From a virus: a stretch of DNA of 64,000 bases. Below are positions 1 through 64,000 of this stretch, one piece after another. Made by a program: the position numbers and the translations under genes. Within the stretch, counting starts at the first letter, position 1, and each line of letters opens with the position of its first letter. Location of the stretch: IMG/VR virus record IMGVR_UViG_3300046692_000072, positions 1 through 64,000 of that record. One strand, given 5' to 3'. The notes below the pieces were generated by a model. That model made no database searches, was not told where the DNA came from, and worked only from the letters and a program-made list of their open reading frames with translations.

Positions 1-17
1 ACAGAGATTGGCTTACG

Positions 18-2162
18 ATGTATGATCTAACCGGTGTATCCCATCACCCTGTGATCTCAGAGATTATGGGTGTTCTGGGTAACAAGTTACAGAACAAAGA
101 TGAGTCTTTTTTCAGGGTTGAAATTGCTTATTTCATCTCCAAAATCGCCTCAACTATGAGAGCCAAAGTCCTCACGAAAGATCGTGGGGAAATCCCCGTC
201 AATACCTATGTGCTTGCTCTTGCAAACTCAGGTTTTGGTAAGGGACACTCCGTCAACGTCATTGAGGATGAACTCCTCAAGGGCTTTCGTACCCGATTCA
301 TGGAAGACACCTTCAAGATTATCTCTGAAGGTAACCTCTGGGAGATCGCAAATCAGCGAGCTCTCCGTAACAACACGGATCAGGCTGAAGAATACGAACG
401 TGTAGAAAAGGAATTTAAGAGCGCTGGAGCGCTTCCTTTCACGTTCGACAGTGGTACTCCACCCGCAGTCAAGCAACTGCGTCACAAGCTCCTGATGAGC
501 AACTGTGGGTCCATCAATCTCCAGATTGACGAAATCGGTTCTAACCTCATCGCTAACGTCGAGGTTCTCACCCTGTTCCTTGAACTTTATGACCAAGGTA
601 AGGTCAAGCAAAAGCTGACCAAAAACACAGCAGAGAACCAGAGAGGCGAGGAACTTGAGGGGAAGACGCCTACTAATATGCTTCTGTTCGGTACTCCTTC
701 TAAGCTCTTGGATGGAGGACAAACGGAAGATCAGTTCTACAGCTTTCTGGAGACTGGATATGCCCGCCGTTGCCTTTTCGGTTACGGTAAGCATCAACCT
801 ACTAGCGATGTGCTTACCCCAGAAGAGGTATATGCACGACTCGTAGAGACCCAGAACGATAGCACTATTGTTAAGTGGTCTCGTCACTTTGAGACACTTG
901 CAGATCCTGCCATGTATGACTGGCGGATGAGTGTTGAGGATGACACTGGTATCGAGCTTATCAAGTATAAGATCGACTGTGAAACCCGAGCCAAGGGAAT
1001 GAAGGAACACGAAGAGATCAAGAAAGCTGAAATGTCTCACCGATATTTCAAGGCTCTGAAGCTCGCTGGTGCCTTTGCCTTCCTTGATAAGAGCTTGGAG
1101 ATCACCATTGAGCATCTCAAGAGTGCTATCCTGCTCACTGAACAGTCAGGGGATTCCTTCCAGGAGATCCTGAACCGTGAGAAAGCCTATAACAAGCTGG
1201 CAAGATACATTGCTGAGGTTGGTACAGAGGTCACTCATGCTGACCTGAATGAAAACCTGCCGTTCTACAAGCAGGGTTCAGCAGCTCGTAATGAAATGAT
1301 GACGATGGCGATTGCTTGGGGTTATAAGCAACACATCATCATCAAGAAGAGGTTTATCGATGGGATCGAGTTCTTCCAAGGGGAAACCCTACAGGAGACC
1401 GATATCTCCAAGATCGGGGTCTCATACTCCGACAACTGGGCGTACAACTATCACTATGAGTTGGCACCCTTCGACAAACTCCATGAGCTCACTCAGGTTC
1501 CTGGTCTCCATTGGGCGAACCATTCGTTCAAGAACAACCATCGTGCAGAAGATAACGTTATTCCAGGTTTTAATCTGGTCGTTATTGATGTGGATGGTGG
1601 GATTCCTTTGGCTACTGTCCATGATCTTATGAAAGAATATAAGTTCATGACCTACACAACCAAGCGACATTCCGAAGAGGAAAATCGTTTTAGGTTGCTC
1701 CTGCCTACCAATTACTGCCTTCAGTTAGACAGTGATGAGTACAAGGAGTTTATGAACGGTATCATGAACTGGTTACCTTTCGCAGTAGACGAGTCTTCGA
1801 ACCAGAGAGCCAAGAAGTGGGAGTCCTTTGATGGTGAACACTTCTATAATCTCGATGGTGACCTGCTAGACGTTCTGCCTTTCATTCCGAAGACTTCTAG
1901 GAATGAACAGCTTAGAGCTGAAGGCAAGGCTATCGAAAATCTCGACAACCTTGAGCGTTGGTTTGCTCCTCGCATCGCTACTGGCAATCGCAACAACCAG
2001 ATGGTCAAATTTGCGTTTGCACTTGTGGATAGTGGGATGGATCTCTTCGCTGTCCGCGAGAAGGTTCTTGAGTTCAACAAGAAACTCAGCAACGCCTTGC
2101 CCGAGGACGAGATAGAGAGCACCATACTTGTGTCCGTAGCAAAAAGGTTTCAAGGCAAATGA
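18..2162 (+). CDS. Primase-like protein with P-loop-like N-terminus (N4 gp43 type)
   Basis: A 714-residue replication protein. The N-terminal half has a Walker-A-like stretch (ANSGFGKGHS, about residues 68-77), as in DUF3987-type NTPases. The C-terminal half, from about residue 510, resembles an archaeo-eukaryotic primase core: a DxD in VVIDVDGG, then a histidine/arginine strand (RHSEEENRFRLLLP). In N4-like phages a large protein of this kind sits directly before the ATPase and ssDNA-binding genes, as here. Its stop overlaps the next ATG by 4 bases, which suggests translational coupling. The gene begins 18 bases into the window, so an upstream start cannot be excluded. The exact activity (primase or primase-helicase) is inferred. 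Confidence 0.7.
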   Translation: MYDLTGVSHHPVISEIMGVLGNKLQNKDESFFRVEIAYFISKIASTMRAKVLTKDRGEIPVNTYVLALANSGFGKGHSVNVIEDELLKGFRTRFMEDTFKIISEGNLWEIANQRALRNNTDQAEEYERVEKEFKSAGALPFTFDSGTPPAVKQLRHKLLMSNCGSINLQIDEIGSNLIANVEVLTLFLELYDQGKVKQKLTKNTAENQRGEELEGKTPTNMLLFGTPSKLLDGGQTEDQFYSFLETGYARRCLFGYGKHQPTSDVLTPEEVYARLVETQNDSTIVKWSRHFETLADPAMYDWRMSVEDDTGIELIKYKIDCETRAKGMKEHEEIKKAEMSHRYFKALKLAGAFAFLDKSLEITIEHLKSAILLTEQSGDSFQEILNREKAYNKLARYIAEVGTEVTHADLNENLPFYKQGSAARNEMMTMAIAWGYKQHIIIKKRFIDGIEFFQGETLQETDISKIGVSYSDNWAYNYHYELAPFDKLHELTQVPGLHWANHSFKNNHRAEDNVIPGFNLVVIDVDGGIPLATVHDLMKEYKFMTYTTKRHSEEENRFRLLLPTNYCLQLDSDEYKEFMNGIMNWLPFAVDESSNQRAKKWESFDGEHFYNLDGDLLDVLPFIPKTSRNEQLRAEGKAIENLDNLERWFAPRIATGNRNNQMVKFAFALVDSGMDLFAVREKVLEFNKKLSNALPEDEIESTILVSVAKRFQGK

Positions 2163-2911
2163 GCACCACCGAAGAAGAAATCCCTGAACTGGCATTTAAT
2201 CCCCAACTGGTTCTGATCAGTGGGGAATCTGGCTCAGGGAAATCGGCATCACTTCGTAATCTGAAGGACCAGGAAAACTGGTTGTTTATGAACTGTGAGG
2301 CAGGTAAGCGCCTGCCTTTCAAAAACAGTTTTGAAACGGTTACGATCACTGATCCATACAGCACTTATGATGGGCTTGATTACGTCAAGAACACCGCTAA
2401 TATGCGTGGAGCTATCATCGATACCACCACGTTCCTAATGGACATGCATGAGTCTCAGTTCGTGATTAACAGTCCGAACACCCAAGCTGCTTGGGGGACG
2501 TATGCGCAGTTCTGGAAAAACCTGATGCAGCAGAAGGTAGCTCCACTCGGTAAACCCGTTATCATGCTCGCCCACGTAGTGGACGTATATGATGAAAAGA
2601 ATGCCGAGATGAAAACCCATATCCCTGTAAAGGGATCCCTGAAGAACCAGGGCATTGAGGCGTATTTCTCCACTAACGTCATGACTCGTAAGATGCCATT
2701 GCGTGATCTGGAAGATTACAAAAACCCGATGCTAAATATAACCGAGGACGAAGAGATGCTTGGGTTCAAGCATTGCTTTCAAACTCGTCTAACCAAGAAG
2801 ACTATCGGAACTCGTATCCGCTCCCCCATTGGAATGTTTACAAAGGAAGAGACGTTTATCGACAACGATTGCCAAGTCCTCTTGGACCACCTCAAGGAGT
2901 TCTACTCCTAA
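2159..2911 (+). CDS. P-loop ATPase (N4 gp44 type)
   Basis: A 250-residue RecA/AAA-fold NTPase with a clear Walker A (SGESGSGKSAS) at about residues 21-31 and a likely Walker B near MLAHVVDVYD. Proteins of this size and place are found in N4-like and other lytic podoviruses between the primase-like and ssDNA-binding genes and are taken to act in replication or recombination. The start codon overlaps the preceding stop (ATGA). Confidence 0.75.
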   Translation: MSTTEEEIPELAFNPQLVLISGESGSGKSASLRNLKDQENWLFMNCEAGKRLPFKNSFETVTITDPYSTYDGLDYVKNTANMRGAIIDTTTFLMDMHESQFVINSPNTQAAWGTYAQFWKNLMQQKVAPLGKPVIMLAHVVDVYDEKNAEMKTHIPVKGSLKNQGIEAYFSTNVMTRKMPLRDLEDYKNPMLNITEDEEMLGFKHCFQTRLTKKTIGTRIRSPIGMFTKEETFIDNDCQVLLDHLKEFYS

Positions 2912-2944
2912 AGGGGTAGAGCATAGCAAAAAGGACAACCCACA

Positions 2945-3679
2945 ATGGGCAATATTTTTAAAGACCTTGGTAACAAGGAAGGTGTCAAATCTGCGGATGA
3001 CCGTCTTGGCGGATTCCGTACTTTTGAAACGGATATCTATGAAGCAGAGATCCTTGCCATGTATTCGATCAAATCTGCTGGTAACGCTCATGGCGTTCAT
3101 CTGTCGCTGAAGATCGGTGACGGGCAGTATGATGAAGATATCTGGGTCACCAATAAGAAGGGTGAAAACACCTTCACCAAGGACGGTGTTACATCCTATC
3201 TCCCAGGTTGGAACCATGCAGATCATATCGCAATGGTTGCCACTGGCAATAAGGGTCTTGCTGACCTGGATGTTGAAGACAAGACCTTTAAGGTCTATGA
3301 TCCCAACGCCAAGGCTCAGCTTCCCAAGTCTGTACCGACCTTCGTTGAAGTGCTCGGCAAGAAGATCTGGGTAGCTCTCGTCAAGAAGATCGAGAACGGC
3401 GCTGACAAGGTTGGTACCGAGTATGTTGCCAACAACAAGAAGCGCGAATCGAATTCCATCGATAAGGTTTTCGATTACGACACGAAGCTGACGATTGCTG
3501 AAGCAACCGCCAATCCCCCAAAGCCTGCTGAGTTCTTTGATGCATGGCTTGCTCAGAACAAGGGCAAGACTCGTGACACTTACAAGGAGATCCAGGGCGG
3601 TGGAACAACCGGTCGTCCTGCTGGTGCACCTCCTGCTGGCGGTGACAGCAACAAGCCTTCCCTCTTTGGGAAGAAATAA
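2945..3679 (+). CDS. ssDNA-binding protein (N4 gp45 type)
   Basis: A 244-residue protein in the N4 gp45 position. In N4 that protein coats ssDNA for replication and recombination and also activates late transcription by host RNA polymerase. The globular part (residues 1-190) is followed by a Gly/Pro-rich linker (about 205-235) and a short basic-aromatic tail (KPSLFGKK). N4 SSB also depends on its C-terminus for contact with RNA polymerase, but this tail lacks the usual acidic tip. The assignment rests mainly on position, size and architecture. The spacing to an AAAGGAC ribosome-binding site is good. Confidence 0.65.
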   Translation: MGNIFKDLGNKEGVKSADDRLGGFRTFETDIYEAEILAMYSIKSAGNAHGVHLSLKIGDGQYDEDIWVTNKKGENTFTKDGVTSYLPGWNHADHIAMVATGNKGLADLDVEDKTFKVYDPNAKAQLPKSVPTFVEVLGKKIWVALVKKIENGADKVGTEYVANNKKRESNSIDKVFDYDTKLTIAEATANPPKPAEFFDAWLAQNKGKTRDTYKEIQGGGTTGRPAGAPPAGGDSNKPSLFGKK

Positions 3680-3682
3680 TAA

Positions 3683-4486
3683 GTGTATCAGGTAGATGTG
3701 CCGATATATCTTCCTAAGACCAAGAAGAAGAGCTTTGCCTTAAATTTAAACATTTATCGTAATGCTCACTTCTTGCTCTTGAACAAAATGAAGATAGCTT
3801 TCAAGAATAAAATCGAAGATCAGCTAGCTTCATTACCGACCATGGATGGGGTGAAGTTGACCTATACTCTATTCATGGGAACCAATAGGGATGTGGACCT
3901 ATCGAACATCTGCGTTGTAGTGGACAAGTTCTTCTGCGATGCACTCGTTGAAGCAGGTAAACTGCCAGACGATAATATAGGTTATCTGCAAGCTATTGAT
4001 TACCGCTTTGGGGGAGTCGATAAGAACAACCCCAGGGTGGAAGTAACCCTCGAACCAACGTCTATAAAAGAGGACACAACAATGAGAATTTTTCTCGTTC
4101 AGTCTGAGATCGAACAGGCTATTCAGAACTACATCGGTGAACAGATGTCTGTTTCTGACGGCAAGGCGTTCGATATCAAGATCGCCGCAACTCGTGGCGA
4201 TGAGGGTTTCACTGCTGAAATCAACATCGTTGATAAGGTAGAGGTTCCTGAAACGGAAGCTCACAAGGAGAAGGTACGTCGCGGACCCCGTAACAAGGTA
4301 TCCGATGCCGTCACCGCTCTCCAGTTCGGCAAGCAGGAATCCGAGATCCCTGTGGTCGAAGATCCTGTCGTTGACAACGAAGTAGAGGACGCATCTGAAG
4401 GTGAGACTGCTCCTACCGCTGATGAAGCAGGTGTTCCTGCATTCCTTCAGGGTGGTAAGAAGTCCATCTTCGGCAACGCTAGCTAA
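3683..4486 (+). CDS. RusA-like Holliday junction resolvase with C-terminal extension
   Basis: A 267-residue ORF with a GTG start at 3683. Residues 1-130 match the RusA resolvase pattern (GTNRDVDLSNICVVVDKFFCDAL, then DDNIGYL), with the expected Asp cluster for metal-dependent cutting of branched DNA. From residue 134 on there is a separate domain (IFLVQSEIEQAIQNYIGEQ and onward) that I associate with a common phage family, then an acidic linker and the tail KKSIFGNAS, which resembles the tail of the upstream SSB. An ATG at 4082 with AGAGGA before it could give the C-terminal domain (134 residues) as a separate product. RusA is usually only about 120 residues. Confidence 0.6.
   Translation: MYQVDVPIYLPKTKKKSFALNLNIYRNAHFLLLNKMKIAFKNKIEDQLASLPTMDGVKLTYTLFMGTNRDVDLSNICVVVDKFFCDALVEAGKLPDDNIGYLQAIDYRFGGVDKNNPRVEVTLEPTSIKEDTTMRIFLVQSEIEQAIQNYIGEQMSVSDGKAFDIKIAATRGDEGFTAEINIVDKVEVPETEAHKEKVRRGPRNKVSDAVTALQFGKQESEIPVVEDPVVDNEVEDASEGETAPTADEAGVPAFLQGGKKSIFGNAS
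4082..4486 (+). CDS. Possible internal-start product: RusA C-terminal domain alone
   Basis: An in-frame ATG at 4082 follows AGAGGACACAACA, a good ribosome-binding site at normal spacing. It lies exactly where the RusA-sized domain ends. The resulting 134-residue protein would hold the QSEIEQAIQNYI domain, an acidic linker and the IFGNAS tail. Whether it is made in addition to the long form is unknown. Confidence 0.35.
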   Translation: MRIFLVQSEIEQAIQNYIGEQMSVSDGKAFDIKIAATRGDEGFTAEINIVDKVEVPETEAHKEKVRRGPRNKVSDAVTALQFGKQESEIPVVEDPVVDNEVEDASEGETAPTADEAGVPAFLQGGKKSIFGNAS

Positions 4487-4489
4487 ACA

Positions 4490-4645
4490 GTGTCGGATGC
4501 CATCTTAGCCTTGGTGATCACCATAGTAGTCTTCTTCTTCATCTGGAAGATTATAGCTATGGCAGTGATCGCTCTAGCGGGGCTAGGAGGAGCAGTTGTA
4601 CTGTTTTGTATAGTGTGGGTGCTCCTGAAGCTCCGTAAACACTAA
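4490..4645 (+). CDS. Small two-helix membrane protein
   Basis: A 51-residue ORF with a GTG start three bases after the preceding stop. Nearly the whole chain is hydrophobic: one helix from about residue 4 to 20 and a second from about 24 to 46, ending in basic KLRKH. No clear Shine-Dalgarno, so translation may be coupled. It is followed at once by a strong terminator. Function unknown. Confidence 0.5.
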   Translation: MSDAILALVITIVVFFFIWKIIAMAVIALAGLGGAVVLFCIVWVLLKLRKH

Positions 4646-4646
4646 G

Positions 4647-4678
4647 CCCCTCTGGTAATCCCAGGGGGGTTCTTTTTT
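4647..4678 (+). terminator. Intrinsic terminator
   Basis: A GC-rich stem (CCCCTCTGG with CCAGGGGGG, loop TAATC) followed by TTCTTTTTT. It closes the primase-to-membrane-protein operon. Confidence 0.85.
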
Positions 4679-4698
4679 GACCCAGAAGGAAAATATTA

Positions 4699-4860
4699 GT
4701 GGAACAAGGTAAACCAGCTCTTGTCACTTTGCTGACAGGTGTTATTCAAGCTTTCGAAAAGCTCAACAAGAAGTCAGCAGAATCAACCCTAGCGCTTCGC
4801 AGTGCAGAGGTTGCTCGCTTCTGGCTCCAAGAGGACATTCGGAAGAATGAGGACAACTAA
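4699..4860 (+). CDS. Hypothetical small helical protein
   Basis: A 53-residue ORF with a GTG start after AGAAGGAAAATATTA. The sequence (GVIQAFEKLNKKSAESTLALRSAEVARFWL) predicts a charged helix. Its end overlaps the next gene by 14 bases. It is the first gene after the 4.65-kb terminator. Function unknown. Confidence 0.55.
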   Translation: MEQGKPALVTLLTGVIQAFEKLNKKSAESTLALRSAEVARFWLQEDIRKNEDN

Positions 4861-5095
4861 GGCAGACCGGGATCGTCTAATCGAAATGAAAGCCAGGGGC
4901 TTATCCTACGAACAAATCCGTAGGGCTACTGGCTTTTCTATTTGCACTATCCGGCGATGGACTAGTCCTGAATATAGGGAAAAGGCTAATCGCCTTAATC
5001 TCGCAAGGTACAAAAAGAATTGGGCTGAGAGCCCTGAGTACCGCGAAAGTCGTACAGAGTACAGACGTGAGTACCGATATAGGACGGGCGTGTAA
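4847..5095 (+). CDS. Small helix-turn-helix protein 1
   Basis: An 82-residue protein. Residues 10-35 (LIEMKARGLSYEQIRRATGF, then TIRRW) form a homeodomain-like helix-turn-helix of the resolvase/transposase type, followed by a very basic, Tyr/Arg-rich tail. I chose ATG 4847 over an upstream in-frame ATG because it lies by the end of the previous gene. The stop overlaps the next ATG by one base. First of three tandem HTH genes; likely DNA-binding, target unknown. Confidence 0.65.
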   Translation: MRTTKADRDRLIEMKARGLSYEQIRRATGFSICTIRRWTSPEYREKANRLNLARYKKNWAESPEYRESRTEYRREYRYRTGV

Positions 5096-5379
5096 TGGGT
5101 ATTCGAATCTCTCAGGAAAAAGAAGATCTCATTCATTCCATGAGAACCGATGGGCGGACAATCAAAGAGATTGCTGAGTACCTACAGGTATCCTTGCAAT
5201 GTGTCTCTGATCATCTTAATCCTGAGAGTCGTGCCAAGCGATATGCAGACACCTATGCTCGTACCGCTAAGGACAAGCAGGATCCAGAGAAGATGGAAAG
5301 GATCCTTGCTCGTCGTAAAGAGTACTACTATCGGATCAAGATCAAGAAGATCCTAGGAGACAATTGGAATGCCAAGTGA
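5095..5379 (+). CDS. Small helix-turn-helix protein 2
   Basis: A 94-residue protein with a helix-turn-helix at residues 10-37 (IHSMRTDGRTIKEIAEYLQV, then CVSDHL) and a basic tail rich in Lys/Arg/Tyr (RKEYYYRIKIKK). It resembles HTH protein 1 in layout. It starts in a one-base stop/start overlap and overlaps the next gene by 11 bases. Confidence 0.65.
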   Translation: MGIRISQEKEDLIHSMRTDGRTIKEIAEYLQVSLQCVSDHLNPESRAKRYADTYARTAKDKQDPEKMERILARRKEYYYRIKIKKILGDNWNAK

Positions 5380-5707
5380 TGCATGGAGACTATCCCCAAA
5401 GCAATTAGCTCAAGCAAAGAAGATGCTTGAAACCGGTATGAAACGTACCGCTATTGCTAAGTTCTTGGGGTGTAGTCACCCTACGATCTACAGGGCATTT
5501 CCTGTGGAGCAGGATAGCACACAAGAAATTATCCTCAAGCTACGAGCTCGTGTGAAGAAGCTGGAAGAGGATATCTCTGAAATTTATTCAGCTTTCAACA
5601 TGCAACAGAAGAAACCTATTGTTTCTGATGAGGAACCAAAACGTGATCGCAAGAATACACGCCGCAGTAAAATACGTCCTATTCAAGAAGGACATGCCGA
5701 TGTTTGA
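5369..5707 (+). CDS. Small helix-turn-helix protein 3 with coiled coil
   Basis: A 112-residue protein. Residues 9-45 (LSPKQLAQAKKMLETGMKRT, then IAKFLGCSHPTIYRAF) are a clear resolvase-type HTH. Residues 52-75 form a short coiled coil and the C-terminus is basic. A dimeric DNA-binding protein is likely. It overlaps the following DfrB-like gene by 8 bases. Confidence 0.65.
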   Translation: MPSDAWRLSPKQLAQAKKMLETGMKRTAIAKFLGCSHPTIYRAFPVEQDSTQEIILKLRARVKKLEEDISEIYSAFNMQQKKPIVSDEEPKRDRKNTRRSKIRPIQEGHADV

Positions 5708-6065
5708 ACTTGGGGATCTTGTAAAAAAGAAGTCAGGTTCTTTCTGGCGAGGCAAGGTAGTTGGGTATTACTCAACTGAGCAAACCCCTATCGGGTATTG
5801 CGTCCAGCTTGTCATTGCTGATCCAAGGGAAGACGATAACCTTATGCCAGTTCAGATCTATCCTGAATCCGCACTGGAACCTGCTCTATCAGCACGAAAC
5901 CATCCCTATGAGAACACTGATCTCTACGTTCGCTTTCTTGCAGAGAATGGTAACGATACTGAAATCTGGTCCTTCATCACTTACTGGACCTACGGGGATT
6001 GGGATGATCTCGATAAGAATTGGCCTGAGTGGAAAAAGTTCGTAGAGAAAAACGGGGGCAAATAG
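5700..6065 (+). CDS. R67/DfrB-type dihydrofolate-reductase-like protein with extension
   Basis: A 121-residue protein. The first 60 residues closely follow the plasmid R67 (DfrB) SH3-like fold: FELGDLVKKKSGSFWRGKVV aligns with the R67 segment [20 protein letters not shown], then GYYSTEQTPIGYCVQ, and later VQIYPESALEP against VQIYPVAALER. The R67 active-site residues corresponding to Lys32, Gln67, Ile68 and Tyr69 are present (KKKSG, VQIY). It differs by a short insertion before VQIY and a roughly 60-residue C-terminal extension rich in Trp and acidic residues. I chose ATG 5700 because AAGAAGGA is well spaced from it; ATG 5694 is too close. Activity is inferred; the SH3 barrel could have another role. 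Confidence 0.6.
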   Translation: MFELGDLVKKKSGSFWRGKVVGYYSTEQTPIGYCVQLVIADPREDDNLMPVQIYPESALEPALSARNHPYENTDLYVRFLAENGNDTEIWSFITYWTYGDWDDLDKNWPEWKKFVEKNGGK

Positions 6066-6077
6066 CCCCCATCTTTT
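6054..6077. terminator. Bidirectional intrinsic terminator
   Basis: A perfect 6-bp stem GGGGGC/GCCCCC with loop AAATA. It is followed by ATCTTTTTT on the plus strand and by GTTTTTCTCT on the minus strand. It separates the rightward block from the leftward vRNAP gene and overlaps the stop codon of the DfrB-like gene. Confidence 0.85.
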
Positions 6078-9000
6078 TTAGAAAACTAGATTAAGATATG
6101 GATTAAGGAATGGGGCACGTAGTCCCATCCCTGGTCCAATAGAGTTACCTAAGTTGCCATCCTCAAGAACAGTAAAGAAGTTGTCTGTCATTGGGGTACC
6201 AATACTACCAATAATGGGTAGCGAAGGTGTGCTCATGAACAGCAACGCTCTCAATGGATTTCTACGGATCGTGCGAAGAGCAATCTTCACAGACCTGATC
6301 TTGAAATTCCAGAACCAGATAGCACCAATGCTTTCCAGGTAATTCCTGGTTCTACCGGAGAGTCTGTTGTAGTTCACAAACTCTTCAGAGACATTCGCTA
6401 CTGCCTCAGTGTGAGGCATCGTCTTCTTCAGATGATCGTAGAGAATACCCTTTGCCAAGAAGTCACCATACTGAGTGGCACGAGCAAGAGCTTTATATGC
6501 AACAGTGTCTTTGGTGATCATTGCATAGCGAGCCACGGTCTGAGCAGGACCAGGGATCGGGATATTCTTGACCAAGTTCTCAACGTAATCAACGTACTTA
6601 CCCTTGGAGATCGCAAGATCTTCCTGAGTAGGTCCACCTTCACTGATGGCACTGAATTGACCTTCTTCAATCAGCTTCCAGATCGAGAGACGCTTATTGC
6701 TGTCCTCCAACTGGTTCCATTCAGTCTGAAGCTTACGCTCAGCACGTACATCCTTACGAACCTGTGCAGCTCTCAAGTCTGCCTCCAGTTCAATCTGGCG
6801 ATCCTTGTTCTGAATGTACTTGTTGACCTCAATGGTCTTGGTTGCCATGCCACGGATGATATCCGTAACCGGCACACCTGCATGCAGAAGCTGGTACATG
6901 TTCGAGAGGATGTTCGATACTGGAACGATCACGGACTTCACCACGATCAGTTCCTTGGCAGCAGCAACACCCTTCTGAACAACCTCCTCACCTTTGACGA
7001 GGTACTTATAGGCATTGTTACCATCACCAGCGATATCGAATATCGTAGTAGCAATCTTCCTGAACCGTTTTACGGTAGACTCCGACCAACGTGTATTCCC
7101 AGTCCATGCATCACCTACAGATGCCTGACGGGAACCAAACGAGTCGTTGAGCATGTCCTTACGGACCCACAACTCTTTCCCCCCAAATTCCCGTTGGATC
7201 TCTGCCCTGACCTCAGGAGAGATGAGCTTAGCAGCATCCTGGATAATTTTATCCTTGGAAGCAAAGAAATCCACGAACTGATTTTTATCTTCAGGACGTG
7301 CATCGTTATAAATAGTCGCAAGGTTCTTGATCAGTTCTGTATTGAACTGACGAGCAAAATGCTCTTCAACCTGACGACCCTTCCAAGCACCAATCATCTC
7401 AGAGAGATTACGATTGGGGTTAAGACGTTCAAGCTGCGCTGGATGAGCGTGGCGCTCGTAAGCAACCACGTCACCTAGTGCGTCATAGATGGGGAGGAGG
7501 GCTTCGAATCCACCGTTGCTTCTACGCCGTCTAGTAATTCGGGCGACCTCAGCAGCATCACGGATAACGCCAGCATTGACAGTCCCGACAGTTTGCCCTG
7601 TGACCGGATCAACGCCGGAAGCAGTGCTATGGACAGTTTGGAAGATGCCTTGATTGTAGGCTGCTTTACCGGCGACAGGTGCATAGTAGTATCCTCTGCT
7701 AACCCCAGAACCCTCAGACTTAGAACCTTCGTAATCCGCTACACGGGTGAACCCCAGCGGAAGCAGTTTGGTTCCATAGTGATCGTTAATGATAGTTAGC
7801 TGGTGACCATTTTCGTTTTCGAGGGGAATGAAACCCTTATAATGATTTGCTTTCGCAACGTCATTGGTCACCCGAGCCATTTCATCTTTACGCTGCCCAG
7901 TCAGATATGCAAGGGTAAATTCCATGCCTTCTGGTTCCTTTTGAACCAAGGAGGACAGGGTGCTCATGATCTGGCGATCCAGCTTATCCAACGCAGTAAG
8001 GGTAACCAATTGATCAATCACATCAATCAGCTCCTGAGGAGCACGGGACTTGCGACCACCCTCACCGAGCAGGTTCGCTATAGCATGAGCATTGCGGAGC
8101 TGGTTGGCACTAGCCTCCCCCGTATTCATGAATTTAGCGAGCTCAGCGATCTTAAGCAGGAGCTTCTGTTCGTTGATGGGATCCAACGTGCGGAGACGGA
8201 GTTGCAGTTTCTGGAGTTCCTGTGCAACCGCAGCAGGGGATTCCAAAACCTCCAAAGTTTTGTTAACGCCCAGAGACTCTACAAGAGACGCCAGATCGGT
8301 TTTCGCAAGTCCATTATACAGATGCTCCCATTCCTGATCAGAGAGTTTAACCGTAAAGTGCCTAGCAATTTTAGCAGGCAACTTCTCACGGAACTGCTGA
8401 CGAGACTGTTGGACGACCGTCCGAACCTTTGTGATCATATCCCAAACGGAGGCATTACTCTGGAGTCTTCCAGACATTTCGGAAAAGAATTCCCGAAGCG
8501 TAGTCATACCTTCTTGCCTATTCAGTATCCCAGTTACGCTCTCGGCAATAGACCCAGCTACATTATCATTGATAATGCCTAGAGACATACGAGACATCGT
8601 AGCAGCAAAGCTTGCCCACTTGTTAGATGGGTTAGATGCCACATAGGTCTTGAGTTTCTTATCCCACTTGTCAGTGAGAGACTGGGTATTCTCACGGAGC
8701 ATCTGCTCAAAGCCAGAGATCTTATTACCCACTTGGTTCAGAATGAAGAACTTGTCTTCAGCTTCTTGAGCCGCAAGGACTTGAACCAGGGAGTTAATAG
8801 CTTGAGCTACGTTCTCACCCTTTTGACCACTAACAGACTTAGTGAAGTTATCAATTACATTAAGACCAGCCTTCATGAGAACATCATCAAACTTAGACTC
8901 TTGCTTATCCGCAATGTTCTTAGGGAGACTGAATTTCTTCAGGACTCCCTGAAGTCTCTCACTAGTTACAGCGAGAGCCAAGAAAGTAGGCATCAATGCT

Positions 9001-12000
9001 GATCTACCCTTAGCATCAACCCTATTGATGTAGACACCATGCAGAGCATTGAAACGTTGTTCTGCCATATAATGGTCATTAGGGTTTGTAGACTTAGGAT
9101 CATCCATGAGATCCTCAACAACCAAGGACTTCATCACATGACTGTACAGAGTATCAATGCCAGCCAACGCTGTATGATCAAGTTTATCGGCAACACCGAG
9201 GGCAGCAACGAGCGACTGGAATACAGAACGCTGTTGCTGAGTCATATTCCATCCGTGATTCTGGAAAGAGTCCGCCAGTTCGATGACACGTTTAACATAG
9301 ACATCAGCCTCGGCCTTGGTTACTGCATCATCACTATTCAGAGCTACAGTCACTTTAGCGAAGAATCTATTATCAAGATTAGTCAACCAGTCACTGCTAC
9401 CGAACTGGGCACTCTGGTAAAGACGAGTGTCTCCGACAGTGCTGTTATTCAATGGGGTAGAAAGCAGTACCCTCGTGTTAAAACGGAGGTTGCTCCACAG
9501 GTCATCCCCAACCTTTGGTCCACCATTGCCAAACAGCAATCTACGAACAGCAGCAAGGGCATCCTTAGCAAGCTTATACAGTGGGTTAAGAACCTTGGTC
9601 TCGGCAGCAACAGTAGCTAGGTTCTTATTCGTAAGGACCCATGCCATGAATTCATTAAGGGCTTCAGCCTTACGACCTTGATTGAGATAACCATGAACCG
9701 TAGCATCCGCCATCTGACGCGCAGCGATTACAGGGGCAGACTCTGCACTGTAATTAGTCGCTACCCATTCTCCCATCAAGCCTTCGAGTCGGACAATAGC
9801 TTCGCGGTCCTCAATGGAAAGGTCTACCCCATCATAGAAACTTTGAACCTTGGCGAACGTACCGGCATGAAGGAGTTCATGAGCCAGGGTCTCACTACTA
9901 GGGTTAGCAATGTAGATAGTTTTAGTTGCAAAATCGATCTTACCCAATCCTGCTTCAGAAGGGATTCGGTTAGGATTGTTCTCAAGTTCATAAGTACCAA
10001 GAGAAGCGATATCTCCTACAACTATTTTCCAGTCGTTAGAAATATTCTTCGCTGCAAAGCGAATAATCTCAGCGTGGTTTGGATCCAAGCCAGGGATGTT
10101 TGGGAGATCCTTGACCGAGAGAATACGATTACCCAGATCGTCTACGACACCTACCCCACTGAGATCCATGGGGTCAGTAAGCACTGGGGACACCTTATCC
10201 CTGATGGTGTTCCCGCTTACGATCTTGTTCATAGCTTCGGCTATAGCTGGGAAGCCTTGAGCGGCATCCTCAATTACAGACGTTCCAGTCTGTGAGTACG
10301 GGGCAGCAGCAGAAGCCATGTGATCCACGGAGAGAGGCATCTTAGCGATTGCCTCCTTACGTGCTGCAATGGATTCAGCAGCACGAGTGAGAGACTTAGA
10401 AAGACTATCAGCAAAAATAGGAATGAGACTGTTATCACTCAGTTCAAGAGCTTCAGCAATTTTAGCTTTAGTCTTTCCATCGTGCCAGATCTTGGTAAGT
10501 TCTTCTGCCTTGGTAGAGAAAGGATCTTGACGAAGGAATGCCCTGAAAGCATTAGCGATATCCTCAACAGGATTAGCCTGCCAAGCATCGTAGACTGCCT
10601 TGTTAATCAGTTCGGAGTACTCCTTGATCTTAGATGCAGGGAGCTCGATACCGTCGAAGACAGCAAGGATGTTATCCATATTGGTATTGGCAAAGATGTT
10701 CTGAACCATCTGACCATCACCAGTACCAATGACCATGTAAGGGATACCGCCTACACCCGCCTCAGACGGGGAGTAGACAAAGGCAGGACTTTCCAATTTA
10801 CCTGAAAGGGTTTTAGAGAAAGTACGTGAACCAACATCACCACGCTCAGTACCGCCAACGAAGAACTCCTGAGTTCCAGTGTCAATGACAGGATGGAATT
10901 GAGCAGTGTCTTTATAGATCTTGTTCAGCTCAGCCTGACTTAGGAAGTTGTGCTTATTGCCTTTTTCCTTGAGAGCAAGGCGAGCTTCTACCTGACCATC
11001 GAACTTGTCTTTGGCAACCAGGGACATAATCTGAATGGCGGTTTGAACCATGGAGGTAACCTCCATAGATGGTCCCATCATTTCACGAATAGAAGCATCC
11101 AACTGCCTAACGAACATTGCTTTAACATTGTTTTTCAGGTTCAGTAGTTCACCTTTGGTGAACGTAAATTCAGAAGGATCAACATTCCTGTCTTTGACAG
11201 TTTTGTCATTCTTATCCTTAATGGAGTAGTCTTTGACCTCCATGTTTCCGTCTTTGTTAATGACAACAGCTTTGCTGATCAGCGTATTAAGATCCCTGCT
11301 AAACTGTTCCCCATCAACACCAAAGACCGAACCAAGGGAACTATAGTTACCAGTTCCCACGCTGCTCAGACCTTCGTAGATTGAGTCAACAAGAGCACTA
11401 GCAACCTTCCCCGCAATACCCTTAATACCGGAACCATAGACCGTAATCGTCAATGGGTTCTTAGCAATACCACGCTTCAGCGTGAGCATTCCCGTATCAC
11501 TATCAAAGCTCAGATCACTTGTGAGAGCATTCATGGTACGGAGCAGGCTATCCATCATTGGTTCAACAGGAGTACCAACAATAGACTTACGGAAGTCAGC
11601 AATCTTACCTACCAATTTAGTGGTAGCAGTCTGATAAAGGTCACCACCTTGATCTGGTCGAGCATACTCATCAGCAAGGGTCTTACCCGTCTCGCCAATG
11701 AACAGACCACCACGAGCCATGTTTTGAACCCATGCAGCGGTAAACTCACCAGCAGTGAAGTTCATGATAGCATTGATAGGACCGTCAGTCTTACCGTCAG
11801 CTTCCAGAGAAAGGTGATGAGTAAACTCAGAAGCACTAGGATCCTTCTGGTAATCATGCCAAGCAATGAGAGCATGAATCGCCTTCATGGAAATATCAGT
11901 ACCGAGACTATTCTTAAGAATAGTAGGATCGATCTTGGTTGCCCCAGAGCGCCATGCTGAGATGTGATCAGCAGCAACCTTGAACTTGCCAGCAAGATCC

Positions 12001-15000
12001 TTCTGGACCTTCTCCACGGCGATCTCTGGCGATTCCAGTTCAGTCTTGATACCCAGTGCTTGAGCCAGGGTGAGGAAGAATGCCTGCTCATGGTCTGGAT
12101 TACGGAGATCTAGTTGAGCAACAGTAGCAACGAACAGTTCACGGGCAATCTTATCTGCTTGTGGGTTAGACGCACCCTGCATGTGCAGACGCCCTACACG
12201 AGAGACATTGTGCTCGTAGTACTGAGGCATCTCATTAACAGGAACGCCTGCCTTTTTGGCATAGGCTTCAATCGATGCAAGCTGACGCTGCACGTTTCGC
12301 AGAGAGTTTTTGATACCGCGGTTTACGCCATCAATACTTTTGAAATGATTCTTGTTAAGACTTTTAGGGATCACAGACATACCACCTAGAAGATCAACGA
12401 GATCGTTCTCGCTAATCTGATCCAGGAAATCCATAACGTTTTCGTTAACAAAGAACGGAATGTTATTAGCACGCTCAATGACAATACGTTGTTGAGCAGT
12501 GTTCTTCGTAAGCGGATTACGCATCTGCGTTTCCGGTACCTTCGAAGGAGGCGTACCAATATGAGGATCATCAGGGTTCTCAGTCAGAACCACATCAGCA
12601 ATTACAGCAGGAGCACTATCCAGTTCCTTGATCTGCTTAGCAATATCTTCGCTACGCTGATCGAACATCACACGGACAGGTGTCTTACCATTAGGAAGAG
12701 TAGTTGTCTCAAAACTGATGAGTCCTGCTTCAGACATTGCTACCAGCACTTCAGCAGCAACACCTTCAGGGATACCCTTGGTCAAACCAAGGGGAGCAGT
12801 GTCCTTACCTTTGATACCCCAGAACTTAGTAATCAAATCACCAAGATTACGTTTAGCCTCGGAAAGGCTAACACCAGCATTCAAAAACGTAATAACATCC
12901 TCAGAAAGAATATCATCATTACCGAGCTTATACGATTTACGAAGCTCTTCCTCAGTCTGTTTATAGACTTGCTTATCAGCATTCAGGTTCCAGTGGAGAC
13001 CAGCAAGAATAGCCTTCTGGATCAGCTCCTGGTTATATCCAAAACCTTTAGGAGTCTGTTCCAGGATATTCAGAGCACGTCCTTCAATTGAACCAAGGAA
13101 GGTAACCCCCTGTTCAAACAAAGCAGCACGAGTAGTCTTCTGCTTGTTGTGGGTAGTTTCCTCAGTGAAGTACGTCTTCAGTGCACCATTCAAAGAGCGG
13201 AAAATGCTACGAGCATGACCGAGGTAAACACCATAGCTTCTACCAATCCCGGCATCGAAAGCGTAACGAATATCCGAACCTCTCTGGTTGACGAGAGATG
13301 CTCGATTTGTAAGAGCGTCCATGACTGTCTGGAAAGGAGTTTCATTACTTGCAAGGGTATTACCCTCCTCAGAAAGAGTGAACGACTTCAGGAAGTTCGA
13401 TCCCTGAACTAGATTCGGGAAAGCTGTCTCAACAGTTCGAGCCTCTGGCTCAGACTTAGTTCCCACTCCCGGAGCTTGCTCTTTTTCTTGAGCAACGGAG
13501 GTGACTTCTTCAGCTCCCTTTGCGGGGGCTTCTTCTGGGACGACCTGTACTGCCTCAACCTTAGTTTCCTTCACTGGCTCAGATTTAACTTCTTGAACCA
13601 GAGGAGCTGGAGCAGCTTCCACCTTTGGTTCTGGCTTAGCCTCGACCTTGGTCTCTACCTTCGTTTCCGTAGGCGTCTCGAATGCATCAGAAGACGTAGG
13701 CGTAAAGGTCTTAGCCTTAATGCTACGAATAGCAGGACGTAGGGAGACAGTCTGTGTCTCATGGATACCGAACTCAGGCATGTTCTTGGCAACAGAATTT
13801 GCTACCTGAACAACCATCTTGGCTTCAGCGTAGATCTGTTTGGCAAGAGCAGGAGACTTATAGAAGATGGTCTGACCAGCAGAACCATATTCCATCTCCT
13901 TACCCTTAGCATCATAGGAGTGGTTAATAGCATTGACCTTAGCGGACATATGCTTTGCAAACTTCATTAGACGCTGTGCAGCAGCCCGAGCACCTTTACC
14001 GTCTCCACGCTTGATAGCTTGAGCGATAGTACCCAGATGATCATTCATCGAAGGGAATGCAGGATCCAAAGAGGTACCAATGATTTCGTTGGCAACCTCT
14101 TCAGGGGTCTTGCTTTTAGGAGTAGCTTGAAGCGTTTCAAGATCTTCTTGGAATCGTTGAGTAGCACGGAGCAGTGAGACCTTGTTTTCAAGGGCAGCAC
14201 GTTGCGCTGGATCCAGAGCTACAAAACCACGATCTGCTTGATAAAGAACAGAAGCAGCAGTAGTTGCGTTAACACCAGCAGGGTTATAGGCAGCAAGGTC
14301 CGCAGTGTCATTCGCCACAGATTGGGTAACTTCAGCAGGTGACACCTCCCGTGTTTGCTGCATCTGATTAATCGAATCCGTTACGGATCGAAGAACCGGA
14401 TGGTTATTTAGGAACTGGAGCCCCTTAAGATATGAATCAAGCTCAGCCCTATCAGGATGAGACTCCTCCAACTGATTCAATGCTTCGGGGATATCCTGGT
14501 TAAACAACGCATCATTCTTGGTCATCTGATCCAAGACCCAAAGGGCAGAATGCAGACGATCATCCTCAGAGAGGTTTGTATCCGCAGAGCGTTGACCATT
14601 CTTGATCATCGCTTCAATGCGGTTATCCGTATCCATGTTGAATGGTTGAGACGCAACCTCTTCAGGTGACATCTTCATGGAATTCTGAATGTTCGCTACA
14701 TACGCTTGTGCATGTTGAGAAGCAGCAGGAGTAGCATCAGTAGGGATGTTCCTAGCAAGGTTCTCAGCAACCAGGGGAGCTTTAGTGATAAGCTCATTAG
14801 CAGCAGCTTCAACCTTCTCCGCAGAGACAGGAGATGCTGCCTCATTACGCTTATTCAGGTTATCGTTGGTACGTTCAACGAGGGATGCACCGCCTTGGTA
14901 GACAGCTTTTGCAGCACTAGCAATTGCATGAAGACCTACACCAGGAGCCTGAGTAAGTGCAGTGGAACCAATGACACCAGGAACTGTCTTACCGATATCT

Positions 15001-16184
15001 TCACCAACACCCTCAAGGACATCCTTGTTAGCGTTGGACACATTCTGTTGAACGACATTAGAAATCAGGTCACCAGAAGCGGTTTGAGGAATTTCCTCAA
15101 CGAGTTCCTTACCAATGTTCTTGGCAGCAGTCAGAACAGATGCAGGCTTGAAAGGATTGCCTTCAAACTTGGAGACAACCTTACCAGTTACAGCACCAGC
15201 AACTGCTTGCAGTGGTGCAGCAATCTGACCAGCACGGTTCGCCACATAACGCTTTGCATCCTCTGGGGTATCACCAGCAGCAATACGTTCCTTATACAGA
15301 GGAGAGTTAACTACCTCTGGATCATTCAACACATCTGTGACGGTTTGCTGATAAGACCCACCACCTTCTTGGATCCCGATAGCAGCAGGAACTGCCAGCG
15401 CTTCAGGGACACGAGCAGCAGTCAGGAGCTTGGACGTAGGACCGGCAGCAAGCAAGGAACCAGCAGCATTACCTACGACATCATTCGTGAGGGCAGGAGA
15501 TGCAAGAGTACGCTCAAGCGCAGCTCCAGCGTCACGACCTACACGAAGCAAGCCTGCACCACCTGCACTAAGATCCCAAGAATCGTTTTCTTGTTGAGTC
15601 TTATTGTCAGTAGCTTCAAGCTGAGAAGCAATAGCTTCTTCCTGACGTGCTTGGTTCAGAGCATCTGACTGATAGGTCTGGAGAGTCTTGTTAGCCTCAT
15701 TACCTGCTTCAACGATCTTGGTAGCATTGGTAGGGCTGAACGGAGAGACGGCAAGACCAAGGAGACCAGAACCGAGACCTACAACACCCTGAGCAGCAGA
15801 GTTAGCGAGGTCACCAAGCAGTTCCGGTTCACCTTGATGCATGTCAGCAACTGTTCTGGAACGGTTCTGAGCACCAATAAGGTTACGTTGTGCCTGTGCA
15901 GAACCAGGACCATACTTAGCTTCCAGCTCATATGGACCCAGTGTATTGGCATCCAGTACGAACTGATCACCCATTGCAGGGGTGTTCTCATTCTTCAGAG
16001 CAGTGGCAATCATATCTGATGCACCACCAAGCAGAGCCTTCTTCCCCTGGCTCACAGCAGAAAGTTCAACTTGTTTAGGTGCAGTAGCGGCAGCGAGAGC
16101 TTCTGTTACACGAGCTGTAGTATCAGATCGAAGTGCTCTCTGTTGATCCAAGGGAGAAAGGGGACCTTGGGGAAAATCAACCAT
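6078..16184 (-). CDS. Virion RNA polymerase (N4 gp50 type)
   Basis: 3,368 residues, close to N4 vRNAP (about 3,500). In N4 this polymerase is packaged, injected with the DNA and transcribes early genes from hairpin promoters. The T7-family motifs lie in the central third: TxxGR-like NVSRVGR (Arg near 1332), motif A in SLEADGKTDG (Asp near 1463), motif B RGIAKNPLTITVYG (Arg near 1571, Lys +4, Tyr +12) and motif C VFDGI (Asp near 1844). The A-to-B and A-to-C distances (about 108 and 381) agree with N4 (107 and 392). Before the core, about residues 835-910 form a Pro/Glu/Lys/Val-rich linker. Just after it lies HELLH (2102-2106), a zinc-peptidase-like motif. The C-terminal third resembles other ejected virion proteins. 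It is the last gene of the late block. Confidence 0.93.
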   Translation of the reverse strand: MVDFPQGPLSPLDQQRALRSDTTARVTEALAAATAPKQVELSAVSQGKKALLGGASDMIATALKNENTPAMGDQFVLDANTLGPYELEAKYGPGSAQAQRNLIGAQNRSRTVADMHQGEPELLGDLANSAAQGVVGLGSGLLGLAVSPFSPTNATKIVEAGNEANKTLQTYQSDALNQARQEEAIASQLEATDNKTQQENDSWDLSAGGAGLLRVGRDAGAALERTLASPALTNDVVGNAAGSLLAAGPTSKLLTAARVPEALAVPAAIGIQEGGGSYQQTVTDVLNDPEVVNSPLYKERIAAGDTPEDAKRYVANRAGQIAAPLQAVAGAVTGKVVSKFEGNPFKPASVLTAAKNIGKELVEEIPQTASGDLISNVVQQNVSNANKDVLEGVGEDIGKTVPGVIGSTALTQAPGVGLHAIASAAKAVYQGGASLVERTNDNLNKRNEAASPVSAEKVEAAANELITKAPLVAENLARNIPTDATPAASQHAQAYVANIQNSMKMSPEEVASQPFNMDTDNRIEAMIKNGQRSADTNLSEDDRLHSALWVLDQMTKNDALFNQDIPEALNQLEESHPDRAELDSYLKGLQFLNNHPVLRSVTDSINQMQQTREVSPAEVTQSVANDTADLAAYNPAGVNATTAASVLYQADRGFVALDPAQRAALENKVSLLRATQRFQEDLETLQATPKSKTPEEVANEIIGTSLDPAFPSMNDHLGTIAQAIKRGDGKGARAAAQRLMKFAKHMSAKVNAINHSYDAKGKEMEYGSAGQTIFYKSPALAKQIYAEAKMVVQVANSVAKNMPEFGIHETQTVSLRPAIRSIKAKTFTPTSSDAFETPTETKVETKVEAKPEPKVEAAPAPLVQEVKSEPVKETKVEAVQVVPEEAPAKGAEEVTSVAQEKEQAPGVGTKSEPEARTVETAFPNLVQGSNFLKSFTLSEEGNTLASNETPFQTVMDALTNRASLVNQRGSDIRYAFDAGIGRSYGVYLGHARSIFRSLNGALKTYFTEETTHNKQKTTRAALFEQGVTFLGSIEGRALNILEQTPKGFGYNQELIQKAILAGLHWNLNADKQVYKQTEEELRKSYKLGNDDILSEDVITFLNAGVSLSEAKRNLGDLITKFWGIKGKDTAPLGLTKGIPEGVAAEVLVAMSEAGLISFETTTLPNGKTPVRVMFDQRSEDIAKQIKELDSAPAVIADVVLTENPDDPHIGTPPSKVPETQMRNPLTKNTAQQRIVIERANNIPFFVNENVMDFLDQISENDLVDLLGGMSVIPKSLNKNHFKSIDGVNRGIKNSLRNVQRQLASIEAYAKKAGVPVNEMPQYYEHNVSRVGRLHMQGASNPQADKIARELFVATVAQLDLRNPDHEQAFFLTLAQALGIKTELESPEIAVEKVQKDLAGKFKVAADHISAWRSGATKIDPTILKNSLGTDISMKAIHALIAWHDYQKDPSASEFTHHLSLEADGKTDGPINAIMNFTAGEFTAAWVQNMARGGLFIGETGKTLADEYARPDQGGDLYQTATTKLVGKIADFRKSIVGTPVEPMMDSLLRTMNALTSDLSFDSDTGMLTLKRGIAKNPLTITVYGSGIKGIAGKVASALVDSIYEGLSSVGTGNYSSLGSVFGVDGEQFSRDLNTLISKAVVINKDGNMEVKDYSIKDKNDKTVKDRNVDPSEFTFTKGELLNLKNNVKAMFVRQLDASIREMMGPSMEVTSMVQTAIQIMSLVAKDKFDGQVEARLALKEKGNKHNFLSQAELNKIYKDTAQFHPVIDTGTQEFFVGGTERGDVGSRTFSKTLSGKLESPAFVYSPSEAGVGGIPYMVIGTGDGQMVQNIFANTNMDNILAVFDGIELPASKIKEYSELINKAVYDAWQANPVEDIANAFRAFLRQDPFSTKAEELTKIWHDGKTKAKIAEALELSDNSLIPIFADSLSKSLTRAAESIAARKEAIAKMPLSVDHMASAAAPYSQTGTSVIEDAAQGFPAIAEAMNKIVSGNTIRDKVSPVLTDPMDLSGVGVVDDLGNRILSVKDLPNIPGLDPNHAEIIRFAAKNISNDWKIVVGDIASLGTYELENNPNRIPSEAGLGKIDFATKTIYIANPSSETLAHELLHAGTFAKVQSFYDGVDLSIEDREAIVRLEGLMGEWVATNYSAESAPVIAARQMADATVHGYLNQGRKAEALNEFMAWVLTNKNLATVAAETKVLNPLYKLAKDALAAVRRLLFGNGGPKVGDDLWSNLRFNTRVLLSTPLNNSTVGDTRLYQSAQFGSSDWLTNLDNRFFAKVTVALNSDDAVTKAEADVYVKRVIELADSFQNHGWNMTQQQRSVFQSLVAALGVADKLDHTALAGIDTLYSHVMKSLVVEDLMDDPKSTNPNDHYMAEQRFNALHGVYINRVDAKGRSALMPTFLALAVTSERLQGVLKKFSLPKNIADKQESKFDDVLMKAGLNVIDNFTKSVSGQKGENVAQAINSLVQVLAAQEAEDKFFILNQVGNKISGFEQMLRENTQSLTDKWDKKLKTYVASNPSNKWASFAATMSRMSLGIINDNVAGSIAESVTGILNRQEGMTTLREFFSEMSGRLQSNASVWDMITKVRTVVQQSRQQFREKLPAKIARHFTVKLSDQEWEHLYNGLAKTDLASLVESLGVNKTLEVLESPAAVAQELQKLQLRLRTLDPINEQKLLLKIAELAKFMNTGEASANQLRNAHAIANLLGEGGRKSRAPQELIDVIDQLVTLTALDKLDRQIMSTLSSLVQKEPEGMEFTLAYLTGQRKDEMARVTNDVAKANHYKGFIPLENENGHQLTIINDHYGTKLLPLGFTRVADYEGSKSEGSGVSRGYYYAPVAGKAAYNQGIFQTVHSTASGVDPVTGQTVGTVNAGVIRDAAEVARITRRRRSNGGFEALLPIYDALGDVVAYERHAHPAQLERLNPNRNLSEMIGAWKGRQVEEHFARQFNTELIKNLATIYNDARPEDKNQFVDFFASKDKIIQDAAKLISPEVRAEIQREFGGKELWVRKDMLNDSFGSRQASVGDAWTGNTRWSESTVKRFRKIATTIFDIAGDGNNAYKYLVKGEEVVQKGVAAAKELIVVKSVIVPVSNILSNMYQLLHAGVPVTDIIRGMATKTIEVNKYIQNKDRQIELEADLRAAQVRKDVRAERKLQTEWNQLEDSNKRLSIWKLIEEGQFSAISEGGPTQEDLAISKGKYVDYVENLVKNIPIPGPAQTVARYAMITKDTVAYKALARATQYGDFLAKGILYDHLKKTMPHTEAVANVSEEFVNYNRLSGRTRNYLESIGAIWFWNFKIRSVKIALRTIRRNPLRALLFMSTPSLPIIGSIGTPMTDNFFTVLEDGNLGNSIGPGMGLRAPFLNPYLNLVF

Positions 16185-16194
16185 CTAAATGAGC

Positions 16195-16223
16195 CTCAAA
16201 AGAAAGGGGAACCGAAGTTCCCC
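16195..16223 (-). terminator. Terminator with UUCG tetraloop before the vRNAP gene
   Basis: Read on the minus strand: stem GGGGAAC/GTTCCCC, loop TTCG, then TTTTCTTTT. It lies between the 724-residue ejection gene and the vRNAP gene, so it would reduce transcription reaching vRNAP. Confidence 0.75.
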
Positions 16224-16249
16224 AATCAATACCAGACTATCTCAGATGG

Positions 16250-18424
16250 TCAATAGACACCTAGTCGTCTCTTATTCTCAAGAGCAGGGTTATTGATCTC
16301 ATTAGCAATAGCATCTTGCAACAGTTGCTGTGCATTTGGTTGGTTTACAGTACCTTGACGAGGACCTTGTTGTGGTCTCGGAGGAGGTACAGCAAGTCCA
16401 GGCTGTGCAGGTTCACCACGGTTTTGCCGAACAACACCACCAATAGATAAGAATTTCTTACGATCCTCATCATACTGCTTTTTAGCAGCTTCATAGAATC
16501 GTTGAGACATATTAAGGACTCGTTCAGATTCCTTGGTTCCACGAATAGCTTGCTGTCCAGTATCCTTGTTAAGCTGTGCCTGTGCTTTCTTGAGTTGTTC
16601 CCAAGAAGCATTGAAGTTATCCCGTTGACGATCTGATTCATTCAGATTGGAAATATCATTCAGCAATTTATCAGTAGGCTTACCTGTAACAGGGTCCAGA
16701 GCCATACCTTTAAGACGATCCAATTTTTCTGGATTGTATGAAAGATCTGCTCGATTATACACCCAGCTTTTAAGCCAATCTCTGATTGGTTGGTTACCTC
16801 GAAGAGAATTAGCAATCATACCTCCTGCAATAGCAGGAGATACTTTAGCTTCTGCGCCAACACGCTCAATGACAGATGCCATATCATTAATATCAACATT
16901 GGTTCCCGCAAAGCGAGGATTCTTCATAACCTGTTGGGCAACAGTACCTGCATCAGCATCTGACTTAAGATTCTTAGTAAAGTCATTAATAATAGCAACA
17001 TCAGGATTAGAGTTACGATCCAGATCATACTGACGAATGTATGCTTGATGTTGGAGATCTTCGCGTTCCAATCCTCGACCTGCATCAGTGCTCTTATTCA
17101 AAGCTGCGGTTATAGCAGCTTCAAATTTAGCAGCACCTTCAGGTGTGGACGTTTGTTCGGCAACAGACTTTGCTCCTTCAGGGGTAGCAGTCATGCTGGC
17201 AATAATATTGGACTTCTGAACAGCAGCGTTATCAGGAGGAATGATTGTACCATCAGCAGCAACTACTGGACGATTTGGATCTCCTGATTCAAACAGACCG
17301 GATTTATCCGCAGCTTCAACGGTCTTGAGTGCTTCAATACGTTGATCAATAGGGAGATCGGTAGGAATAGCAGCAACGGCAGATGCTTTATCCAAAGCAG
17401 ATTGGATAGCATCTGTACCAATGGATCGACCAGCATCCCTAAGATCTGCCTGACGAACATCCTCCTGTTCTTTACGATCTCCTTCACGAAACTTCTGACC
17501 CTGCACCGCAGCTTCAAAGTTACCTTTCTGAACATCCAGACCATTGGTCATGGTGAGGGTGCGCTGAAGACGCTGATTGTTAATCAGTGCAGCGTTAGCA
17601 GCTTCTGGATCAGTAGCAGCAAGAGCCCGAATAGAATTGATATCCGTGAAGCCCTCAGGGAAGATCTGAGCACCACCATCCGTACCTTTGACAGCAGCAC
17701 CTCGGAGAGGTCCAGCAACAGGACGCAAGGGACCACCGCCACCTACAGGAGCTCCATAGCTAGACGTAGCTTGAGCCAAGAGGGAAGTAGCACCTGGGGT
17801 CACTGGATCTACAGGTACATCCTCAGACATTACCTGAGACGTTTCATCACCACGGACAGGTCCGCCTGCTGGCATAGGACGAAAGTCCTCGACCGTTGGC
17901 ACCGCTTGGGCAGCAGGTTGAGCAACAGGGACAACAGTTGGTGCAGTTGGAAGAGGTTGTGCTTTGCCCTTGAGGGGAACAGCAACTGGGACATTGGTAG
18001 CAACACCTGGGACAATTTGACCATCAGCAGTAAGGTATTCCGAACCCACACCGCCAGCAACAGGGATAGTGTCAGACGCAGCAGCAGCGCCACCCTTGCC
18101 ACCTTTACCCTTACCCGTTTGGGCTAGGCGAGCATATCCAAGAGCATTAGCTTGATTCTGCTTCTGTACACCGAGAGCGAAGTTAAATGCTTCTGGATCC
18201 AGAAAGGCAGGATCTACACCTTGGACTTGATCCAAAGGAGTTCCATTCAGGATCTGACCCATGAACTGAGACGAGTTCTCACGAGTCTTCTGGTCACCAT
18301 AAGCAGCAACACTCTTACGCATGATATCAGCAGCGTTAGAGATGCTCTCACCTACGAGAGCCTGTGCCTGATTAACAGAGCTGAAGTTGGGAGCAGATAC
18401 CTCCCTCCAAGTAAGTGGAGCCAT
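16250..18424 (-). CDS. Internal virion/ejection protein (N4 gp51 position)
   Basis: A 724-residue protein in the slot before vRNAP where N4 encodes an internal virion protein. It is Ala/Gln/Asp-rich, with a low-complexity Pro/Val/Gly stretch at about residues 110-240 and long predicted helices in the second half, as is common for ejected podovirus proteins. The start lies one base past the stop of the preceding gene. No catalytic motif was recognised. Confidence 0.65.
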   Translation of the reverse strand: MAPLTWREVSAPNFSSVNQAQALVGESISNAADIMRKSVAAYGDQKTRENSSQFMGQILNGTPLDQVQGVDPAFLDPEAFNFALGVQKQNQANALGYARLAQTGKGKGGKGGAAAASDTIPVAGGVGSEYLTADGQIVPGVATNVPVAVPLKGKAQPLPTAPTVVPVAQPAAQAVPTVEDFRPMPAGGPVRGDETSQVMSEDVPVDPVTPGATSLLAQATSSYGAPVGGGGPLRPVAGPLRGAAVKGTDGGAQIFPEGFTDINSIRALAATDPEAANAALINNQRLQRTLTMTNGLDVQKGNFEAAVQGQKFREGDRKEQEDVRQADLRDAGRSIGTDAIQSALDKASAVAAIPTDLPIDQRIEALKTVEAADKSGLFESGDPNRPVVAADGTIIPPDNAAVQKSNIIASMTATPEGAKSVAEQTSTPEGAAKFEAAITAALNKSTDAGRGLEREDLQHQAYIRQYDLDRNSNPDVAIINDFTKNLKSDADAGTVAQQVMKNPRFAGTNVDINDMASVIERVGAEAKVSPAIAGGMIANSLRGNQPIRDWLKSWVYNRADLSYNPEKLDRLKGMALDPVTGKPTDKLLNDISNLNESDRQRDNFNASWEQLKKAQAQLNKDTGQQAIRGTKESERVLNMSQRFYEAAKKQYDEDRKKFLSIGGVVRQNRGEPAQPGLAVPPPRPQQGPRQGTVNQPNAQQLLQDAIANEINNPALENKRRLGVY

Positions 18425-18425
18425 G

Positions 18426-18902
18426 TTAACCTACCTTCTTCTGCTGAAGAGAATTCGTATTAACATACGAATCAATCTGGTCTTGGGACTGACCTTCAGT
18501 GAAACCACGAGCACGGGCACGATCAGAGAGAGCTGTATTGTAGCTGCTGATCTGGTTCGCAAGGTTCCTATTGGCGAAGTCCTTGGTGAAGGAGAACTGT
18601 TGCTTGGCAAGCTTCTGAGCCTGAAAGGCATTCCAGAGATTACCAATGGTACCAAGAGCACCAGAAACAACATTCAGTCCATTAAGACCACCACCACCTC
18701 CCATACCAAATAGACCTCCACCGGAGGCAGCGGCAGGAGAACCAAAGTTAGCAGGAAGGGCACTACTGAAGTCCATTCCAGTATAGCCTGTAGCACCAGG
18801 GCCTAGATCAAAGCCACCCTGTGCCTGTGTGTTTTGAATAGCGGAATTCACAATTCCACCGTTGGTAAAACCAGCAAGATCAAAAGCAGATGGAAGTGCC
18901 AT
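18426..18902 (-). CDS. Small virion protein (N4 gp52 position)
   Basis: A 158-residue Gly/Ala/Asn-rich protein with a glycine-rich patch (about residues 55-75) and a C-terminal helix with a basic, Gln-rich end. Size and place match N4 gp52, a minor virion protein. The start overlaps the stop of the upstream gene by one base. Confidence 0.6.
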   Translation of the reverse strand: MALPSAFDLAGFTNGGIVNSAIQNTQAQGGFDLGPGATGYTGMDFSSALPANFGSPAAASGGGLFGMGGGGGLNGLNVVSGALGTIGNLWNAFQAQKLAKQQFSFTKDFANRNLANQISSYNTALSDRARARGFTEGQSQDQIDSYVNTNSLQQKKVG

Positions 18903-21367
18903 TATCCTAAGTATCCCGGTAGTTTGAGTGTCAGATCAGAGAAATCAGTCAAGAGTGATTGACTCAAATCAGCGATATCACTGCCGGTCAAAAGTGTTCT
19001 TGTCAGGAATGTATCCCGAGTTTCAGGATACATATACCTTGTATTATCAACTAAGTTAAGCGGGTTTATATTGGGGTTAGCATACCCAATCATCTTGTCA
19101 TAGAGAGAGTCAATCTCTGTACTTTGTTCCTTATAGGAACTCTGGATATCGTTAGCATCCTGATACATGGATTGAGCATTCGCTTGAACCATGGAGGAGT
19201 AACCATCAGCAAGAGCATTGGTGATCTTCAACAGGTTCCCTGGTTTGAATAGTTCCATCCAGTTAATGGGGGAACCAGTAGAGAAGGATCCTGCCACAGC
19301 ACCTATTGCAAATCCGACAAGGACACCGAGGAGTTGCCCGAGAATGCCAAGCTTTTGCATGATGGGCTGAAGGACTGTTGAAAGAGCAATAGCAGCAAGA
19401 GCGTTAACGATGCTGCCAATAATACCCGCTGTGAGCCCAGTGAAACCAAGTGCAGTACCAACAACGAGGTTGCTACCGAGCAAACCAATGCCAGCACCCC
19501 CAGTGAACAATGCAGCGACAATAGCAAAAACCACCACCAGTAGGATCTTAAAGATCCCTTTTTGATACCACTTGATCTTTACGACCTTGTAGCAGTTGAG
19601 GACCATGAACGTGCAAGCCGTGGACATTTGAGTTCCATCGACAATGCCCATATCTCTAAATGTGTTGAAGTGGAGAGGCACAATGAACCCAGATTCATCA
19701 GGATCATCCAGAGCTTCTCCAGAAGTGGTCTCAGTGTATTTCCCATTGTAGACAAAGTTCCTATGCATGGCACCAACAACCCGTACCCCAATCCATGAGG
19801 TACTGGTTCTCTGCCAGATAATATCAAAGGTATTTACAGGGCTTGGATCATCATAACGGGGGTCATTGTATTCAACGGTACCTTGATTAACCAAGGTGAC
19901 CTGTCCCTTTTTGAGTCCAGAATACAACCCAATTCCGGACAGTTCTTCGATGTAGTTCCAAAGGACTGTGACTGAGTATTCAGTGTTAACAGAACCATTA
20001 TTACTAACAGTAACAGAATTAAGGAGCATAACAGGACGAGGGACGGGAGTAGGTGCTGCACCACCCATACCATCAAACTGACGCCAGATTTCAAGATCGT
20101 GTACATAGTCTCGATAAAGCTCCAGAGCAGGACCATACGCTTCATAGGCAGCTTTGCCGTATGTCTGATTATTCAACAGGTTCAGGAAGAAGTGGTAGAG
20201 GTACTTCTTGCATTTGATTTCTTTGACGTTGAGGCTAACTCCGAAGACAACATTAGCAAAATCGATGTCTGAGAGCTTCTCGTTGTCAGCAAGTTTATCA
20301 ATGCACTCATCATACTTCTGACCGTTAAAAGCTTTCTTGTAAGCCTTTTTAGCAAGCTCATAAGCAGTACCATTTACATCACTGAGCCATTGATTATTAA
20401 CCCGCATGGGTATGATGGGAAAGAATTGACCATCGAGCTCAGACGACACATCGTCCAGAGCATCCAATGCAGCATTACCACCGGAGTTCATCTTATAGAG
20501 GTAGACACTTCTATCACTGGAGACAGGAGACGTTACGTCATAGTAATCGATCCGCCATGTATAGTCAGTCTCATAGATCCCACCACCCAGGTCATTAACG
20601 ACCTGATCCCAATACATCGTATTGTACCGGAGAACCTGAAATTCCGTGGATCCTACGAAGAAGTTTGGTTGGTCTTCTTCGCTTTTGAAGACCGCGTGTC
20701 TTTCGTATCCACCTGTGACAGGGGTCTCAGTATCAGATACGGTACGCCATCCTGAAAGGCTAGGCCAATCATCTGGACTGCTGATGCTGGTAGGAGTTCC
20801 CGTAGTCGTTCCGCTCGTGCTATCGGCAATCGATGTGCCGTAGAGTACATAGAGATAGCGCGCTGAAGCGTCAAAACCTGAAGCTGTGAAGCTAGTCGTC
20901 GTGGTGTCTTCGAAGTGAATAGTGATCGTTGTGCCAACAATGTCCGCCGTCCAGTCGGTATCAATGAGACTCTCATAGGACTGGTACATGCGTTGGAATG
21001 CCCAATCCATGTAGTCAGCACGATGAATGTCTATGGTTTCTAGAATGATTTCCTGACCACTGGTTCCAGGAATATTCGCTCTAACCACTGCCTCATTGAT
21101 ATCCCCGGTACCATTAATGGAACCAGAGGGAAGACCAATATAGGCATAGTTATCTTGAGCCCAGCGGTAAAAGGCCCGGAGAGACATCCCCGGACCATTG
21201 AGATACGATTGGTTAATCGTCTGACCTAGATAGGTCTTCGTGTTCCCCGTCATGATAGAATTCAATGTAGTAGCTTGCAGGTAGTTGACGCGCTCATCCT
21301 CGTCACCTGCCATGTTATATACTACGCTATCTACATACGTCTTCTTAGACGAAGAGAAGAGACCCAT
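18902..21367 (-). CDS. Large virion protein with hydrophobic helices (N4 gp53 position)
   Basis: An 821-residue protein. Residues 1-590 are soluble, with Thr/Ser-rich beta-type sequence. About 595-700 is a long, very hydrophobic Gly/Ala/Leu/Val stretch with several potential membrane helices (ILLVVVFAIVAALFTGGAG and more). The C-terminus is helical. This fits a protein that enters or crosses the host inner membrane during ejection. Start and stop overlap the neighbours by one base each. Confidence 0.6.
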   Translation of the reverse strand: MGLFSSSKKTYVDSVVYNMAGDEDERVNYLQATTLNSIMTGNTKTYLGQTINQSYLNGPGMSLRAFYRWAQDNYAYIGLPSGSINGTGDINEAVVRANIPGTSGQEIILETIDIHRADYMDWAFQRMYQSYESLIDTDWTADIVGTTITIHFEDTTTTSFTASGFDASARYLYVLYGTSIADSTSGTTTGTPTSISSPDDWPSLSGWRTVSDTETPVTGGYERHAVFKSEEDQPNFFVGSTEFQVLRYNTMYWDQVVNDLGGGIYETDYTWRIDYYDVTSPVSSDRSVYLYKMNSGGNAALDALDDVSSELDGQFFPIIPMRVNNQWLSDVNGTAYELAKKAYKKAFNGQKYDECIDKLADNEKLSDIDFANVVFGVSLNVKEIKCKKYLYHFFLNLLNNQTYGKAAYEAYGPALELYRDYVHDLEIWRQFDGMGGAAPTPVPRPVMLLNSVTVSNNGSVNTEYSVTVLWNYIEELSGIGLYSGLKKGQVTLVNQGTVEYNDPRYDDPSPVNTFDIIWQRTSTSWIGVRVVGAMHRNFVYNGKYTETTSGEALDDPDESGFIVPLHFNTFRDMGIVDGTQMSTACTFMVLNCYKVVKIKWYQKGIFKILLVVVFAIVAALFTGGAGIGLLGSNLVVGTALGFTGLTAGIIGSIVNALAAIALSTVLQPIMQKLGILGQLLGVLVGFAIGAVAGSFSTGSPINWMELFKPGNLLKITNALADGYSSMVQANAQSMYQDANDIQSSYKEQSTEIDSLYDKMIGYANPNINPLNLVDNTRYMYPETRDTFLTRTLLTGSDIADLSQSLLTDFSDLTLKLPGYLG

Positions 21368-22212
21368 TAGCCCAGACCATTATTGGTTTTGAGAGTGTTC
21401 AGAACCTCATCGAGAGAAGCATTGGTAAAGCCCGTAGGAGCTACCAGACCCTCGTCAATCGTCTTCTGCGTGATCCAGGCATCAGCAAAGATCTTGCCTG
21501 CCTTGACTTCAGCATCTCGTTTGTAAGAGACAATCTGCTGTGCAATCAGATCCTTCTGAGATCCGATGTTACCACGTACAGATGCACCATCCCTACGAGT
21601 GTCGAGAGTCTGTGCACGAGCTTGCTCAACCTGCTCATCAATGAGAGTACCCTGCTTAACAAGGTTAACTTGCTGAGCCAAGGCATTGCCATAAGTAGCA
21701 TCTTCAGTGGCGAGCTTGAGCTTGGTAAGGGAGTAATTAGCTTCCGCGGTATAGGCTTCATACTGAGCCAAATAGGCTTGGAGCTTAGCTGTGAGGAGCT
21801 GCACACGAGCAGTAACCAGAGCGACAGCAGCAGCTTGAGCCTGTGCCCTAGCTAGTACTGCTTGCCAGTAGATCTGATCCTTTTGGAGTACGAACTGTAC
21901 CCCATTCGCCATACATTGCTCAATCATAGCAATATATGCTTTGGTGTAATCCTGACCGGTAATCCTGCTAGCATCATACTCTGCACGAAGATGAGCCTTC
22001 GTTGCAGTCATGAGCTTGTCGAAAACACCAGTACCCCCAACCACAGTATCCGTAAGGAGAGCCACGGTGATGGGAGTTACAACGGCATCCCCGGAAGCAT
22101 CGGGAAGCTCATACACTGGATCTGAGAAATCAATGTCTTGGAGAGTGAAATCCTTACCAACGGTAAGGGAAACCTCCAGAGCATTCGCCAATACTTCCGA
22201 GTTAAATGCCAT
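21367..22212 (-). CDS. Virion protein (N4 gp54 position)
   Basis: 281 residues from ATG 22212 (MAFNSEVLANALEV), which is preferred to an upstream in-frame ATG inside the neighbouring gene. A long Ala/Gln/Leu-rich helical region (about residues 105-215) predicts coiled coil. In N4 gp54 is an abundant structural protein at this place. No enzyme motif seen. Confidence 0.65.
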   Translation of the reverse strand: MAFNSEVLANALEVSLTVGKDFTLQDIDFSDPVYELPDASGDAVVTPITVALLTDTVVGGTGVFDKLMTATKAHLRAEYDASRITGQDYTKAYIAMIEQCMANGVQFVLQKDQIYWQAVLARAQAQAAAVALVTARVQLLTAKLQAYLAQYEAYTAEANYSLTKLKLATEDATYGNALAQQVNLVKQGTLIDEQVEQARAQTLDTRRDGASVRGNIGSQKDLIAQQIVSYKRDAEVKAGKIFADAWITQKTIDEGLVAPTGFTNASLDEVLNTLKTNNGLG

Positions 22213-22213
22213 A

Positions 22214-22855
22214 TTAGTCAATGCCTCCAGCAGCAGCTTGATTAGCAGCAAGCTTTGCAAGCTCACCAGTAGTCAGAGGAGGAAGGACATCGATAGAGAA
22301 TTCCTTCACCCAACGCTGTTGGACAATCTCTTGACCCTTTGAATTCTTGGTAACTTTTACGTCCAAGAACTTACGCTTAACCAGAGCCTTATAGAGAATA
22401 TAAGGAATGTGGTAACCACCATCCGTTACCTCACCAAAGGGAACGAACTTACGGACCACGCCCATAACATCATTACCAACTGCCAGGATCTCACCATGAA
22501 GACTCTTCTTCTTTGGATCCATGTTGGTGATACGAACACGAATCAGCTTCATGTTCTCAGCAAGCATCTCCTTGCGGATCTCATCAATGGTCTTGGGCTT
22601 GTCAGATGCCTTCACATTGGAAGTGAGTTCAGGAGATACAGGAGATTTAGTCTCTTCTTCTTCTTCACCTGCCAACTTAGCAGCGATCTTATCCTTAAGA
22701 ACCTGAGGATCCTTGAGGTTAGGGGAGAAGGTAATACCCATGAGTTTGGCACGAGCCTTGAGCATATCAAGCTCATTGACCTCAGTGACTACGGATTCTG
22801 GGGCTTCTTTGCCTTCTTCTCCCGTAGCATTCTCTGGAGTGAGTTCTGGGGGCAT
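22214..22855 (-). CDS. Virion-associated protein (N4 gp55 position)
   Basis: 213 residues. The N-terminal 80 are acidic and low-complexity. The C-terminal 120 form a compact domain (MLAENMKLIRVRITNMDPKK and onward). It sits between the major capsid gene and the gp54-like gene, as in N4. Exact role unknown. Confidence 0.6.
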   Translation of the reverse strand: MPPELTPENATGEEGKEAPESVVTEVNELDMLKARAKLMGITFSPNLKDPQVLKDKIAAKLAGEEEEETKSPVSPELTSNVKASDKPKTIDEIRKEMLAENMKLIRVRITNMDPKKKSLHGEILAVGNDVMGVVRKFVPFGEVTDGGYHIPYILYKALVKRKFLDVKVTKNSKGQEIVQQRWVKEFSIDVLPPLTTGELAKLAANQAAAGGID

Positions 22856-22883
22856 ATTAATGTTCCTTGAGTACCTATGAAAT

Positions 22884-22904
22884 AGGGGAGCACTAGGCTC
22901 CCCT
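22884..22904 (-). terminator. Hairpin after the major capsid gene
   Basis: Minus-strand stem AGGGGAGC/GCTCCCCT with a 5-base loop, followed by ATTTCAT. The weak T-run suggests a leaky terminator or RNA-stability hairpin, which would let the capsid gene be made in excess over downstream genes. Confidence 0.55.
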
Positions 22905-22936
22905 TGGTTCAGTGCGATAGCAACCTATCTGATTGA

Positions 22937-24145
22937 TCAGATTGGTGCAACAGTCTTGATCAGACCGAGACGTTCAGGACGCTTAACAAGCAGACCGTAG
23001 TACCACTTGATCGAGCTGAAGCCAGTCTCACCGTAAGGATCGTTACGGTCAGCAGTGGCATTACCTGGCATCTTGGTGAGAACGGAGAACTTAACCGTCT
23101 TACCATCCGTCTGGAAGCCAATGGTAACGAACGAATCATCACCAATAACCAGCATCGGGAACACGTCGAAGTGTGCCGTACCGCCAACTACCGTAGTACG
23201 GTAACCGTTGTCCGAGGTGACAACAGCAGCACCAGCACCTTCCCAAGACAGCATTTCCGGGACCACGATGAGACGGAACTCATCGACCGAACCGATTTCG
23301 CCGTTCATGATCGTACCGGCATCGCCATACTGTTGAACAGGAACGAATGCTGGGTTGTTGAACAGATCGACCATCTGACGAACAACCGGGATCAGCTCGG
23401 AACCAATGAACATGACACGACCAGCAGAGATGGTTTTCGTGTCGATATTACGGGAACCAGTGATGATCTTGGTCTGCTTCGGAGTACGGTTGTCCGTGAG
23501 GGTCTGGCTCAGACGCATGAGCAGACGATACGAAACAACATCTGGAGTCGTCTCACCCGAGAGCTCATCCGTGTCAGTTGCCTGACCAGAATAAAGCAGA
23601 ACACCACCTTCAGCAGCAGCAAGCAGATCCTTCTGGAGGACAGCTTCCGTAAGCTGAACGGCACCGTTCATCAGTTCACGAGACAGGTGATCCATGAGAC
23701 CATCGTCCGAATCGAAGTCCAGAGATTCCTGAGTAAATTCAGTGAAGAAACCGAACTTCAGGATCGAACCTTCGCGGTCGATACGAGTGAAACCAACGCG
23801 GTTCACACGACCACCGTTTTCAGTCAGAAGCGGGAGCTTCGTAGAGATCGTACCAACGTCCTTGCTCGAACCATAAAGGTTACCAGCAGAGATGGTTACA
23901 CCGTTAGCATCGATACCCTGGTCATTGATGTTACGGTCATCGAGCAGAGGAACGTATTCATAGACCTTGATGGTCTTACCGAAGTTCTTCGGCATACCAA
24001 TCGTGGACGACAGAGGCATGAAGTACTGGTCTTTGCGCGACTGAATAATAGCGCTCTTGAGCCAGAAGAAGGTACGCATCTGATCGGACGAAGCACCGTC
24101 AATAGACGACTTCTGACCATCAATAGGAGCGTTATAATTAAGCAT
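22937..24145 (-). CDS. Major capsid protein (N4 gp56 type)
   Basis: 402 residues, against about 401 in N4 gp56. The N-terminus ([20 protein letters not shown], then [20 protein letters not shown]) is typical of the N4-like HK97-fold capsid protein. It follows the scaffold-like gene and is flanked by non-coding gaps on both sides, consistent with separate high expression. Confidence 0.85.
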
Positions 24146-24183
24146 CTTGGACTATCCTAACCTATATTGGCAGGTCGTTTTCC

Positions 24184-25341
24184 TTATATACGACCCTGCA
24201 TCTGTTTGAGGAACGCTTCATCATCCATCGCTAGATAATTGACAGCTTCCTGTTTCTTAGCTGGCGTATCCTTTGCAGGAGCAGCAGCCTTGACACGATC
24301 AGCAGCAGGATCAATCTTTGGAGTTACCGCTCGGTCAGTAGCTACAGGAGTTGGCTTTGGAGCTTCCTGTTGCTTAAACCCATTGGTTTCCACCAGATGG
24401 TCACCTACACGCTTGTAAGCTTCAATAAAGGGAATGTTGCGAGGAATTAGTCCAAGAGTCCTTTGACGCTCCATCTCAGTCGTGATCTGGTCATAGATAC
24501 CATTGGCACGTTGCTGGTGGAAAACATCGACAAGTTCTGGTTGATTCCAGAGAGCGTCCTTAGAGGTTTGATCCCAGTCGTTATTGATCTGAAGCAGTGT
24601 AGCTCTTCCTTCCTCATTGCTGGAATACTCATCCAGTTTAGTTTGGAAGGCTACCTGTTGATCACTAACACTGTGATTACCGGGCTGGTAGCTCGATGGT
24701 TCCGCAGTATTAATGTCCAGTGGATCAACTCCACTGTCCGTTATGAGCTTCTTAATAGCCTCTGGATTCTTATTTTTCAAGTCAATAAAGAATGAAATGT
24801 CAGATTCCGTAAGTTTGTTGTTATCAAGCATCGTAACTAGCTTCATCTTAGGGGCTAGTTCTTGCATCTTACGGGTATAGTTAGCACCCATCTGCATCAG
24901 CTTGACTGCTTCTTCAGGAGAGTTCAGCTTGATCTCTTTACCATTCGCTTTGAATGGTGCCAGGATCTTGTTGTACTGTTCCTCATAGTTAATTGGTTGG
25001 GCTTCAACCGGATCCTTCTTAGCAGGATCTACTACTGCATCGGGCTTCGCTTCGTCCGCCTTGGCTTCCGCAGGCTTCGCCTGCTCGCCGTCGTCCTTAC
25101 GCTCGCCTTCTACTACCTTGGTAGTATCATCGGGAACAATTTCTTCATCCGGTTTATCCAAAGGATTAGGTTCTACTGCCTTTGGTTCTTCTTGAACCAC
25201 GGGAGCCTCTACAACAACAGGAGCTTCTGTTGGTTTAGGTTCCTCAACGACAGGCGCCTCCACAATGGGAGGCGTTGACATCTTCAGGAAGTCATCATCA
25301 GACATTGCAAACATGTCTGTGGGGGACGTTGCACTAGTCAT
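24184..25341 (-). CDS. Scaffold-like protein (N4 gp57 position)
   Basis: 385 residues. The N-terminal 120 are Pro/Glu/Val/Ala-rich and disordered (repeated VEAPVVEEPKP-like units). The middle is helical (NKILAPFKANGKEIKLNSPE, EEAVKLMQMGANYTRKMQEL). The C-terminus ends MDDEAFLKQMQGRI, echoing MSDDDFLKM near the N-terminus. Size, composition and place just before the capsid gene suggest a scaffold. Confidence 0.6.
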   Translation of the reverse strand: MTSATSPTDMFAMSDDDFLKMSTPPIVEAPVVEEPKPTEAPVVVEAPVVQEEPKAVEPNPLDKPDEEIVPDDTTKVVEGERKDDGEQAKPAEAKADEAKPDAVVDPAKKDPVEAQPINYEEQYNKILAPFKANGKEIKLNSPEEAVKLMQMGANYTRKMQELAPKMKLVTMLDNNKLTESDISFFIDLKNKNPEAIKKLITDSGVDPLDINTAEPSSYQPGNHSVSDQQVAFQTKLDEYSSNEEGRATLLQINNDWDQTSKDALWNQPELVDVFHQQRANGIYDQITTEMERQRTLGLIPRNIPFIEAYKRVGDHLVETNGFKQQEAPKPTPVATDRAVTPKIDPAADRVKAAAPAKDTPAKKQEAVNYLAMDDEAFLKQMQGRI

Positions 25342-25688
25342 TCAGAAGCTCCTTCAGCACGGAGCTCATCGAGAATCTGTTCCTGATCCCGAAGATCTTG
25401 CTCAGCAACATTACCCATACGGATTAGCATCGAGAGCCAACGCTTAAGGTGACCAGATGCTTGGGCGATGTTGAGTGCATCACGACGAGAGTTATCATCA
25501 GGAAGTGCAGGATCCTGGGAGAGTTGGACAAATCGAGCTGCTTCTTTAACGAGGAACTCCTCGTTGATCAGTTTGATAAAATCCGAATTGTTCTGCAAAC
25601 GGAGAAGACGATCTCGCATTTCCATCTGAACCTTGAGTTCGGCAATACGGTATTCCGTTTGCTCAATGTTCGATTGAATTTCAGACAT
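25338..25688 (-). CDS. Small virion-morphogenesis protein (N4 gp58 position)
   Basis: 116 residues, almost entirely helical with heptad-like spacing (MSEIQSNIEQTEYRIAELKV and onward). It lies between the portal and scaffold genes and overlaps the scaffold start by 4 bases. Role unknown. Confidence 0.6.
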   Translation of the reverse strand: MSEIQSNIEQTEYRIAELKVQMEMRDRLLRLQNNSDFIKLINEEFLVKEAARFVQLSQDPALPDDNSRRDALNIAQASGHLKRWLSMLIRMGNVAEQDLRDQEQILDELRAEGASE

Positions 25689-25726
25689 TAGAAGTTCCTT
25701 GAGGGTTAATGTTTAACGCCTTTCAG

Positions 25727-27925
25727 TTAAAGGCTAAATCCATTGTTATGGTCTAGTGCAGGTTTAGTCAACTGGTTGTAACCAATAGCAGTCTCCACAT
25801 CTGGATCAGACTCACCACCATTAGCTTGTTTCTTTGGCTTCAGTAGAGCTTTGGTAACTTCCAGATCCTGGTTACCTTGAGACTGTGCACGCTGCTTTTG
25901 CATTTCACGCTCATGCTTAGTACCAGTCTCTGTCTCTACGAAATCGAGATTCTTGTTATCAGCATCAGCTTGCTTAACAGTAGCTTCAGCTTGATTTTTA
26001 AGAGTCTCAGACTTGAGCTTATCAATCTCAGCTTGGAGCTTCTGCATCTCAAGTTGTTGAAGCTGCTGCTGCATAGGGTCAGGCTCGGGCTTGTACATCT
26101 TGATGGCATGTTCCAGCTCAGGCATACGCTTGAGACGGCAGATCTCTGCGAGAACCATTTGAACCATGGGAAGAGGGAACTTGGGTCCGATAGTCTGGAG
26201 CATAAAGCCCAGATCTTGAGACTTTGCAGAGTCCACTTCCGCTGTAGAGATATCAACCTCTAGGTCGAAATCACCCTTCAGATCATCAGGAGAGACCTTA
26301 ACAAACTCGGTATTGGTAACTCGAACCACTTCATCTTGGCTCAAGAACACACCATTCATGGAGATGAGCTTCTGCCCAACTTCCATCATACCCTTGGCTA
26401 GACGACGAAGAATCGCCATCTCACGCTTGGATGCAGCATCAAGGACACCCTTAATACCAGCAGCAACGTCACCGTATGCTTCACCAGAGATACCGCCACC
26501 AAAGGATTTGACACCCGTAAGGGCTTCAGCTTCCTGGTTCTGGAGATTCAACATCAGTAGAGCAGACTGTGGGAGCTCTGGGTATTTATGCTCAACGAGT
26601 CCAACTGCTGGATTAGTACCAGGGTTATACTCATAATCCTGACCGTTATCGAACCGGCGACGATTCAGAACGTCAAGCATACCCTTCTGGATACCCTTCT
26701 GAGCATTGGCAGAACGACCCAAGAGGTCGATCATACCACGAGTCAAGGCACCCAGAATTGCTTGGTTATCTTCCAGAAGTTCAGCATCTGGTTCACCATA
26801 AAGCTCACGCTTTACAGGGAGATAAGGGATTACAACGAATGGGAGCTTCTGATCTGGGAATGGATTTTCTTCCATTCGAATCATCGTGTCACCGATCCAG
26901 GTAGCAACGATAGGGGTCAGAACACCATTGCCCTCTACATCGTAGAAGCCCCAATACTCATAGGCAACGATACGTTTACGAGGAGTATCCTTGAACTGAT
27001 AGGACGGATCCTTCGTAGTGGTCGTATAATCCGGCATCGATAGAGCAGGGGGAAGAGCATCCCAATTGAGGTTCTCAAGGTTCTTGTACCGACCATCCTT
27101 CTTCAGTTCAGCTTGTGACGTTTCAAAAAGAACTATGACAAACATAGCCTTATCCATGTCACCTTCGCACGAAGGATCAATGTAAACGTTACGTGGATTG
27201 AGGATCTGAACCGTAGGACGATTCTCAATAATCTTATCCTTGGTTACCTTTTGGGTACCAGTCGCTTGAGCAATCGTAATTTGCCCAGTCTCATTATAGA
27301 GATCGAGGGCAGCAACCATTTCAGGACTAGAATTCTCTTGGAAGCCTCTTGGATCTTCCTGAGACGTAGCAACCATTTCCTGGAACTTCTGAGCAGTAGC
27401 TTCATCAGTAATAGGATAATGCGTATAGGTAGGTTCTTCCGTGGTCACCTTGACAGTGGCACGCTTCCAACCTGTTCGAATGATGCAGGTACCCTCATCA
27501 ACAGTAGAGCGAACCATATCATCAATGAATTTGACTCTGTTCAGCTTGGTTCGGAACTGCCAATTGATTACAAGCTCGTTCTGTCGAGCTGCATCACCAT
27601 CCTCAAAGGTTACTGGTGATACCTTAAACAGCTTAGCTGAGCCAAGGAAGGGCTCGGTAAGTGCGGAGTATCTCCACTCAGCTTGACGACGAATCAGCTT
27701 TGGTTGGACCTTGGATCGACCCTGAACCTCTTTTGGTTTAGCAGATCCACTCACTGACATCAGATCGTTCCATTTCTGGATCCTGGCAATCTGGGTATCG
27801 TGAGAAGTTTTCGAACCAAGGAAGTCAGCGTACAGGTCTGACTTGTTAGGCTCCTTCGTCCAGTTCGTTAGCTTCTGACTTGCGGGGCGAGTTTCCGCCA
27901 ACGTGAACTGCATCTCTGACATCAT
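25727..27925 (-). CDS. Portal protein (N4 gp59 type)
   Basis: 732 residues, against 763 in N4 gp59. Typical podoviral portal features: an N-terminal alpha/beta domain, the stretch [20 protein letters not shown], a middle [20 protein letters not shown] and a long charged coiled coil near the C-terminus (about residues 615-690). It forms the dodecameric channel at the packaging vertex. Its start overlaps the end of the spanin gene. Confidence 0.85.
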
Positions 27926-28170
27926 TGATTCCTGTACGAATTATGTGCTTCACAAGTATTCTTATTCCATACACCACCAGCACATAGTCTAGCAACAGTA
28001 CGGTTGATCTTGTCTTGATCGACAGGAGTAGCGCCTCTGGCTCCAACTAGATTGGTGCCTACGATATCACCGAGGGTTTTCACATTTGCCGGTCCCAAAG
28101 TTGTACACCCGTGGGAGGAGACACTTACTATAATCAAGCTCACCACGGTCAGCATTGCTGAGACTCTCAT
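27922..28170 (-). CDS. Outer-membrane spanin (Rz1-like lipoprotein)
   Basis: 82 residues from ATG 28170 ([20 protein letters not shown]), followed by Cys in a lipobox-like SSHGC, so a signal-peptidase-II lipoprotein is expected. It overlaps the upstream inner-membrane spanin gene in another frame by 104 bases, the classic Rz/Rz1 layout. Its stop overlaps the portal start. Confidence 0.7.
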
Positions 28171-28300
28171 GGTTCTGTTCCTTAATTTCTTGGCGAACTT
28201 CTTCACCACCTTTATGGAAGACAAAAAGATAGGAGGCGGCAATTGCTGCCACCCCCAATCCGATGAGTATGAGACGTATATTCCACGTCATGTTTATCAC
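28067..28300 (-). CDS. Inner-membrane spanin (Rz-like)
   Basis: 77 residues: one N-terminal membrane helix (IRLILIGLGVAAIAASYLFV) and a short charged periplasmic segment. It is shorter than typical Rz and lacks a long coiled coil. Together with the embedded Rz1-like ORF it should join inner and outer membranes in the last step of lysis. It follows the endolysin directly. Confidence 0.65.
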   Translation of the reverse strand: MINMTWNIRLILIGLGVAAIAASYLFVFHKGGEEVRQEIKEQNHESLSNADRGELDYSKCLLPRVYNFGTGKCENPR

Positions 28301-29431
28301 CTATTCAGGCATGGGGACTAGAGCAGTGAAATGCTCTTCCTTGGTTCCAGTGTAAGTCTGCTTGGATTCACGCCACTTGTAAACGGTAACACCCAAACCA
28401 ACAACGATACCAACTACGGTTAAAACACCAACAATGGTATTCAGATTTTGAACCAAAGGTGAGAGAAACTCATATTGCCCTAGATCATTCACATAACCTT
28501 GGACCGTTTCCTTCGTACCCTTGAGCAGAGCAGGAGCACCAATACCACCAGCTACAGCTTTCTGGACTGTGGGGTTGCTCATCAGACTAGTCATTCCAGG
28601 CTTAGGTTTGACGTTCTCACGGTAGGTAGCAAGAGCTTGCTGTGTCTTTGGACCCACCAAACCATCCTGACCAAGACTATGATCCTTCTGGAACTGGATC
28701 AAAGCAACCTTGGTGGACTGACCAAAGTCACCATCAACGGTAACCTTATAGCCAGCGCTATTGAGAATAGCCTGAAGATCCTTAACCCCAGCACCCTTGG
28801 ATCCCATACGCAGAGTTCCATCCACATGGGAAGCAACAGGGATATTACCGCCATTGCGGGCGTAAGCCTCACTCATATGGGTATCATACTTGTACTTACG
28901 GTAATTAGGTCCGTTGTACCCACGAGCAAAACCCGAGAAGTCTCGGTTACGAAGTTCGTCTACAAGACCCTTCTTGACGATGAATTTGACCATGACTTCA
29001 AGCTGACCGTTGAAGCCAGAGCGAACTATACGGATAAAATCATCAAGAGAGCTGTATCCGAGATCCTTCCAATTGGATCCCATAACCTGACCTACACCAT
29101 AGGAGCAGGACTGGAATGCTGCGTCTTTATCAATCTGGGCAGCTTTCAGAAGAAGTTTCCATCGGTCTTCTTGCGACTTTGGATTTTTAATCTTCCCTGC
29201 TTCCGCAGACGAGACACCTGCCTTCCTTGCAGCAGTGCGCTTAGAAGGATCACACAGACGGTCAAAATAGTGACCTTCATAACGGATTATCGGTTCAAGG
29301 CGACCGTTGATCCAGGCACCGACAATGCCATTGGATTCAACTTCAAGGGGGGCAGCAAGAGCTGCATACTCAACTTGGATAGCGTTTGCGTAATTGTGGA
29401 CGGCAAGCTGCTCATCTGGCTTCAATTGCAT
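28301..29431 (-). CDS. N-acetylmuramidase endolysin with C-terminal membrane anchor (N4 gp61 type)
   Basis: 376 residues from ATG 29431, chosen for AAGGAACT upstream and because it removes a non-homologous hydrophobic leader. Residues 30-190 form an N-acetylmuramidase domain (DUF3380, as in N4 gp61) with the likely catalytic Glu52 in RYEGHYF, then SYGVGQVMGSNW. Residues about 207-270 are a peptidoglycan-binding domain (LRMGSKGAGVKDLQAILN and onward). A hydrophobic helix lies at about 328-350. That C-terminal anchor is unusual for an endolysin and may tether the enzyme until lysis. Confidence 0.85.
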   Translation of the reverse strand: MQLKPDEQLAVHNYANAIQVEYAALAAPLEVESNGIVGAWINGRLEPIIRYEGHYFDRLCDPSKRTAARKAGVSSAEAGKIKNPKSQEDRWKLLLKAAQIDKDAAFQSCSYGVGQVMGSNWKDLGYSSLDDFIRIVRSGFNGQLEVMVKFIVKKGLVDELRNRDFSGFARGYNGPNYRKYKYDTHMSEAYARNGGNIPVASHVDGTLRMGSKGAGVKDLQAILNSAGYKVTVDGDFGQSTKVALIQFQKDHSLGQDGLVGPKTQQALATYRENVKPKPGMTSLMSNPTVQKAVAGGIGAPALLKGTKETVQGYVNDLGQYEFLSPLVQNLNTIVGVLTVVGIVVGLGVTVYKWRESKQTYTGTKEEHFTALVPMPE

Positions 29432-29579
29432 AGTATAGTTCCTTAACCTGTTTGGTTGATTGAGGAACATGAATACTAACATATGACCAACCAACATATG
29501 TCAAAGCTGGAACCAGAAGGACATAGATAGCAATGTCCTTCCAGCGATTTCGAGGCAGTACGAGCTTAATGTAATGCAT
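29412..29579 (-). CDS. Small membrane protein of the lysis cassette
   Basis: 55 residues, starting immediately after the stop of the upstream gene, with GGTGAAG as ribosome-binding site. One hydrophobic helix (DIAIYVLLVPALTYVGWSYV). It overlaps the first 20 bases of the endolysin gene. A pinholin or holin partner is possible by position. Confidence 0.6.
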   Translation of the reverse strand: MHYIKLVLPRNRWKDIAIYVLLVPALTYVGWSYVSIHVPQSTKQVKELYYAIEAR

Positions 29580-29882
29580 CTACTTCACCATCAAAAGTTT
29601 GACAGCAGTGAATACACCAATAATCACACCTGCAACAGCACCAGCTTTGAAAAAGAGTTTGGTGATCCATGCAATATGATTTGCAGTGACTACCAAGTTG
29701 TTGATTGTCGATTGAGCTTCAAGGAGAGAGTAGAAGGATTTACGACGATCTTCTGAGCCAAGGGCTTTAGCGATCTTGGTAATGGCTTCCTTCTCGTCAT
29801 TGGACAAACGTTGCCAATCACGAAGGTGATCTAAATCACCCGCCGAGAGTTCAATGGTTACCTTCTTACGTGTCACATCCAT
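29580..29882 (-). CDS. Holin-like membrane protein
   Basis: 100 residues: a charged, helical cytoplasmic part (1-70) and a C-terminal hydrophobic segment (FFKAGAVAGVIIGVFTAVKL). It is the first gene of the lysis cassette, upstream of endolysin and spanins. Holin function is inferred from topology and place only. Confidence 0.55.
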   Translation of the reverse strand: MDVTRKKVTIELSAGDLDHLRDWQRLSNDEKEAITKIAKALGSEDRRKSFYSLLEAQSTINNLVVTANHIAWITKLFFKAGAVAGVIIGVFTAVKLLMVK

Positions 29883-30014
29883 ATTCTTATCCTTATAAGG
29901 AAGGGAGTGACGGTATTCGTATCAGTGAGTCGTCAGGTCTTTAATAATACATATCACATATATGAGATACTAACTTTATTAATACACCCCCACTTTTCAG
30001 CGAGGGTGTAATTA
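29883..30014 (-). promoter_or_regulatory. Intergenic: hairpin plus AT-rich promoter-like region before the lysis genes
   Basis: Next to the fibre stop lies a minus-strand hairpin (ACACCC/GGGTGT, 29983-30009) that may end the fibre transcript. Then comes a very AT-rich stretch with the near-palindrome TATCTCATATATGTGATA, a plausible late promoter for the lysis cassette. A good AAGGATAAG lies before the holin-like start. Confidence 0.4.
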
Positions 30015-31082
30015 TTAAGCAACTCTGCCGAGAATTGTTCCAGGAGTAAGGAACTGAATGTAAGCAGCACGATAAGCGTAACCTGCTACACCACCCGCTA
30101 CACCAGCAGAACCAGAGGTGTAGTTACCACTGCTGCCTGAGTTACCCGTGCCACCGGAAGATCCGTATGCTCCACCAGTTCCACCGGTACCGCCTGTGCC
30201 TGCATTGGTTCCACCAGCACTACCAGCAGATCCAGAAGCATTGCTGCCGTCAGCACCCTGACCCCTACCACCGCTACCATATGTACCACCTGAGGTGTAA
30301 GCAGTGGCAGGATAAGTCCTACGGATACCGTAGTAATCTCTAGAGGAACCAGTGGAGCTGTCAGTAGTGTGGAAGCTATCTCTATAATAAGTGTAGATAC
30401 CCGCCGTATAAGAAGTAGCAGTCTTAATGAGACTTGCAGTGACTACACCCCCACCCCAGACGAGTTGAGCAGTACCGCTACCACTGCTTGATGGTGTGGA
30501 CCAATAGTACTCACTACCAGATCTGGCATAGTAAGGGCCTTCAGTAGCAGTGTAACCGTACTGCCCTTGACCACCATTACCACCACGTCCGCCACCCCCA
30601 CCACCGGATCGGATAGTTCCATAATTGTTGATCAGGAGCTTCTTGCCACCAGTATAGGCATAAGTACCTGAATAGAAGGCATCCCCACCAACACCTGAGT
30701 TGGCAGCACCACCATTACCTTGGATGGTTCCGTAGTTATCAAGCGTGAGGGTACCACCCCAAGGAGTGGTCACAGCACCAGACTGGATAGCAATAGCCCA
30801 GGTATTACCCGAACCAGGGGAACACGTTACCCCGGCGTTGATAACAACTCGCTTGTTCTTATTCGCCGTCCAATCAGCAGGATCAAAGAGACTAGACAGA
30901 AGGAACGGACTCGTCTGGTTCGCTGTGATTGTAACAACGATTTCAGACTCATAGACGTTCTTATAAACGCCTGCCACTTTATGATTCAAGCTAATGGCGG
31001 GAACCCATACTCCCGCCTGCTTGAGATACATATTGTCTACAAGCTTATAGATGCCTGCTTCCTTACGATATGTAAAACCCAT
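30015..31082 (-). CDS. Glycine-rich tail adhesin (T4-type gp38-like)
   Basis: 355 residues. The first 45 hold two similar short motifs (YRKEAGIYKLVDNMYLKQAG, then HKVAGVYKNVYE). Residues 50-150 contain LDNYGTIQGNGG and NNYGTIRSGGGGGG strands. From about 160 on, many Gly/Ser/Tyr loops (SGSAGSAGGTNAGTGGTGGT and others) recall the polyglycine-sandwich receptor-binding tips of T-even gp38 adhesins. It is probably the receptor-binding tip of the fibre encoded next to it. The Gly-rich section looks repetitive and recombination-prone. Confidence 0.65.
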   Translation of the reverse strand: MGFTYRKEAGIYKLVDNMYLKQAGVWVPAISLNHKVAGVYKNVYESEIVVTITANQTSPFLLSSLFDPADWTANKNKRVVINAGVTCSPGSGNTWAIAIQSGAVTTPWGGTLTLDNYGTIQGNGGAANSGVGGDAFYSGTYAYTGGKKLLINNYGTIRSGGGGGGRGGNGGQGQYGYTATEGPYYARSGSEYYWSTPSSSGSGTAQLVWGGGVVTASLIKTATSYTAGIYTYYRDSFHTTDSSTGSSRDYYGIRRTYPATAYTSGGTYGSGGRGQGADGSNASGSAGSAGGTNAGTGGTGGTGGAYGSSGGTGNSGSSGNYTSGSAGVAGGVAGYAYRAAYIQFLTPGTILGRVA

Positions 31083-31092
31083 AGGTCACCTC

Positions 31093-32682
31093 TTACGAAT
31101 CGTATTGGAAGTAGATGTCACCATTAACACCAGTACCGTTATCTGGAGCAGCAGTACCTGAATAGATATCCGCAGTGGCGATAGTACCAATGTCAGCAGG
31201 TTGAACGGCAGTATCCGCAAGAGATCCCTGTGCACTCGATGCCTTAGCACCAAGAGCGTCAGCAATGGCACCAGCAGCAACCATGTCAGCTTCAGACTTG
31301 TTCGCTACGTTATTGAGACCAACATCAGTCTTATCCAAAGTAACAGCACCTACCTTGCCTGCTACAGAGAACACAGACTCAGTGTTCTTGACCTTATCCC
31401 AACCAGTACCGTTAGAAACGATCCAGTCAGATACAGCCCACTCGTTAATACCAGAGATGTTAGTGGTACCTGCCGTGCCTACTTTATAGTACCAACCTTT
31501 GTTGCTGGCAGAAGCTGAAGGGATAGCAGGCGTGTTCGCCGTAGCATCCCAATCACCCTGATACTGCAAAGTACCCTTGACGCTCGCAGGAAGATTAACA
31601 AGTGGAACCAGGATGGAAGCATCCAAAGGTGCCACACCGTTTGCTACGTTCTTCTGAGAGACAGAGATCTTCGCATCGATAGCAGCTTGGAGACCAGCAA
31701 CCGTGCTGATTGCCTGAGTTCCCGTATGGTTCGCTCGTGCAAGGAGAGTAGCATTGGAGGAGTTGGCAGTTGCACCCGTTGCAATACCAGCAAGCTTGGT
31801 ACGCTCAACGTCAGTGAGAATCTTGGCAACAGAGGTTTCCACCATGTTACCCATGGAGAAAGCGTCACCGTTTTTGCCGGTTGGGTCATAAGTACCAACG
31901 AGCATATCACCGGTACCTGCACCCGCAGCACCACGAACGTTCACGCCATCTGCGATATTCGAGCTGAAACCGGTAGAGGTAACGTAGACATTGATCGCAG
32001 GTTTAGCCCCAGAACCACCCGTCCAGTCTACAATCTTTTGAACCAGAGCAGAACCATTAGCAACAAGTGCAAAGACAGGAGTCCATGCATTGTTACCAGT
32101 TGGGAGCGTGAGATCCAGAACCTGATCTGGGGTAGCACCACTGATGTTAGCAGCAGCAGTTAAACCAGAGGAGACCGTACCAATGGTCAGCGTATTCGAT
32201 GGAGCTCGCGGCATACCAAAGGTAAGACGCTTCAGGTTAGGGTCATACGATACCGTAGGATCCTCACCAGCATTCAGGATGTTACCCAGTACATTGATAC
32301 TGGTAAGCAGGTTATCTCTGATGGTGATGGATTCATTCTTGGCAGCGACCGCAGCAGCAGAGTCAGCAGCAGTTTGAGTTGCTGCATTAACAATGATCTG
32401 CAAGTCATCGTAGATATTGAGAATCTGCTCAACGTTATCAGCAACAGCAGCGACTGCTTCCAGGTTCTCAGCAAGCTGCTCGATAGAGTCGAGCTTGGGA
32501 GCAATAGCAATAATAGCAGCGATGTTATCACCAACTGCCTGCACTGCTTCAATGCCACCCTGAACAGAAACAATGAATGACATGTTCTGGGCAACGTACT
32601 TAACAACATCATACGATGTCATCAGTACTTTCTCTACGATAAGCTCAGGAGTACCTGTAGCGAATGGGGGCAAACCTGCCAT
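31093..32682 (-). CDS. Tail fibre / appendage protein
   Basis: 529 residues. An N-terminal attachment region, long Ala/Ile-rich heptads (about residues 30-140) for a trimeric coiled coil, and phage-fibre signature repeats (ANHTGTQAISTVAGLQAAID; VTLDKTDVGLNNVANKSEAD). It overlaps the upstream gene by one base and lies before the gp38-like adhesin, so both likely form one fibre. It corresponds to the N4 gp65/gp66 region. Confidence 0.7.
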   Translation of the reverse strand: MAGLPPFATGTPELIVEKVLMTSYDVVKYVAQNMSFIVSVQGGIEAVQAVGDNIAAIIAIAPKLDSIEQLAENLEAVAAVADNVEQILNIYDDLQIIVNAATQTAADSAAAVAAKNESITIRDNLLTSINVLGNILNAGEDPTVSYDPNLKRLTFGMPRAPSNTLTIGTVSSGLTAAANISGATPDQVLDLTLPTGNNAWTPVFALVANGSALVQKIVDWTGGSGAKPAINVYVTSTGFSSNIADGVNVRGAAGAGTGDMLVGTYDPTGKNGDAFSMGNMVETSVAKILTDVERTKLAGIATGATANSSNATLLARANHTGTQAISTVAGLQAAIDAKISVSQKNVANGVAPLDASILVPLVNLPASVKGTLQYQGDWDATANTPAIPSASASNKGWYYKVGTAGTTNISGINEWAVSDWIVSNGTGWDKVKNTESVFSVAGKVGAVTLDKTDVGLNNVANKSEADMVAAGAIADALGAKASSAQGSLADTAVQPADIGTIATADIYSGTAAPDNGTGVNGDIYFQYDS

Positions 32683-33380
32683 TATACGAATCCTCTTTTA
32701 GCGAACTTAGTATCCGAAGTGGAGGCAGTTTGGTTCACCAAGTCTTTGGATTCGATATCCAAGCAAATAGCTTCGTACTCTGCCGTAAGTGTCTGTTGCT
32801 TTAACAGATTATCCTGTCCATTCATACTGCCAATAATGGCACCACCTACCGCAGCAGTGACTGCACCCTCCAGGTAAGCTGGAACCAAAAGGGGAAATTC
32901 ATCCTCTGCATCAGAAGGAATTATCGGATGTCTAGCTTGATACTGTATTGCAAGAGCCTGACCATTCTGAGGATGAGGAACTTGAAGCACGTTTGGTTGA
33001 GGTGTGAAGAGAGACCAGAAGTCCTCGATATCATTAAGAACAAAGGTCGCGCCGAAGTTATTATACACTGCAAGGATCTTCAGTACGTCACCCGTAAAGG
33101 GTTCCTCGAAATCCATAATGTATTTGTGAGTTTCGTCACTCCCGGAAGACTGAGCGAATCTCGTCTCAAGGGGATAGTTTACCCTGCTGGAGTAGGTCTC
33201 GATCAGGACACTCTTTTCATAGAGCACAAACCTAGTAAACACACGAAGCAGAACCTCATTGATGTGTGTGACAACCTGTGCTCGCTTGCCAGTTGGAACA
33301 GTTCCTGCACCGTCATCCCCGATACTGAGATTGGAGAGGTGGCTATGAGAAAGCTTTTTAAACAGTTCACCTAGATTCAT
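32682..33380 (-). CDS. Tail/connector protein (N4 gp67 position)
   Basis: 232 residues from ATG 33380 (MNLGELFKKLSHSHLSNLSI), preceded by TGAGGAC; a longer TTG-start reading is less likely. Two-domain alpha/beta protein without enzymatic motifs. In N4 gp67 lies beside the terminase and is a tail component. Overlap with the fibre gene suggests coupling. Confidence 0.6.
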   Translation of the reverse strand: MNLGELFKKLSHSHLSNLSIGDDGAGTVPTGKRAQVVTHINEVLLRVFTRFVLYEKSVLIETYSSRVNYPLETRFAQSSGSDETHKYIMDFEEPFTGDVLKILAVYNNFGATFVLNDIEDFWSLFTPQPNVLQVPHPQNGQALAIQYQARHPIIPSDAEDEFPLLVPAYLEGAVTAAVGGAIIGSMNGQDNLLKQQTLTAEYEAICLDIESKDLVNQTASTSDTKFAKRGFV

Positions 33381-33387
33381 AATGTCC

Positions 33388-34977
33388 TCAAACAATGTAA
33401 GATGAGAGAGGGATGGTCTCTAGATCGACTTCCTCTGGTTCCCAACGATTAGTTTCTTCAGAGTATTTACCAGCATCTTGACTTGGTTTCCATGGGGTAA
33501 GGTATGCTAGCTGAGAAATAGTATCGATGGTGTCATCTTTCCCTTTAATACCATTCATCGTAGCGAGTTTGATTTGTTCCAGGAAAATACCAACAACACG
33601 ACTAGTCCTCCACTCTTCTGGGAAATAGATCTTGCCCATTTTGAACCATGGAACGACAAGGTTAAATCGTGCGAGCTTATTAACAATTGGGTGGATGCCG
33701 GGCTTGCCGGAATCTTTATCGCTGGCAAAGGTAAACCAGATGTTTCTGTTGAGCTGCTCTTGCTGGATCCACTTGATGAATGCTCCCTGCTGACCAGACA
33801 CTTCGATGCCGACCTGCTGTGGGCGGTACTCTTGAACCAGTCGGAACAGATCATTGATAGTCTTATCCATCAACTGCTTCTCGGCAACACCGTCTACCCA
33901 GAACCAATCTCCGTTAGAGTTATAGGCCCAAACGGATATGACACTGAAATCGCTAGTCTGCTTATCCGTGGTGGCGAAGTCAGTGGTGATGTAGAAATTA
34001 AATGCCGAGCGATTCTGAAGAATACCTTGGCGAGAGAACCAGCGAATCTCGCCATCTTGGACGAGACGCTCTTCATCACTGGAGATCCTGAGCATCAGCT
34101 CCTGGTAGAAGGAGGGGAGCTTACCCGTCAGGACTGACTTCTTATACTGTTCATTAATGAACTCATATGAGAAGCGATCCTCCCAAGCTCCTCTAAACTC
34201 TTCCTTTGTGCAGGGGAATGTTTCACATACAGGCCAGACGTTCACGTCCCATGCGCCTGATTCTACCGCTTCAATGATCGGATCCTCTTTATTGAAAGGG
34301 GTACCATTGAAGATGACCTTCCTCCTCGTTGGATCCAGTGCGTAGTCAACCGCCTTGTAGATGGTGGACTTAATCGCCTCCAGCGAGGTAGGGGATCGAG
34401 CATCCTCATCCGAGATCAGGTCATCGAGCACTGCGATAGGAGGACGTTTACCAAAGATCTTGGTACCACGCAGACCTGTCTTGGCACCGAACATCTTGAT
34501 ACCAAACAACTTTCCTTCCTTGTTTTCAAACTGGATATAGTTGTCTGTGAAGTGAGCCTTGGGGATCCATTCCTGAAGGAAATCAGAGTGTTCGTAGCGA
34601 AACTCAATGTTCTTTCTCGCTGCCTTCACACCGTTATCCATCGAGTCGGATACGTAGATCATGGAGTCCACTTCTCCGAAATTCGGTAGATAGGTAAACA
34701 CACCGAGGAATAGGGAAAAGTATTCCATATACAGAGTTGTCTTAGCTGCACCACGGAAACATAGATTAACAATGTCTCTTGAGCTGGAGACTGTCTTATC
34801 CAACATCGCTAGATGCATGACTGGTGTCTTGGAAGATTCCCCTTCCTTACCATTCACCAGCTTAATGAAGTTCATGAACAGAAGAGAGAAGTCAGTTGGT
34901 ACATATGAACCATTGTTTAGGTAATCATAATCAACTTGATTCAACCAGTCATCGATACTTTGCTTCTTATTAATCAT
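33388..34977 (-). CDS. Terminase large subunit (N4 gp68 type)
   Basis: 529 residues from ATG 34977, just after the stop of the small subunit. ATPase: P-loop variant LCFRGAAKTT (about 72-81), Walker B IAVLDD (181-186). Nuclease: TTDFATTDKQTSDFSVISVW with Asp333, then QVGIEVSGQQGAFIKWI. It powers and cuts during headful or site-specific packaging. The P-loop lacks the usual second glycine before Lys, as in several N4/T7-type terminases. Confidence 0.85.
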   Translation of the reverse strand: MINKKQSIDDWLNQVDYDYLNNGSYVPTDFSLLFMNFIKLVNGKEGESSKTPVMHLAMLDKTVSSSRDIVNLCFRGAAKTTLYMEYFSLFLGVFTYLPNFGEVDSMIYVSDSMDNGVKAARKNIEFRYEHSDFLQEWIPKAHFTDNYIQFENKEGKLFGIKMFGAKTGLRGTKIFGKRPPIAVLDDLISDEDARSPTSLEAIKSTIYKAVDYALDPTRRKVIFNGTPFNKEDPIIEAVESGAWDVNVWPVCETFPCTKEEFRGAWEDRFSYEFINEQYKKSVLTGKLPSFYQELMLRISSDEERLVQDGEIRWFSRQGILQNRSAFNFYITTDFATTDKQTSDFSVISVWAYNSNGDWFWVDGVAEKQLMDKTINDLFRLVQEYRPQQVGIEVSGQQGAFIKWIQQEQLNRNIWFTFASDKDSGKPGIHPIVNKLARFNLVVPWFKMGKIYFPEEWRTSRVVGIFLEQIKLATMNGIKGKDDTIDTISQLAYLTPWKPSQDAGKYSEETNRWEPEEVDLETIPLSSYIV

Positions 34978-34978
34978 G

Positions 34979-35656
34979 TCAGTTCTTTTCTGGGGTGATA
35001 TCAATGAGCTTAGAGTGGGCAATATCCCTAGCTGAAGAACCACCCATAATCATTTCCTTCTGCTTCTTAGCAAGATCAGCAAGAGTGTTCTTCAATTCGT
35101 TCATACCAGAGTTATCCTCAGTCGAGATCTTAACCTCTAGACCCTTGACCTCTGGTCGCTTCAGGTGCGTCATTAATGAGTCAGCAGCTTCCATCCTTAC
35201 CTTCTCACTCTGAGCATTGATCATGAGATCAGCTTGAACGTTGATAGCTTTCTGAAAGATATCTTGATTCAGGACCCAGGTAGGGATTGCCACAAACTCC
35301 ATGATCTTATTCACGAGTTGGTTCTTGTGATAAGCAGCGACGTAGGCGCTGATATCCTTCTGAGTGGCACCACGAGCTACAAGATTCGCATATCGCTGTG
35401 GGTGAGTCCGTGAGTAGGCTTCCTGGTTGTTATACCCCATAGCCTTATACGACACATACATAACCGCCGATAAGTAGTCGGCAATCTTATACTTTCCGTC
35501 TTTCATGACCGAAGCATACGAGATCACATTATCTCTAAGCGTGTCTGCGAAATCAGGATCCACACCAATGGCATTGAAGTTGTTGACCATCTGCGTGGTT
35601 ACAAGCGTCTTCATTGCAGAGGGCATTGCCTGCTTAAGTTCGTCCTCGGTAATCAA
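34979..35656 (-). CDS. Terminase small subunit candidate (N4 gp69 type)
   Basis: 225 residues. Helical N-terminus, a central YRTHP-like segment typical of terminase small-subunit DNA-binding regions (YNNQEAYSRTHPQRYANLVA), and a charged C-terminal helix (MNELKNTLADLAKKQKEM). It lies directly upstream of the large subunit. Assignment by place and layout. Confidence 0.65.
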   Translation of the reverse strand: MITEDELKQAMPSAMKTLVTTQMVNNFNAIGVDPDFADTLRDNVISYASVMKDGKYKIADYLSAVMYVSYKAMGYNNQEAYSRTHPQRYANLVARGATQKDISAYVAAYHKNQLVNKIMEFVAIPTWVLNQDIFQKAINVQADLMINAQSEKVRMEAADSLMTHLKRPEVKGLEVKISTEDNSGMNELKNTLADLAKKQKEMIMGGSSARDIAHSKLIDITPEKN

Positions 35657-35690
35657 AGTCAGTTCCTTTTTTGGTGTGTAATGTTGGGGG

Positions 35691-35726
35691 CGGGTGGTTG
35701 GTCACCTGTGCGTAATACGCAACCCG
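35691..35726 (-). repeat. GC-rich inverted repeat between gp49-like and terminase genes
   Basis: Outer stem GGGCGGGT with ACCCGCCC, inner stem GCGTA/TACGC. No T-run follows on the minus strand, so it is more likely an RNA-processing or regulatory hairpin than an intrinsic terminator. Confidence 0.45.
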
Positions 35727-35737
35727 CCCCTGTATCT

Positions 35738-36307
35738 TCAAATGCGCTTGAGGCGATCCTCAAGGATTTCAACATATTCGTTCATGGCGTTCTTCTGTTG
35801 GATGAGCAGTTGCTTGTTCAAACCATCGAGAGCCTTGTACTCGTCACTCAGCATGAAGAACGCGAGCTTGTTAGCTTTTTCGTGGAGCTCATGTACTTCT
35901 GACTTCAGTCGGTCTTGCCAGTTCGTTTCTTGGGGTGGGTCGTTCCGTTGGGAATCCGCCCATGCCTGCTTGAGCATGTAACCCATGGGCACCCACATCT
36001 TATTGAAGGCACGGTCATAGGCGATCTTCTTCCCGATCTCCGCATCGAAGTTCTCAGGGTAAGCGCAAGCACTCGTACCAACGAAGGTGAAACCATTCTT
36101 CGCAGTGATAGTGCAGATGGTCAGAAGCTTGAGATGCTGAGCATCATCAACACATTCATCATCTACACCACCTTCATACGTACCTTCGACACCCTGTCGT
36201 GCAGAGAAGTAATGCACAGACGAGATATTGTCTTGAACTTGCTGAAGAGTGATACGCGGTGCTACCGCCTTGTCCTTCAAGAGTTCTTCTAAAACATTAC
36301 GGTCCAT
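35738..36307 (-). CDS. Gp49-like phage protein (N4 gp49/Sf6 gene 66 family) with extra C-terminal domain
   Basis: 189 residues. Residues 15-130 fit the N4 Gp49/Sf6 gp66 family: ITLQQVQDNISSVHYFSARQ, LLTICTITAKNGFTFVGTSA, CAYPENFDAEIGKKIAYDRA, NKMWVPMGY. Residues 135-189 form a separate helical unit resembling the crAss001_48-related family (DRLKSEVHELHEKANKLAFF, IQQKNAMNEYVEILEDRL). It stands at the outer end of the late block rather than near the replication genes. Function of either domain is unknown. Confidence 0.75.
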   Translation of the reverse strand: MDRNVLEELLKDKAVAPRITLQQVQDNISSVHYFSARQGVEGTYEGGVDDECVDDAQHLKLLTICTITAKNGFTFVGTSACAYPENFDAEIGKKIAYDRAFNKMWVPMGYMLKQAWADSQRNDPPQETNWQDRLKSEVHELHEKANKLAFFMLSDEYKALDGLNKQLLIQQKNAMNEYVEILEDRLKRI

Positions 36308-36570
36308 TAAAAATTATCCTCTGTTATGGACTAGACAAACTACCTTTAGACCAACTATAGGTATTTGACTAGATCTTAGATGAAGACAGGAACCAAGGAT
36401 CTCATCCTCCCTATCCTTCTTGGGTTATTGGCATTCCTCCCCCGCTGCTAATGTCCTGTCTTCTTCTAATTTCTTGTCGCCTACCGGTACATCTTCATAT
36501 ATTTATATATGGAAATGGAAGCGGAGGAGCTATATCCGTTTAAAGGAATATAACTCTAAGAGGTACTCTA
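36308..36570. promoter_or_regulatory. Divergent intergenic region, likely near the genome terminus
   Basis: 263 bases between divergent blocks. It holds the long-range inverted repeat GAAGACAGGA (36382-36391) / TCCTGTCTTC (36454-36463), a nested AACCAAGGAT/ATCCTTCTTGGGTT pairing, a TAGACC motif (near 36350) and AT-rich TATATTTATATATGG. In N4 order the right end of the late genes and the left end of the early genes meet here, so the direct terminal repeat or promoters may lie here. No ORF. Confidence 0.4.
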
Positions 36571-36885
36571 ATGATCAATCTATTCAGAAAGAAACCAGTA
36601 ATCATTGAAGCAGTTCAATGGACTGGCAAGAATGTCCTTGAGATTCACAGCTTCATCCATGGAGCCCCATCGATCCTGAACAATCCTGCTCGTGAGAAGT
36701 GGGATGACTACTCCAAGGATCAGGAAGACAAACCCTGGCATGTTAAGACACTGGAAGATGGAGCCAATGGTGAGGCTATTCACGTAGCTGAGATCAATGA
36801 CTGGATCATCAAAGGTGTTAAGGGAGAGTTCTACCCCTGCAAGCCTGACATTTTCGAAATGACATATGAGGTAATCAATGGGTGA
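36571..36885 (+). CDS. PGDYG-type small phage protein 1
   Basis: 104 residues. Pattern of the PGDYG-like family: KPVIIEAVQWTG near the N-terminus and NDWIIKGVKGEFYPCKPDIF at the C-terminus, often found on phage genomes; function unknown. AAGAGG precedes ATG 36571. First gene of the rightward early block. A second member is at 59512. Confidence 0.7.
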   Translation: MINLFRKKPVIIEAVQWTGKNVLEIHSFIHGAPSILNNPAREKWDDYSKDQEDKPWHVKTLEDGANGEAIHVAEINDWIIKGVKGEFYPCKPDIFEMTYEVING

Positions 36886-36952
36886 TAACACTTGACACGA
36901 TCTGATTAGTCAGACAGGATTAAGCCATTCAATGTGGTGTCCTTCTTTAATT

Positions 36953-36978
36953 GAACCAGTAGGGAAACTTACTGGTTC
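36953..36978 (+). terminator. Hairpin GAACCAGTA/TACTGGTTC with T-rich tail
   Basis: Perfect 9-bp stem, 8-base loop, then TTCTTT. It resembles a terminator for the PGDYG gene. The same GAACCA...TGGTTCTTT design recurs at 38176-38227 and 49375-49399. Confidence 0.55.
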
Positions 36979-37181
36979 TTCTTTGTGAGCGATGCGTAAA
37001 ACGGAGCAATGATAGAGCGGGAAGATGACTGTCCAGAGTTTACTGGTGTGTACCGCCTTAGCAGTCCGAGTCATAGCCTCTGGTAGGTGGTTAGTATCCA
37101 CCCCTCACAAAGACATACTGTCGCTCAGTCGCGGGGCAGGGAAGATGAGCTGATATCTTGCGTATCAGTTACTGGGACTCA

Positions 37182-37258
<77 letters not shown>

Positions 37259-37363
37259 TCTTATCTAATAAACCAGGGATCTGATAATTGCCCTGGTCCT
37301 ATGGTGCATGGTACCCTGACGGCACCCTACCGGAAACGGCTTGCGGTTAATGGGTTCAAGTGT

Positions 37364-37439
37364 TGGGGAGTAGCTCAGTTGGTAGAGTGGGAGACTGTTA
37401 ATCTCCTCGTCGTTGGTTCGAGTCCAACCTCCCCAGCCA
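37364..37439 (+). tRNA. tRNA-Asn (anticodon GTT)
   Basis: 76 bases with encoded CCA. Acceptor TGGGGAG/CTCCCCA, D-loop AGTTGGTAGA, anticodon loop CTGTTAA, T-arm TTGG-TTCGAGT-CCAA. Fully paired arms. Confidence 0.9.
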
Positions 37440-37459
37440 ATCATTTACAGGATGTTGAC

Positions 37460-37666
37460 ATGACAGACGATCAGATCCATCACATGGTCAATCGCTTCCT
37501 TCAATGGCGATTGCCTCATACGTTCAACCCCGATGGAGGCATCAGCTTCAAGCGGGAGTTCAATGAACACACTGCCCACCCTATGGTGCATGAACCCTTA
37601 GGTACTAACCTGCTGGATGCAACACAGGCTGAAGAGATGATTCGATTCATCACTGAAGATCTTTAA
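37460..37666 (+). CDS. Conserved small phage protein (FNPDGGISF type)
   Basis: 68 residues from ATG 37460, behind CAGGATG; the longer in-frame ORF would run backward through tRNA-Asn and is rejected. The motifs HMVNRFLQWRLPHTFNPDGG, ISF and HPMVHEPLGTNLLDATQAEE match a widespread small protein that I associate with alphaproteobacterial phages and prophages. Function unknown. It sits between tRNA genes. Confidence 0.75.
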   Translation: MTDDQIHHMVNRFLQWRLPHTFNPDGGISFKREFNEHTAHPMVHEPLGTNLLDATQAEEMIRFITEDL

Positions 37667-37750
37667 GACTCAGGCTAGCGGAACGGGACTAATCATTTAT
37701 GGTTACCCTCAGAGCCAATCACGGATAACACCGCCATAGTCCGTGGGGTT

Positions 37751-37798
37751 TGCTTTCCTACCTAAGAAGTGTCGATGACTGCCGACAAAAGGAAAGCA
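37751..37798 (+). ncRNA. Candidate structured RNA element 1
   Basis: Outer 9-bp stem TGCTTTCCT/AGGAAAGCA with an inner GTCG/CGAC stem in the interior. It lies in a gene-free stretch before tRNA-Gln. Product and function unknown. Confidence 0.35.
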
Positions 37799-37850
37799 CA
37801 GTCTGGAACCAAAGGGAGTGAGACCAATCTATCTCCTGCCTTTGCTTTCA

Positions 37851-37924
37851 TGGGGAATAGCCAAGCGGTACGGCAGGAGTTTTTGGTACTCCCACCCCTG
37901 GTTCGAATCCAGGTTCCCCAACCA
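37851..37924 (+). tRNA. tRNA-Gln (anticodon TTG)
   Basis: 74 bases with encoded CCA. Acceptor TGGGGAA/TTCCCCA, anticodon stem GGAGT/ACTCC with loop TTTTGGT, T-arm CCTGG-TTCGAAT-CCAGG. All arms pair. Confidence 0.88.
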
Positions 37925-38175
37925 GTTTGCAGATCCCGCAAGGGATAGGACGTGTAGCCCAAGCACAACGCAAGAGGCAGGGACCATGTGCCCGTCAGTG
38001 TGAGTAGGGGAAGGGGAGATACCCGGGTATCAGATCCAACCGAGTCTCACCATGTCCACCAATTAAAGTTTCTCCATAGTATTCTCACGAGTCTGTGGAT
38101 AGAGAGCAAGGTCCATAATCTCCACCCTTGCAAACCTAGGAAAGATGGAATAGCCTAGGTGTATTAATTCTAATT

Positions 38176-38240
38176 GAACCAACTGCGAGGGGAGTTATGC
38201 CTTTCGCCCCGACAGAGTGGTTGGTTCTTTCTTGGGTCCA
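38176..38240 (+). ncRNA. Candidate structured RNA or terminator (GAACCAAC...GTTGGTTC)
   Basis: 8-bp closing stem GAACCAAC (38176-38183) with GTTGGTTC (38220-38227), an inner GGGG/CCCC pairing, then TTTCTT. It could end a transcript or be the 3' end of a small RNA. Confidence 0.4.
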
Positions 38241-38375
38241 GCGGGTATGAGCTTCGCTCCGGTTTTATTTATGAGTGTCCTTCCTTTGCCACCTCATAAG
38301 GTTTTCCCGTCGCCTCTCCGCCCCACGCAATCAGATAGCTAGTGCTGGAAAAGCTTCTGATGATCTTCACGAACC

Positions 38376-38489
38376 AAAAAGAACTGTAGGTAATCCTCTG
38401 AGAAGCTGTGTTAATGGGTGGCGTCCCCAACAGCTACTGACGCTGAGGAATTAGAGTGGGTCAGTTCCACTTGCCTTACAGTTCTTTTT
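38376..38489 (+). ncRNA. Candidate ncRNA closed by a 13-bp stem
   Basis: AAAAAGAACTGTA (38376-38388) pairs perfectly with TACAGTTCTTTTT (38477-38489). Inside are further stems (AGCTGT/ACAGCT around GGGTGGCGTCCCC, and TCCTC/GAGGA), giving a branched fold of about 114 bases. No ORF overlaps it. The U-run lies in the closing stem. No known family recognised. Confidence 0.5.
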
Positions 38490-38536
38490 CGGGCTAATAC
38501 GCCTTTGCAAATCCCAAAAACCTATAGGAAAATTTT

Positions 38537-38728
38537 ATGATCAAGAAGAACATCTTTCTCGCAGCAGCAGGTCTCTTTGTTGTTGCAGGTCTTGCATCGT
38601 GTGGTACGGTTGCCGTATCGTCTGAGCGTCCGCGTAGCGTGACCAACGACCACGAGCAGAACCAGATCAATGAACGCATCGAGAAGAACAAGGCAGAGCG
38701 TGCTGAGCGTGCTGCCAAGGGCTTCTAA
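38537..38728 (+). CDS. Small early lipoprotein
   Basis: 63 residues: MIKK, a hydrophobic signal peptide (NIFLAAAGLFVVAGLAS), then the lipobox LASC with Cys22, so a lipid-anchored mature peptide of about 42 residues is expected. The mature part is charged and helical (EQNQINERIEKNKAERAERA). TAGGAAAA precedes ATG. A lone lipoprotein in the early region suggests superinfection exclusion or envelope modification, but this is inference. Confidence 0.7.
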   Translation: MIKKNIFLAAAGLFVVAGLASCGTVAVSSERPRSVTNDHEQNQINERIEKNKAERAERAAKGF

Positions 38729-38788
38729 CTAATTCGGTAGGATTGTCTTTAACTAGGCATCTGCACCCCTACCGGGTACTGGCAATAT

Positions 38789-38846
38789 GGGGGATCTTTT
38801 GTTTCGTTCGGTGATTCGCACTTACCCAATGTAAACCAGATCCCCC
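38789..38846 (+). ncRNA. Candidate structured RNA element (GGGGGATCT/AGATCCCCC)
   Basis: Perfect 9-bp closing stem around a 40-base loop containing GTTTCGTTCGGTGATTCGC. Shortly after the lipoprotein stop; it might be that gene's 3' end or a separate RNA. Confidence 0.35.
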
Positions 38847-38904
38847 TGAGTCCCTTCCTATTAGACAGCTTCATCCCAAATAGATGAGGCGCTTTAATTG
38901 GAAT

Positions 38905-39052
38905 AGATGTGATTATCGAGAGGCAGGATACGCTTGTGTATTGTATTGGTAGGTTCGAAACTATTAATGCATGTGCAAGTACCTTATCTTCACTAGGGTC
39001 TAGAACCTAGGCAGGTAGGGCTAAGCAAACCTGTCTCGCTGTAATCACATCT
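38905..39052 (+). ncRNA. Candidate 148-base structured RNA
   Basis: An 11-bp closing stem AGATGTGATTA / TAATCACATCT continues inward with GAG-(AG)-GCAGG against CCTG-(T)-CTC. Inner hairpins include ATAC/GTAT. Long, nearly uninterrupted pairing across 148 bases is unlikely by chance and no ORF competes. Confidence 0.45.
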
Positions 39053-39209
39053 TAATGTAATCCTACGATGCATCTCTCTGGTATGAGATCTACGTCATAG
39101 ACCTAGATCAAACGATGACAGGTCAGTTCGGGGATTTGGCTGGGTACACTTACATGCCCCGGAGCATCCCGTATAGGCACAGCGCCCATCTGTATAACTG
39201 GGTATCTAT

Positions 39210-39343
39210 GACAGGATCCTAACAGCTAGTAGTACTGAATGCTGGAAGACGGGTTCATGGAGCCAAGGGGGATAATGCACAGGGGACTTGCAATAACCTG
39301 TGGGGATAATACCCTTGGTGGAGGTTCGATTCCTCCTCCTGTC
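39210..39343 (+). ncRNA. tRNA-like element with intact acceptor and T arms and a long insert
   Basis: GACAGGA (39210-39216) pairs with TCCTGTC (39337-39343). Directly before the latter is a perfect T-arm, GGAGG-TTCGATT-CCTCC (39320-39336), in the right spacing for a tRNA. The D and anticodon arms are replaced by about 100 bases, with a CAGC/GCTG arm, a CACAGG/CCTGTG hairpin and the direct repeat GGGGATAAT on either side of it. No encoded CCA. It may be a degenerate, intron-bearing or tmRNA-like molecule. Confidence 0.4.
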
Positions 39344-39684
39344 GCTCACCTAATTGCATACGAATACGACTTGTGCCGTGCTACAGCCCTCAGGGTGATT
39401 GTAGATTTAGAAACCCCATCCACCCACTTGGCTCTGTATAGTGTAAAAGCCCATGGCGACAGGTGGTCGAGCAGTAACGTAGGATTCATCCTGCCTTACA
39501 CCTTGGAGCACACCGAGGTAAGCTTATGGGTCAGATCGGGATGGTCCAGTGTACAGCCCGCTGCCACCTTCCCCTTAAGCAGGAACAGGCTTGAAGCTGT
39601 TTCGGGTTCAACTGATTGTCGAACGAATCAGTAAGGGAGGGTAGTCCACTTCCTTCTCAAGAAGGTTGCTGTAACCGCAGGATA

Positions 39685-39720
39685 GGGGGAGATCTAGCGT
39701 ACCGGTCGCGAAGCTCCCCC
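39685..39720 (+). repeat. Hairpin before the early gene array
   Basis: GGGGGAG/CTCCCCC with an inner GCG/CGC pairing, 13 bases before the first gene of the array. Candidate hairpin promoter or leader structure. Confidence 0.35.
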
Positions 39721-39732
39721 GATACTAATCAA

Positions 39733-40020
39733 ATGGAACCAAGGATGAGAAACCCCTTTGTGAACGTACAGCCCGATCCGAGAGACATAGTTCATGTCAA
39801 GAATGTGGTGAAAGAGAACGCCAAGTTCGGTCTTGCAGGTGCAACACGTTTAGATGAGAACGACTTCAGAACTCTGGATCGATACATAGAGTTCCTAGAG
39901 GAACAGCTTGCTAGCGTCATCCCTGAGTTCCAAGGCATTCCCACAGAATACTTCAACATGGTTAAAAGAGAGAAGATGGAATGGCGACCTCTGGGACCAA
40001 CACCTCTGTATCTCTACTGA
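39733..40020 (+). CDS. Early array protein 1
   Basis: 95 residues from ATG 39733 (or 91 from ATG 39745); the longer ORF would run into the hairpin region. NPFVNVQPDPRDIVHVKNVV and a C-terminal helix (ENDFRTLDRYIEFLEEQLAS). First of a set of small, overlapping genes with similar C-terminal helices. Function unknown. Confidence 0.6.
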   Translation: MEPRMRNPFVNVQPDPRDIVHVKNVVKENAKFGLAGATRLDENDFRTLDRYIEFLEEQLASVIPEFQGIPTEYFNMVKREKMEWRPLGPTPLYLY

Positions 40021-40259
40021 TGGATGGTGAGCTAACGCATACCAGAGTAAAGGCTTTGCTAGATAAACTAAGGGCAAAGGCAAACACCAATCCTAACGGT
40101 ATGACTACCGTAACCAGGGAAGAGCTCTGGTCTATTACTCTTTCTCTGGAACTCAAGGATCAGGAACTCAATCATCTAACCGAGAACATGTCTCATGTTC
40201 TCTTGGAGAACTATGTTGAGAGAGGTGATCTCTTCACTGAATCAGAAGGCGAAGCATAA
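39981..40259 (+). CDS. Early array protein 2
   Basis: 92 residues from ATG 39981 (AGAGAAG upstream); ATG 40020, in the stop/start overlap, is an alternative giving 79. C-terminal helix TREELWSITLSLELKDQELN, continuing HLTENMSHVLLENY, resembles the other array members. Confidence 0.6.
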   Translation: MATSGTNTSVSLLMDGELTHTRVKALLDKLRAKANTNPNGMTTVTREELWSITLSLELKDQELNHLTENMSHVLLENYVERGDLFTESEGEA

Positions 40260-40261
40260 CT

Positions 40262-40528
40262 ATGGTTACGAAGCTAGATCGAACAGGTGAGTTCATTGAG
40301 CTCTTCATGAATGCTTATCCCGAAGAGAGCTTAGATGGTCTGGATGCACGAGTTCTTAGCAGTATGCTAAGAGGTATCGAGGAGAGTGCTAGGTGGAGAA
40401 AGCCTAGACACATTATTGATCAGCAAGACTTCCTTCCTTTGCTTAGATCTATCCGTAACATCATCGGTGAGAACAACAAGCTCTCCAATGAACTGGTTCA
40501 GTTAAGCAATCTCCTAGACAGGCAGTGA
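40262..40528 (+). CDS. Early array protein 3
   Basis: 88 residues, starting two bases after the previous stop. N-terminal FIELFMNAYPEESLDGLD, C-terminal DQQDFLPLLRSIRNIIGENN followed by KLSNELVQLSNLLDRQ, the shared helix type. Unknown function. Confidence 0.65.
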   Translation: MVTKLDRTGEFIELFMNAYPEESLDGLDARVLSSMLRGIEESARWRKPRHIIDQQDFLPLLRSIRNIIGENNKLSNELVQLSNLLDRQ

Positions 40529-40529
40529 C

Positions 40530-40736
40530 ATGGCAGAGCTAACAGACAGAGAGCTTCGTCAGATAAAATTATGCACTCAATTGAGTGCTGCTTTTAATGC
40601 TAAGACCTTCTTTAGTTTGAGAAGAGATGAGATCATCCAAGTTCTGGAAGATATCCGAGGCATAGCTAGAGAACGTAACCAGCTTGAGGATGAAGTACTC
40701 GCCCTATCCCTCCTGGTTCTAGGAGAACCTAAGTGA
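40530..40736 (+). CDS. Early array protein 4
   Basis: 68 residues. LTDRELRQIKLCTQLSAAF, then SLRRDEIIQVLEDIRGIARE, RNQLEDEVLALSLLVL. Strong heptad pattern at the C-terminus. The end overlaps the next GTG start. Confidence 0.65.
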   Translation: MAELTDRELRQIKLCTQLSAAFNAKTFFSLRRDEIIQVLEDIRGIARERNQLEDEVLALSLLVLGEPK

Positions 40737-40960
40737 ACGAAGCTCCTTACATTCCGATTCGTTTGTTGTGGGAAGCGACCAATGGTAACTACCCATCAAA
40801 GGTCTGGGTGCAATCTGTCGAGGCACGTATCGAGAATTACAAGAAGTACATTGAGACAGGAGCTACCTCCATCGCTGTAGTGCCCTTGGATCTTTACCAC
40901 ATCATTGAATACGTCTCCTGCTTACAAGATGAGATCAGCAGACTGAACCAGGAGAAGTAA
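40733..40960 (+). CDS. Early array protein 5
   Basis: 75 residues with a GTG start in a 4-base overlap. IPIRLLWEATNGNYPSKVWV, C-terminal VPLDLYHIIEYVSCLQDEIS, ending RLNQEK as in other members. Confidence 0.65.
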   Translation: MNEAPYIPIRLLWEATNGNYPSKVWVQSVEARIENYKKYIETGATSIAVVPLDLYHIIEYVSCLQDEISRLNQEK

Positions 40961-40961
40961 G

Positions 40962-41144
40962 ATGGCAACCTACACAGAACGTGACAGACTGGTCATCGCT
41001 AGGCTATGCCAGATCCGGGTTCTTATGCATGAGAACAAACTCATTGCTGAGGACGAAGCTATCAAGAACATAATCGGTAGATGGATCAAGGAGATAGACA
41101 CAGCTCTTACCATGATCAATGAAGATGATGGAAGGGATGTATGA
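40962..41144 (+). CDS. Early array protein 6
   Basis: 60 residues; ERDRLVIARLCQIRVLMHEN, then EDEAIKNIIGRWIKEIDTAL. Shorter C-terminal helix than its neighbours. Starts one base after the previous stop. Confidence 0.65.
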   Translation: MATYTERDRLVIARLCQIRVLMHENKLIAEDEAIKNIIGRWIKEIDTALTMINEDDGRDV

Positions 41145-41353
41145 AGGAACCCAGTGAACTAGACATCACCCTGCTCAGGGATCTTTGCGATAAGTTCTTC
41201 TATCACGATATGGACAGTGGAGCTGTCAGAGTAAACCTCTCAGTAGCACATATGCAGCAACGCAAGGATTCCCTTCGTAGGTTCCTAGATCACTACGAAC
41301 ATATGTCTGAAGAGATCTCTCGTTTGCTTCTGGAGAAACATCGTGTCGATTAA
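41141..41353 (+). CDS. Early array protein 7
   Basis: 70 residues; LDITLLRDLCDKFFYHDMDS, then QRKDSLRRFLDHYEHMSEEI, SRLLLEK. ATGA overlap with the previous gene and an 11-base overlap with the next. Confidence 0.65.
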   Translation: MKEPSELDITLLRDLCDKFFYHDMDSGAVRVNLSVAHMQQRKDSLRRFLDHYEHMSEEISRLLLEKHRVD

Positions 41354-41540
41354 CGAGGTCCAACTCAAGAGACTACTGGAGGGGCTAAGCATCCAAGCTA
41401 CTATGTCTCAGGAGAACTACGTTCGAGTATCCACTGACGTAATAGAGAACCTTGTTAGTACAGTAGTTGAGTATCAACGTCTCAACAGAGAGATGGAGAA
41501 GGAACTAACCAGACTCGTATTGGAGAAGAACAATGGCTAA
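41343..41540 (+). CDS. Early array protein 8
   Basis: 65 residues with a GTG start. VQLKRLLEGLSIQATMSQEN, then VIENLVSTVVEYQRLNREME, KELTRLVLEKNNG, the clearest match to protein 7. Overlaps the next gene by 8 bases. Confidence 0.65.
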   Translation: MSINEVQLKRLLEGLSIQATMSQENYVRVSTDVIENLVSTVVEYQRLNREMEKELTRLVLEKNNG

Positions 41541-41721
41541 GCTCTATGACGATGAAGGTCAGATGTATGTAGGTCATAAGATCTACAAGCTGAACCTTTC
41601 ACGTAACCACATTGATAGTGTGTACCCACACTGCTCACTCAAGGTAAGGAACCTACTGGAGCAAGCAGTGGATCTTCTTCTTCGTGCAGAAGCTCTTATG
41701 GAAACAGGAGAAGATAGATAA
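41533..41721 (+). CDS. Small early protein after the array
   Basis: 62 residues: YDDEGQMYVGHKIYKLNLSR, then a helix LKVRNLLEQAVDLLLRAEAL. It ends the overlapping run but lacks the EISRL-type ending. Function unknown. Confidence 0.6.
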   Translation: MAKLYDDEGQMYVGHKIYKLNLSRNHIDSVYPHCSLKVRNLLEQAVDLLLRAEALMETGEDR

Positions 41722-41733
41722 GGAACCAATGTA

Positions 41734-41856
41734 ATGAAGTTCATTCGTAAGATAGACCAGGGATTTGGTCATGGATGGGACTTCTACATTGGTCATTACC
41801 ATGTATGCTATCTAGTATATGAAGACCATTGGTACTTCCAGATAGTCAAGATCTGA
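41734..41856 (+). CDS. Very small aromatic early protein
   Basis: 40 residues behind AAGGAACCAATGTA. Rich in Trp, Tyr, His and Gly (FGHGWDFYIGHYHVCYLVYE). Probably a small beta fold. Unknown function. Confidence 0.5.
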   Translation: MKFIRKIDQGFGHGWDFYIGHYHVCYLVYEDHWYFQIVKI

Positions 41857-41920
41857 CACAATTCAAACACATTTCCTTATAGTCAATTTTCCCCGCTATA
41901 TATTTAGAAAGAAGTGTTTC

Positions 41921-42079
41921 ATGAAAGCTCATGATATCCAAGCACGTTGTAGCAAATGCGATAAACGAGTTACAGCAGTCATGTCTTATGAACAAGAAGA
42001 CTACGACAAGGGTTACAGGAACCACTTCAAGATAACCTGTAAGGAATGCAATCATCATTGGTATGAATCACATGATTAG
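41921..42079 (+). CDS. Small zinc-ribbon protein
   Basis: 52 residues with two Cys pairs, CSKC (about 10-13) and CKEC (about 41-44), spaced like a zinc ribbon. GAAAGAAG precedes ATG 41921. Such small early proteins often bind host transcription or nucleic-acid proteins; here only the metal site can be supported. Confidence 0.65.
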   Translation: MKAHDIQARCSKCDKRVTAVMSYEQEDYDKGYRNHFKITCKECNHHWYESHD

Positions 42080-42257
42080 CATTCGCTTATATAGATAGCT
42101 TCTGCGCTATATTTTGCAGTATGGAAATCATCATAGTTACCTACTAATACAGGACACTATTGGGGCTTTGCCCCCTACACTCCAGACACCCCCCCCCATA
42201 CTACCACTATGGGTATGGTCCTTACGGACCTTATAGGTATGTCTAACTATGGAGATA
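42080..42257 (+). promoter_or_regulatory. Intergenic region with four consecutive hairpins and a C9 run
   Basis: In order: ATAGC/GCTAT (near 42097-42112), GGGGC-TTT-GCCCC (42162-42174), CATAC/GTATG with a C9 tract just before it, and GGTCC-TTAC-GGACC followed by TTAT (42217-42234). The last has a covarying copy at 45877. Short stems with 3-4-base loops are what N4-type vRNAP promoters look like, so early promoters are plausible. Confidence 0.45.
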
Positions 42258-42584
42258 ATGATGACAACCATCACCACTACTGTATCCAACCTGCTTGGTA
42301 CTGTGGACACCACGGCTAACGCTGTGACCTCACTGGTCACTGCACTGGGACGTGGATCTAACATGCTGGATATGTATGTATCTGACATGCAGTTCAAGCA
42401 ACATGCTGATCAGGTTGCAATGCGAGATGAATACTCAAGCATAGCTGTCATGAAGGCATCACTAAAGATCACCGAAATGGAATCGGAGATCCAAACTAAA
42501 ATCAACCAGTCGCCAGACTTCGCAGCCAAATACGCAGAAGTCTATGCACGCATCCATGCAAAGATGAACAAGGTCGGGTCCTAA
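42258..42584 (+). CDS. Early helical protein
   Basis: 108 residues from ATG 42258, chosen for GGAG at 42252. Thr/Val-rich N-terminus (MMTTITTTVSNLLGTVDTTA) and charged helical C-terminus. It stands alone behind the hairpin cluster and is followed by a strong hairpin (TCGGGTCC/GGACCCGA). It may be strongly expressed. Function unknown. Confidence 0.65.
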   Translation: MMTTITTTVSNLLGTVDTTANAVTSLVTALGRGSNMLDMYVSDMQFKQHADQVAMRDEYSSIAVMKASLKITEMESEIQTKINQSPDFAAKYAEVYARIHAKMNKVGS

Positions 42585-42594
42585 CGGACCCGAA
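42574..42594 (+). repeat. Hairpin TCGGGTCC-TAAC-GGACCCGA
   Basis: Perfect 8-bp stem across the stop codon of the preceding gene, with a TAAC loop. No T-run, so a pause site or promoter hairpin rather than an intrinsic terminator. Confidence 0.5.
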
Positions 42595-42599
42595 CTAAC

Positions 42600-42735
42600 G
42601 GCTTGATAGACCAACTACTAGTCTAGCAGATAGATAGACCAAGGCTTCACCTGCTCACTACCAAGTAGTGGATAGGTGGGGCTCTGTGTGTCTATGCGTA
42701 GGCATCTACTAATAACCATTGAACCAAGGGGACAA
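42600..42735 (+). promoter_or_regulatory. Promoter-like region: TAGACC motifs and 3-base-loop hairpin
   Basis: Two TAGACCAA copies (near 42606 and 42635) and a perfect 6-bp hairpin with a 3-base loop, CACTAC-CAA-GTAGTG (42656-42670). The loop centre is a purine, as in N4 vRNAP promoters. Followed by the leader GAACCAAGGGG before a tiny ORF. Confidence 0.4.
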
Positions 42736-42739
42736 TACC

Positions 42740-42844
42740 ATGTGGAACATTCGTGTAAGCAAATGGACTGGCATCATCACCTTCTGGTTTGATGATGGTG
42801 AGACTGTACCTGAGGTACAGCAAATCGAAACGTTGGGTCTGTAA
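42740..42844 (+). CDS. Tiny early protein (34 residues)
   Basis: ATG 42740 behind GAACCAAGGGGACAATACC. WNIRVSKWTGIITFWFDDGE, an amphipathic beta-like peptide. Supported by the repeated GAACCAAGG leader that also precedes the next genes; otherwise length alone would not support it. Followed by a TTGGG/CCCAA hairpin. Confidence 0.5.
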   Translation: MWNIRVSKWTGIITFWFDDGETVPEVQQIETLGL

Positions 42845-42889
42845 TAGGCCCAACAACAATCATCTCATTGAACCAAGGAGATAGTACCA

Positions 42890-43024
42890 ATGTGGTACGT
42901 GCTAATCGCAATCGTAATACTCATCATGCTGCTCTTGGCAGCTATCGCTCTCGTTGGTCATCTTTGTGTACCTGAAGAGGTAGCATCAGATGAGATCTCT
43001 CATTTCTGGAATGGAGAACTGTAA
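42890..43024 (+). CDS. Small membrane protein (44 residues)
   Basis: Leader GAACCAAGGAG then ATG 42890. One transmembrane helix (LIAIVILIMLLLAAIALVGH) and an acidic tail. First of several one-helix proteins in this stretch. Confidence 0.6.
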   Translation: MWYVLIAIVILIMLLLAAIALVGHLCVPEEVASDEISHFWNGEL

Positions 43025-43027
43025 GCT

Positions 43028-43291
43028 ATGTCTAGCAGATCATCGAGAACTCACAGTTCCTGTGTGAAAACAAATTGGAATGGGCAGTTAACTTGGTGTC
43101 TCTGCCTTATGCATCCTGATAGGCTAGGTGATAACCTGTACTATCGATACTCATCCAAGAAACATTTGAAGCGTGATCTTAAGGGTCGATTCGCTAATCG
43201 ATATCGTCACGCTATCATCATCCGTGTTCGTAGAACCAAGGAGAGTTCACTATGCCTCGCTATTACATCGTCATCCTCGCACCGCTCATGA
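43028..43291 (+). CDS. Basic early protein, uncertain
   Basis: 87 residues, Arg/Ser-rich; TNWNGQLTWCLCLMHPDRLG and RYRHAIIIRVRRTKE. No good ribosome-binding site, and it overlaps the next gene by 40 bases, so it may end up shorter or be unreal. Confidence 0.4.
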   Translation: MSSRSSRTHSSCVKTNWNGQLTWCLCLMHPDRLGDNLYYRYSSKKHLKRDLKGRFANRYRHAIIIRVRRTKESSLCLAITSSSSHRS

Positions 43292-43476
43292 TGCTCACAA
43301 CTGTGTACTTCATGATCATCAATCCGATCATGCATGACGCTCGCTTCAAATACTACAAATTGTACAAGCGTGAATACGCAACTACTGTAATAGTTGTGGA
43401 TAGACGCCTGTCACCATTCGAATGCTTCAAGCTTCAGCTTGATAACAATGGTACCGTATGTCGGAGGGCACAATGA
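43252..43476 (+). CDS. Small membrane protein (74 residues)
   Basis: GAACCAAGGAGAG leader, ATG 43252. N-terminal helix YYIVILAPLMMLTTVYFMII, then a charged tail. Stop overlaps the next start (ATGA). Confidence 0.6.
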   Translation: MPRYYIVILAPLMMLTTVYFMIINPIMHDARFKYYKLYKREYATTVIVVDRRLSPFECFKLQLDNNGTVCRRAQ

Positions 43477-43607
43477 CGCATCTCAACCCAATCATGTGGT
43501 TTATTGTTGCAAACGATGAATCCAAAGGAGTTGGTCTTGCCATGACTCGTTGGATACGGGGCAGGCTTGAACATCGCGTATTCCATCAAGAGACCATTGG
43601 TCTCTGA
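43473..43607 (+). CDS. Tiny early protein (44 residues)
   Basis: ATGA overlap with the previous gene. LNPIMWFIVANDESKGVGLA and RWIRGRLEHRVF. No family recognised; stop lies in the next GAACCAAGGAG leader. Confidence 0.5.
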   Translation: MTHLNPIMWFIVANDESKGVGLAMTRWIRGRLEHRVFHQETIGL

Positions 43608-43623
43608 ACCAAGGAGCAATAAC

Positions 43624-43719
43624 ATGATGGATATCATCTGGATATTGGTAGGCATTATTCAGGTGATATCCCTAATCTTCTTGATTGGGGTAGTAATCCT
43701 GATCCTATCAAATCCTTGA
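43624..43719 (+). CDS. Tiny membrane protein (31 residues)
   Basis: Leader GAACCAAGGAG, ATG 43624. Essentially one transmembrane helix (IIWILVGIIQVISLIFLIGV). Its own ribosome-binding site supports it despite its size. Confidence 0.5.
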   Translation: MMDIIWILVGIIQVISLIFLIGVVILILSNP

Positions 43720-43735
43720 ACCAAAGGGAAAAGAC

Positions 43736-43927
43736 ATGAACTTCGTAGTACCATTCTGGCTTCATATGCCAGCAGGTGTAGTGCTTACAGCACTCACAAT
43801 GACACTGCTCACCAGGATAGCATTCGCTATCCCTGATCCAAGGATCAAATCAATCAAGATTGGATACCCATTCATGATCTGGGTACTGCTCACCATGACC
43901 TATTGGTCTTGGATAATCTGGGGTTAG
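43736..43927 (+). CDS. Two-helix membrane protein (63 residues)
   Basis: Leader GAACCAAAGGG, ATG 43736. Helices PAGVVLTALTMTLLTRIAFA and GYPFMIWVLLTMTYWSWIIW with a short basic loop between them. Unknown function. Confidence 0.6.
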   Translation: MNFVVPFWLHMPAGVVLTALTMTLLTRIAFAIPDPRIKSIKIGYPFMIWVLLTMTYWSWIIWG

Positions 43928-43929
43928 TC

Positions 43930-44175
43930 ATGAGCACCTATTCAAGAATCTTGGGAACCAAGGAAGAGAACCTTTCGATAGCTCTCAATGAGGAGCTACA
44001 CTCCAAAGATCCAGCACAACCTCGGAGTCTCCGAGATTGGTGCAAATGCTGTGCAGAGTATTACTTTCTCTGCGCTTTACGTCTTGAGCTTGGTTACAAT
44101 GCCATGATCAGACGTGAGGATTTCCATAAACTGTGGTTAGAAGGAGATGATGCAATCGCTCATCTCTATCTCTAA
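43930..44175 (+). CDS. Hypothetical early protein (81 residues)
   Basis: ATG 43930, two bases past the previous stop. Contains CKCC and a helical C-terminus (REDFHKLWLEGDDAIAHLYL). A GGAACCAAGG word lies inside its coding region. Overlaps the next start by one base. Confidence 0.6.
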   Translation: MSTYSRILGTKEENLSIALNEELHSKDPAQPRSLRDWCKCCAEYYFLCALRLELGYNAMIRREDFHKLWLEGDDAIAHLYL

Positions 44176-44312
44176 TGACACCTGAACAACTCGCAGAGAT
44201 TGAGAGGGTCTGTCAGCAAGCTCTACGCTACAGTGCACGTCGCGCTGTAGATAGGAAATTCTGGGCAGATCAGTTGGAAACTATCAAGCGAATCAAGGAA
44301 CTAGCAGAATGA
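44175..44312 (+). CDS. Tiny helical protein (45 residues)
   Basis: One-base TAATG overlap. TPEQLAEIERVCQQALRYSA, then LETIKRIKELAE: a basic amphipathic helix pair. Unknown function. Confidence 0.55.
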   Translation: MTPEQLAEIERVCQQALRYSARRAVDRKFWADQLETIKRIKELAE

Positions 44313-44656
44313 CATCGCCATTCAAAACCATGTACACCATCGTGTTCACAACTGAACAGGATTCGTATCATATCGAACGTGATCCAAAGGATTACGATGA
44401 GACTTATCAGTGGAACTTCATGTCATCTGAGGAAACTCCTCATGCCATGCCTTATCAGGAAATCCTGGAGATCCTGAAGAGACCCAGTAAATACGTGGGA
44501 TTTCCAGAAGTTACTGGAGTATTCCATGTCTATAAGCTGGACGCAGAAGAGATTCCTATCTCTGGTGTCACTGATGACATGCAGAAAATCAAACGTGACG
44601 TGGCATTGTCCAAGCTTACGGAGGAAGAAATCCAACTCTTAGGGATCAAAATATGA
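44309..44656 (+). CDS. Hypothetical early protein (115 residues)
   Basis: ATGA overlap. N-terminal beta region (YTIVFTTEQDSYHIERDPKD) and C-terminal helix (LTEEEIQLLGI). Mixed alpha/beta; no family recognised. Confidence 0.6.
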   Translation: MTSPFKTMYTIVFTTEQDSYHIERDPKDYDETYQWNFMSSEETPHAMPYQEILEILKRPSKYVGFPEVTGVFHVYKLDAEEIPISGVTDDMQKIKRDVALSKLTEEEIQLLGIKI

Positions 44657-45024
44657 GCGATCAGATAAAAACTCTTCTGAGAACCATGGGAGTGCTTAAC
44701 GATAAACTGCGTTATGCAATCGGAGAGTCTGAACGTATAGCACTCTCACATGAATTATCTGATTTAGCTACGCAGATTGAGAACCTTAAACAAGGAGGCA
44801 TCCAACAAATGAGAACATTTCGAGTCACTGATACGCACCATCAAACAATTGATAGGTGCGATGAAATGACCTTCGAAGAAGCTTGTGGCACAGCTCGTGC
44901 CATGAGCAGGGGTAATGAGAATCGTAATCCTAAGATCCTCATGATCAAAGAAATGCCTTCGGAGATTGTCACTGCCATTTATCACAATGGCGTTGAGTAT
45001 GCTCCTCAGTTAAAGAAGGATTGA
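44653..45024 (+). CDS. Hypothetical early protein (123 residues)
   Basis: ATGA overlap. N-terminal helix (IKTLLRTMGVLNDKLRYAIG), then after about residue 50 a second domain (MRTFRVTDTHHQTIDRCDEM). An internal ATG at 44811 after AAGGAGG could give the second domain alone. Confidence 0.6.
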   Translation: MSDQIKTLLRTMGVLNDKLRYAIGESERIALSHELSDLATQIENLKQGGIQQMRTFRVTDTHHQTIDRCDEMTFEEACGTARAMSRGNENRNPKILMIKEMPSEIVTAIYHNGVEYAPQLKKD

Positions 45025-45028
45025 GGCG

Positions 45029-45244
45029 ATGGTTAAACCAGAGCCTCACTACGTCTCACCCATATTCGGACATAATGAACTAATTCGTAGATGCACTATC
45101 AATGTGTATCAGGATAAGGAATTTCCGAATGTCTACATCAAATCCCGGTTCAGTTATGATGCTATGGCATTGCTGGAACCGGGGAATAGATGGGGTAACT
45201 TCATATACCGGATAAGGATTAAGCCTCATGGGAACCAAGGATGA
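45029..45244 (+). CDS. Hypothetical early protein (71 residues)
   Basis: ATG 45029 after TTGAGGCG. LIRRCTINVYQDKEFPNVYI, FIYRIRIKPHG: beta-rich, basic. Overlaps the next gene by 17 bases. Confidence 0.55.
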   Translation: MVKPEPHYVSPIFGHNELIRRCTINVYQDKEFPNVYIKSRFSYDAMALLEPGNRWGNFIYRIRIKPHGNQG

Positions 45245-45419
45245 TTACACTACTCACGGGGAAGCGCAGGATGCGTTGTATGCTCTACAACGCTATGCTC
45301 GTGACCTCGGAGTATCACTCGAATCAGTGATGCATTCACTGGTAAGAGAACAACTCGTCAACACAACAATGAAGGAACATCCCAATGCTGGGTTGGTTAA
45401 AATCTTGGTGGGATCGTGA
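45228..45419 (+). CDS. Hypothetical early protein (63 residues)
   Basis: The ATG lies inside the word ATGGGAACCAAGG. Helical: EAQDALYALQRYARDLGVSL, then MHSLVREQLV. Overlaps the next gene by 35 bases. Confidence 0.5.
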   Translation: MGTKDDYTTHGEAQDALYALQRYARDLGVSLESVMHSLVREQLVNTTMKEHPNAGLVKILVGS

Positions 45420-45642
45420 AGTCTGCACATCTGATCAAACACTGATTAGTCAGTGGGAGACTGATGTCAGTAATCTTCCCATCATTCAGCAACACTACAA
45501 TGATGGAACCATCAGGGTTCTAATGCCCTCAGAGGTCAAAGACCTCTATGATATTCAGATGGGAGCATATGTGCTCCCTGATGATCACGAACTCACATTG
45601 ATCCAGGACGACATGGATCAGAAACGAGTAGGTCAATGTTAG
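45385..45642 (+). CDS. Hypothetical early protein (85 residues)
   Basis: MLGWLKSWWDREVCTSDQTL, then IRVLMPSEVKDLYDIQMGAY. AAGGAACATCCCA precedes ATG 45385. Acidic C-terminus. No family recognised. Confidence 0.55.
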   Translation: MLGWLKSWWDREVCTSDQTLISQWETDVSNLPIIQQHYNDGTIRVLMPSEVKDLYDIQMGAYVLPDDHELTLIQDDMDQKRVGQC

Positions 45643-45812
45643 GCTTTCTACTCATGATGCTGGGAGCTACGCTCATCAGCATACTCGCATTCTCAATACA
45701 CAATCCTTGGAGAGGGGTTGTTACAGACAATAATCAGCGCTTTGTCTGGGCGTTACAGATGATATATCTGCTAGTCCAACTATTCCTAATCGTGCTGGTC
45801 ATGAAGAGTTAA
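45636..45812 (+). CDS. Two-helix membrane protein (58 residues)
   Basis: ATG 45636, 7-base overlap. Helices MLGFLLMMLGATLISILAFS and WALQMIYLLVQLFLIVLVMK. It ends this operon; hairpins follow. Confidence 0.6.
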   Translation: MLGFLLMMLGATLISILAFSIHNPWRGVVTDNNQRFVWALQMIYLLVQLFLIVLVMKS

Positions 45813-45814
45813 TA

Positions 45815-45900
45815 ACGCGCTGCTAGGCGCGTTGTTTAGATAACTTTGCCTTGGGGTTCTCTGCCCTACTTGGGCAGGCCCTTACGGGCCTTATGGCGCT
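45815..45900 (+). promoter_or_regulatory. Three hairpins before the 45942 gene
   Basis: AACGCGC/GCGCGTT (near 45815-45834), CTGCCC/GGGCAG (45861-45877) and GGCCC-TTAC-GGGCC followed by TTAT (45877-45894). The last matches the 42217 hairpin with compensating base changes in the stem and the same loop and flank. Candidate vRNAP promoter element. Confidence 0.5.
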
Positions 45901-45941
45901 AAAATGGCGTTATTCCAACCATCAACAAATGGAGATTTACG

Positions 45942-46364
45942 ATGGCTCTCACTTTCAATGCACCTGCTACCCGCAATGCTCCTGCTGCTCGCGAAGAGCG
46001 TCCGCAGACCCAGTATTGGCTCAACATCGGCATCGTCGCTCAGGACGGCACGTTCGTCGCTCTGCCGAATGGTCTGCCGCTCGATACGATGGAACACCGT
46101 CTCATTCGTGGTTCCAACGCGGAATGGAATGCTCTTCAGTCGGCATCGAACTCGCTGCTCGACATGATCCTCGAATCTGTCAAGGTTCTGAATCCGGGTC
46201 AGGAAGAGGTCATCGAAGGACTGTCGATCCAGGTCAAGCGCATCAAGGCTGATGCAGGCGAGGTCAAGGCTGACGACAATCCGTTCCTCGCTGGCTTTGC
46301 AGGTATCTCTGCTCGTAAGCCTGCTCAGGAACAGGAAGCACCGAAGGGTAAGCGTAGCGCTTAA
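45942..46364 (+). CDS. Conserved phage protein, probably abundant
   Basis: 140 residues behind GGAGATTTACG. TQYWLNIGIVAQDGTFVALP, NGLPLDTMEH and a C-terminal IQVKRIKADAGEVKADDNPF recall a small family seen in several unrelated lytic phages, sometimes placed with ssDNA-binding proteins; I cannot confirm that. Codon choice looks GC-richer than its neighbours, it has its own hairpin-type upstream region and a strong terminator, all consistent with high expression. Confidence 0.65.
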   Translation: MALTFNAPATRNAPAAREERPQTQYWLNIGIVAQDGTFVALPNGLPLDTMEHRLIRGSNAEWNALQSASNSLLDMILESVKVLNPGQEEVIEGLSIQVKRIKADAGEVKADDNPFLAGFAGISARKPAQEQEAPKGKRSA

Positions 46365-46395
46365 CCTGTATCTGCCGACGATGACTACAACTATT

Positions 46396-46425
46396 GAGGG
46401 AGCCTTTGGCTCCCTCTCTTATTTT
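46396..46425 (+). terminator. Intrinsic terminator
   Basis: 9-bp stem GAGGGAGCC/GGCTCCCTC with loop TTT, then TCTTATTTT. Ends the 45942 transcript. Confidence 0.85.
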
Positions 46426-46523
46426 CAGGGGATAGACCTAAACCTAGTCTAAACCTAGGGATTCCAATATACTAAATACCAACTCATCATTTTTGGCAGG
46501 GGATAGCCTAAAGGGTATCAACC
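46426..46523 (+). promoter_or_regulatory. Promoter-like region with direct repeat CAGGGGATAG(A)CCTAAA
   Basis: The word CAGGGGATAG(A)CCTAAA occurs at about 46426 and again at about 46497, with AT-rich TACTAAATACCAA between. A TAGACC motif and CCTAG repeats lie in the first copy. It follows a terminator and precedes a new operon, so promoter or operator function is likely. Confidence 0.4.
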
Positions 46524-46700
46524 ATGGAAATCAGGATCAAAATCAAGGTTAAGAACGATGCTGTAACCTCATTGGCTCAAGCAGCAAAACTTGCTGATGT
46601 GCTGGAATTCTCAGTGCATGGAACCATGAAGCAAACGGTATTCGCAGACGAATACGAGATCGAGGTAGAGGAATACTACGGTGAAGAAACTTGTGTATGA
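46524..46700 (+). CDS. Hypothetical early protein (58 residues)
   Basis: MEIRIKIKVKNDAVTSLAQA, then FADEYEIEVEEYYGE. Beta-alpha-beta small protein, first gene after the terminator. Overlaps the next GTG start by 20 bases. Confidence 0.55.
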   Translation: MEIRIKIKVKNDAVTSLAQAAKLADVLEFSVHGTMKQTVFADEYEIEVEEYYGEETCV

Positions 46701-46890
46701 ATGCCTAGAGGCATTGAAACCCCTTGCTGATCTTGCATTAGCTCATAAGGATTACTGGGGAAATCCTGCTCTGCTTATCCTGGCTCATGACCAGGAAACA
46801 GGCTCGGCAATCACCTTGAGGGATTGTCAGATCGCTCACCATACAAGGATCGAGCTCAAGCTCAGACTGGAAAGGTATGACAGTCCATGA
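46681..46890 (+). CDS. Hypothetical early protein (69 residues)
   Basis: GTG start. VYECLEALKPLADLALAHKD, then ITLRDCQIAHHTRIELKLRL. Helical. ATGA overlap with the next gene. Confidence 0.55.
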   Translation: MKKLVYECLEALKPLADLALAHKDYWGNPALLILAHDQETGSAITLRDCQIAHHTRIELKLRLERYDSP

Positions 46891-47084
46891 AAATCACAGT
46901 TGAAATCACCATTGATGATGCTGTCATTGAACATCAGTCAATTGCTGAGAAGCAAGCGAATCGTGTGATCCAGAGACTGGATCAGATGTTCGAATTCGAA
47001 TTCAGAACAGAAACGAGCATCGAAGTTAACTGGGAATTCCAGAAATTCTCAGGCTCGATGACCAATGAAAGGAATCCCTCGTGA
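46887..47084 (+). CDS. Hypothetical early protein (65 residues)
   Basis: MKITVEITIDDAVIEHQSIA, then FEFRTETSIEVNWEFQKF. Alternating beta and helix. Overlaps the next GTG start. Confidence 0.55.
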   Translation: MKITVEITIDDAVIEHQSIAEKQANRVIQRLDQMFEFEFRTETSIEVNWEFQKFSGSMTNERNPS

Positions 47085-47284
47085 CAGGGCACGACGACAT
47101 CAAAGCAACTGAACGATGGTTGGATCTCCGTAAGCGTCTTGCCATTAAATATCTCGACTCATTGCAAGTTATTATAGTTGGGATGGAAGCAGGAGAACAG
47201 ATGGATATCACCACTTTCAGGGTGATGAAGGACATGACTGAGTACTGTGACAAAGTATTCCTCACAACAAAGGAACCAAACTGA
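47081..47284 (+). CDS. Hypothetical early protein (67 residues)
   Basis: GTG start at 47081. ATERWLDLRKRLAIKYLDSL, an all-helical small protein. The stop overlaps the next ATG by one base within GGAACCAAACTGATG. Confidence 0.55.
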   Translation: MTGHDDIKATERWLDLRKRLAIKYLDSLQVIIVGMEAGEQMDITTFRVMKDMTEYCDKVFLTTKEPN

Positions 47285-47640
47285 TGGGTGGTAAGAAACT
47301 CCCTATCCCTCGTTATCGTATCGGGGGACCAATTGAGATTGCACTTACCCTCAGCGGCGGAACATCTTGGATCCAAGGAACTCTGGTTCAGATGTCTCCT
47401 CAGTTGAAGGTAGATGTGTTGGGTGTCATCCATACTATTGGTGACAGCTTCACATTCCATCGTCCTGCTCCTAATGCAAAGTCCAGTGTTCCTCAGGATC
47501 TGGATCCAGAGATAGCAGCACCACTATATAAAGCTGCTCTGGTGAACATCCTCAAGGAAACAAACACGAAGCAACCCAATGCCACTGTGCAACGTGTTAT
47601 TCACATTGTGAAAGAAGCACTGGGAGAGCTGGACTCATGA
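47284..47640 (+). CDS. Hypothetical early protein (118 residues)
   Basis: N-terminal beta part (GPIEIALTLSGGTSWIQGTL) and C-terminal helices (PLYKAALVNILKETNTKQPN). No family recognised. ATGA overlap with the next gene. Confidence 0.6.
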   Translation: MGGKKLPIPRYRIGGPIEIALTLSGGTSWIQGTLVQMSPQLKVDVLGVIHTIGDSFTFHRPAPNAKSSVPQDLDPEIAAPLYKAALVNILKETNTKQPNATVQRVIHIVKEALGELDS

Positions 47641-47807
47641 CCATCACCAAAGATGATGTAATGAACCACCTGAGGAATACCCTCAGGGATGCCCGTGCAC
47701 TCAGAGATCATATCGATGAGAACATTCGATACCTCTCTGATGAGATCGCATCAGTCAAACGCAAGGAATATGACGAGTGGAAGAAGGCAAATTCTACGCA
47801 GGAGTAG
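47637..47807 (+). CDS. Small coiled-coil protein (56 residues)
   Basis: TKDDVMNHLRNTLRDARALR, then IDENIRYLSDEIASVKRKEY. One long charged helix. Overlaps the next gene by 31 bases. Confidence 0.55.
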   Translation: MTITKDDVMNHLRNTLRDARALRDHIDENIRYLSDEIASVKRKEYDEWKKANSTQE

Positions 47808-48307
47808 GCTCTCAGCTTACTCCTTTAGACGTATGCATAACGATGACATCTATCGCAAGCGTATTGCGGTCGATAGGCTGGCACCTCCGATCAGGGGGAG
47901 CCAAGAGGGCAGACCAAGCATTCGCAGATGGTGCCGGTGTCGAGAAGACAGAATTCCTGCCTTGGCATCGCTTCGAAGGAAGGGATGGTATCGTCCCTCA
48001 CCATACCAGGGAGCTCTATGATCTCGCTGGTACCTATTGGGATATGCGTCCTGACATGCATCCTTGGTACATGCTCAAGGATACCACCAAGTTATTCATG
48101 ATGCGTAACGTCTGTCAGATGCTCGGAGAGGATCTCAAGACACCAAGCAAAGCTGTCGTATGCTGGACCCAAGGAGGTGCAGTAGTAGGCGGTACAGGTA
48201 TGGCTCTAACCATCGCTCTGCATCATGAGATACCAATCTTCAATCTGGCTCTGCCAAATACAATGGAAAGAATGGAGGAATTCTTTAATGGGGACAGTCA
48301 GAATTAA
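47777..48307 (+). CDS. SLOG/DprA-like Rossmann-fold protein
   Basis: 176 residues, GTG start. The N-terminus FYAGVGSQLTPLDVCITMTS, then GWHLRSGGAKRADQAFADGA, EFLPWHRFEGRDG, and a later CWTQGGAVVGGTGMALTIAL carry the nucleotide-binding loops of the SLOG superfamily (DprA/LOG-like). SLOG proteins sense or process nucleotide ligands, and some bind NAD-derived signals, so a role against host nucleotide-signalling defence is possible but not shown. It is followed closely by a macrodomain-like gene. Confidence 0.65.
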   Translation: MEEGKFYAGVGSQLTPLDVCITMTSIASVLRSIGWHLRSGGAKRADQAFADGAGVEKTEFLPWHRFEGRDGIVPHHTRELYDLAGTYWDMRPDMHPWYMLKDTTKLFMMRNVCQMLGEDLKTPSKAVVCWTQGGAVVGGTGMALTIALHHEIPIFNLALPNTMERMEEFFNGDSQN

Positions 48308-48476
48308 GTTCAGCAATCGAAGCGCTACACCCAAGGAAATCGAGTTCGATATCTCCAAAGAAGCTGTTGAACCAATGATGTCTTGGTATGGGGCTTACCA
48401 TGCTGGAGATAGATACAGTGTCTCTATCGACGGTAAGAAAGTCAAAAAGGATATCAACGGTGAGTTAATACCATGA
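48288..48476 (+). CDS. Hypothetical early protein (62 residues)
   Basis: ATG 48288 behind GGAGGAATTCTTTA. GTVRIKFSNRSATPKEIEFD, then YSVSIDGKKVKKD: beta-rich. Overlaps both neighbours. Confidence 0.55.
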   Translation: MGTVRIKFSNRSATPKEIEFDISKEAVEPMMSWYGAYHAGDRYSVSIDGKKVKKDINGELIP

Positions 48477-48694
48477 TCATCTTTGAATATGACAAAACAG
48501 AACTTCCTAACGGATTCTATGTAGTTGAGTTCTCAGGCAATAGATCTATTGCTGAATACACACAAAACTACTGGAACCAACCAGGAGCTGACTATGATCG
48601 TTGGCAATTTGAATATCAAACTCCTATGCCTAGGATAGTTGTTATTGCCAGAATCGATCCCGATACTCTAACCATCACAGAGGTAAACGAGTGA
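48473..48694 (+). CDS. Hypothetical early protein (73 residues)
   Basis: MIIFEYDKTELPNGFYVVEF, then PMPRIVVIARIDPDTLTITE. ATGA overlap with the previous gene and a GTGA overlap with the next. No family recognised. Confidence 0.55.
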   Translation: MIIFEYDKTELPNGFYVVEFSGNRSIAEYTQNYWNQPGADYDRWQFEYQTPMPRIVVIARIDPDTLTITEVNE

Positions 48695-48783
48695 TTACAA
48701 AATACAGTAAATACTGGACTTGTCCTTACTGTAAACACCTCAATTACAATTGTAACAAATGTGAAAATTGTGGGAAAACCTAA
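48691..48783 (+). CDS. Tiny zinc-finger-like protein (30 residues)
   Basis: GTG start in a 4-base overlap. Five Cys in CPYC...C..CENC within 30 residues, a compact metal-binding pattern. The stop overlaps the next ATG by one base, so the tight spacing supports translation. Confidence 0.5.
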   Translation: MITKYSKYWTCPYCKHLNYNCNKCENCGKT

Positions 48784-49160
48784 TGATCTTCGTCTTTGGA
48801 TCTAATGAAGCAGGCTACCACGGAGCTGGTGCTGCTAAGTATGCATTCTGGCATCATGGTGCCAAGATGCATCAAGGAACAGGACTGGCAGGCAATAGCT
48901 ATGCCATTCCTACGAAAGACAAAATGATCAAGACTCTCCCTCTCAAGGAGATCAAGCAGTACGTCGATAGCTTTATCGACTACGCTACGGTCTACAATGA
49001 GGAGAGCTTCCAGGTCACCAGAATAGGCTGCGGACTAGCAGGATACAAGGATGAGGACATAGCTCCTCTCTTCCTTGGTTCCCCTAGTAACTGCCAATTC
49101 GACAATGCTTGGAAAGCATTCCTCGGAGAGGAATACAAGTACTGGGGAACAATTAAATGA
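48783..49160 (+). CDS. Macrodomain-like phage protein (A1S_2505-type)
   Basis: 125 residues from ATG 48783. MIFVFGSNEAGYHGAGAAKY, GTGLAGNSYAIPTKD, LPLKEIKQYVDSFIDYA, VTRIGCGLAGYKDEDIAPLF match a phage family with a macrodomain-like glycine-rich ligand pocket. Such proteins may bind or remove ADP-ribose or related groups. Fits a counter-defence or NAD-metabolism role beside the SLOG protein; unproven. Confidence 0.7.
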   Translation: MIFVFGSNEAGYHGAGAAKYAFWHHGAKMHQGTGLAGNSYAIPTKDKMIKTLPLKEIKQYVDSFIDYATVYNEESFQVTRIGCGLAGYKDEDIAPLFLGSPSNCQFDNAWKAFLGEEYKYWGTIK

Positions 49161-49375
49161 TCAGTGAACAAGAGCAACCCAATATCGTAATTGGTATTGG
49201 CATCACCATTGGTGAAGGCATGGAACTGTTTATTGATAACAAGGACGAAAGTCTTTGGCTTCACAAGATCAATACAGATCCCAACACAGCAACACGTATC
49301 TGCTCAAACTTCTTGAGCAGGTATAAGGATATAGTTGAAAGTCTACGACGATTATCGAACCACGCTAAAGATTGA
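49157..49375 (+). CDS. Hypothetical early protein (72 residues)
   Basis: EQPNIVIGIGITIGEGMELF, then a C-terminal helix (ICSNFLSRYKDIVESLRRLS). ATGA overlap. No family recognised. Confidence 0.55.
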   Translation: MISEQEQPNIVIGIGITIGEGMELFIDNKDESLWLHKINTDPNTATRICSNFLSRYKDIVESLRRLSNHAKD

Positions 49376-49402
49376 ACCAGGACCAGGAGGAAACTCTTGG
49401 TT
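49375..49402 (+). repeat. Hairpin GAACCA...TGGTTC with T-rich tail
   Basis: GAACCA pairs with TGGTTC around an 11-13-base loop, then TTTC. Third example of this design (36953, 38176). It lies between two operon genes and may attenuate transcription. Confidence 0.4.
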
Positions 49403-49428
49403 CTTTCACATTAATGGGGAGACTACAA

Positions 49429-49971
49429 ATGGCATCTTATGGATGGGTTAAAGTTGTAATCACAACTGAGAACCGTGACCGTGCAGGGGGTCATCACACA
49501 TCGGATGGTTACATCGGTGCTTGTAATTCCAACAACATGAAGGCTTGCAGGAAGAAAGCTAACCGTAAGAAGCAGCGTCGTCAGCTCAAGCAGCTAGAGC
49601 GTGAAGCTGAGAGCTTTCATTACTGGGATATGCACGAAACTCACCTTGAACTGCGTAAGCGTGAAGAGGAAGAGTGGGCAGAAGAACTGGATCAGTTCTA
49701 CCAAGAAGACGACTACGATGATTCTGACCTACGGAATCATTGTGACGACTGGGCGTCTGATTACTTGGATGACTGGTCATCGGACTATGATTCTCGTGAC
49801 TTCGAAGACGACTACAATTCGGACTTCGATAATGAGGAGATATATTCAGTAGGTTACTTATCTCGTCAAGGGATAACCCGACTCGACATGAATGCACGCA
49901 TCATCAGTGAAGACGATGCAGGTAAATCCCTTGGAGACCTGCTCCAGGAAGCACTACAAAGAAGGGCATAA
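49429..49971 (+). CDS. Highly acidic early protein
   Basis: 180 residues from ATG 49429 behind GGGGAG (an upstream in-frame ATG lies in the previous gene). Three parts: an N-terminal ASYGWVKVVITTENRDRAGG, a very basic stretch KKANRKKQRRQLKQLERE (about 43-62), and an Asp/Glu/Tyr-rich stretch (about 85-145). Such charge blocks occur in phage DNA mimics and host-takeover proteins, but nothing specific can be assigned. Confidence 0.6.
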   Translation: MASYGWVKVVITTENRDRAGGHHTSDGYIGACNSNNMKACRKKANRKKQRRQLKQLEREAESFHYWDMHETHLELRKREEEEWAEELDQFYQEDDYDDSDLRNHCDDWASDYLDDWSSDYDSRDFEDDYNSDFDNEEIYSVGYLSRQGITRLDMNARIISEDDAGKSLGDLLQEALQRRA

Positions 49972-49975
49972 GGCA

Positions 49976-50782
49976 ATGGATTACATCGGATATCAAATCG
50001 ACCTGGAGAAGTTGTTCAGTAAGAATCAACTTATACCGCGTATCAAGAAGGAGTTCGAAGCAGAGCCAGCACTGATGGCTCACATGCTTGAAAACAACAT
50101 CCTTCCAGGATTTGGTTTCGATCTCCTTACCCAACTGGTTCTACATAAACGTATGAATGTACGAACAGCAGTTGGTATTCTACGTCGTCATTTTGAGAAT
50201 TCTCAGATGACAATGGAAGAATTGAAGAAGTGTGCTGAACACGACCTCTGTGATTGGTCACCTGTCACAGAGGAATTCATCATTAAGATAGATGTCACTC
50301 AAGATGTGAAAGACGATCTTGAGAGATACCAGTATCCATTACCAATGGTAGTGGAACCAAAGGTGGTAAGGAACAATGCTCAGTCAGGGTATCTTACCAT
50401 TCAGTCATCAGTGATCTTGAAGAACAATCATCACGACGACGATGTATGTCTGGATCACATCAACAGAGTGAATAAGATCAAGTTCAGGATCAACCACGAT
50501 GTCGCTACGCAGATACATAACACTTGGTCATCCCTTGATAAGCCAAAGGATGGTGAAACCATTCAATCCTTCAAGATGCGTCAAGCTCAGTTCAAGAAAT
50601 ATGATGAGAGCTGCAAAGATATCTTTGTTCATGCGGAGATCGCTGGAGGCGTATTTCACCTCACACATAAGTACGACAAGCGAGGACGTGTCTACTCCCA
50701 GGGGTACCACGTTAATTACCAAGGAAACACTTGGAATAAAGCGACTATCGAATTTGCTGAAGGAGAGATGATCGATGGATGA
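49976..50782 (+). CDS. RNA polymerase II small subunit (N4 gp15 type)
   Basis: 268 residues from ATG 49976 (N4 gp15: about 269). It is the N-terminal part of a T7-like single-chain RNA polymerase. The end of the protein carries the TxxGR-type promoter/product-contact region KYDKRGRVYSQGYHVNYQGN with Arg238, against DWRGRVYAV in T7 RNAP. It must pair with the catalytic subunit at 53662. Together they would transcribe middle genes. In N4 the two genes are adjacent; here about 2.9 kb of small genes lie between them. Confidence 0.85.
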   Translation: MDYIGYQIDLEKLFSKNQLIPRIKKEFEAEPALMAHMLENNILPGFGFDLLTQLVLHKRMNVRTAVGILRRHFENSQMTMEELKKCAEHDLCDWSPVTEEFIIKIDVTQDVKDDLERYQYPLPMVVEPKVVRNNAQSGYLTIQSSVILKNNHHDDDVCLDHINRVNKIKFRINHDVATQIHNTWSSLDKPKDGETIQSFKMRQAQFKKYDESCKDIFVHAEIAGGVFHLTHKYDKRGRVYSQGYHVNYQGNTWNKATIEFAEGEMIDG

Positions 50783-50933
50783 GGATGATATGGCTCATGC
50801 ACTATGCTTTGAACTTAACAAGGAACCTTGGAAAGCTGAAATGTACATTGGTAATCAGTTCTACCTCACTAATGAAGATGGTGAAAAGTTCCTGGTTACC
50901 GTGGAAAAAGAAGATGATGACTCATCGATATAA
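50775..50933 (+). CDS. Small acidic protein (52 residues)
   Basis: Starts within the last codons of the polymerase subunit. HALCFELNKEPWKAEMYIGN, then LTNEDGEKFLVTVEKEDDD. Beta-type with acidic tail. Unknown function. Confidence 0.55.
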   Translation: MDEDDMAHALCFELNKEPWKAEMYIGNQFYLTNEDGEKFLVTVEKEDDDSSI

Positions 50934-51204
50934 AGTCGGTGATAAGGTCATTTTTACCAATGACTTTGGTGTCTGCTGGGGTGTGAAGACAATCACAGCT
51001 CTAGCTCTTAGACCCACCACACGAGACGATGCAGGACCACAGAGGCCCTGCTACCATTACGAAGGTAGTGACACCCCTTGGTTCCCTACCTATGAAAGAA
51101 ACCTGTCTCTTGCTACTGAGGAGGATCTTAAAGCTTCTGCTGAAGATCTTCAAAAGAAGTATGGATTCATCCCAACCATCGAACAGCTAGGGGGCTGTTA
51201 CTGA
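50914..51204 (+). CDS. Conserved small phage protein (96 residues)
   Basis: ATG 50914 or 50917. HRYKVGDKVIFTNDFGVCWG, VKTITAL, later DTPWFPTYERNL: a pattern seen in small phage proteins with an SH3-like N-terminus. Function unknown. The longer in-frame ORF upstream is a shadow of the preceding genes. Confidence 0.65.
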   Translation: MMTHRYKVGDKVIFTNDFGVCWGVKTITALALRPTTRDDAGPQRPCYHYEGSDTPWFPTYERNLSLATEEDLKASAEDLQKKYGFIPTIEQLGGCY

Positions 51205-51216
51205 AAGGACTAAATT

Positions 51217-51684
51217 ATGAGAGCCCGTAAGGGGGACTATGTTGAGTGCTTGGTTAATGACTACTCTTACTACAGCAAGGGTAGCAAAGCCTTAGTACAA
51301 GATGTTGGAAAGCAGGATTCCACAGGTAATCCTCTTATCAAGCTGTATAACCCAATGAGTCCATTGGGTTATTCGTGGTATCTAGCCAAGGGATTTAAAC
51401 ACCTTGCTCACTATGGAAACAACGAGGAGCCTACGAAAATGGCATACGAAAAGACGAAGTACTTCGCAGCAGTAATTAATGAGGAAGCTTCTACACCCAC
51501 CTTCCTGGTAACAGATGGTGAGAGCGTAGGTCCCATGCGGGATACCAAGTCAGAAGCATTGAAAGATGCTGAGATTCGTATCCGTGGTGAAGATGCTGGT
51601 AAGAAGCTTATCATCCTTCAGATCATTGCATTGGTTCAGGAGGAAGATCCTCGTCCGCCCATCAAGATCACAGAGTATCGGTGA
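51217..51684 (+). CDS. Hypothetical protein (155 residues), SH3-like N-terminus
   Basis: RARKGDYVECLVNDYSYYSK, GSKALVQDVGKQ: short beta barrel. The C-terminal part (MAYEKTKYFAAVINEEASTP and onward) could be translated alone from ATG 51439. No family recognised. GTGATG overlap with the next gene. Confidence 0.55.
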   Translation: MRARKGDYVECLVNDYSYYSKGSKALVQDVGKQDSTGNPLIKLYNPMSPLGYSWYLAKGFKHLAHYGNNEEPTKMAYEKTKYFAAVINEEASTPTFLVTDGESVGPMRDTKSEALKDAEIRIRGEDAGKKLIILQIIALVQEEDPRPPIKITEYR

Positions 51685-52064
51685 TGGAACCAAAGGAGAT
51701 CGATGTTGAGGGCTTCATCAGGGAGTGTCAGAATGATCTCCCTACTCCTATTATCAATCATGATAAGGAGCAGATGTTCGTAGCTATAGACTACGGTACG
51801 TTAGAGTACACAGTAATGGTTCATTACCTTCAGACACCTGAGGGTCTGACCATACTGAAGAGTCTCAAAATAGGGGAACAAGATATTACTATTGACACCC
51901 TGTACCCTTCTGATGTCAGATCATCTGGAATTGATATGTATATCGATACCAAATGCTTTGAAAAGAGTGTCAAAACAGGGTCTGAAAATCACGATCAATT
52001 CGGCAACTATCGTTACGACTTCGGACGTAACGAGCATTCTCGCTCTCCTCGGAAGAGAAAATGA
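51684..52064 (+). CDS. Hypothetical early protein (126 residues)
   Basis: ATG 51684 in the word ATGGAACCAAAGGAG. EIDVEGFIRECQNDLPTPII, VAIDYGTLEYTVMVHYLQTP, basic tail SRSPRKRK. No family recognised. Confidence 0.55.
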   Translation: MEPKEIDVEGFIRECQNDLPTPIINHDKEQMFVAIDYGTLEYTVMVHYLQTPEGLTILKSLKIGEQDITIDTLYPSDVRSSGIDMYIDTKCFEKSVKTGSENHDQFGNYRYDFGRNEHSRSPRKRK

Positions 52065-52065
52065 T

Positions 52066-52326
52066 ATGTCTGACATACCTGAGTTTGAGACCGATCACTC
52101 CCTTGAGGATGATAGGGACGAATACACCTGCATTAAACTAAGCCCACTATGGTCCCTCATGGTTCATCCAGAAGGGGACCTGGGACTCAGGTATCAACCG
52201 GATCCAAACGATCCAGATGCAAAAGAATACACAGTAGATATAGGTTTTACAGAATTGTCTGCACAGGGCATTAACCAGATCCTCTCAGTCATGAAGACTG
52301 GAGGTGAATCGAGCGTAATCCACTAA
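52066..52326 (+). CDS. Hypothetical early protein (86 residues)
   Basis: ATG 52066, just past the previous stop. SDIPEFETDHSLEDDRDEYT, then TVDIGFTELSAQGINQILSV. Acidic. The longer ORF reading is a shadow. Confidence 0.55.
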   Translation: MSDIPEFETDHSLEDDRDEYTCIKLSPLWSLMVHPEGDLGLRYQPDPNDPDAKEYTVDIGFTELSAQGINQILSVMKTGGESSVIH

Positions 52327-52339
52327 TAAGGAGAACCAA

Positions 52340-52522
52340 GTGGAAACGAAGAAGGTCACTAAAGAAGGTACAGATCTTGTGGACTTTATCCTTGGACTGG
52401 TAGTCGATATCGATGATATTCGACTTGCCAAGGCTTACGAAGCCCTTACAGGACATACCTGTAGGCGCATAGGCAATGACATATTCGAGATTACCTCCAA
52501 TGTCGAAGAGAAGCCAGTTTGA
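52340..52522 (+). CDS. Hypothetical early protein (60 residues)
   Basis: GTG start behind AAGGAGAACCAA. LVDFILGLVVDIDDIRLAKA, a helical protein. Overlaps the next gene by 23 bases. Confidence 0.55.
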   Translation: METKKVTKEGTDLVDFILGLVVDIDDIRLAKAYEALTGHTCRRIGNDIFEITSNVEEKPV

Positions 52523-52664
52523 CAAGAAGCTTGAAGAATACGAGCAGAAGCTAACCCAAAAGGATAGTAATCCAGATGAGCTAGTCAAAGCTCGTAACAA
52601 GCTAATCGCCTACCACTACCATAACGTGGAACGATCCAGAGGAACCAAAGTGAAGAGAGCCTAG
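52500..52664 (+). CDS. Small charged helical protein (54 residues)
   Basis: ATG 52500. SKRSQFDKKLEEYEQKLTQK, then LVKARNKLIAYHYHNVERSR. Its stop lies in the loop of the following terminator. Confidence 0.55.
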   Translation: MSKRSQFDKKLEEYEQKLTQKDSNPDELVKARNKLIAYHYHNVERSRGTKVKRA

Positions 52665-52678
52665 TGGCTCTCTTTTTT
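52654..52678 (+). terminator. Intrinsic terminator inside the polymerase-subunit interval
   Basis: 8-bp stem AGAGAGCC/GGCTCTCT, loop TAGT, then TTTTTTC. It separates the gp15-like transcript from the following genes, so the two polymerase subunits are probably not on one simple transcript. Confidence 0.85.
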
Positions 52679-52694
52679 CATATGGAGATATGAC

Positions 52695-52889
52695 ATGCCA
52701 AAAGGAACACTTAAAGGCTTCAAATCAGATGTTCTGATGAGGAAGATTGATAAGGTCATCAAAGCTGCTGAAGCACATGCCTTCAAAGGAACTCATTCTG
52801 AGTACCCTGGTGAAGTTGCGAAAATAGAATACAATCTTCGTAAAGCTCGTTTGGACCTCGTTACTTATGTAATCGAACATGTCTGTTGA
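52695..52889 (+). CDS. Small basic helical protein (64 residues)
   Basis: ATG 52695 after GGAGATATGAC. FKSDVLMRKIDKVIKAAEAH, then NLRKARLDLVTYVIEHV. First gene after the terminator. Overlaps the next by 11 bases. Confidence 0.55.
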   Translation: MPKGTLKGFKSDVLMRKIDKVIKAAEAHAFKGTHSEYPGEVAKIEYNLRKARLDLVTYVIEHVC

Positions 52890-53184
52890 AGAAGCAATAC
52901 TAAAACTCTTCAAGAAAGCAAGAACCAAGAGGCTTAGGCATCTTAAGAGAGAGCTTTATAAAGCTGAACACGTCCGTTACTACATCCAATTTCAATGGAG
53001 AAATCCAAATGGATGTCAAGGAGACCCTCGTGATTTTAGATCTTGGAGGGTCTTTGCAGCTATGCCTATCCTCTTCCATACAAGAGAGGAGGCATGGGAA
53101 TTCATACGTGAAGTTCCAGACATATTCGCTGACTATAGAGGGTGCCGTAAAGTATCCTGTAGTGTGGAACATACAAGAATCTAG
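52879..53184 (+). CDS. Hypothetical basic protein (101 residues)
   Basis: VEEAILKLFKKARTKRLRHL, then RDFRSWRVFAAMPILFHTRE, EAWEFIREVPDIFADYRGCR. Basic N-terminus, aromatic middle. No family recognised. Confidence 0.55.
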   Translation: MSVEEAILKLFKKARTKRLRHLKRELYKAEHVRYYIQFQWRNPNGCQGDPRDFRSWRVFAAMPILFHTREEAWEFIREVPDIFADYRGCRKVSCSVEHTRI

Positions 53185-53218
53185 GAGAAATGCTTTGGAA
53201 TCTAAGAACTATAATACC

Positions 53219-53473
53219 ATGACTTCCGAGATGAGACGACTCATCAGGAAAGCATACGAAGAAGATCAAGGTGGTATCTGCTACCACTGCAAAGAAGTCC
53301 TTACTGGTCCACCCAGTAAAGAGATCCAGAACAAGGTAATCAATAAGAATCTATTCCCGAATGGATTCTTCAATAACCCTGTTCATCTTCACCACAACCA
53401 CAATACAGGCATGACCATCGGAGCAGTACATTGCAAATGTAATGCTGTCCTATGGCAATATCACGGAGAGTGA
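53219..53473 (+). CDS. Endonuclease-VII/HNH-like protein
   Basis: 84 residues from ATG 53219. CYHCKEVL, then VHLHHNHNTGMTIGAVHCKC and NAVLWQYHGE match the recombination endonuclease VII/HNH pattern: two Cys pairs for zinc and HxHNxxTG for the active site (usually DHDHxTG). The Asp is replaced by Asn or His here, so activity is uncertain. It stands 189 bases before the catalytic polymerase subunit and could be a mobile nuclease. Confidence 0.65.
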   Translation: MTSEMRRLIRKAYEEDQGGICYHCKEVLTGPPSKEIQNKVINKNLFPNGFFNNPVHLHHNHNTGMTIGAVHCKCNAVLWQYHGE

Positions 53474-53474
53474 A

Positions 53475-53648
53475 ATGACTGTAGCTGAACTCATTGAGGA
53501 GCTTAAGAAGCTCCCTCAGGATGCAATAGTCCTCCAGTACGGTGGTGACGAGTTCTATCACATAGCTGAAGGTGTAGAGCTTCAGAAAACAAATAGAGAT
53601 ATCGACTGGGATGGGAAAGTAACAGGCCCATTTGTCACCCTATTCTAA
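53475..53648 (+). CDS. Small hypothetical protein (57 residues)
   Basis: MTVAELIEELKKLPQDAIVL, then QYGGDEFYHIAEGVEL. This N-terminus (TVAELIEELKKLP) is common in small phage proteins of unknown function. Confidence 0.65.
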   Translation: MTVAELIEELKKLPQDAIVLQYGGDEFYHIAEGVELQKTNRDIDWDGKVTGPFVTLF

Positions 53649-53661
53649 CAGGAGAAATACC

Positions 53662-54870
53662 ATGCAACTCTTCAGCGGTGTCGAGTACTTGCAGATTGAT
53701 ATTGCCAACAACTTCGGACTCGACAAAAAGGATTGGGACATTCGTCTCAACTGGTTCAAGGACAATGAAGATAAACTTCTCTCACTGGTTCAGCAAGCTG
53801 AAGAGCCCGCATTGTATTATGCTGGCGTCAAAGCCTGGAATGACCATCTTGCAGGAAAGAATTGTCACTATCCGATCTCACTCGACGCAACCTCGTCTGG
53901 ACTACAAATCTTGGCTTGCCTCACAGGCGATAGGAAAGCGTCTCAGATATGCAACGTGGTTGATACCGGAAAGCGAGAAGACGCTTATACGGCGATCTAT
54001 GAGGCGATGCTCTCCTGCACAGGAGGCGAAAACAAGATCGAGCGTAAGCAGACCAAGCAGGCGGTAATGACCTCGCTCTACGGGTCAGAAGCTGTGCCTA
54101 AGTCTGTGTTTGGTGAGGGAGCTCTCTTAGCTCTCTTTGAACAAACCATGGACGATCAAGCCCCTGGTGCATGGGAACTTAACAAGCAGATGCTTGCTCT
54201 GTGGAATCCAGAAGCCTATGATTATCATTGGGTTATGCCTGATAACTTCAATGTTCACATTAAGGTTATGCAGATGACTTCTGAAAATGTCCATTTCCTG
54301 GACAAGCCTTATGAAGTCAGCTATGCCGTCAATGCTCCTATGGAGCGAGGTCGGTCTCTCGGTGCTAACATGACGCATTCCATTGATGGAATGATCGTGC
54401 GAGAGATGACACGTCGCTGCATGTACAACCTCGAAAAGGTTCTATACATCAGAGACATCCTCTGCGATCCCTCAACCAAAACCTTCACACATGGAGCCAA
54501 GGATGAGAATGCGAAAATGGTCATGGCGCTTTGGAGTCACTATCAGGCGTCTGGGTTCCTTAGTGCTAGGATCCTTGACCATCTTACTCTGGATACTATT
54601 CCTCTTGTCGATAGGATGGTTATTCTGGACCTTATTCAATCACTTCCTCGGAGACCCTTTCAGGTCATCGCGGTACATGATTGTTTCAGATGCCTACCTA
54701 ACTACGGAAATGATCTCAGAAAACAGTACAATATACTGCTCTCTGGAATCGCCAAATCCCGACTACTCTCCCACCTGCTTACGCAGATCACCGGGAGAAA
54801 GATGGAAGTTGGCAAGCTCGACCATGGGCTCTGGGTTGATGTGCTCAATACCAACTACGCCCTCTCCTAA
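53662..54870 (+). CDS. RNA polymerase II catalytic subunit (N4 gp16 type)
   Basis: 402 residues from ATG 53662 behind AGGAGAAATACC (N4 gp16: about 404). It carries the T7-type catalytic motifs: A, SLDATSSGLQ with Asp75; B, RKQTKQAVMTSLYG with Arg128, Lys132 and Tyr140 in exactly the T7 spacing (R627, K631, Y639); C, VHDCF with Asp340. It pairs with the gp15-like subunit. A strong terminator follows. Confidence 0.9.
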   Translation: MQLFSGVEYLQIDIANNFGLDKKDWDIRLNWFKDNEDKLLSLVQQAEEPALYYAGVKAWNDHLAGKNCHYPISLDATSSGLQILACLTGDRKASQICNVVDTGKREDAYTAIYEAMLSCTGGENKIERKQTKQAVMTSLYGSEAVPKSVFGEGALLALFEQTMDDQAPGAWELNKQMLALWNPEAYDYHWVMPDNFNVHIKVMQMTSENVHFLDKPYEVSYAVNAPMERGRSLGANMTHSIDGMIVREMTRRCMYNLEKVLYIRDILCDPSTKTFTHGAKDENAKMVMALWSHYQASGFLSARILDHLTLDTIPLVDRMVILDLIQSLPRRPFQVIAVHDCFRCLPNYGNDLRKQYNILLSGIAKSRLLSHLLTQITGRKMEVGKLDHGLWVDVLNTNYALS

Positions 54871-54897
54871 ACAGTGCTAACTCAGTGCTTACACAGT

Positions 54898-54928
54898 AAC
54901 CCCTCCCTAGCGGAGGGGTTATTTTTTT
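54898..54928 (+). terminator. Intrinsic terminator after RNAPII
   Basis: 9-bp stem AACCCCTCC/GGAGGGGTT, loop CTAGC, then ATTTTTTT. Confidence 0.9.
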
Positions 54929-54930
54929 GT

Positions 54931-54970
54931 TATAGACCACCTAGTTAAACCACCTAGCTAGGAAGAACTA
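54931..54970 (+). promoter_or_regulatory. Promoter-like region before the decoration module
   Basis: TATAGACCACCTAGTTAAACCACCTAGCTAGG: a TAGACC motif and two copies of ACCACCTAG, between a strong terminator and AGGAAGAACTAATG. A new transcript probably starts here. Confidence 0.4.
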
Positions 54971-57900
54971 ATGAGCATTTTGAGAGTATTTTATAATCCT
55001 GGAACCAAGAGTGTGAGGATTAGGGAACAAGGTCTTGCTGATCTTGCTGCTCCATATGTACTCGCGGGATCTTTCGAACATGGTGGTAGCAATGATCCAG
55101 AAGGCTGGGATCATAACCACGTCATGTATCACCATGTCAGAGATGCTCTGTACAAGGTTGGTGTTCAGGACATGAACTCGGTCCATATTCTGTCCATTCT
55201 CTATGTTGGACAGAAGGCTATCACCTATAGTGATAGTGGTGAGATCGCTGAGAACACTCCTGTTGGTACTATTGTATCGACACTCTCTGTCCTCAATGGC
55301 TCTGGATCCTACATCTTCACAGAACTGTCAGATACTGATGGCAAGTTCGTAATTGAAGGTTCCAACATCAAGCTTGCTGCTGCATTGGATTATGAGACTA
55401 AGACTTCTCATACTATCGATGTGCAGGCTGATGGTGTCGGTGGTCCTCTTACTCGTTCGCATGTATTTAACGTAAGCAACGAGAATGACCCAATTATCAA
55501 CATCTCTGCTGTCAACATTGTTGAGTCTGCCACTGTAGGTACTACGGTAGGCGTTCTCTCTATTACCAATGGTTCAGGTTCTTATACCTTCACCAAGATT
55601 GCTGACCCAGATAGCAAGTTCGTTATCTCTGGTAACAACCTCAATCTGGCTGCTGCTATCGACTATGAGACCAAAGCTTTCCACAGCGTCACTGTTCAAG
55701 CTGCTGGTACTGGTGGACCGGTCACGAGAACGATCAACATCAACGTCAGCAATGCTGTTGAAGGTACGCTTGCACCTACGACTGCCTCTATCACTGATGA
55801 GATTGCTGATGGCGCTACCGTCTTTACCGTTACCGGTTTTGACGTTGGAGCCAATGAGGTAATCTCCAGCATTTCGCCAAATGATGGTCGATTCGCTATT
55901 GCCTCTGGTAACAGGATCGTCAAGGGTCTCAGCGCTGTGTCGGCAGGTACTGTAGCTCTTACGCTTACGATGTCTACTGGTCGTACCCTTACGAACAACA
56001 TCACCATCACGACTACCTCGCTCCCTGACTACACTTTCCAAGCAGAAACCGATGCACTTCAAGTGTCTCGTACTGCTGCTGGTATCCCCATGACTCGTCG
56101 TCAGAAGCTTGCTTTTGACCGTATGGTGGTACGTGTTAAGGCTGCTGGTGTTAGCGTTGCTGATTGGGCTGCTCTTTATGTCCCATCTACACCTACGGAA
56201 GTACAAGCTCGTGTTAACCAGATTCACCCTGGAACCAACGATCTGGTACCCGTAACTACCGTTCCCACTTACACTGCCAACGATAAGTGGAGTGCTTTCG
56301 GTACGCCTAAATACAATACCGGTATTGGTCTCCAGAGCTTTGCTCAGGGGCAGTTCACCATCTTCTTCTACTCACGCACCACTGCGGGTGCCTCGGGTGG
56401 TGACTTTGGTGCTCAGACCGCTGGTGGTGATGGTATTGCTGCTAACACCCGTGACGCTTCGAACAAGTTCAATGCCCGTCTTCAGGGTACAAACTATGCA
56501 TCAGTAGGTACTACCTTCACCCCTGGTCAGGGTATGTACTCCATCCGTCCTAACAAGCTGGATACCTTTGGTATCAAGCGTGAAGACACCTCCACTACCT
56601 ATGTTGCTCCAGCAACCAATCCAACAATCCACCTTGGTGGTATTAATGGTGGTGCCTCAGCAGGCAAGGATTGCGGTCTCTTTGCAATCTTCAAGGTCAC
56701 CTTGACTGATGCTCAGAATCGGGAAGTCAGTGCTGCTCTGCTCGACTACTACTACAAAGTTCGCTTTGGTATGGTCGATTACTACGAAGCTGGTAAAGCC
56801 CCAACCACTGCCGATTACGATGTCGTGGTCTATGGTGCTAGCTGGACTGCTGTCTGTGCTGCTTATGCTGCCAAGCAGGAAGGCAAGAGCGTCTGCATCG
56901 TCTGTGATGAGCACGCTAAGACGGACTGGGATATCGGTGGTATGCCTGCATCCGGTCTTGCCTATGTGGACTGCTACAACTACACGGCAATGAAGGGTCT
57001 CTATCGAGATCTGACCCAGTGGGTAAACACCACGATCATCAACCGTGCAGATACGAACAACCAAGCAGGTAACTCTGTTGAAAGCTGGCAGTTCTGCCAA
57101 GCTGTTCGTCGTATGCTAGATCCAGCACGAACCAATGGTACTCTGATCTTTGGTCAGGATATCCCTGTCTACTTCTCTACCGGTATTCAGTCCATTACCT
57201 CGGTAGGTACGAAAGACACTGCTCTCCATACTAAGGATGGCAGAACCTTTACCGGTAAGGTCTTTGTATCCGCTGACTATGATGGCGAATACAACCACAT
57301 GTCCACTGGTATTCCTACCATCACTGGTATCGAAGCTGCTGGATCTGGTTCTGAAGCCAACAACGGTTACAAGGGCTCCGGCTCCATGAGCAAGCCCTAT
57401 GGTTCAGACATCAGCCCTTACATCACTGAAGGTAACTCTGGATCTGGTCTTCTCCCTGATATTCAGGGTGAAATGCCTCTTCCTGGTTTGACCATTGGTA
57501 ATGCCATCACTGCTCTTGAGAGCATGAACTATCGTCTCGCCATGACGACTGATCCTGCTCGTGTGGTTCCAGTTACCACTATGGATCCACATCGTAACTA
57601 TAATGCTCTACGTTATGAGACTGCCGGTCGTGCCTATGTCCTCAATCCAAGTGCACAGATTAGCAACCTGTCCGGTACCCAAACTCTGCTGCAATTTGCA
57701 GTCGGTGGCACATCGAACAAGATCGATGTGAACAACGGTTCGGGCGGTCTGTCTACTGACCTTCCTGGTTCTGGTTATCGTTATGCCACGGCAGCGGATT
57801 CTGCTGCTCGTAAGGCAGTTATCGATGACCTCCGGGATTATCAGCTTGGTTGGTTCTGGTGGCACAACAACTCGGGGGATTCTCGTATTCCTTCCTCGTT

Positions 57901-58471
57901 GCGTACCTCCATGCTAGCTCTTGGACTTGATGCAGGTACTTTCCTGGATCCAGGTCCAGATGGTCTCCTGTTCTGGCCTAACCGTCCGTATCAGCGTGAT
58001 CCTGTCTGGCGCCTCAAAAACACTGGTTACGTCTCGACTGCACAGGATTATTGCAAGACGGATGGTACGTCGCTTCGGTCTGACAAGACCATTGCTGCAA
58101 CCTCCTATGACTGCGATAAGCATCCTGAATGGAAGGTAGCCTCTGGCGGACTTCTCTACACTCAGGGTTCTGTTCCAGGTGGTCTCCAAGCTGGTGTTGA
58201 CCGTATGGCTCCAATTCCTTTGGAAGAGATTGTCCCTGACGTTGGTGTCAAGACGAACGTTATCGTTCCTTGGGCTTCGTCCTGCACGATTCTCTGCTGG
58301 TACATGAGCCGTCTTGAGCCAACTGGTGGTCATAAGGGTGAAGCAGCAGGCGTCATTGCCTCTATGGCAATTGACGGAAACATCGAAGTGCAGAACGTAG
58401 ACTACACTTCCCTGCGTACTAAGTTGCTGGCAAGAGATGTGAACCACCCTTACCTGCCACAGGTCGCATAA
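54971..58471 (+). CDS. Virion decoration/fibre protein fused to an FAD-dependent oxidoreductase domain
   Basis: 1,166 residues. Parts in order: (1) residues 1-75, a module shared with the 58544 protein (HNHVMYHHVRDALYKVGVQD); (2) two cadherin-like repeats at about 88-172 and 173-258 (NGSGSYIFTELSDTDGKFVI; NGSGSYTFTKIADPDSKFVI) and a third diverged unit to about 350; (3) about 355-610, a lectin-like module seen in phage adhesins (RQKLAFDRMVVRVKAAGVSV, FTIFFYSRTT, LGGINGG); (4) about 613-1166, an FAD-dependent oxidoreductase of the FAD_oxidored (PF12831) type: DYDVVVYGASWTAVCAAYAA, then DIGGMPASG, NYRLAMTTDPARVVPVTTMD, IPLEEIVPDV and GHKGEAAGVIASMA. The dinucleotide loop is GASWTA instead of GxGxxG. 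It follows RNAPII, where N4 encodes head-decoration protein gp17. FAD binding and display on the virion are inferred. Confidence 0.75.
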   Translation: MSILRVFYNPGTKSVRIREQGLADLAAPYVLAGSFEHGGSNDPEGWDHNHVMYHHVRDALYKVGVQDMNSVHILSILYVGQKAITYSDSGEIAENTPVGTIVSTLSVLNGSGSYIFTELSDTDGKFVIEGSNIKLAAALDYETKTSHTIDVQADGVGGPLTRSHVFNVSNENDPIINISAVNIVESATVGTTVGVLSITNGSGSYTFTKIADPDSKFVISGNNLNLAAAIDYETKAFHSVTVQAAGTGGPVTRTININVSNAVEGTLAPTTASITDEIADGATVFTVTGFDVGANEVISSISPNDGRFAIASGNRIVKGLSAVSAGTVALTLTMSTGRTLTNNITITTTSLPDYTFQAETDALQVSRTAAGIPMTRRQKLAFDRMVVRVKAAGVSVADWAALYVPSTPTEVQARVNQIHPGTNDLVPVTTVPTYTANDKWSAFGTPKYNTGIGLQSFAQGQFTIFFYSRTTAGASGGDFGAQTAGGDGIAANTRDASNKFNARLQGTNYASVGTTFTPGQGMYSIRPNKLDTFGIKREDTSTTYVAPATNPTIHLGGINGGASAGKDCGLFAIFKVTLTDAQNREVSAALLDYYYKVRFGMVDYYEAGKAPTTADYDVVVYGASWTAVCAAYAAKQEGKSVCIVCDEHAKTDWDIGGMPASGLAYVDCYNYTAMKGLYRDLTQWVNTTIINRADTNNQAGNSVESWQFCQAVRRMLDPARTNGTLIFGQDIPVYFSTGIQSITSVGTKDTALHTKDGRTFTGKVFVSADYDGEYNHMSTGIPTITGIEAAGSGSEANNGYKGSGSMSKPYGSDISPYITEGNSGSGLLPDIQGEMPLPGLTIGNAITALESMNYRLAMTTDPARVVPVTTMDPHRNYNALRYETAGRAYVLNPSAQISNLSGTQTLLQFAVGGTSNKIDVNNGSGGLSTDLPGSGYRYATAADSAARKAVIDDLRDYQLGWFWWHNNSGDSRIPSSLRTSMLALGLDAGTFLDPGPDGLLFWPNRPYQRDPVWRLKNTGYVSTAQDYCKTDGTSLRSDKTIAATSYDCDKHPEWKVASGGLLYTQGSVPGGLQAGVDRMAPIPLEEIVPDVGVKTNVIVPWASSCTILCWYMSRLEPTGGHKGEAAGVIASMAIDGNIEVQNVDYTSLRTKLLARDVNHPYLPQVA

Positions 58472-58503
58472 CACTTTAAACCAAAGTGTTTTCAATATAT
58501 AAG

Positions 58504-58530
58504 GAGCGGGCTAGCCCCGCTCTTTTCTTT
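58504..58530 (+). terminator. Intrinsic terminator
   Basis: 7-bp stem GAGCGGG/CCCGCTC, loop CTAGC, then TTTTCTTTT. It lies between the 1,166-residue gene and its shorter partner. Confidence 0.85.
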
Positions 58531-58543
58531 TATGAGGATCCTT

Positions 58544-59050
58544 ATGACTACTTATCAATGTGCCTTTAAGGCAACCGGTAACACTGCTGTTGTTACCATG
58601 CAGCGTGCTGCTGACACTCTTCCTGCTGGTGCAACTGATATCGGTGACGTTATTCATGACGTAGAGCCTGACAATCTGTCTGGTCAGACGACTTTCAATG
58701 ACTCTCACGTCCTTTATCAGCATGTTCAGGAACTCTGCTACAAGCATGGTTGGACGGACATGGCAAACGTCACCATCAATTGGGATGTTGTCGGTGTTGA
58801 GATTACCAATGGTGCAACTGGCACAGTTACTGCTGCCGCTGGTGCTAACCATACTCTACAGCTTTATGCTCGTACTCTTCCTGAGGAAGCTACGTCTGAG
58901 GATATCGTCTGGACGAGTGGTACCCCTGCCAAGGCAACTGTCAACTCGACCGGTCTTGTGACTGGTGTTGCTGCTGGTAGCACTGTTATCACTGCGAAAT
59001 CTAGTGTAGATAATGCTGCACTCGATACGATCACGATTACTGTTACGTAA
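58544..59050 (+). CDS. Ig-like (BIG2) decoration protein, N4 gp17 position
   Basis: 168 residues from ATG 58544 behind GAGGATCCTT. Residues 1-75 (NDSHVLYQHVQELCYKHGWT, DMANVTI) resemble the start of the 1,166-residue protein. Residues 80-168 form a bacterial Ig-like domain of the BIG2 type (SGTPAKATVNSTGLVTGVAA, GSTVITAKS). N4 gp17, a head-decoration protein, lies just after the RNAPII genes, so this is probably its counterpart and residues 1-75 the capsid-binding module. Confidence 0.65.
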   Translation: MTTYQCAFKATGNTAVVTMQRAADTLPAGATDIGDVIHDVEPDNLSGQTTFNDSHVLYQHVQELCYKHGWTDMANVTINWDVVGVEITNGATGTVTAAAGANHTLQLYARTLPEEATSEDIVWTSGTPAKATVNSTGLVTGVAAGSTVITAKSSVDNAALDTITITVT

Positions 59051-59061
59051 GGATTTTTATC

Positions 59062-59451
59062 ATGGATGCTGACAAGATGGCTCAGGATTTCCTTATGTGG
59101 AATTCCCTCAAGTTGGCTCCATATGATCCCAAAATTAATCACCCCCAGGATGTAGGTCTTGGGGGTCCATCCACCGAGTACACCGCTACGGTAGATACTC
59201 CTCAAGGGACGTTTAAAAACATCCCTCAGCTTTGGTGGCAGCGCAATGGTAAACCTCTCCTCGTCCCTGAGGAGACCGCTAGAGGGCTTGCTAGCCTCAC
59301 AGAGCGGGTTACCGGTAGATCCTTCCCAGAATACACGACACCTGATGAAGCCGACCTAGAGGCTTCTGAGAGATCCAAGGCAGGTGGTGCTGAAAAGCAA
59401 TCCTTGATGGATTATGCGGATGAAATCCGCAAATACGGACCCAGGTACTAA
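59062..59451 (+). CDS. Hypothetical protein of the decoration module
   Basis: 129 residues behind AAGGATTTTTATC. TVDTPQGTFKNIPQLWWQRN, GKPLLVPEETARGLASLTER, helical C-terminus. The IPQLWW...G.P...EE phrase suggests the family of phage proteins carried with structural genes; function unknown. Probably cotranscribed with the Ig-like protein. Confidence 0.6.
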   Translation: MDADKMAQDFLMWNSLKLAPYDPKINHPQDVGLGGPSTEYTATVDTPQGTFKNIPQLWWQRNGKPLLVPEETARGLASLTERVTGRSFPEYTTPDEADLEASERSKAGGAEKQSLMDYADEIRKYGPRY

Positions 59452-59511
59452 AATACACATTCCCATCATTCATTTTCTTGGTTTAATGGTCTTGAGCCAA
59501 GGAGAGAAAAG

Positions 59512-59775
59512 ATGTTCAGTTACACCGCGAAGCCTCGGCAGGTAGAGGCATGGCAATATTTCAGGGACGTAGGCACTGATACCGCTTGCATCCCTCGTTG
59601 GGCTATCCAGATGGCACTGGATGGAAATATCCATACCCATGGCAAAATCGATTACCTGATCAATGGTGCAGAAAGTACCATACTCGAATCTGGGGATTGG
59701 ATCGTGAAAGATGGGGAAAACTATACCCATTTCACTAACGACATGTTCCATGAGTGGTATATCCCCACTGTTTAA
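59512..59775 (+). CDS. PGDYG-type small phage protein 2
   Basis: 87 residues behind GAGCCAAGGAGAG. AKPRQVEAWQYFRDVG, then ESGDWIVKDGENYTHFTNDM: the same pattern as the 36571 protein. Function unknown. Confidence 0.65.
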   Translation: MFSYTAKPRQVEAWQYFRDVGTDTACIPRWAIQMALDGNIHTHGKIDYLINGAESTILESGDWIVKDGENYTHFTNDMFHEWYIPTV

Positions 59776-59986
59776 ATCTAGACCGGCATGAGCTCGGGTC
59801 ACATCGGTAGGGGAAGGAGTCGAGGGGTCAGATCCCTTTAGCGTTGATAAGGAAGAAGGATCTCCTTGGAGCTACTCTGCGCCTCTCCATCGGCAAGAGC
59901 GATGTTTACATCAATGGTCTAGTGGGGGAGGGGTCGTTCCCCTCCCTACTCAATTCAACGACGACAAACACTAACAAGGACAGAAA
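59776..59986 (+). promoter_or_regulatory. Intergenic region with GTAGGGGAAGG word and GC hairpin
   Basis: 211 bases without ORF. TCTAGACC at 59776, GTAGGGGAAGG and CAGATCC (shared with 38004-38036), and a perfect 8-bp hairpin GGGAGGGG/CCCCTCCC (59926-59946) without T-run. Promoter or leader structure for the ATPase operon is likely. Confidence 0.4.
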
Positions 59987-61027
59987 ATGAGTAACGCGAA
60001 TGCAGTCAGTCCCTTGAGGGCTATGCCTCTTATTAAAATGACCCTGAAGGCTCGTAAGGTTCCTTACCTGAAGTCCTCACCAGGGATTGGTAAGTCCGCT
60101 ATGGCAGCAGAGCTTGCCCAGGAATTCAATCTTAAGCTGATCGACCATCGTATCAGCACCTCTGCTCCGACCGATCTGACAGGCTTGCCTGAGATCCAGA
60201 ATGGAAGGTCTAGCTTTAATCCCTTCGACTTCTTCCCCATTAAGGGGAAAGATGAACCAGTGAAGGGTACGAATGGGTGGCTCCTGTTCCTGGATGAGTT
60301 CAACTCTGGCTCCAAAGCAGTTCTGGCAGCAGCGTACAAGCTGGTGCTGGATAAGAAGGTTGGTCAGTATGACCTCCATCCTAATGTAGCAGTCATGTGT
60401 GCGGGTAACCGTGACACAGACCGTGCTATCACCACCAACATCGGTACTGCTATGCAGTCTCGATTGACCACCTATAATATTGAACTCAACAATGATGAGT
60501 TCATCAACCATGTCATGATCAAACAAAAATGGGATGATCGTGTCATCGCCTATCTGTCCTCAGAACCAAACAAGATCAATGACTTCCGTCCTGATCACTC
60601 TGATGACACCTTTTGCTGCCCGCGTACCTGGGACAGTGTACAGGAACAGATCAAGGGTGAGAAAATCACTCGTGCACATCTGCCCCTGATTGGTGGTACT
60701 ATCACCTCTGGCGTAGCTGCCGACTTCCTGACCTTCCTTGATGTCTATCAGGATATGCCGAAATTTGAGGACGTTCTTCGTGAACCAAACTCATACCCGC
60801 TTCCGACAAATCCTCAGCTCAAGTGGGCAGTAGTTTCCAGCTTCTCCCAGAAGACAAACAAGAAGAATTTCAATCAGATCGCTACCTATATTGGTCGATT
60901 TGATATGACCTTCCAGGTTCTGTTCTTCCGTATGACACTTCCCAGCAACCCTGAACTGCGTGAGCTTCCCGAGTTCGGACCCATCGCAGTCAAATTTGCA
61001 AAGTATATGTTCGATGCAGTTAGCTGA
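59987..61027 (+). CDS. MoxR-type AAA+ ATPase (N4 gp24 type)
   Basis: 346 residues behind AAGGACAGAAA. Walker A SSPGIGKSAM (about 28-37), Walker B LLFLDEFNS (about 99-107), then CAGNRDTDRA as sensor region. MoxR-type ATPases work with VWA-domain partners as chaperones; the VWA gene follows with a 14-base overlap. The same pair (gp24/gp25) occurs in N4. The role in infection is not known. Confidence 0.8.
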   Translation: MSNANAVSPLRAMPLIKMTLKARKVPYLKSSPGIGKSAMAAELAQEFNLKLIDHRISTSAPTDLTGLPEIQNGRSSFNPFDFFPIKGKDEPVKGTNGWLLFLDEFNSGSKAVLAAAYKLVLDKKVGQYDLHPNVAVMCAGNRDTDRAITTNIGTAMQSRLTTYNIELNNDEFINHVMIKQKWDDRVIAYLSSEPNKINDFRPDHSDDTFCCPRTWDSVQEQIKGEKITRAHLPLIGGTITSGVAADFLTFLDVYQDMPKFEDVLREPNSYPLPTNPQLKWAVVSSFSQKTNKKNFNQIATYIGRFDMTFQVLFFRMTLPSNPELRELPEFGPIAVKFAKYMFDAVS

Positions 61028-62237
61028 AGCTATTCCTGAAGAGGAAGACTACGAGAAACTTAATCGTCTCCTCGACCACGTAAAACGTGACATCTTCCTT
61101 TCCAAGAATAGTAAGGGAGAAGTCAAGAGGGACTTCGCTACCTTCTTTGGCTCACTCATGAGTGGGCTTACATACATTTGGGACTCCAAGAAAAAGACTG
61201 CTGCTACCAACGGTATCAACATGTTCTGGAGCCCCAAATTCTTCCTGTCACTTCCGCATGGAACACGTCTCACAATCTTCATGCATGAGCTGTGGCACGT
61301 TGCTCGCTTGGATACGATCTACCATTACGGTAAGGATCCAAGGAGATGGAATGCAGCTTGTGACATCTGGATCAATAATACCCTTGATGATCAGGGGTAT
61401 TCTTGGGAAGGTATTCCCTTCAAGTTCTGGCTCGATCATTCCTATGATGGTTGGACTGCTGAAGACATCTATGATGATCTGAAGAAGAAGGACGATGAAG
61501 CTTGGGAAGAGTTCTGCAAGGAACATGGCATTGATCCTAATGATCCATCCACCTGGGTAGATCTCATTGAACCAAGTGACGAAGAGGATCTTGACTCCGG
61601 TCAGGTCTCTGAGGAACAGCTCAAGGTAATCGCCATTGTCCAGACTGCTGCTCAGGCAGCAAAGATGGCAGGTGAAGGTTCACCGGATGCTACTCTAGAC
61701 ACCATCAAACAGTTTCTTACTCCTAAGATAGCTTGGGAGAAGGAAATGATTAACATGATGGATGCTCTTATCGAAGAAGACTACTCATGGAACTGTAGGG
61801 ATCGTCGTTACAACGACATATACCTTCCTTGGTTCGAAGAGATGGAAGGTCTTGAAGACCTCTTCTACGGTATAGATGTTTCAGGATCTATGCTCGACCC
61901 CATGGTTGTGCGTTGTACCTCTGAAGTCAAATATATCAAAGAACGCTTCAGACCTAAGACAGTCACACTCTTCCAGTTTGATGAGATCGTTCAACGTATC
62001 GATACCTGGACTGATGAGGATGAGTTCAAAGAAGTCATCGTACAGGGTCGTGGTGGTACATCACTCCATCTGGTCGCTGACTACCTAGAAAAACATAAAC
62101 CCCGTGCTGCTATCATCTTTAGCGACCTATACTGCGACAAGATGAGGAAAGTACCTGGGGTGGAAATCATTTGGGTAGTTCTCAATAACCCTCATGCCAC
62201 TGTTAACCAGGGCAGGATGCTACACATTAGGGAGTGA
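61014..62237 (+). CDS. VWA-domain protein with metallopeptidase-like motif (N4 gp25 type)
   Basis: 407 residues from ATG 61014 inside the end of the ATPase gene. Residues 70-105 hold FMHELWHVARLD (HExxH at 91-95) as in DUF2201-type metallopeptidase-like proteins. An acidic linker follows, then a VWA domain with the MIDAS motif DVSGSM (288-293) and GRGGTS. Partner of the upstream MoxR-type ATPase. Confidence 0.8.
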   Translation: MQLAEAIPEEEDYEKLNRLLDHVKRDIFLSKNSKGEVKRDFATFFGSLMSGLTYIWDSKKKTAATNGINMFWSPKFFLSLPHGTRLTIFMHELWHVARLDTIYHYGKDPRRWNAACDIWINNTLDDQGYSWEGIPFKFWLDHSYDGWTAEDIYDDLKKKDDEAWEEFCKEHGIDPNDPSTWVDLIEPSDEEDLDSGQVSEEQLKVIAIVQTAAQAAKMAGEGSPDATLDTIKQFLTPKIAWEKEMINMMDALIEEDYSWNCRDRRYNDIYLPWFEEMEGLEDLFYGIDVSGSMLDPMVVRCTSEVKYIKERFRPKTVTLFQFDEIVQRIDTWTDEDEFKEVIVQGRGGTSLHLVADYLEKHKPRAAIIFSDLYCDKMRKVPGVEIIWVVLNNPHATVNQGRMLHIRE

Positions 62238-62240
62238 GTT

Positions 62241-62468
62241 ATGCCATTGCCATCAGATTATGAGCGTGAACCAGATGATGCAGGAGAGCAGAGCCTCTCA
62301 GCACTGGTTCTCGGTGGAATCACCTTTGTTGTTGGTAACACCAAAAAAGGTCAAATATATTTATCTATCCAAGGCGAAACCTCGGATAAGATTTATATGA
62401 GTACCACTGAGGCTTTGATGCTATCTCTCGCTTTTCAGCAAGCAGTAGAGGATCTCGATAATGAGTAA
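62241..62468 (+). CDS. Hypothetical protein (75 residues)
   Basis: SALVLGGITFVVGNTKKGQI, then TTEALMLSLAFQQAVEDLDN. Starts 4 bases after the VWA stop and overlaps the next gene by 8 bases. Unknown function. Confidence 0.6.
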   Translation: MPLPSDYEREPDDAGEQSLSALVLGGITFVVGNTKKGQIYLSIQGETSDKIYMSTTEALMLSLAFQQAVEDLDNE

Positions 62469-62601
62469 TGAAGAAGAGATCGTATCTGCGTATCTCAACA
62501 ATGATATTACTTATGACGAAGCTGTAGAACTATTGATCTACAACTGCCGTCTAACAGCAATGGAAGCTGAGAAAATTCTTGATGAGGTAACACCAGAATG
62601 A
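62461..62601 (+). CDS. Tiny acidic protein (46 residues)
   Basis: ATG 62461 in an overlap with the previous gene. EEEIVSAYLNNDITYDEAVE, then LTAMEAEKILDE: helical and acidic. ATGA overlap with the dCTP deaminase gene. Confidence 0.55.
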   Translation: MSNEEEIVSAYLNNDITYDEAVELLIYNCRLTAMEAEKILDEVTPE

Positions 62602-63194
62602 TCATTAATGGCGTCTACCTAAAACTGCTAAAACCCATCAAAGACATGATCTTCACCAAAGAAAGATCCCATGGCGTAAGCTATGGGCTTTCCGAGGTTG
62701 GGTATGACATTCGTGTCAAACAAAAAATCGAATACTTTCCGCCAGATGCTGAAGAAATCCTGCATCTCATTACCAATCAAGGCAGTATCCATTTAACACA
62801 TGGGTATGTTGTACAGCGAGTACAGAAAGCAATTCATGGATACACTCGAGTCTACACATCGGAGACTAATTTCGTTGAGTCCATTGGGCGCACTGCTCTT
62901 GCTAGCAGCATCGAACAATTCAAGCTCCCCCCAGATCTCTGGGGAGAACTTAGAAACAAATCCACCCATGCAAGACGATTCTTCGACGCCACCCTTGGTA
63001 CCGACATGGAACCAGGATGGGAAGGATTCCTGACCATCGAGATTATCTTTCATGGTCTGGAGCCTGTGACCATTGAGGCAGGAACTGGAATCGCCAAAGC
63101 AGTATTCCATGAGCTAAAGGATCATGCGTACTATGACGGCAAGTACCAATCTCAAGCAGATGCGCCAGTCCCTCCGATCTTCGAACGCAGCTAG
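62598..63194 (+). CDS. dcd: dCTP deaminase
   Basis: 198 residues, the usual length. EVGYDIRVKQKIEYFPP, then LASSIEQFKLPPDLWGELRN, KSTHARRF, EPGWEGFLTIEI with the catalytic-type Glu, GTGIAKAVFHEL. Converts dCTP to dUTP in pyrimidine supply. The usual RSS/KSSLAR loop reads NKSTHAR. Starts in an ATGA overlap. Confidence 0.8.
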   Translation: MIINGVYLKLLKPIKDMIFTKERSHGVSYGLSEVGYDIRVKQKIEYFPPDAEEILHLITNQGSIHLTHGYVVQRVQKAIHGYTRVYTSETNFVESIGRTALASSIEQFKLPPDLWGELRNKSTHARRFFDATLGTDMEPGWEGFLTIEIIFHGLEPVTIEAGTGIAKAVFHELKDHAYYDGKYQSQADAPVPPIFERS

Positions 63195-63654
63195 GACAGT
63201 CCGAGTAGCTCATAGCGATATAGGTTATCTATATCGTTATGACACTTCTTGGGTCAACAAAGATTGGCCTGGGAATTCCTATCCAATATTTCAGTGTTGG
63301 GAATACCCAATCATATCGGAAACCTTGCACACTTACCTTATCTTCGATGGATCCAAGAAACGCAGGATCTACAAAGGTAATTCAAAAGGTTGGGCTCACA
63401 AGACGATAGTCGCTGCTAGAACCCACTATGTTAGACGTAAGTCGAACCAATTGAACATCATCGAGCAGCAACGGGATAGCGCACTCACTGTGCTGAGAAC
63501 TCTCCGTGAGGAATGGGGAGTAGGTAGTGATTGGGATCTTCCCGACACACGAACAATCAACCAAGTCTATGAAGCTGAGCTAGCAGCTCAACGCATGGAA
63601 GATCAAAGAAAAAGGACAATCGACCTCTATGGTGATGGAGCTTTTAAACCATGA
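63124..63654 (+). CDS. Hypothetical protein (176 residues)
   Basis: Starts at ATG 63124 behind AAAGGATC, overlapping the deaminase by 71 bases; ATG 63160 is an alternative. RVAHSDIGYLYRYDTSWVNK, ISETLHTYLIFDGSKKRRIY, then a charged helix. No family recognised. Confidence 0.6.
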   Translation: MRTMTASTNLKQMRQSLRSSNAARTVRVAHSDIGYLYRYDTSWVNKDWPGNSYPIFQCWEYPIISETLHTYLIFDGSKKRRIYKGNSKGWAHKTIVAARTHYVRRKSNQLNIIEQQRDSALTVLRTLREEWGVGSDWDLPDTRTINQVYEAELAAQRMEDQRKRTIDLYGDGAFKP

Positions 63655-63985
63655 CTTACTCAGTGCATTTTTGCTGCTGGTAGGTCTACATTTCTGGTTT
63701 GACTACCCCGGTCAAGGGGACTTTCTTGCCTGTCAGAAAAACCCAGGATTCACACCAAGGTATATTCCTTGGTACCATGCCAACTTCGCTCATGCAGCGA
63801 TCCACGGGCTCCCTGTGGGCATTGTGACTGGATCTGTTTTATTGGGGATCTGTGAAGTGATTATTCACTTTTTCATTGACCTAGCTAAGTCGAAAGGATT
63901 CATTAATATCCACGTCGATCAAGTCCTACACATTTTGTGTAAAGCCCTTTGGGTTACTCTTATCCTTTATGGGAAAGTCTGGTAG
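63629..63985 (+). CDS. DUF3307-like membrane protein
   Basis: 118 residues. LLVGLHFWFDYPGQGDFLAC, YHANFAHAAIHGLPVGIVTG, EVIIHFFIDLAKSK fit the DUF3307 pattern with His residues at helix ends (HF..D, H..IH, HFF.D). Two or three membrane helices. Start 63629 or 63635, overlapping the previous gene. Confidence 0.65.
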   Translation: MVMELLNHDLLSAFLLLVGLHFWFDYPGQGDFLACQKNPGFTPRYIPWYHANFAHAAIHGLPVGIVTGSVLLGICEVIIHFFIDLAKSKGFINIHVDQVLHILCKALWVTLILYGKVW

Positions 63986-64000
63986 AGCGATTGCTGTATC

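Follow-up and report, generated by a model that had tools for sequence, protein, structure and literature searches.

What does a flavin-oxidoreductase fold do at the end of a phage surface-type protein, and where on the virion would such a protein sit? The question is raised by a gene in the 64 000 nt stretch of viral DNA that we analysed as a whole (the window). The gene is a single unbroken reading frame of 1166 aa (54971–58471, + strand), with a Shine–Dalgarno-like AGGAAG (54960–54965, +) read in the sequence about 5 bases 5′ of its ATG. Every motif quoted in the first-pass annotation was found in this frame, and the putative surface-type virion protein described there agrees with the predicted domain architecture, which comprises a gp17-type anchor, a cadherin/Ig stalk, a ConA-like lectin module and a FAD_oxidored domain.

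Genome position and predicted capsid anchor

The window belongs to an N4-like phage (Schitoviridae), near the Rhizobium Demetervirinae, which appears to infect soil bacteria. The upstream neighbour of the gene, RNAP2 (53632–54870, +), is 57–58% identical to its counterparts in N4 and further N4-like phages and defines the gp17 slot, and the gene order RNAP1–RNAP2–[1166 aa gene]–MoxR–VWA–dCTP deaminase matches that of N4. A MoxR-type ATPase (59987–61027, +), the equivalent of N4 gp24 with 47% identity, is the downstream synteny marker. The neighbouring 172 aa protein (58532–59050, +) combines a diverged copy of the anchor with a Big_2 Ig domain (E=2e-10); it is kept in sister phages and is 64% identical to the ‘structural Ig-like protein’ of RHEph22 and Y2_6.

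Residues 1–75 (54971–55195, +) are homologous to domain DI of N4 gp17. An anchor profile built without N4 matched only gp17-type chains in the PDB (9e99_J, E=2.7e-7; 9d7z_J, 5e-6), and N4 capsid or vertex chains took ranks 1–3 when the anchor model, itself weak, was searched with Foldseek; the AlphaFold2 prediction of residues 1–345 was poor overall, beyond residue 75 too, and was used for residues 1–75 only. The homologue L145 is an intermediate that links the anchor to gp17, and each of the bridging homologues L144–L147 lies directly 3′ of RNAP2. The ‘shared N-terminal module’ of the first-pass annotation is therefore present and can be narrowed to the capsid-binding domain of gp17, which makes the head surface its expected site.

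In N4, gp17 (32 kDa; PDB 9E99) decorates the head; cryo-EM shows it on the capsid, where each asymmetric unit bears three copies, and its outer domain makes little contact with the capsid (PMC11768535). The window protein shares with it the DI domain, the slot directly after RNAP2 and before MoxR/VWA/dCTP deaminase, and the type of coat protein beneath, since the major capsid protein (22937–24145, −) shares 74.7% identity with N4 gp56, to which gp17 attaches. Taken together, the anchor, the slot and the 75% identical coat protein make a giant capsid decoration protein the most likely identity of the 1166 aa product, as a predicted virion location. The two proteins differ beyond the anchor: N4 gp17 has 279 aa, and its three Ig-like domains lie flat against the capsid, whereas cadherin-like, lectin and FAD-fold parts follow the anchor here. 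Other gp17-slot proteins also depart from N4 gp17, consisting of the anchor and one Big_2 domain, so the three-Ig layout is specific to N4, and on this homology the window protein is to be called gp17-anchored, not a full-length gp17 orthologue. T4 Hoc and similar Ig-type head decorations are likewise modular and carry Ig-like domains, and carbohydrate binding has been proposed for them (PMC7602432); unlike the window protein, Hoc has no enzyme-fold domain, and its capsid-binding domain is C-terminal (PMC11768535).

Stalk, lectin-like module and FAD-type fold

The cadherin-like repeats noted in the first pass are recovered by Pfam as two stretches (PF00028, E=1.6e-7; residues ~85–262, 55223–55756, +), and are 34–46% identical to gp17-slot proteins of the Rhizobium phages RHEph16 and Y2_6. 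A third beta-rich domain (residues ~263–345, 55757–56005, +) is common to sister phages as far as residue 338. The following ConA-like/LamG-like module (residues 350–612, 56018–56806, +) matched mostly ConA-like lectin or LamG phage proteins in BFVD with Foldseek, including the gp17-slot protein of RHph_N38, and aligned with that of RHEph22 (hhalign, 96%). Its structure matches are of the ConA/LamG type, but the model falls below pLDDT 60 in parts and PDB sequences gave no match to the module. From the fold and its context, we infer that the module binds a glycan.

Residues 613–1166 (56807–58468, +) form the FAD_oxidored (PF12831) domain. The Pfam match spans residues 617–1152 and the whole profile (1–416 of 416), and its score of 94.6 bits exceeds the cut-off of 27 (E=1e-26). 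AlphaFold2 modelled residues 345–1166 with a pTM of 0.90 and, in most of the FAD part, a pLDDT above 90, and the best PDB matches in Foldseek were FAD enzymes, including MnmG, flavocytochrome c3 and ketosteroid dehydrogenase (E ~1e-6), in keeping with the Rossmann/FAD fold proposed for the C-terminal part. TM-scores were low, probably because the lectin module and family-specific insertions dilute them. A phmmer search of PDB sequences with the domain found no match, so its close relatives are without a solved structure.

Both the nucleotide-binding loop, YGxTSx(G/A), and the GG(M/L) loop are present in the domain. The Rossmann strand and loop, DVVVYGASWTAVCAA (residues 617–631, 56819–56863, +), was compared with 33 bacterial members by alignment; the GGM loop, WDIGGMPASGLAYVDC (residues 653–668, 56927–56974, +), holds the invariant G656, G657, G662 and D667; and the C-terminal family motif region, likewise aligned with bacterial members, here reads WASSCTILCWYMSRLEPTGGHKGEAAGVIASMAIDG (58271–58378, +). 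The first-pass annotation took the replaced glycines of GASWTA for a departure, yet the loop deviates little from the family pattern: 31 of the 33 bacterial members carry Thr at the ‘second glycine’, and Ala is common at the third. The Ser that stands for Thr in the YGASWTA of the window is rare in bacteria and frequent among phage copies. A dead enzyme with a degenerate GxGxxG loop is rejected because bacterial members themselves carry Thr at the second position and often Ala at the third.

Lost residues and mode of action

The first-pass annotation also called the oxidoreductase domain complete. The profile match is indeed full-length, but the word is too strong because six family-invariant polar residues are gone (D767S, R787I, H954L, R1013W, E1065Q and H1107I; 57269–58291, +), each of them invariant in 33 of 33 bacterial relatives. 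H954, R1013, E1065 and H1107 were lost together within one supported clade. Ten of the 31 polar residues that are invariant in bacteria are changed in the window copy, these six being the marked losses, and 21 are kept, which marks the domain as related to PF12831 by ancestry rather than as an established oxidoreductase. The landmarks retained are G622, G656–G657, D667, R855, R1009, D1049, H1051, N1096, R1114 and E1116.

Strong purifying selection among the relatives (dN/dS ~0.03–0.11) contradicts the suggestion of a decaying ‘relic’ and leads us to reject a pseudogene. Six invariant residues lost under such selection, with the core of the flavin site kept, make binding or altered chemistry the likelier function of the window domain over the ancestral reaction, as far as residue patterns can suggest, and residue loss is no proof of lost catalysis. 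That the capsid carries a working redox flavoenzyme, which would bind FAD and oxidise a sugar or other surface compound, with a receptor or exopolysaccharide changed at adsorption, is a tentative second reading that we consider rather unlikely. The full-length match, the predicted fold, the landmarks kept from G622 to E1116 and the purifying selection all speak for it, as do phage relatives that keep 29–30 of the 31 invariant residues (N3_19, L114, L118, L116 and L168) or all 31 (L176); in the N3_19 domain, 48 of 50 invariants are retained. The ten changes in the window copy weigh against it, together with the further altered loops or residues of the phage copies Y55, I72 and L112.

Relatives, spread and meaning

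A related fusion in other phages had been sought as support for the first-pass claim, and the combination of lectin and FAD domains was found in more than 30 phage contigs, often adjoining tail-fibre or head genes. With the surface-type architecture and the Rossmann/FAD fold, the claim has withstood the tests of fold and of related fusions. The proteins of RHph_N3_19 (QIG73101), RHph_Y55 (QIG68875) and RHph_I72 (QIG76482) share the lectin module and FAD_oxidored domain at 27–30% identity over ~800 aa, and differ in being stand-alone genes of ~850 aa, without the gp17 anchor, in the head modules of other phages, where they adjoin portal, terminase or capsid genes. Two of the three are annotated merely as FAD dependent oxidoreductase.

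In the gp17 slot of the Rhizobium Demetervirinae (RHEph22 QXV74714/5, RHph_N38, RHEph16 QXV74347/8, RHph_Y2_6 QIG68779/80), the same anchor, cadherin repeats and neighbours occur, with a lectin-like module in the RHEph22/N38 type. The distal cargo differs, being a separate pectin-lyase-fold or beta-helix-like protein with no FAD domain; the beta-helix matches are weak. The right-handed beta-helix domain of tailspike depolymerases had no Pfam match in the 1166 aa protein.

In the tree, the phage domain has its nearest cellular sisters, with 100/100 support, in exported FAD-dependent oxidoreductases of Rhizobiaceae (e.g. WP_209160096.1 of Rhizobium sp. AB2/73), and the predicted source of the phage cassette is such an enzyme. 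These proteins differ in standing alone, in a Tat-like signal (RRKFIA) and in keeping all 31 invariant polar residues; bacterial relatives of the domain adjoin TonB/SusD receptors, an ABC transporter and a sulfatase. A second phage capture of the FAD domain is independent of the first. A search of genome contigs with the window protein alone found no match; with the alignment, bacterial relatives turned up by the hundred, of which 80 were kept, and these matched in the FAD domain only. The matches in 396 Rhizobiaceae genomes were also to the FAD domain only (~30%), so that a prophage cassette is uncommon there. A ‘FAD-dependent oxidoreductase’ has been reported in phages P10VF and phiM9 (PMC10783043); it is not detectably the same, because the FAD-domain search, at E≤1, recovered no more than four records from phages.

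Some lectin–FAD relatives adjoin tail-fibre or baseplate genes (tail fibre J/endolysin for L101, baseplate/tail fibre for L118), as would suit a tail appendage, that is, a receptor-binding fibre. We judge this improbable for the window protein, since the anchor, slot and coat protein all indicate the gp17 head site, and the remaining structural genes lie elsewhere in the window on the opposite strand. The fusion of gp17 anchor and FAD domain in one ORF is found in the window record alone, but an assembly artefact or decaying passenger is most improbable, given a GC content in the FAD part (0.51) near that of the phage (0.47) and below the 0.60–0.62 of the nearest relatives, saturated synonymous sites, the low dN/dS, and the presence of each junction separately in relatives (anchor–cadherin–lectin in RHEph22 and its relatives, lectin–FAD in more than 20 phages, each as one ORF).

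The computed features (ORF, domains, fold prediction, gp17 homology, slot, recurrence, selection and residue losses) are reasonably, if not securely, explained by a gp17-type giant head decoration of an N4-like Rhizobium-type phage with a polysaccharide-engaging tip, a reading that extends them to virion location, glycan target and mode of action. By homology and the similar coat, residues 1 to ~75 would dock on the capsid at the N4 gp17 DI site, and the cadherin/Ig repeats would act as a spacer between this anchor and a tip of lectin module fused to FAD_oxidored-fold domain. The tip would most likely engage a polysaccharide of the host envelope or the environment, working mainly by binding or altered chemistry, not ancestral oxidation, and this mobile phage module would occupy the place of the sister phages' beta-helix (pectin-lyase-like) proteins.

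To our knowledge, known phage-surface enzymes are hydrolases, lyases and esterases that cut polysaccharides or peptidoglycan. Our literature search for FAD domains of phage fibres, tailspikes and decorations found nothing relevant, in line with the first-pass remark that no redox flavoenzyme was known to have been described there. It is conceivable, if doubtful, that phage virions display a redox-active, sugar-oxidising flavoenzyme on the head, later converted in some lineages to a binding-only tip; if so, up to ~180 copies per head (three per asymmetric unit, at the occupancy of N4) would form an oxidative counterpart of depolymerase tailspikes. As the homologues range from residue-complete to residue-depleted, a handful of purified domains would suffice for a direct test between virion enzyme and virion adhesin. 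With at least two captures of a flavin-oxidoreductase fold by phage fibre or decoration proteins, the ways in which phages approach their hosts would gain a new chemistry or a new binding scaffold. In Rhizobium phages, moreover, the slot that codes for the gp17 head decoration in N4-like phages is evidently an exchangeable site for the display of large cargo.

Genome setting and the gp17-type anchor

The virus record spans 77.7 kb, of which the window covers 64 kb and encodes a portal protein, a terminase, a giant vRNAP bearing the Pfam domains of the N4 vRNAP, and a coat protein that shares 74.7% identity with N4 gp56. The early region, where alignable, is ~80% identical in DNA to the Rhizobium Demetervirinae RHEph22, I1_6, RHEph16, N38, Y38 and Y2_6, and these relatives point to a host within the Rhizobiaceae.

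The gene of interest (54971-58471, + strand) runs through 1166 codons in a single open frame and has a good ribosome-binding site. RNAP2 (53632-54870) lies directly upstream, genes for a MoxR ATPase, a VWA protein and a dCTP deaminase follow, and the same slot in N4 is occupied by the head decoration protein gp17. Residues 1-67 are 28% identical to gp17, and an anchor profile built from four sequences, Rhizobium-type and metagenomic, with N4 left out, was searched against all PDB sequences and retrieved gp17-type chains alone (9e99_J, E=2.7e-7; 9d7z_J, E=5e-6). With the N-terminal model as Foldseek query (pLDDT ~75-85 across most of residues 1-70, otherwise poor), ranks 1-3 were N4 capsid/vertex chains (E 0.007-0.02). 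Between RNAP1 and RNAP2, an HNH-like ORF (CYHC...HLHHNHNTG; 53009-53473, +) with a weak Endonuclease_7 match (E=0.055) is likely a free-standing homing-type endonuclease.

The contents of the gp17 slot are swappable in these phages. RHEph22, N38, I1_6 and Y38 encode a 678 aa protein with anchor, cadherin repeats and lectin-like module (96% in hhalign against the window's lectin profile), then a 792 aa protein with weak beta-helix similarity; RHEph16 and Y2_6 encode a 331 aa anchor-cadherin protein, then a 1206 aa pectin-lyase-fold protein. In the IMG/VR relatives L125 and L144-L147 this anchor precedes a short Ig-type part, in every case just after RNAP2. The slot protein of the window phage has the lectin module and the FAD domain fused onto it. 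The neighbouring ORF (58532-59050, +; 64% identity in sister phages) joins a diverged anchor copy to a Big_2 Ig domain, and its product may be a second head decoration in the window phage and its sisters.

The FAD-type and lectin-like domains

The FAD-type domain proposed in the first-pass annotation is well supported by profile and model. PF12831 (FAD_oxidored) matched residues 617-1152 over the whole profile (hmmscan, E=1e-26) and cadherin repeats were also matched, placing the observation well above chance. Residues 345-1166 were predicted by AlphaFold2, from 56 related sequences, with pTM 0.90 and pLDDT mostly >90 in the FAD part. The best PDB matches (Foldseek, E ~1e-6 to 1e-5) were FAD-dependent enzymes (MnmG, flavocytochrome c3, ketosteroid dehydrogenase and Tet destructases); their low TM-scores probably reflect the lectin module and family-specific insertions also present in the model. 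Residues 350-612 resemble ConA-like/LamG phage proteins in predicted structure, including the RHph_N38 slot protein; as no sequence match was found in the PDB, 'lectin' is a fold-level label.

Both parent kinds of this protein are already known, and two homologues were labelled 'FAD dependent oxidoreductase' in GenBank beforehand. Full-text searches, covering few subscription journals and hence weak evidence of absence, gave no account of phage fibres, tailspikes or head decorations that bear an FAD or oxidoreductase domain, and the parts of a decoration-protein review reached by term search do not mention an enzyme-bearing decoration.

Distribution and capture of the cassette

The exact anchor-FAD fusion was seen in a single record. 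The same lectin-FAD pair, at 27-30% identity, is found in the deposited phages RHph_N3_19, Y55 and I72 as a separate ~850 aa gene within the head module, adjoining terminase, portal or head genes. Scans of IMG/VR recovered 39 distinct contigs, more than 30 of them judged phage-borne, and 10-11 records, mostly 40 kb and prophage-like, show 76-83% identity to the window protein. Neighbours include central tail fibre J and an endolysin (contig L101), baseplate wedge and tail fibres (L118), and a tail collar fibre and DNA-ejection protein (L121). The FAD domains of L121 and L124 score far beyond the Pfam cut-off (E=4e-57 and 2e-69); that of L121 is joined to a tail-fibre-like N-terminus (PHROGs), and we read L124 likewise. 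Contigs L102 (IMGVR_UViG_2842363717_000001) and L104 (_000002), which are prophage-like, differ from each other and share a source-genome number, each encode a lectin-FAD protein. A second large gene lies immediately upstream of the FAD protein in two contigs (L118:8429-9727; L119:6953-9067); the PHROG families matched by the L119 gene are those also matched by the pectin-lyase-fold protein of Demetervirinae.

A maximum-likelihood tree built from 74 FAD domains placed the lectin-FAD phage sequences in one clade (support 96/86), which joined Rhizobiaceae chromosomal or plasmid FAD oxidoreductases at 100/100. A second phage group (L121/L122/L124) was united with this clade in 0/200 bootstrap trees, indicating that phages captured the domain at least twice. 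The cellular relatives look exported, with a Tat-like RRKFIA in Rhizobium sp. AB2/73. Their genes adjoin those for TonB/SusD-type receptors, an ABC transporter and a sulfatase, a hint from context, short of proof, that the substrates are carbohydrates. A plasmid relative of the FAD domain in AB2/73 (L018:3911-5659) is flanked by a VirA-like kinase and virB genes, an odd location for an oxidoreductase that is exported.

Catalysis or binding

The replaced second and third loop glycines, initially a warning sign, are ordinary for the family: threonine occupies the 'second' position in 31 of 33 bacterial members, and alanine the 'third' in several. Altered Rossmann loops (GYGFEAQ, AYGFTVQ, YGFTAQ) occur in Y55, I72 and L171-L173 with most other invariants kept; flavin loop and other conserved residues thus vary independently across phage lineages.

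Fifty columns, 31 of them polar, are unchanged across the 33 bacterial sequences. The window protein retains 36/50 and 21/31, respectively, its losses including D767S, R787I, H954L, R1013W, E1065Q and H1107I, among other changes. The polar set is kept at 30/31 in N3_19 and L114, 29/31 in L116 and L118, and 31/31 in L176; additional sequences from Rhizobiaceae and Sphingobium, most of them independent of the set that defined the columns, retain 28-31. The window group, L111, L112 and L113 form a supported clade in which H954, R1013, E1065 and H1107 were co-lost, a pattern that the abandonment or remodelling of a single functional cluster would produce. Even so, dN/dS in the window group is 0.03-0.11 for the lectin and FAD modules alike, so the product is in use. 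Together, the invariant-residue losses and low dN/dS favour, with catalysis as a less likely rival, a conserved role for the FAD-fold domain in binding or altered chemistry over the ancestral reaction.
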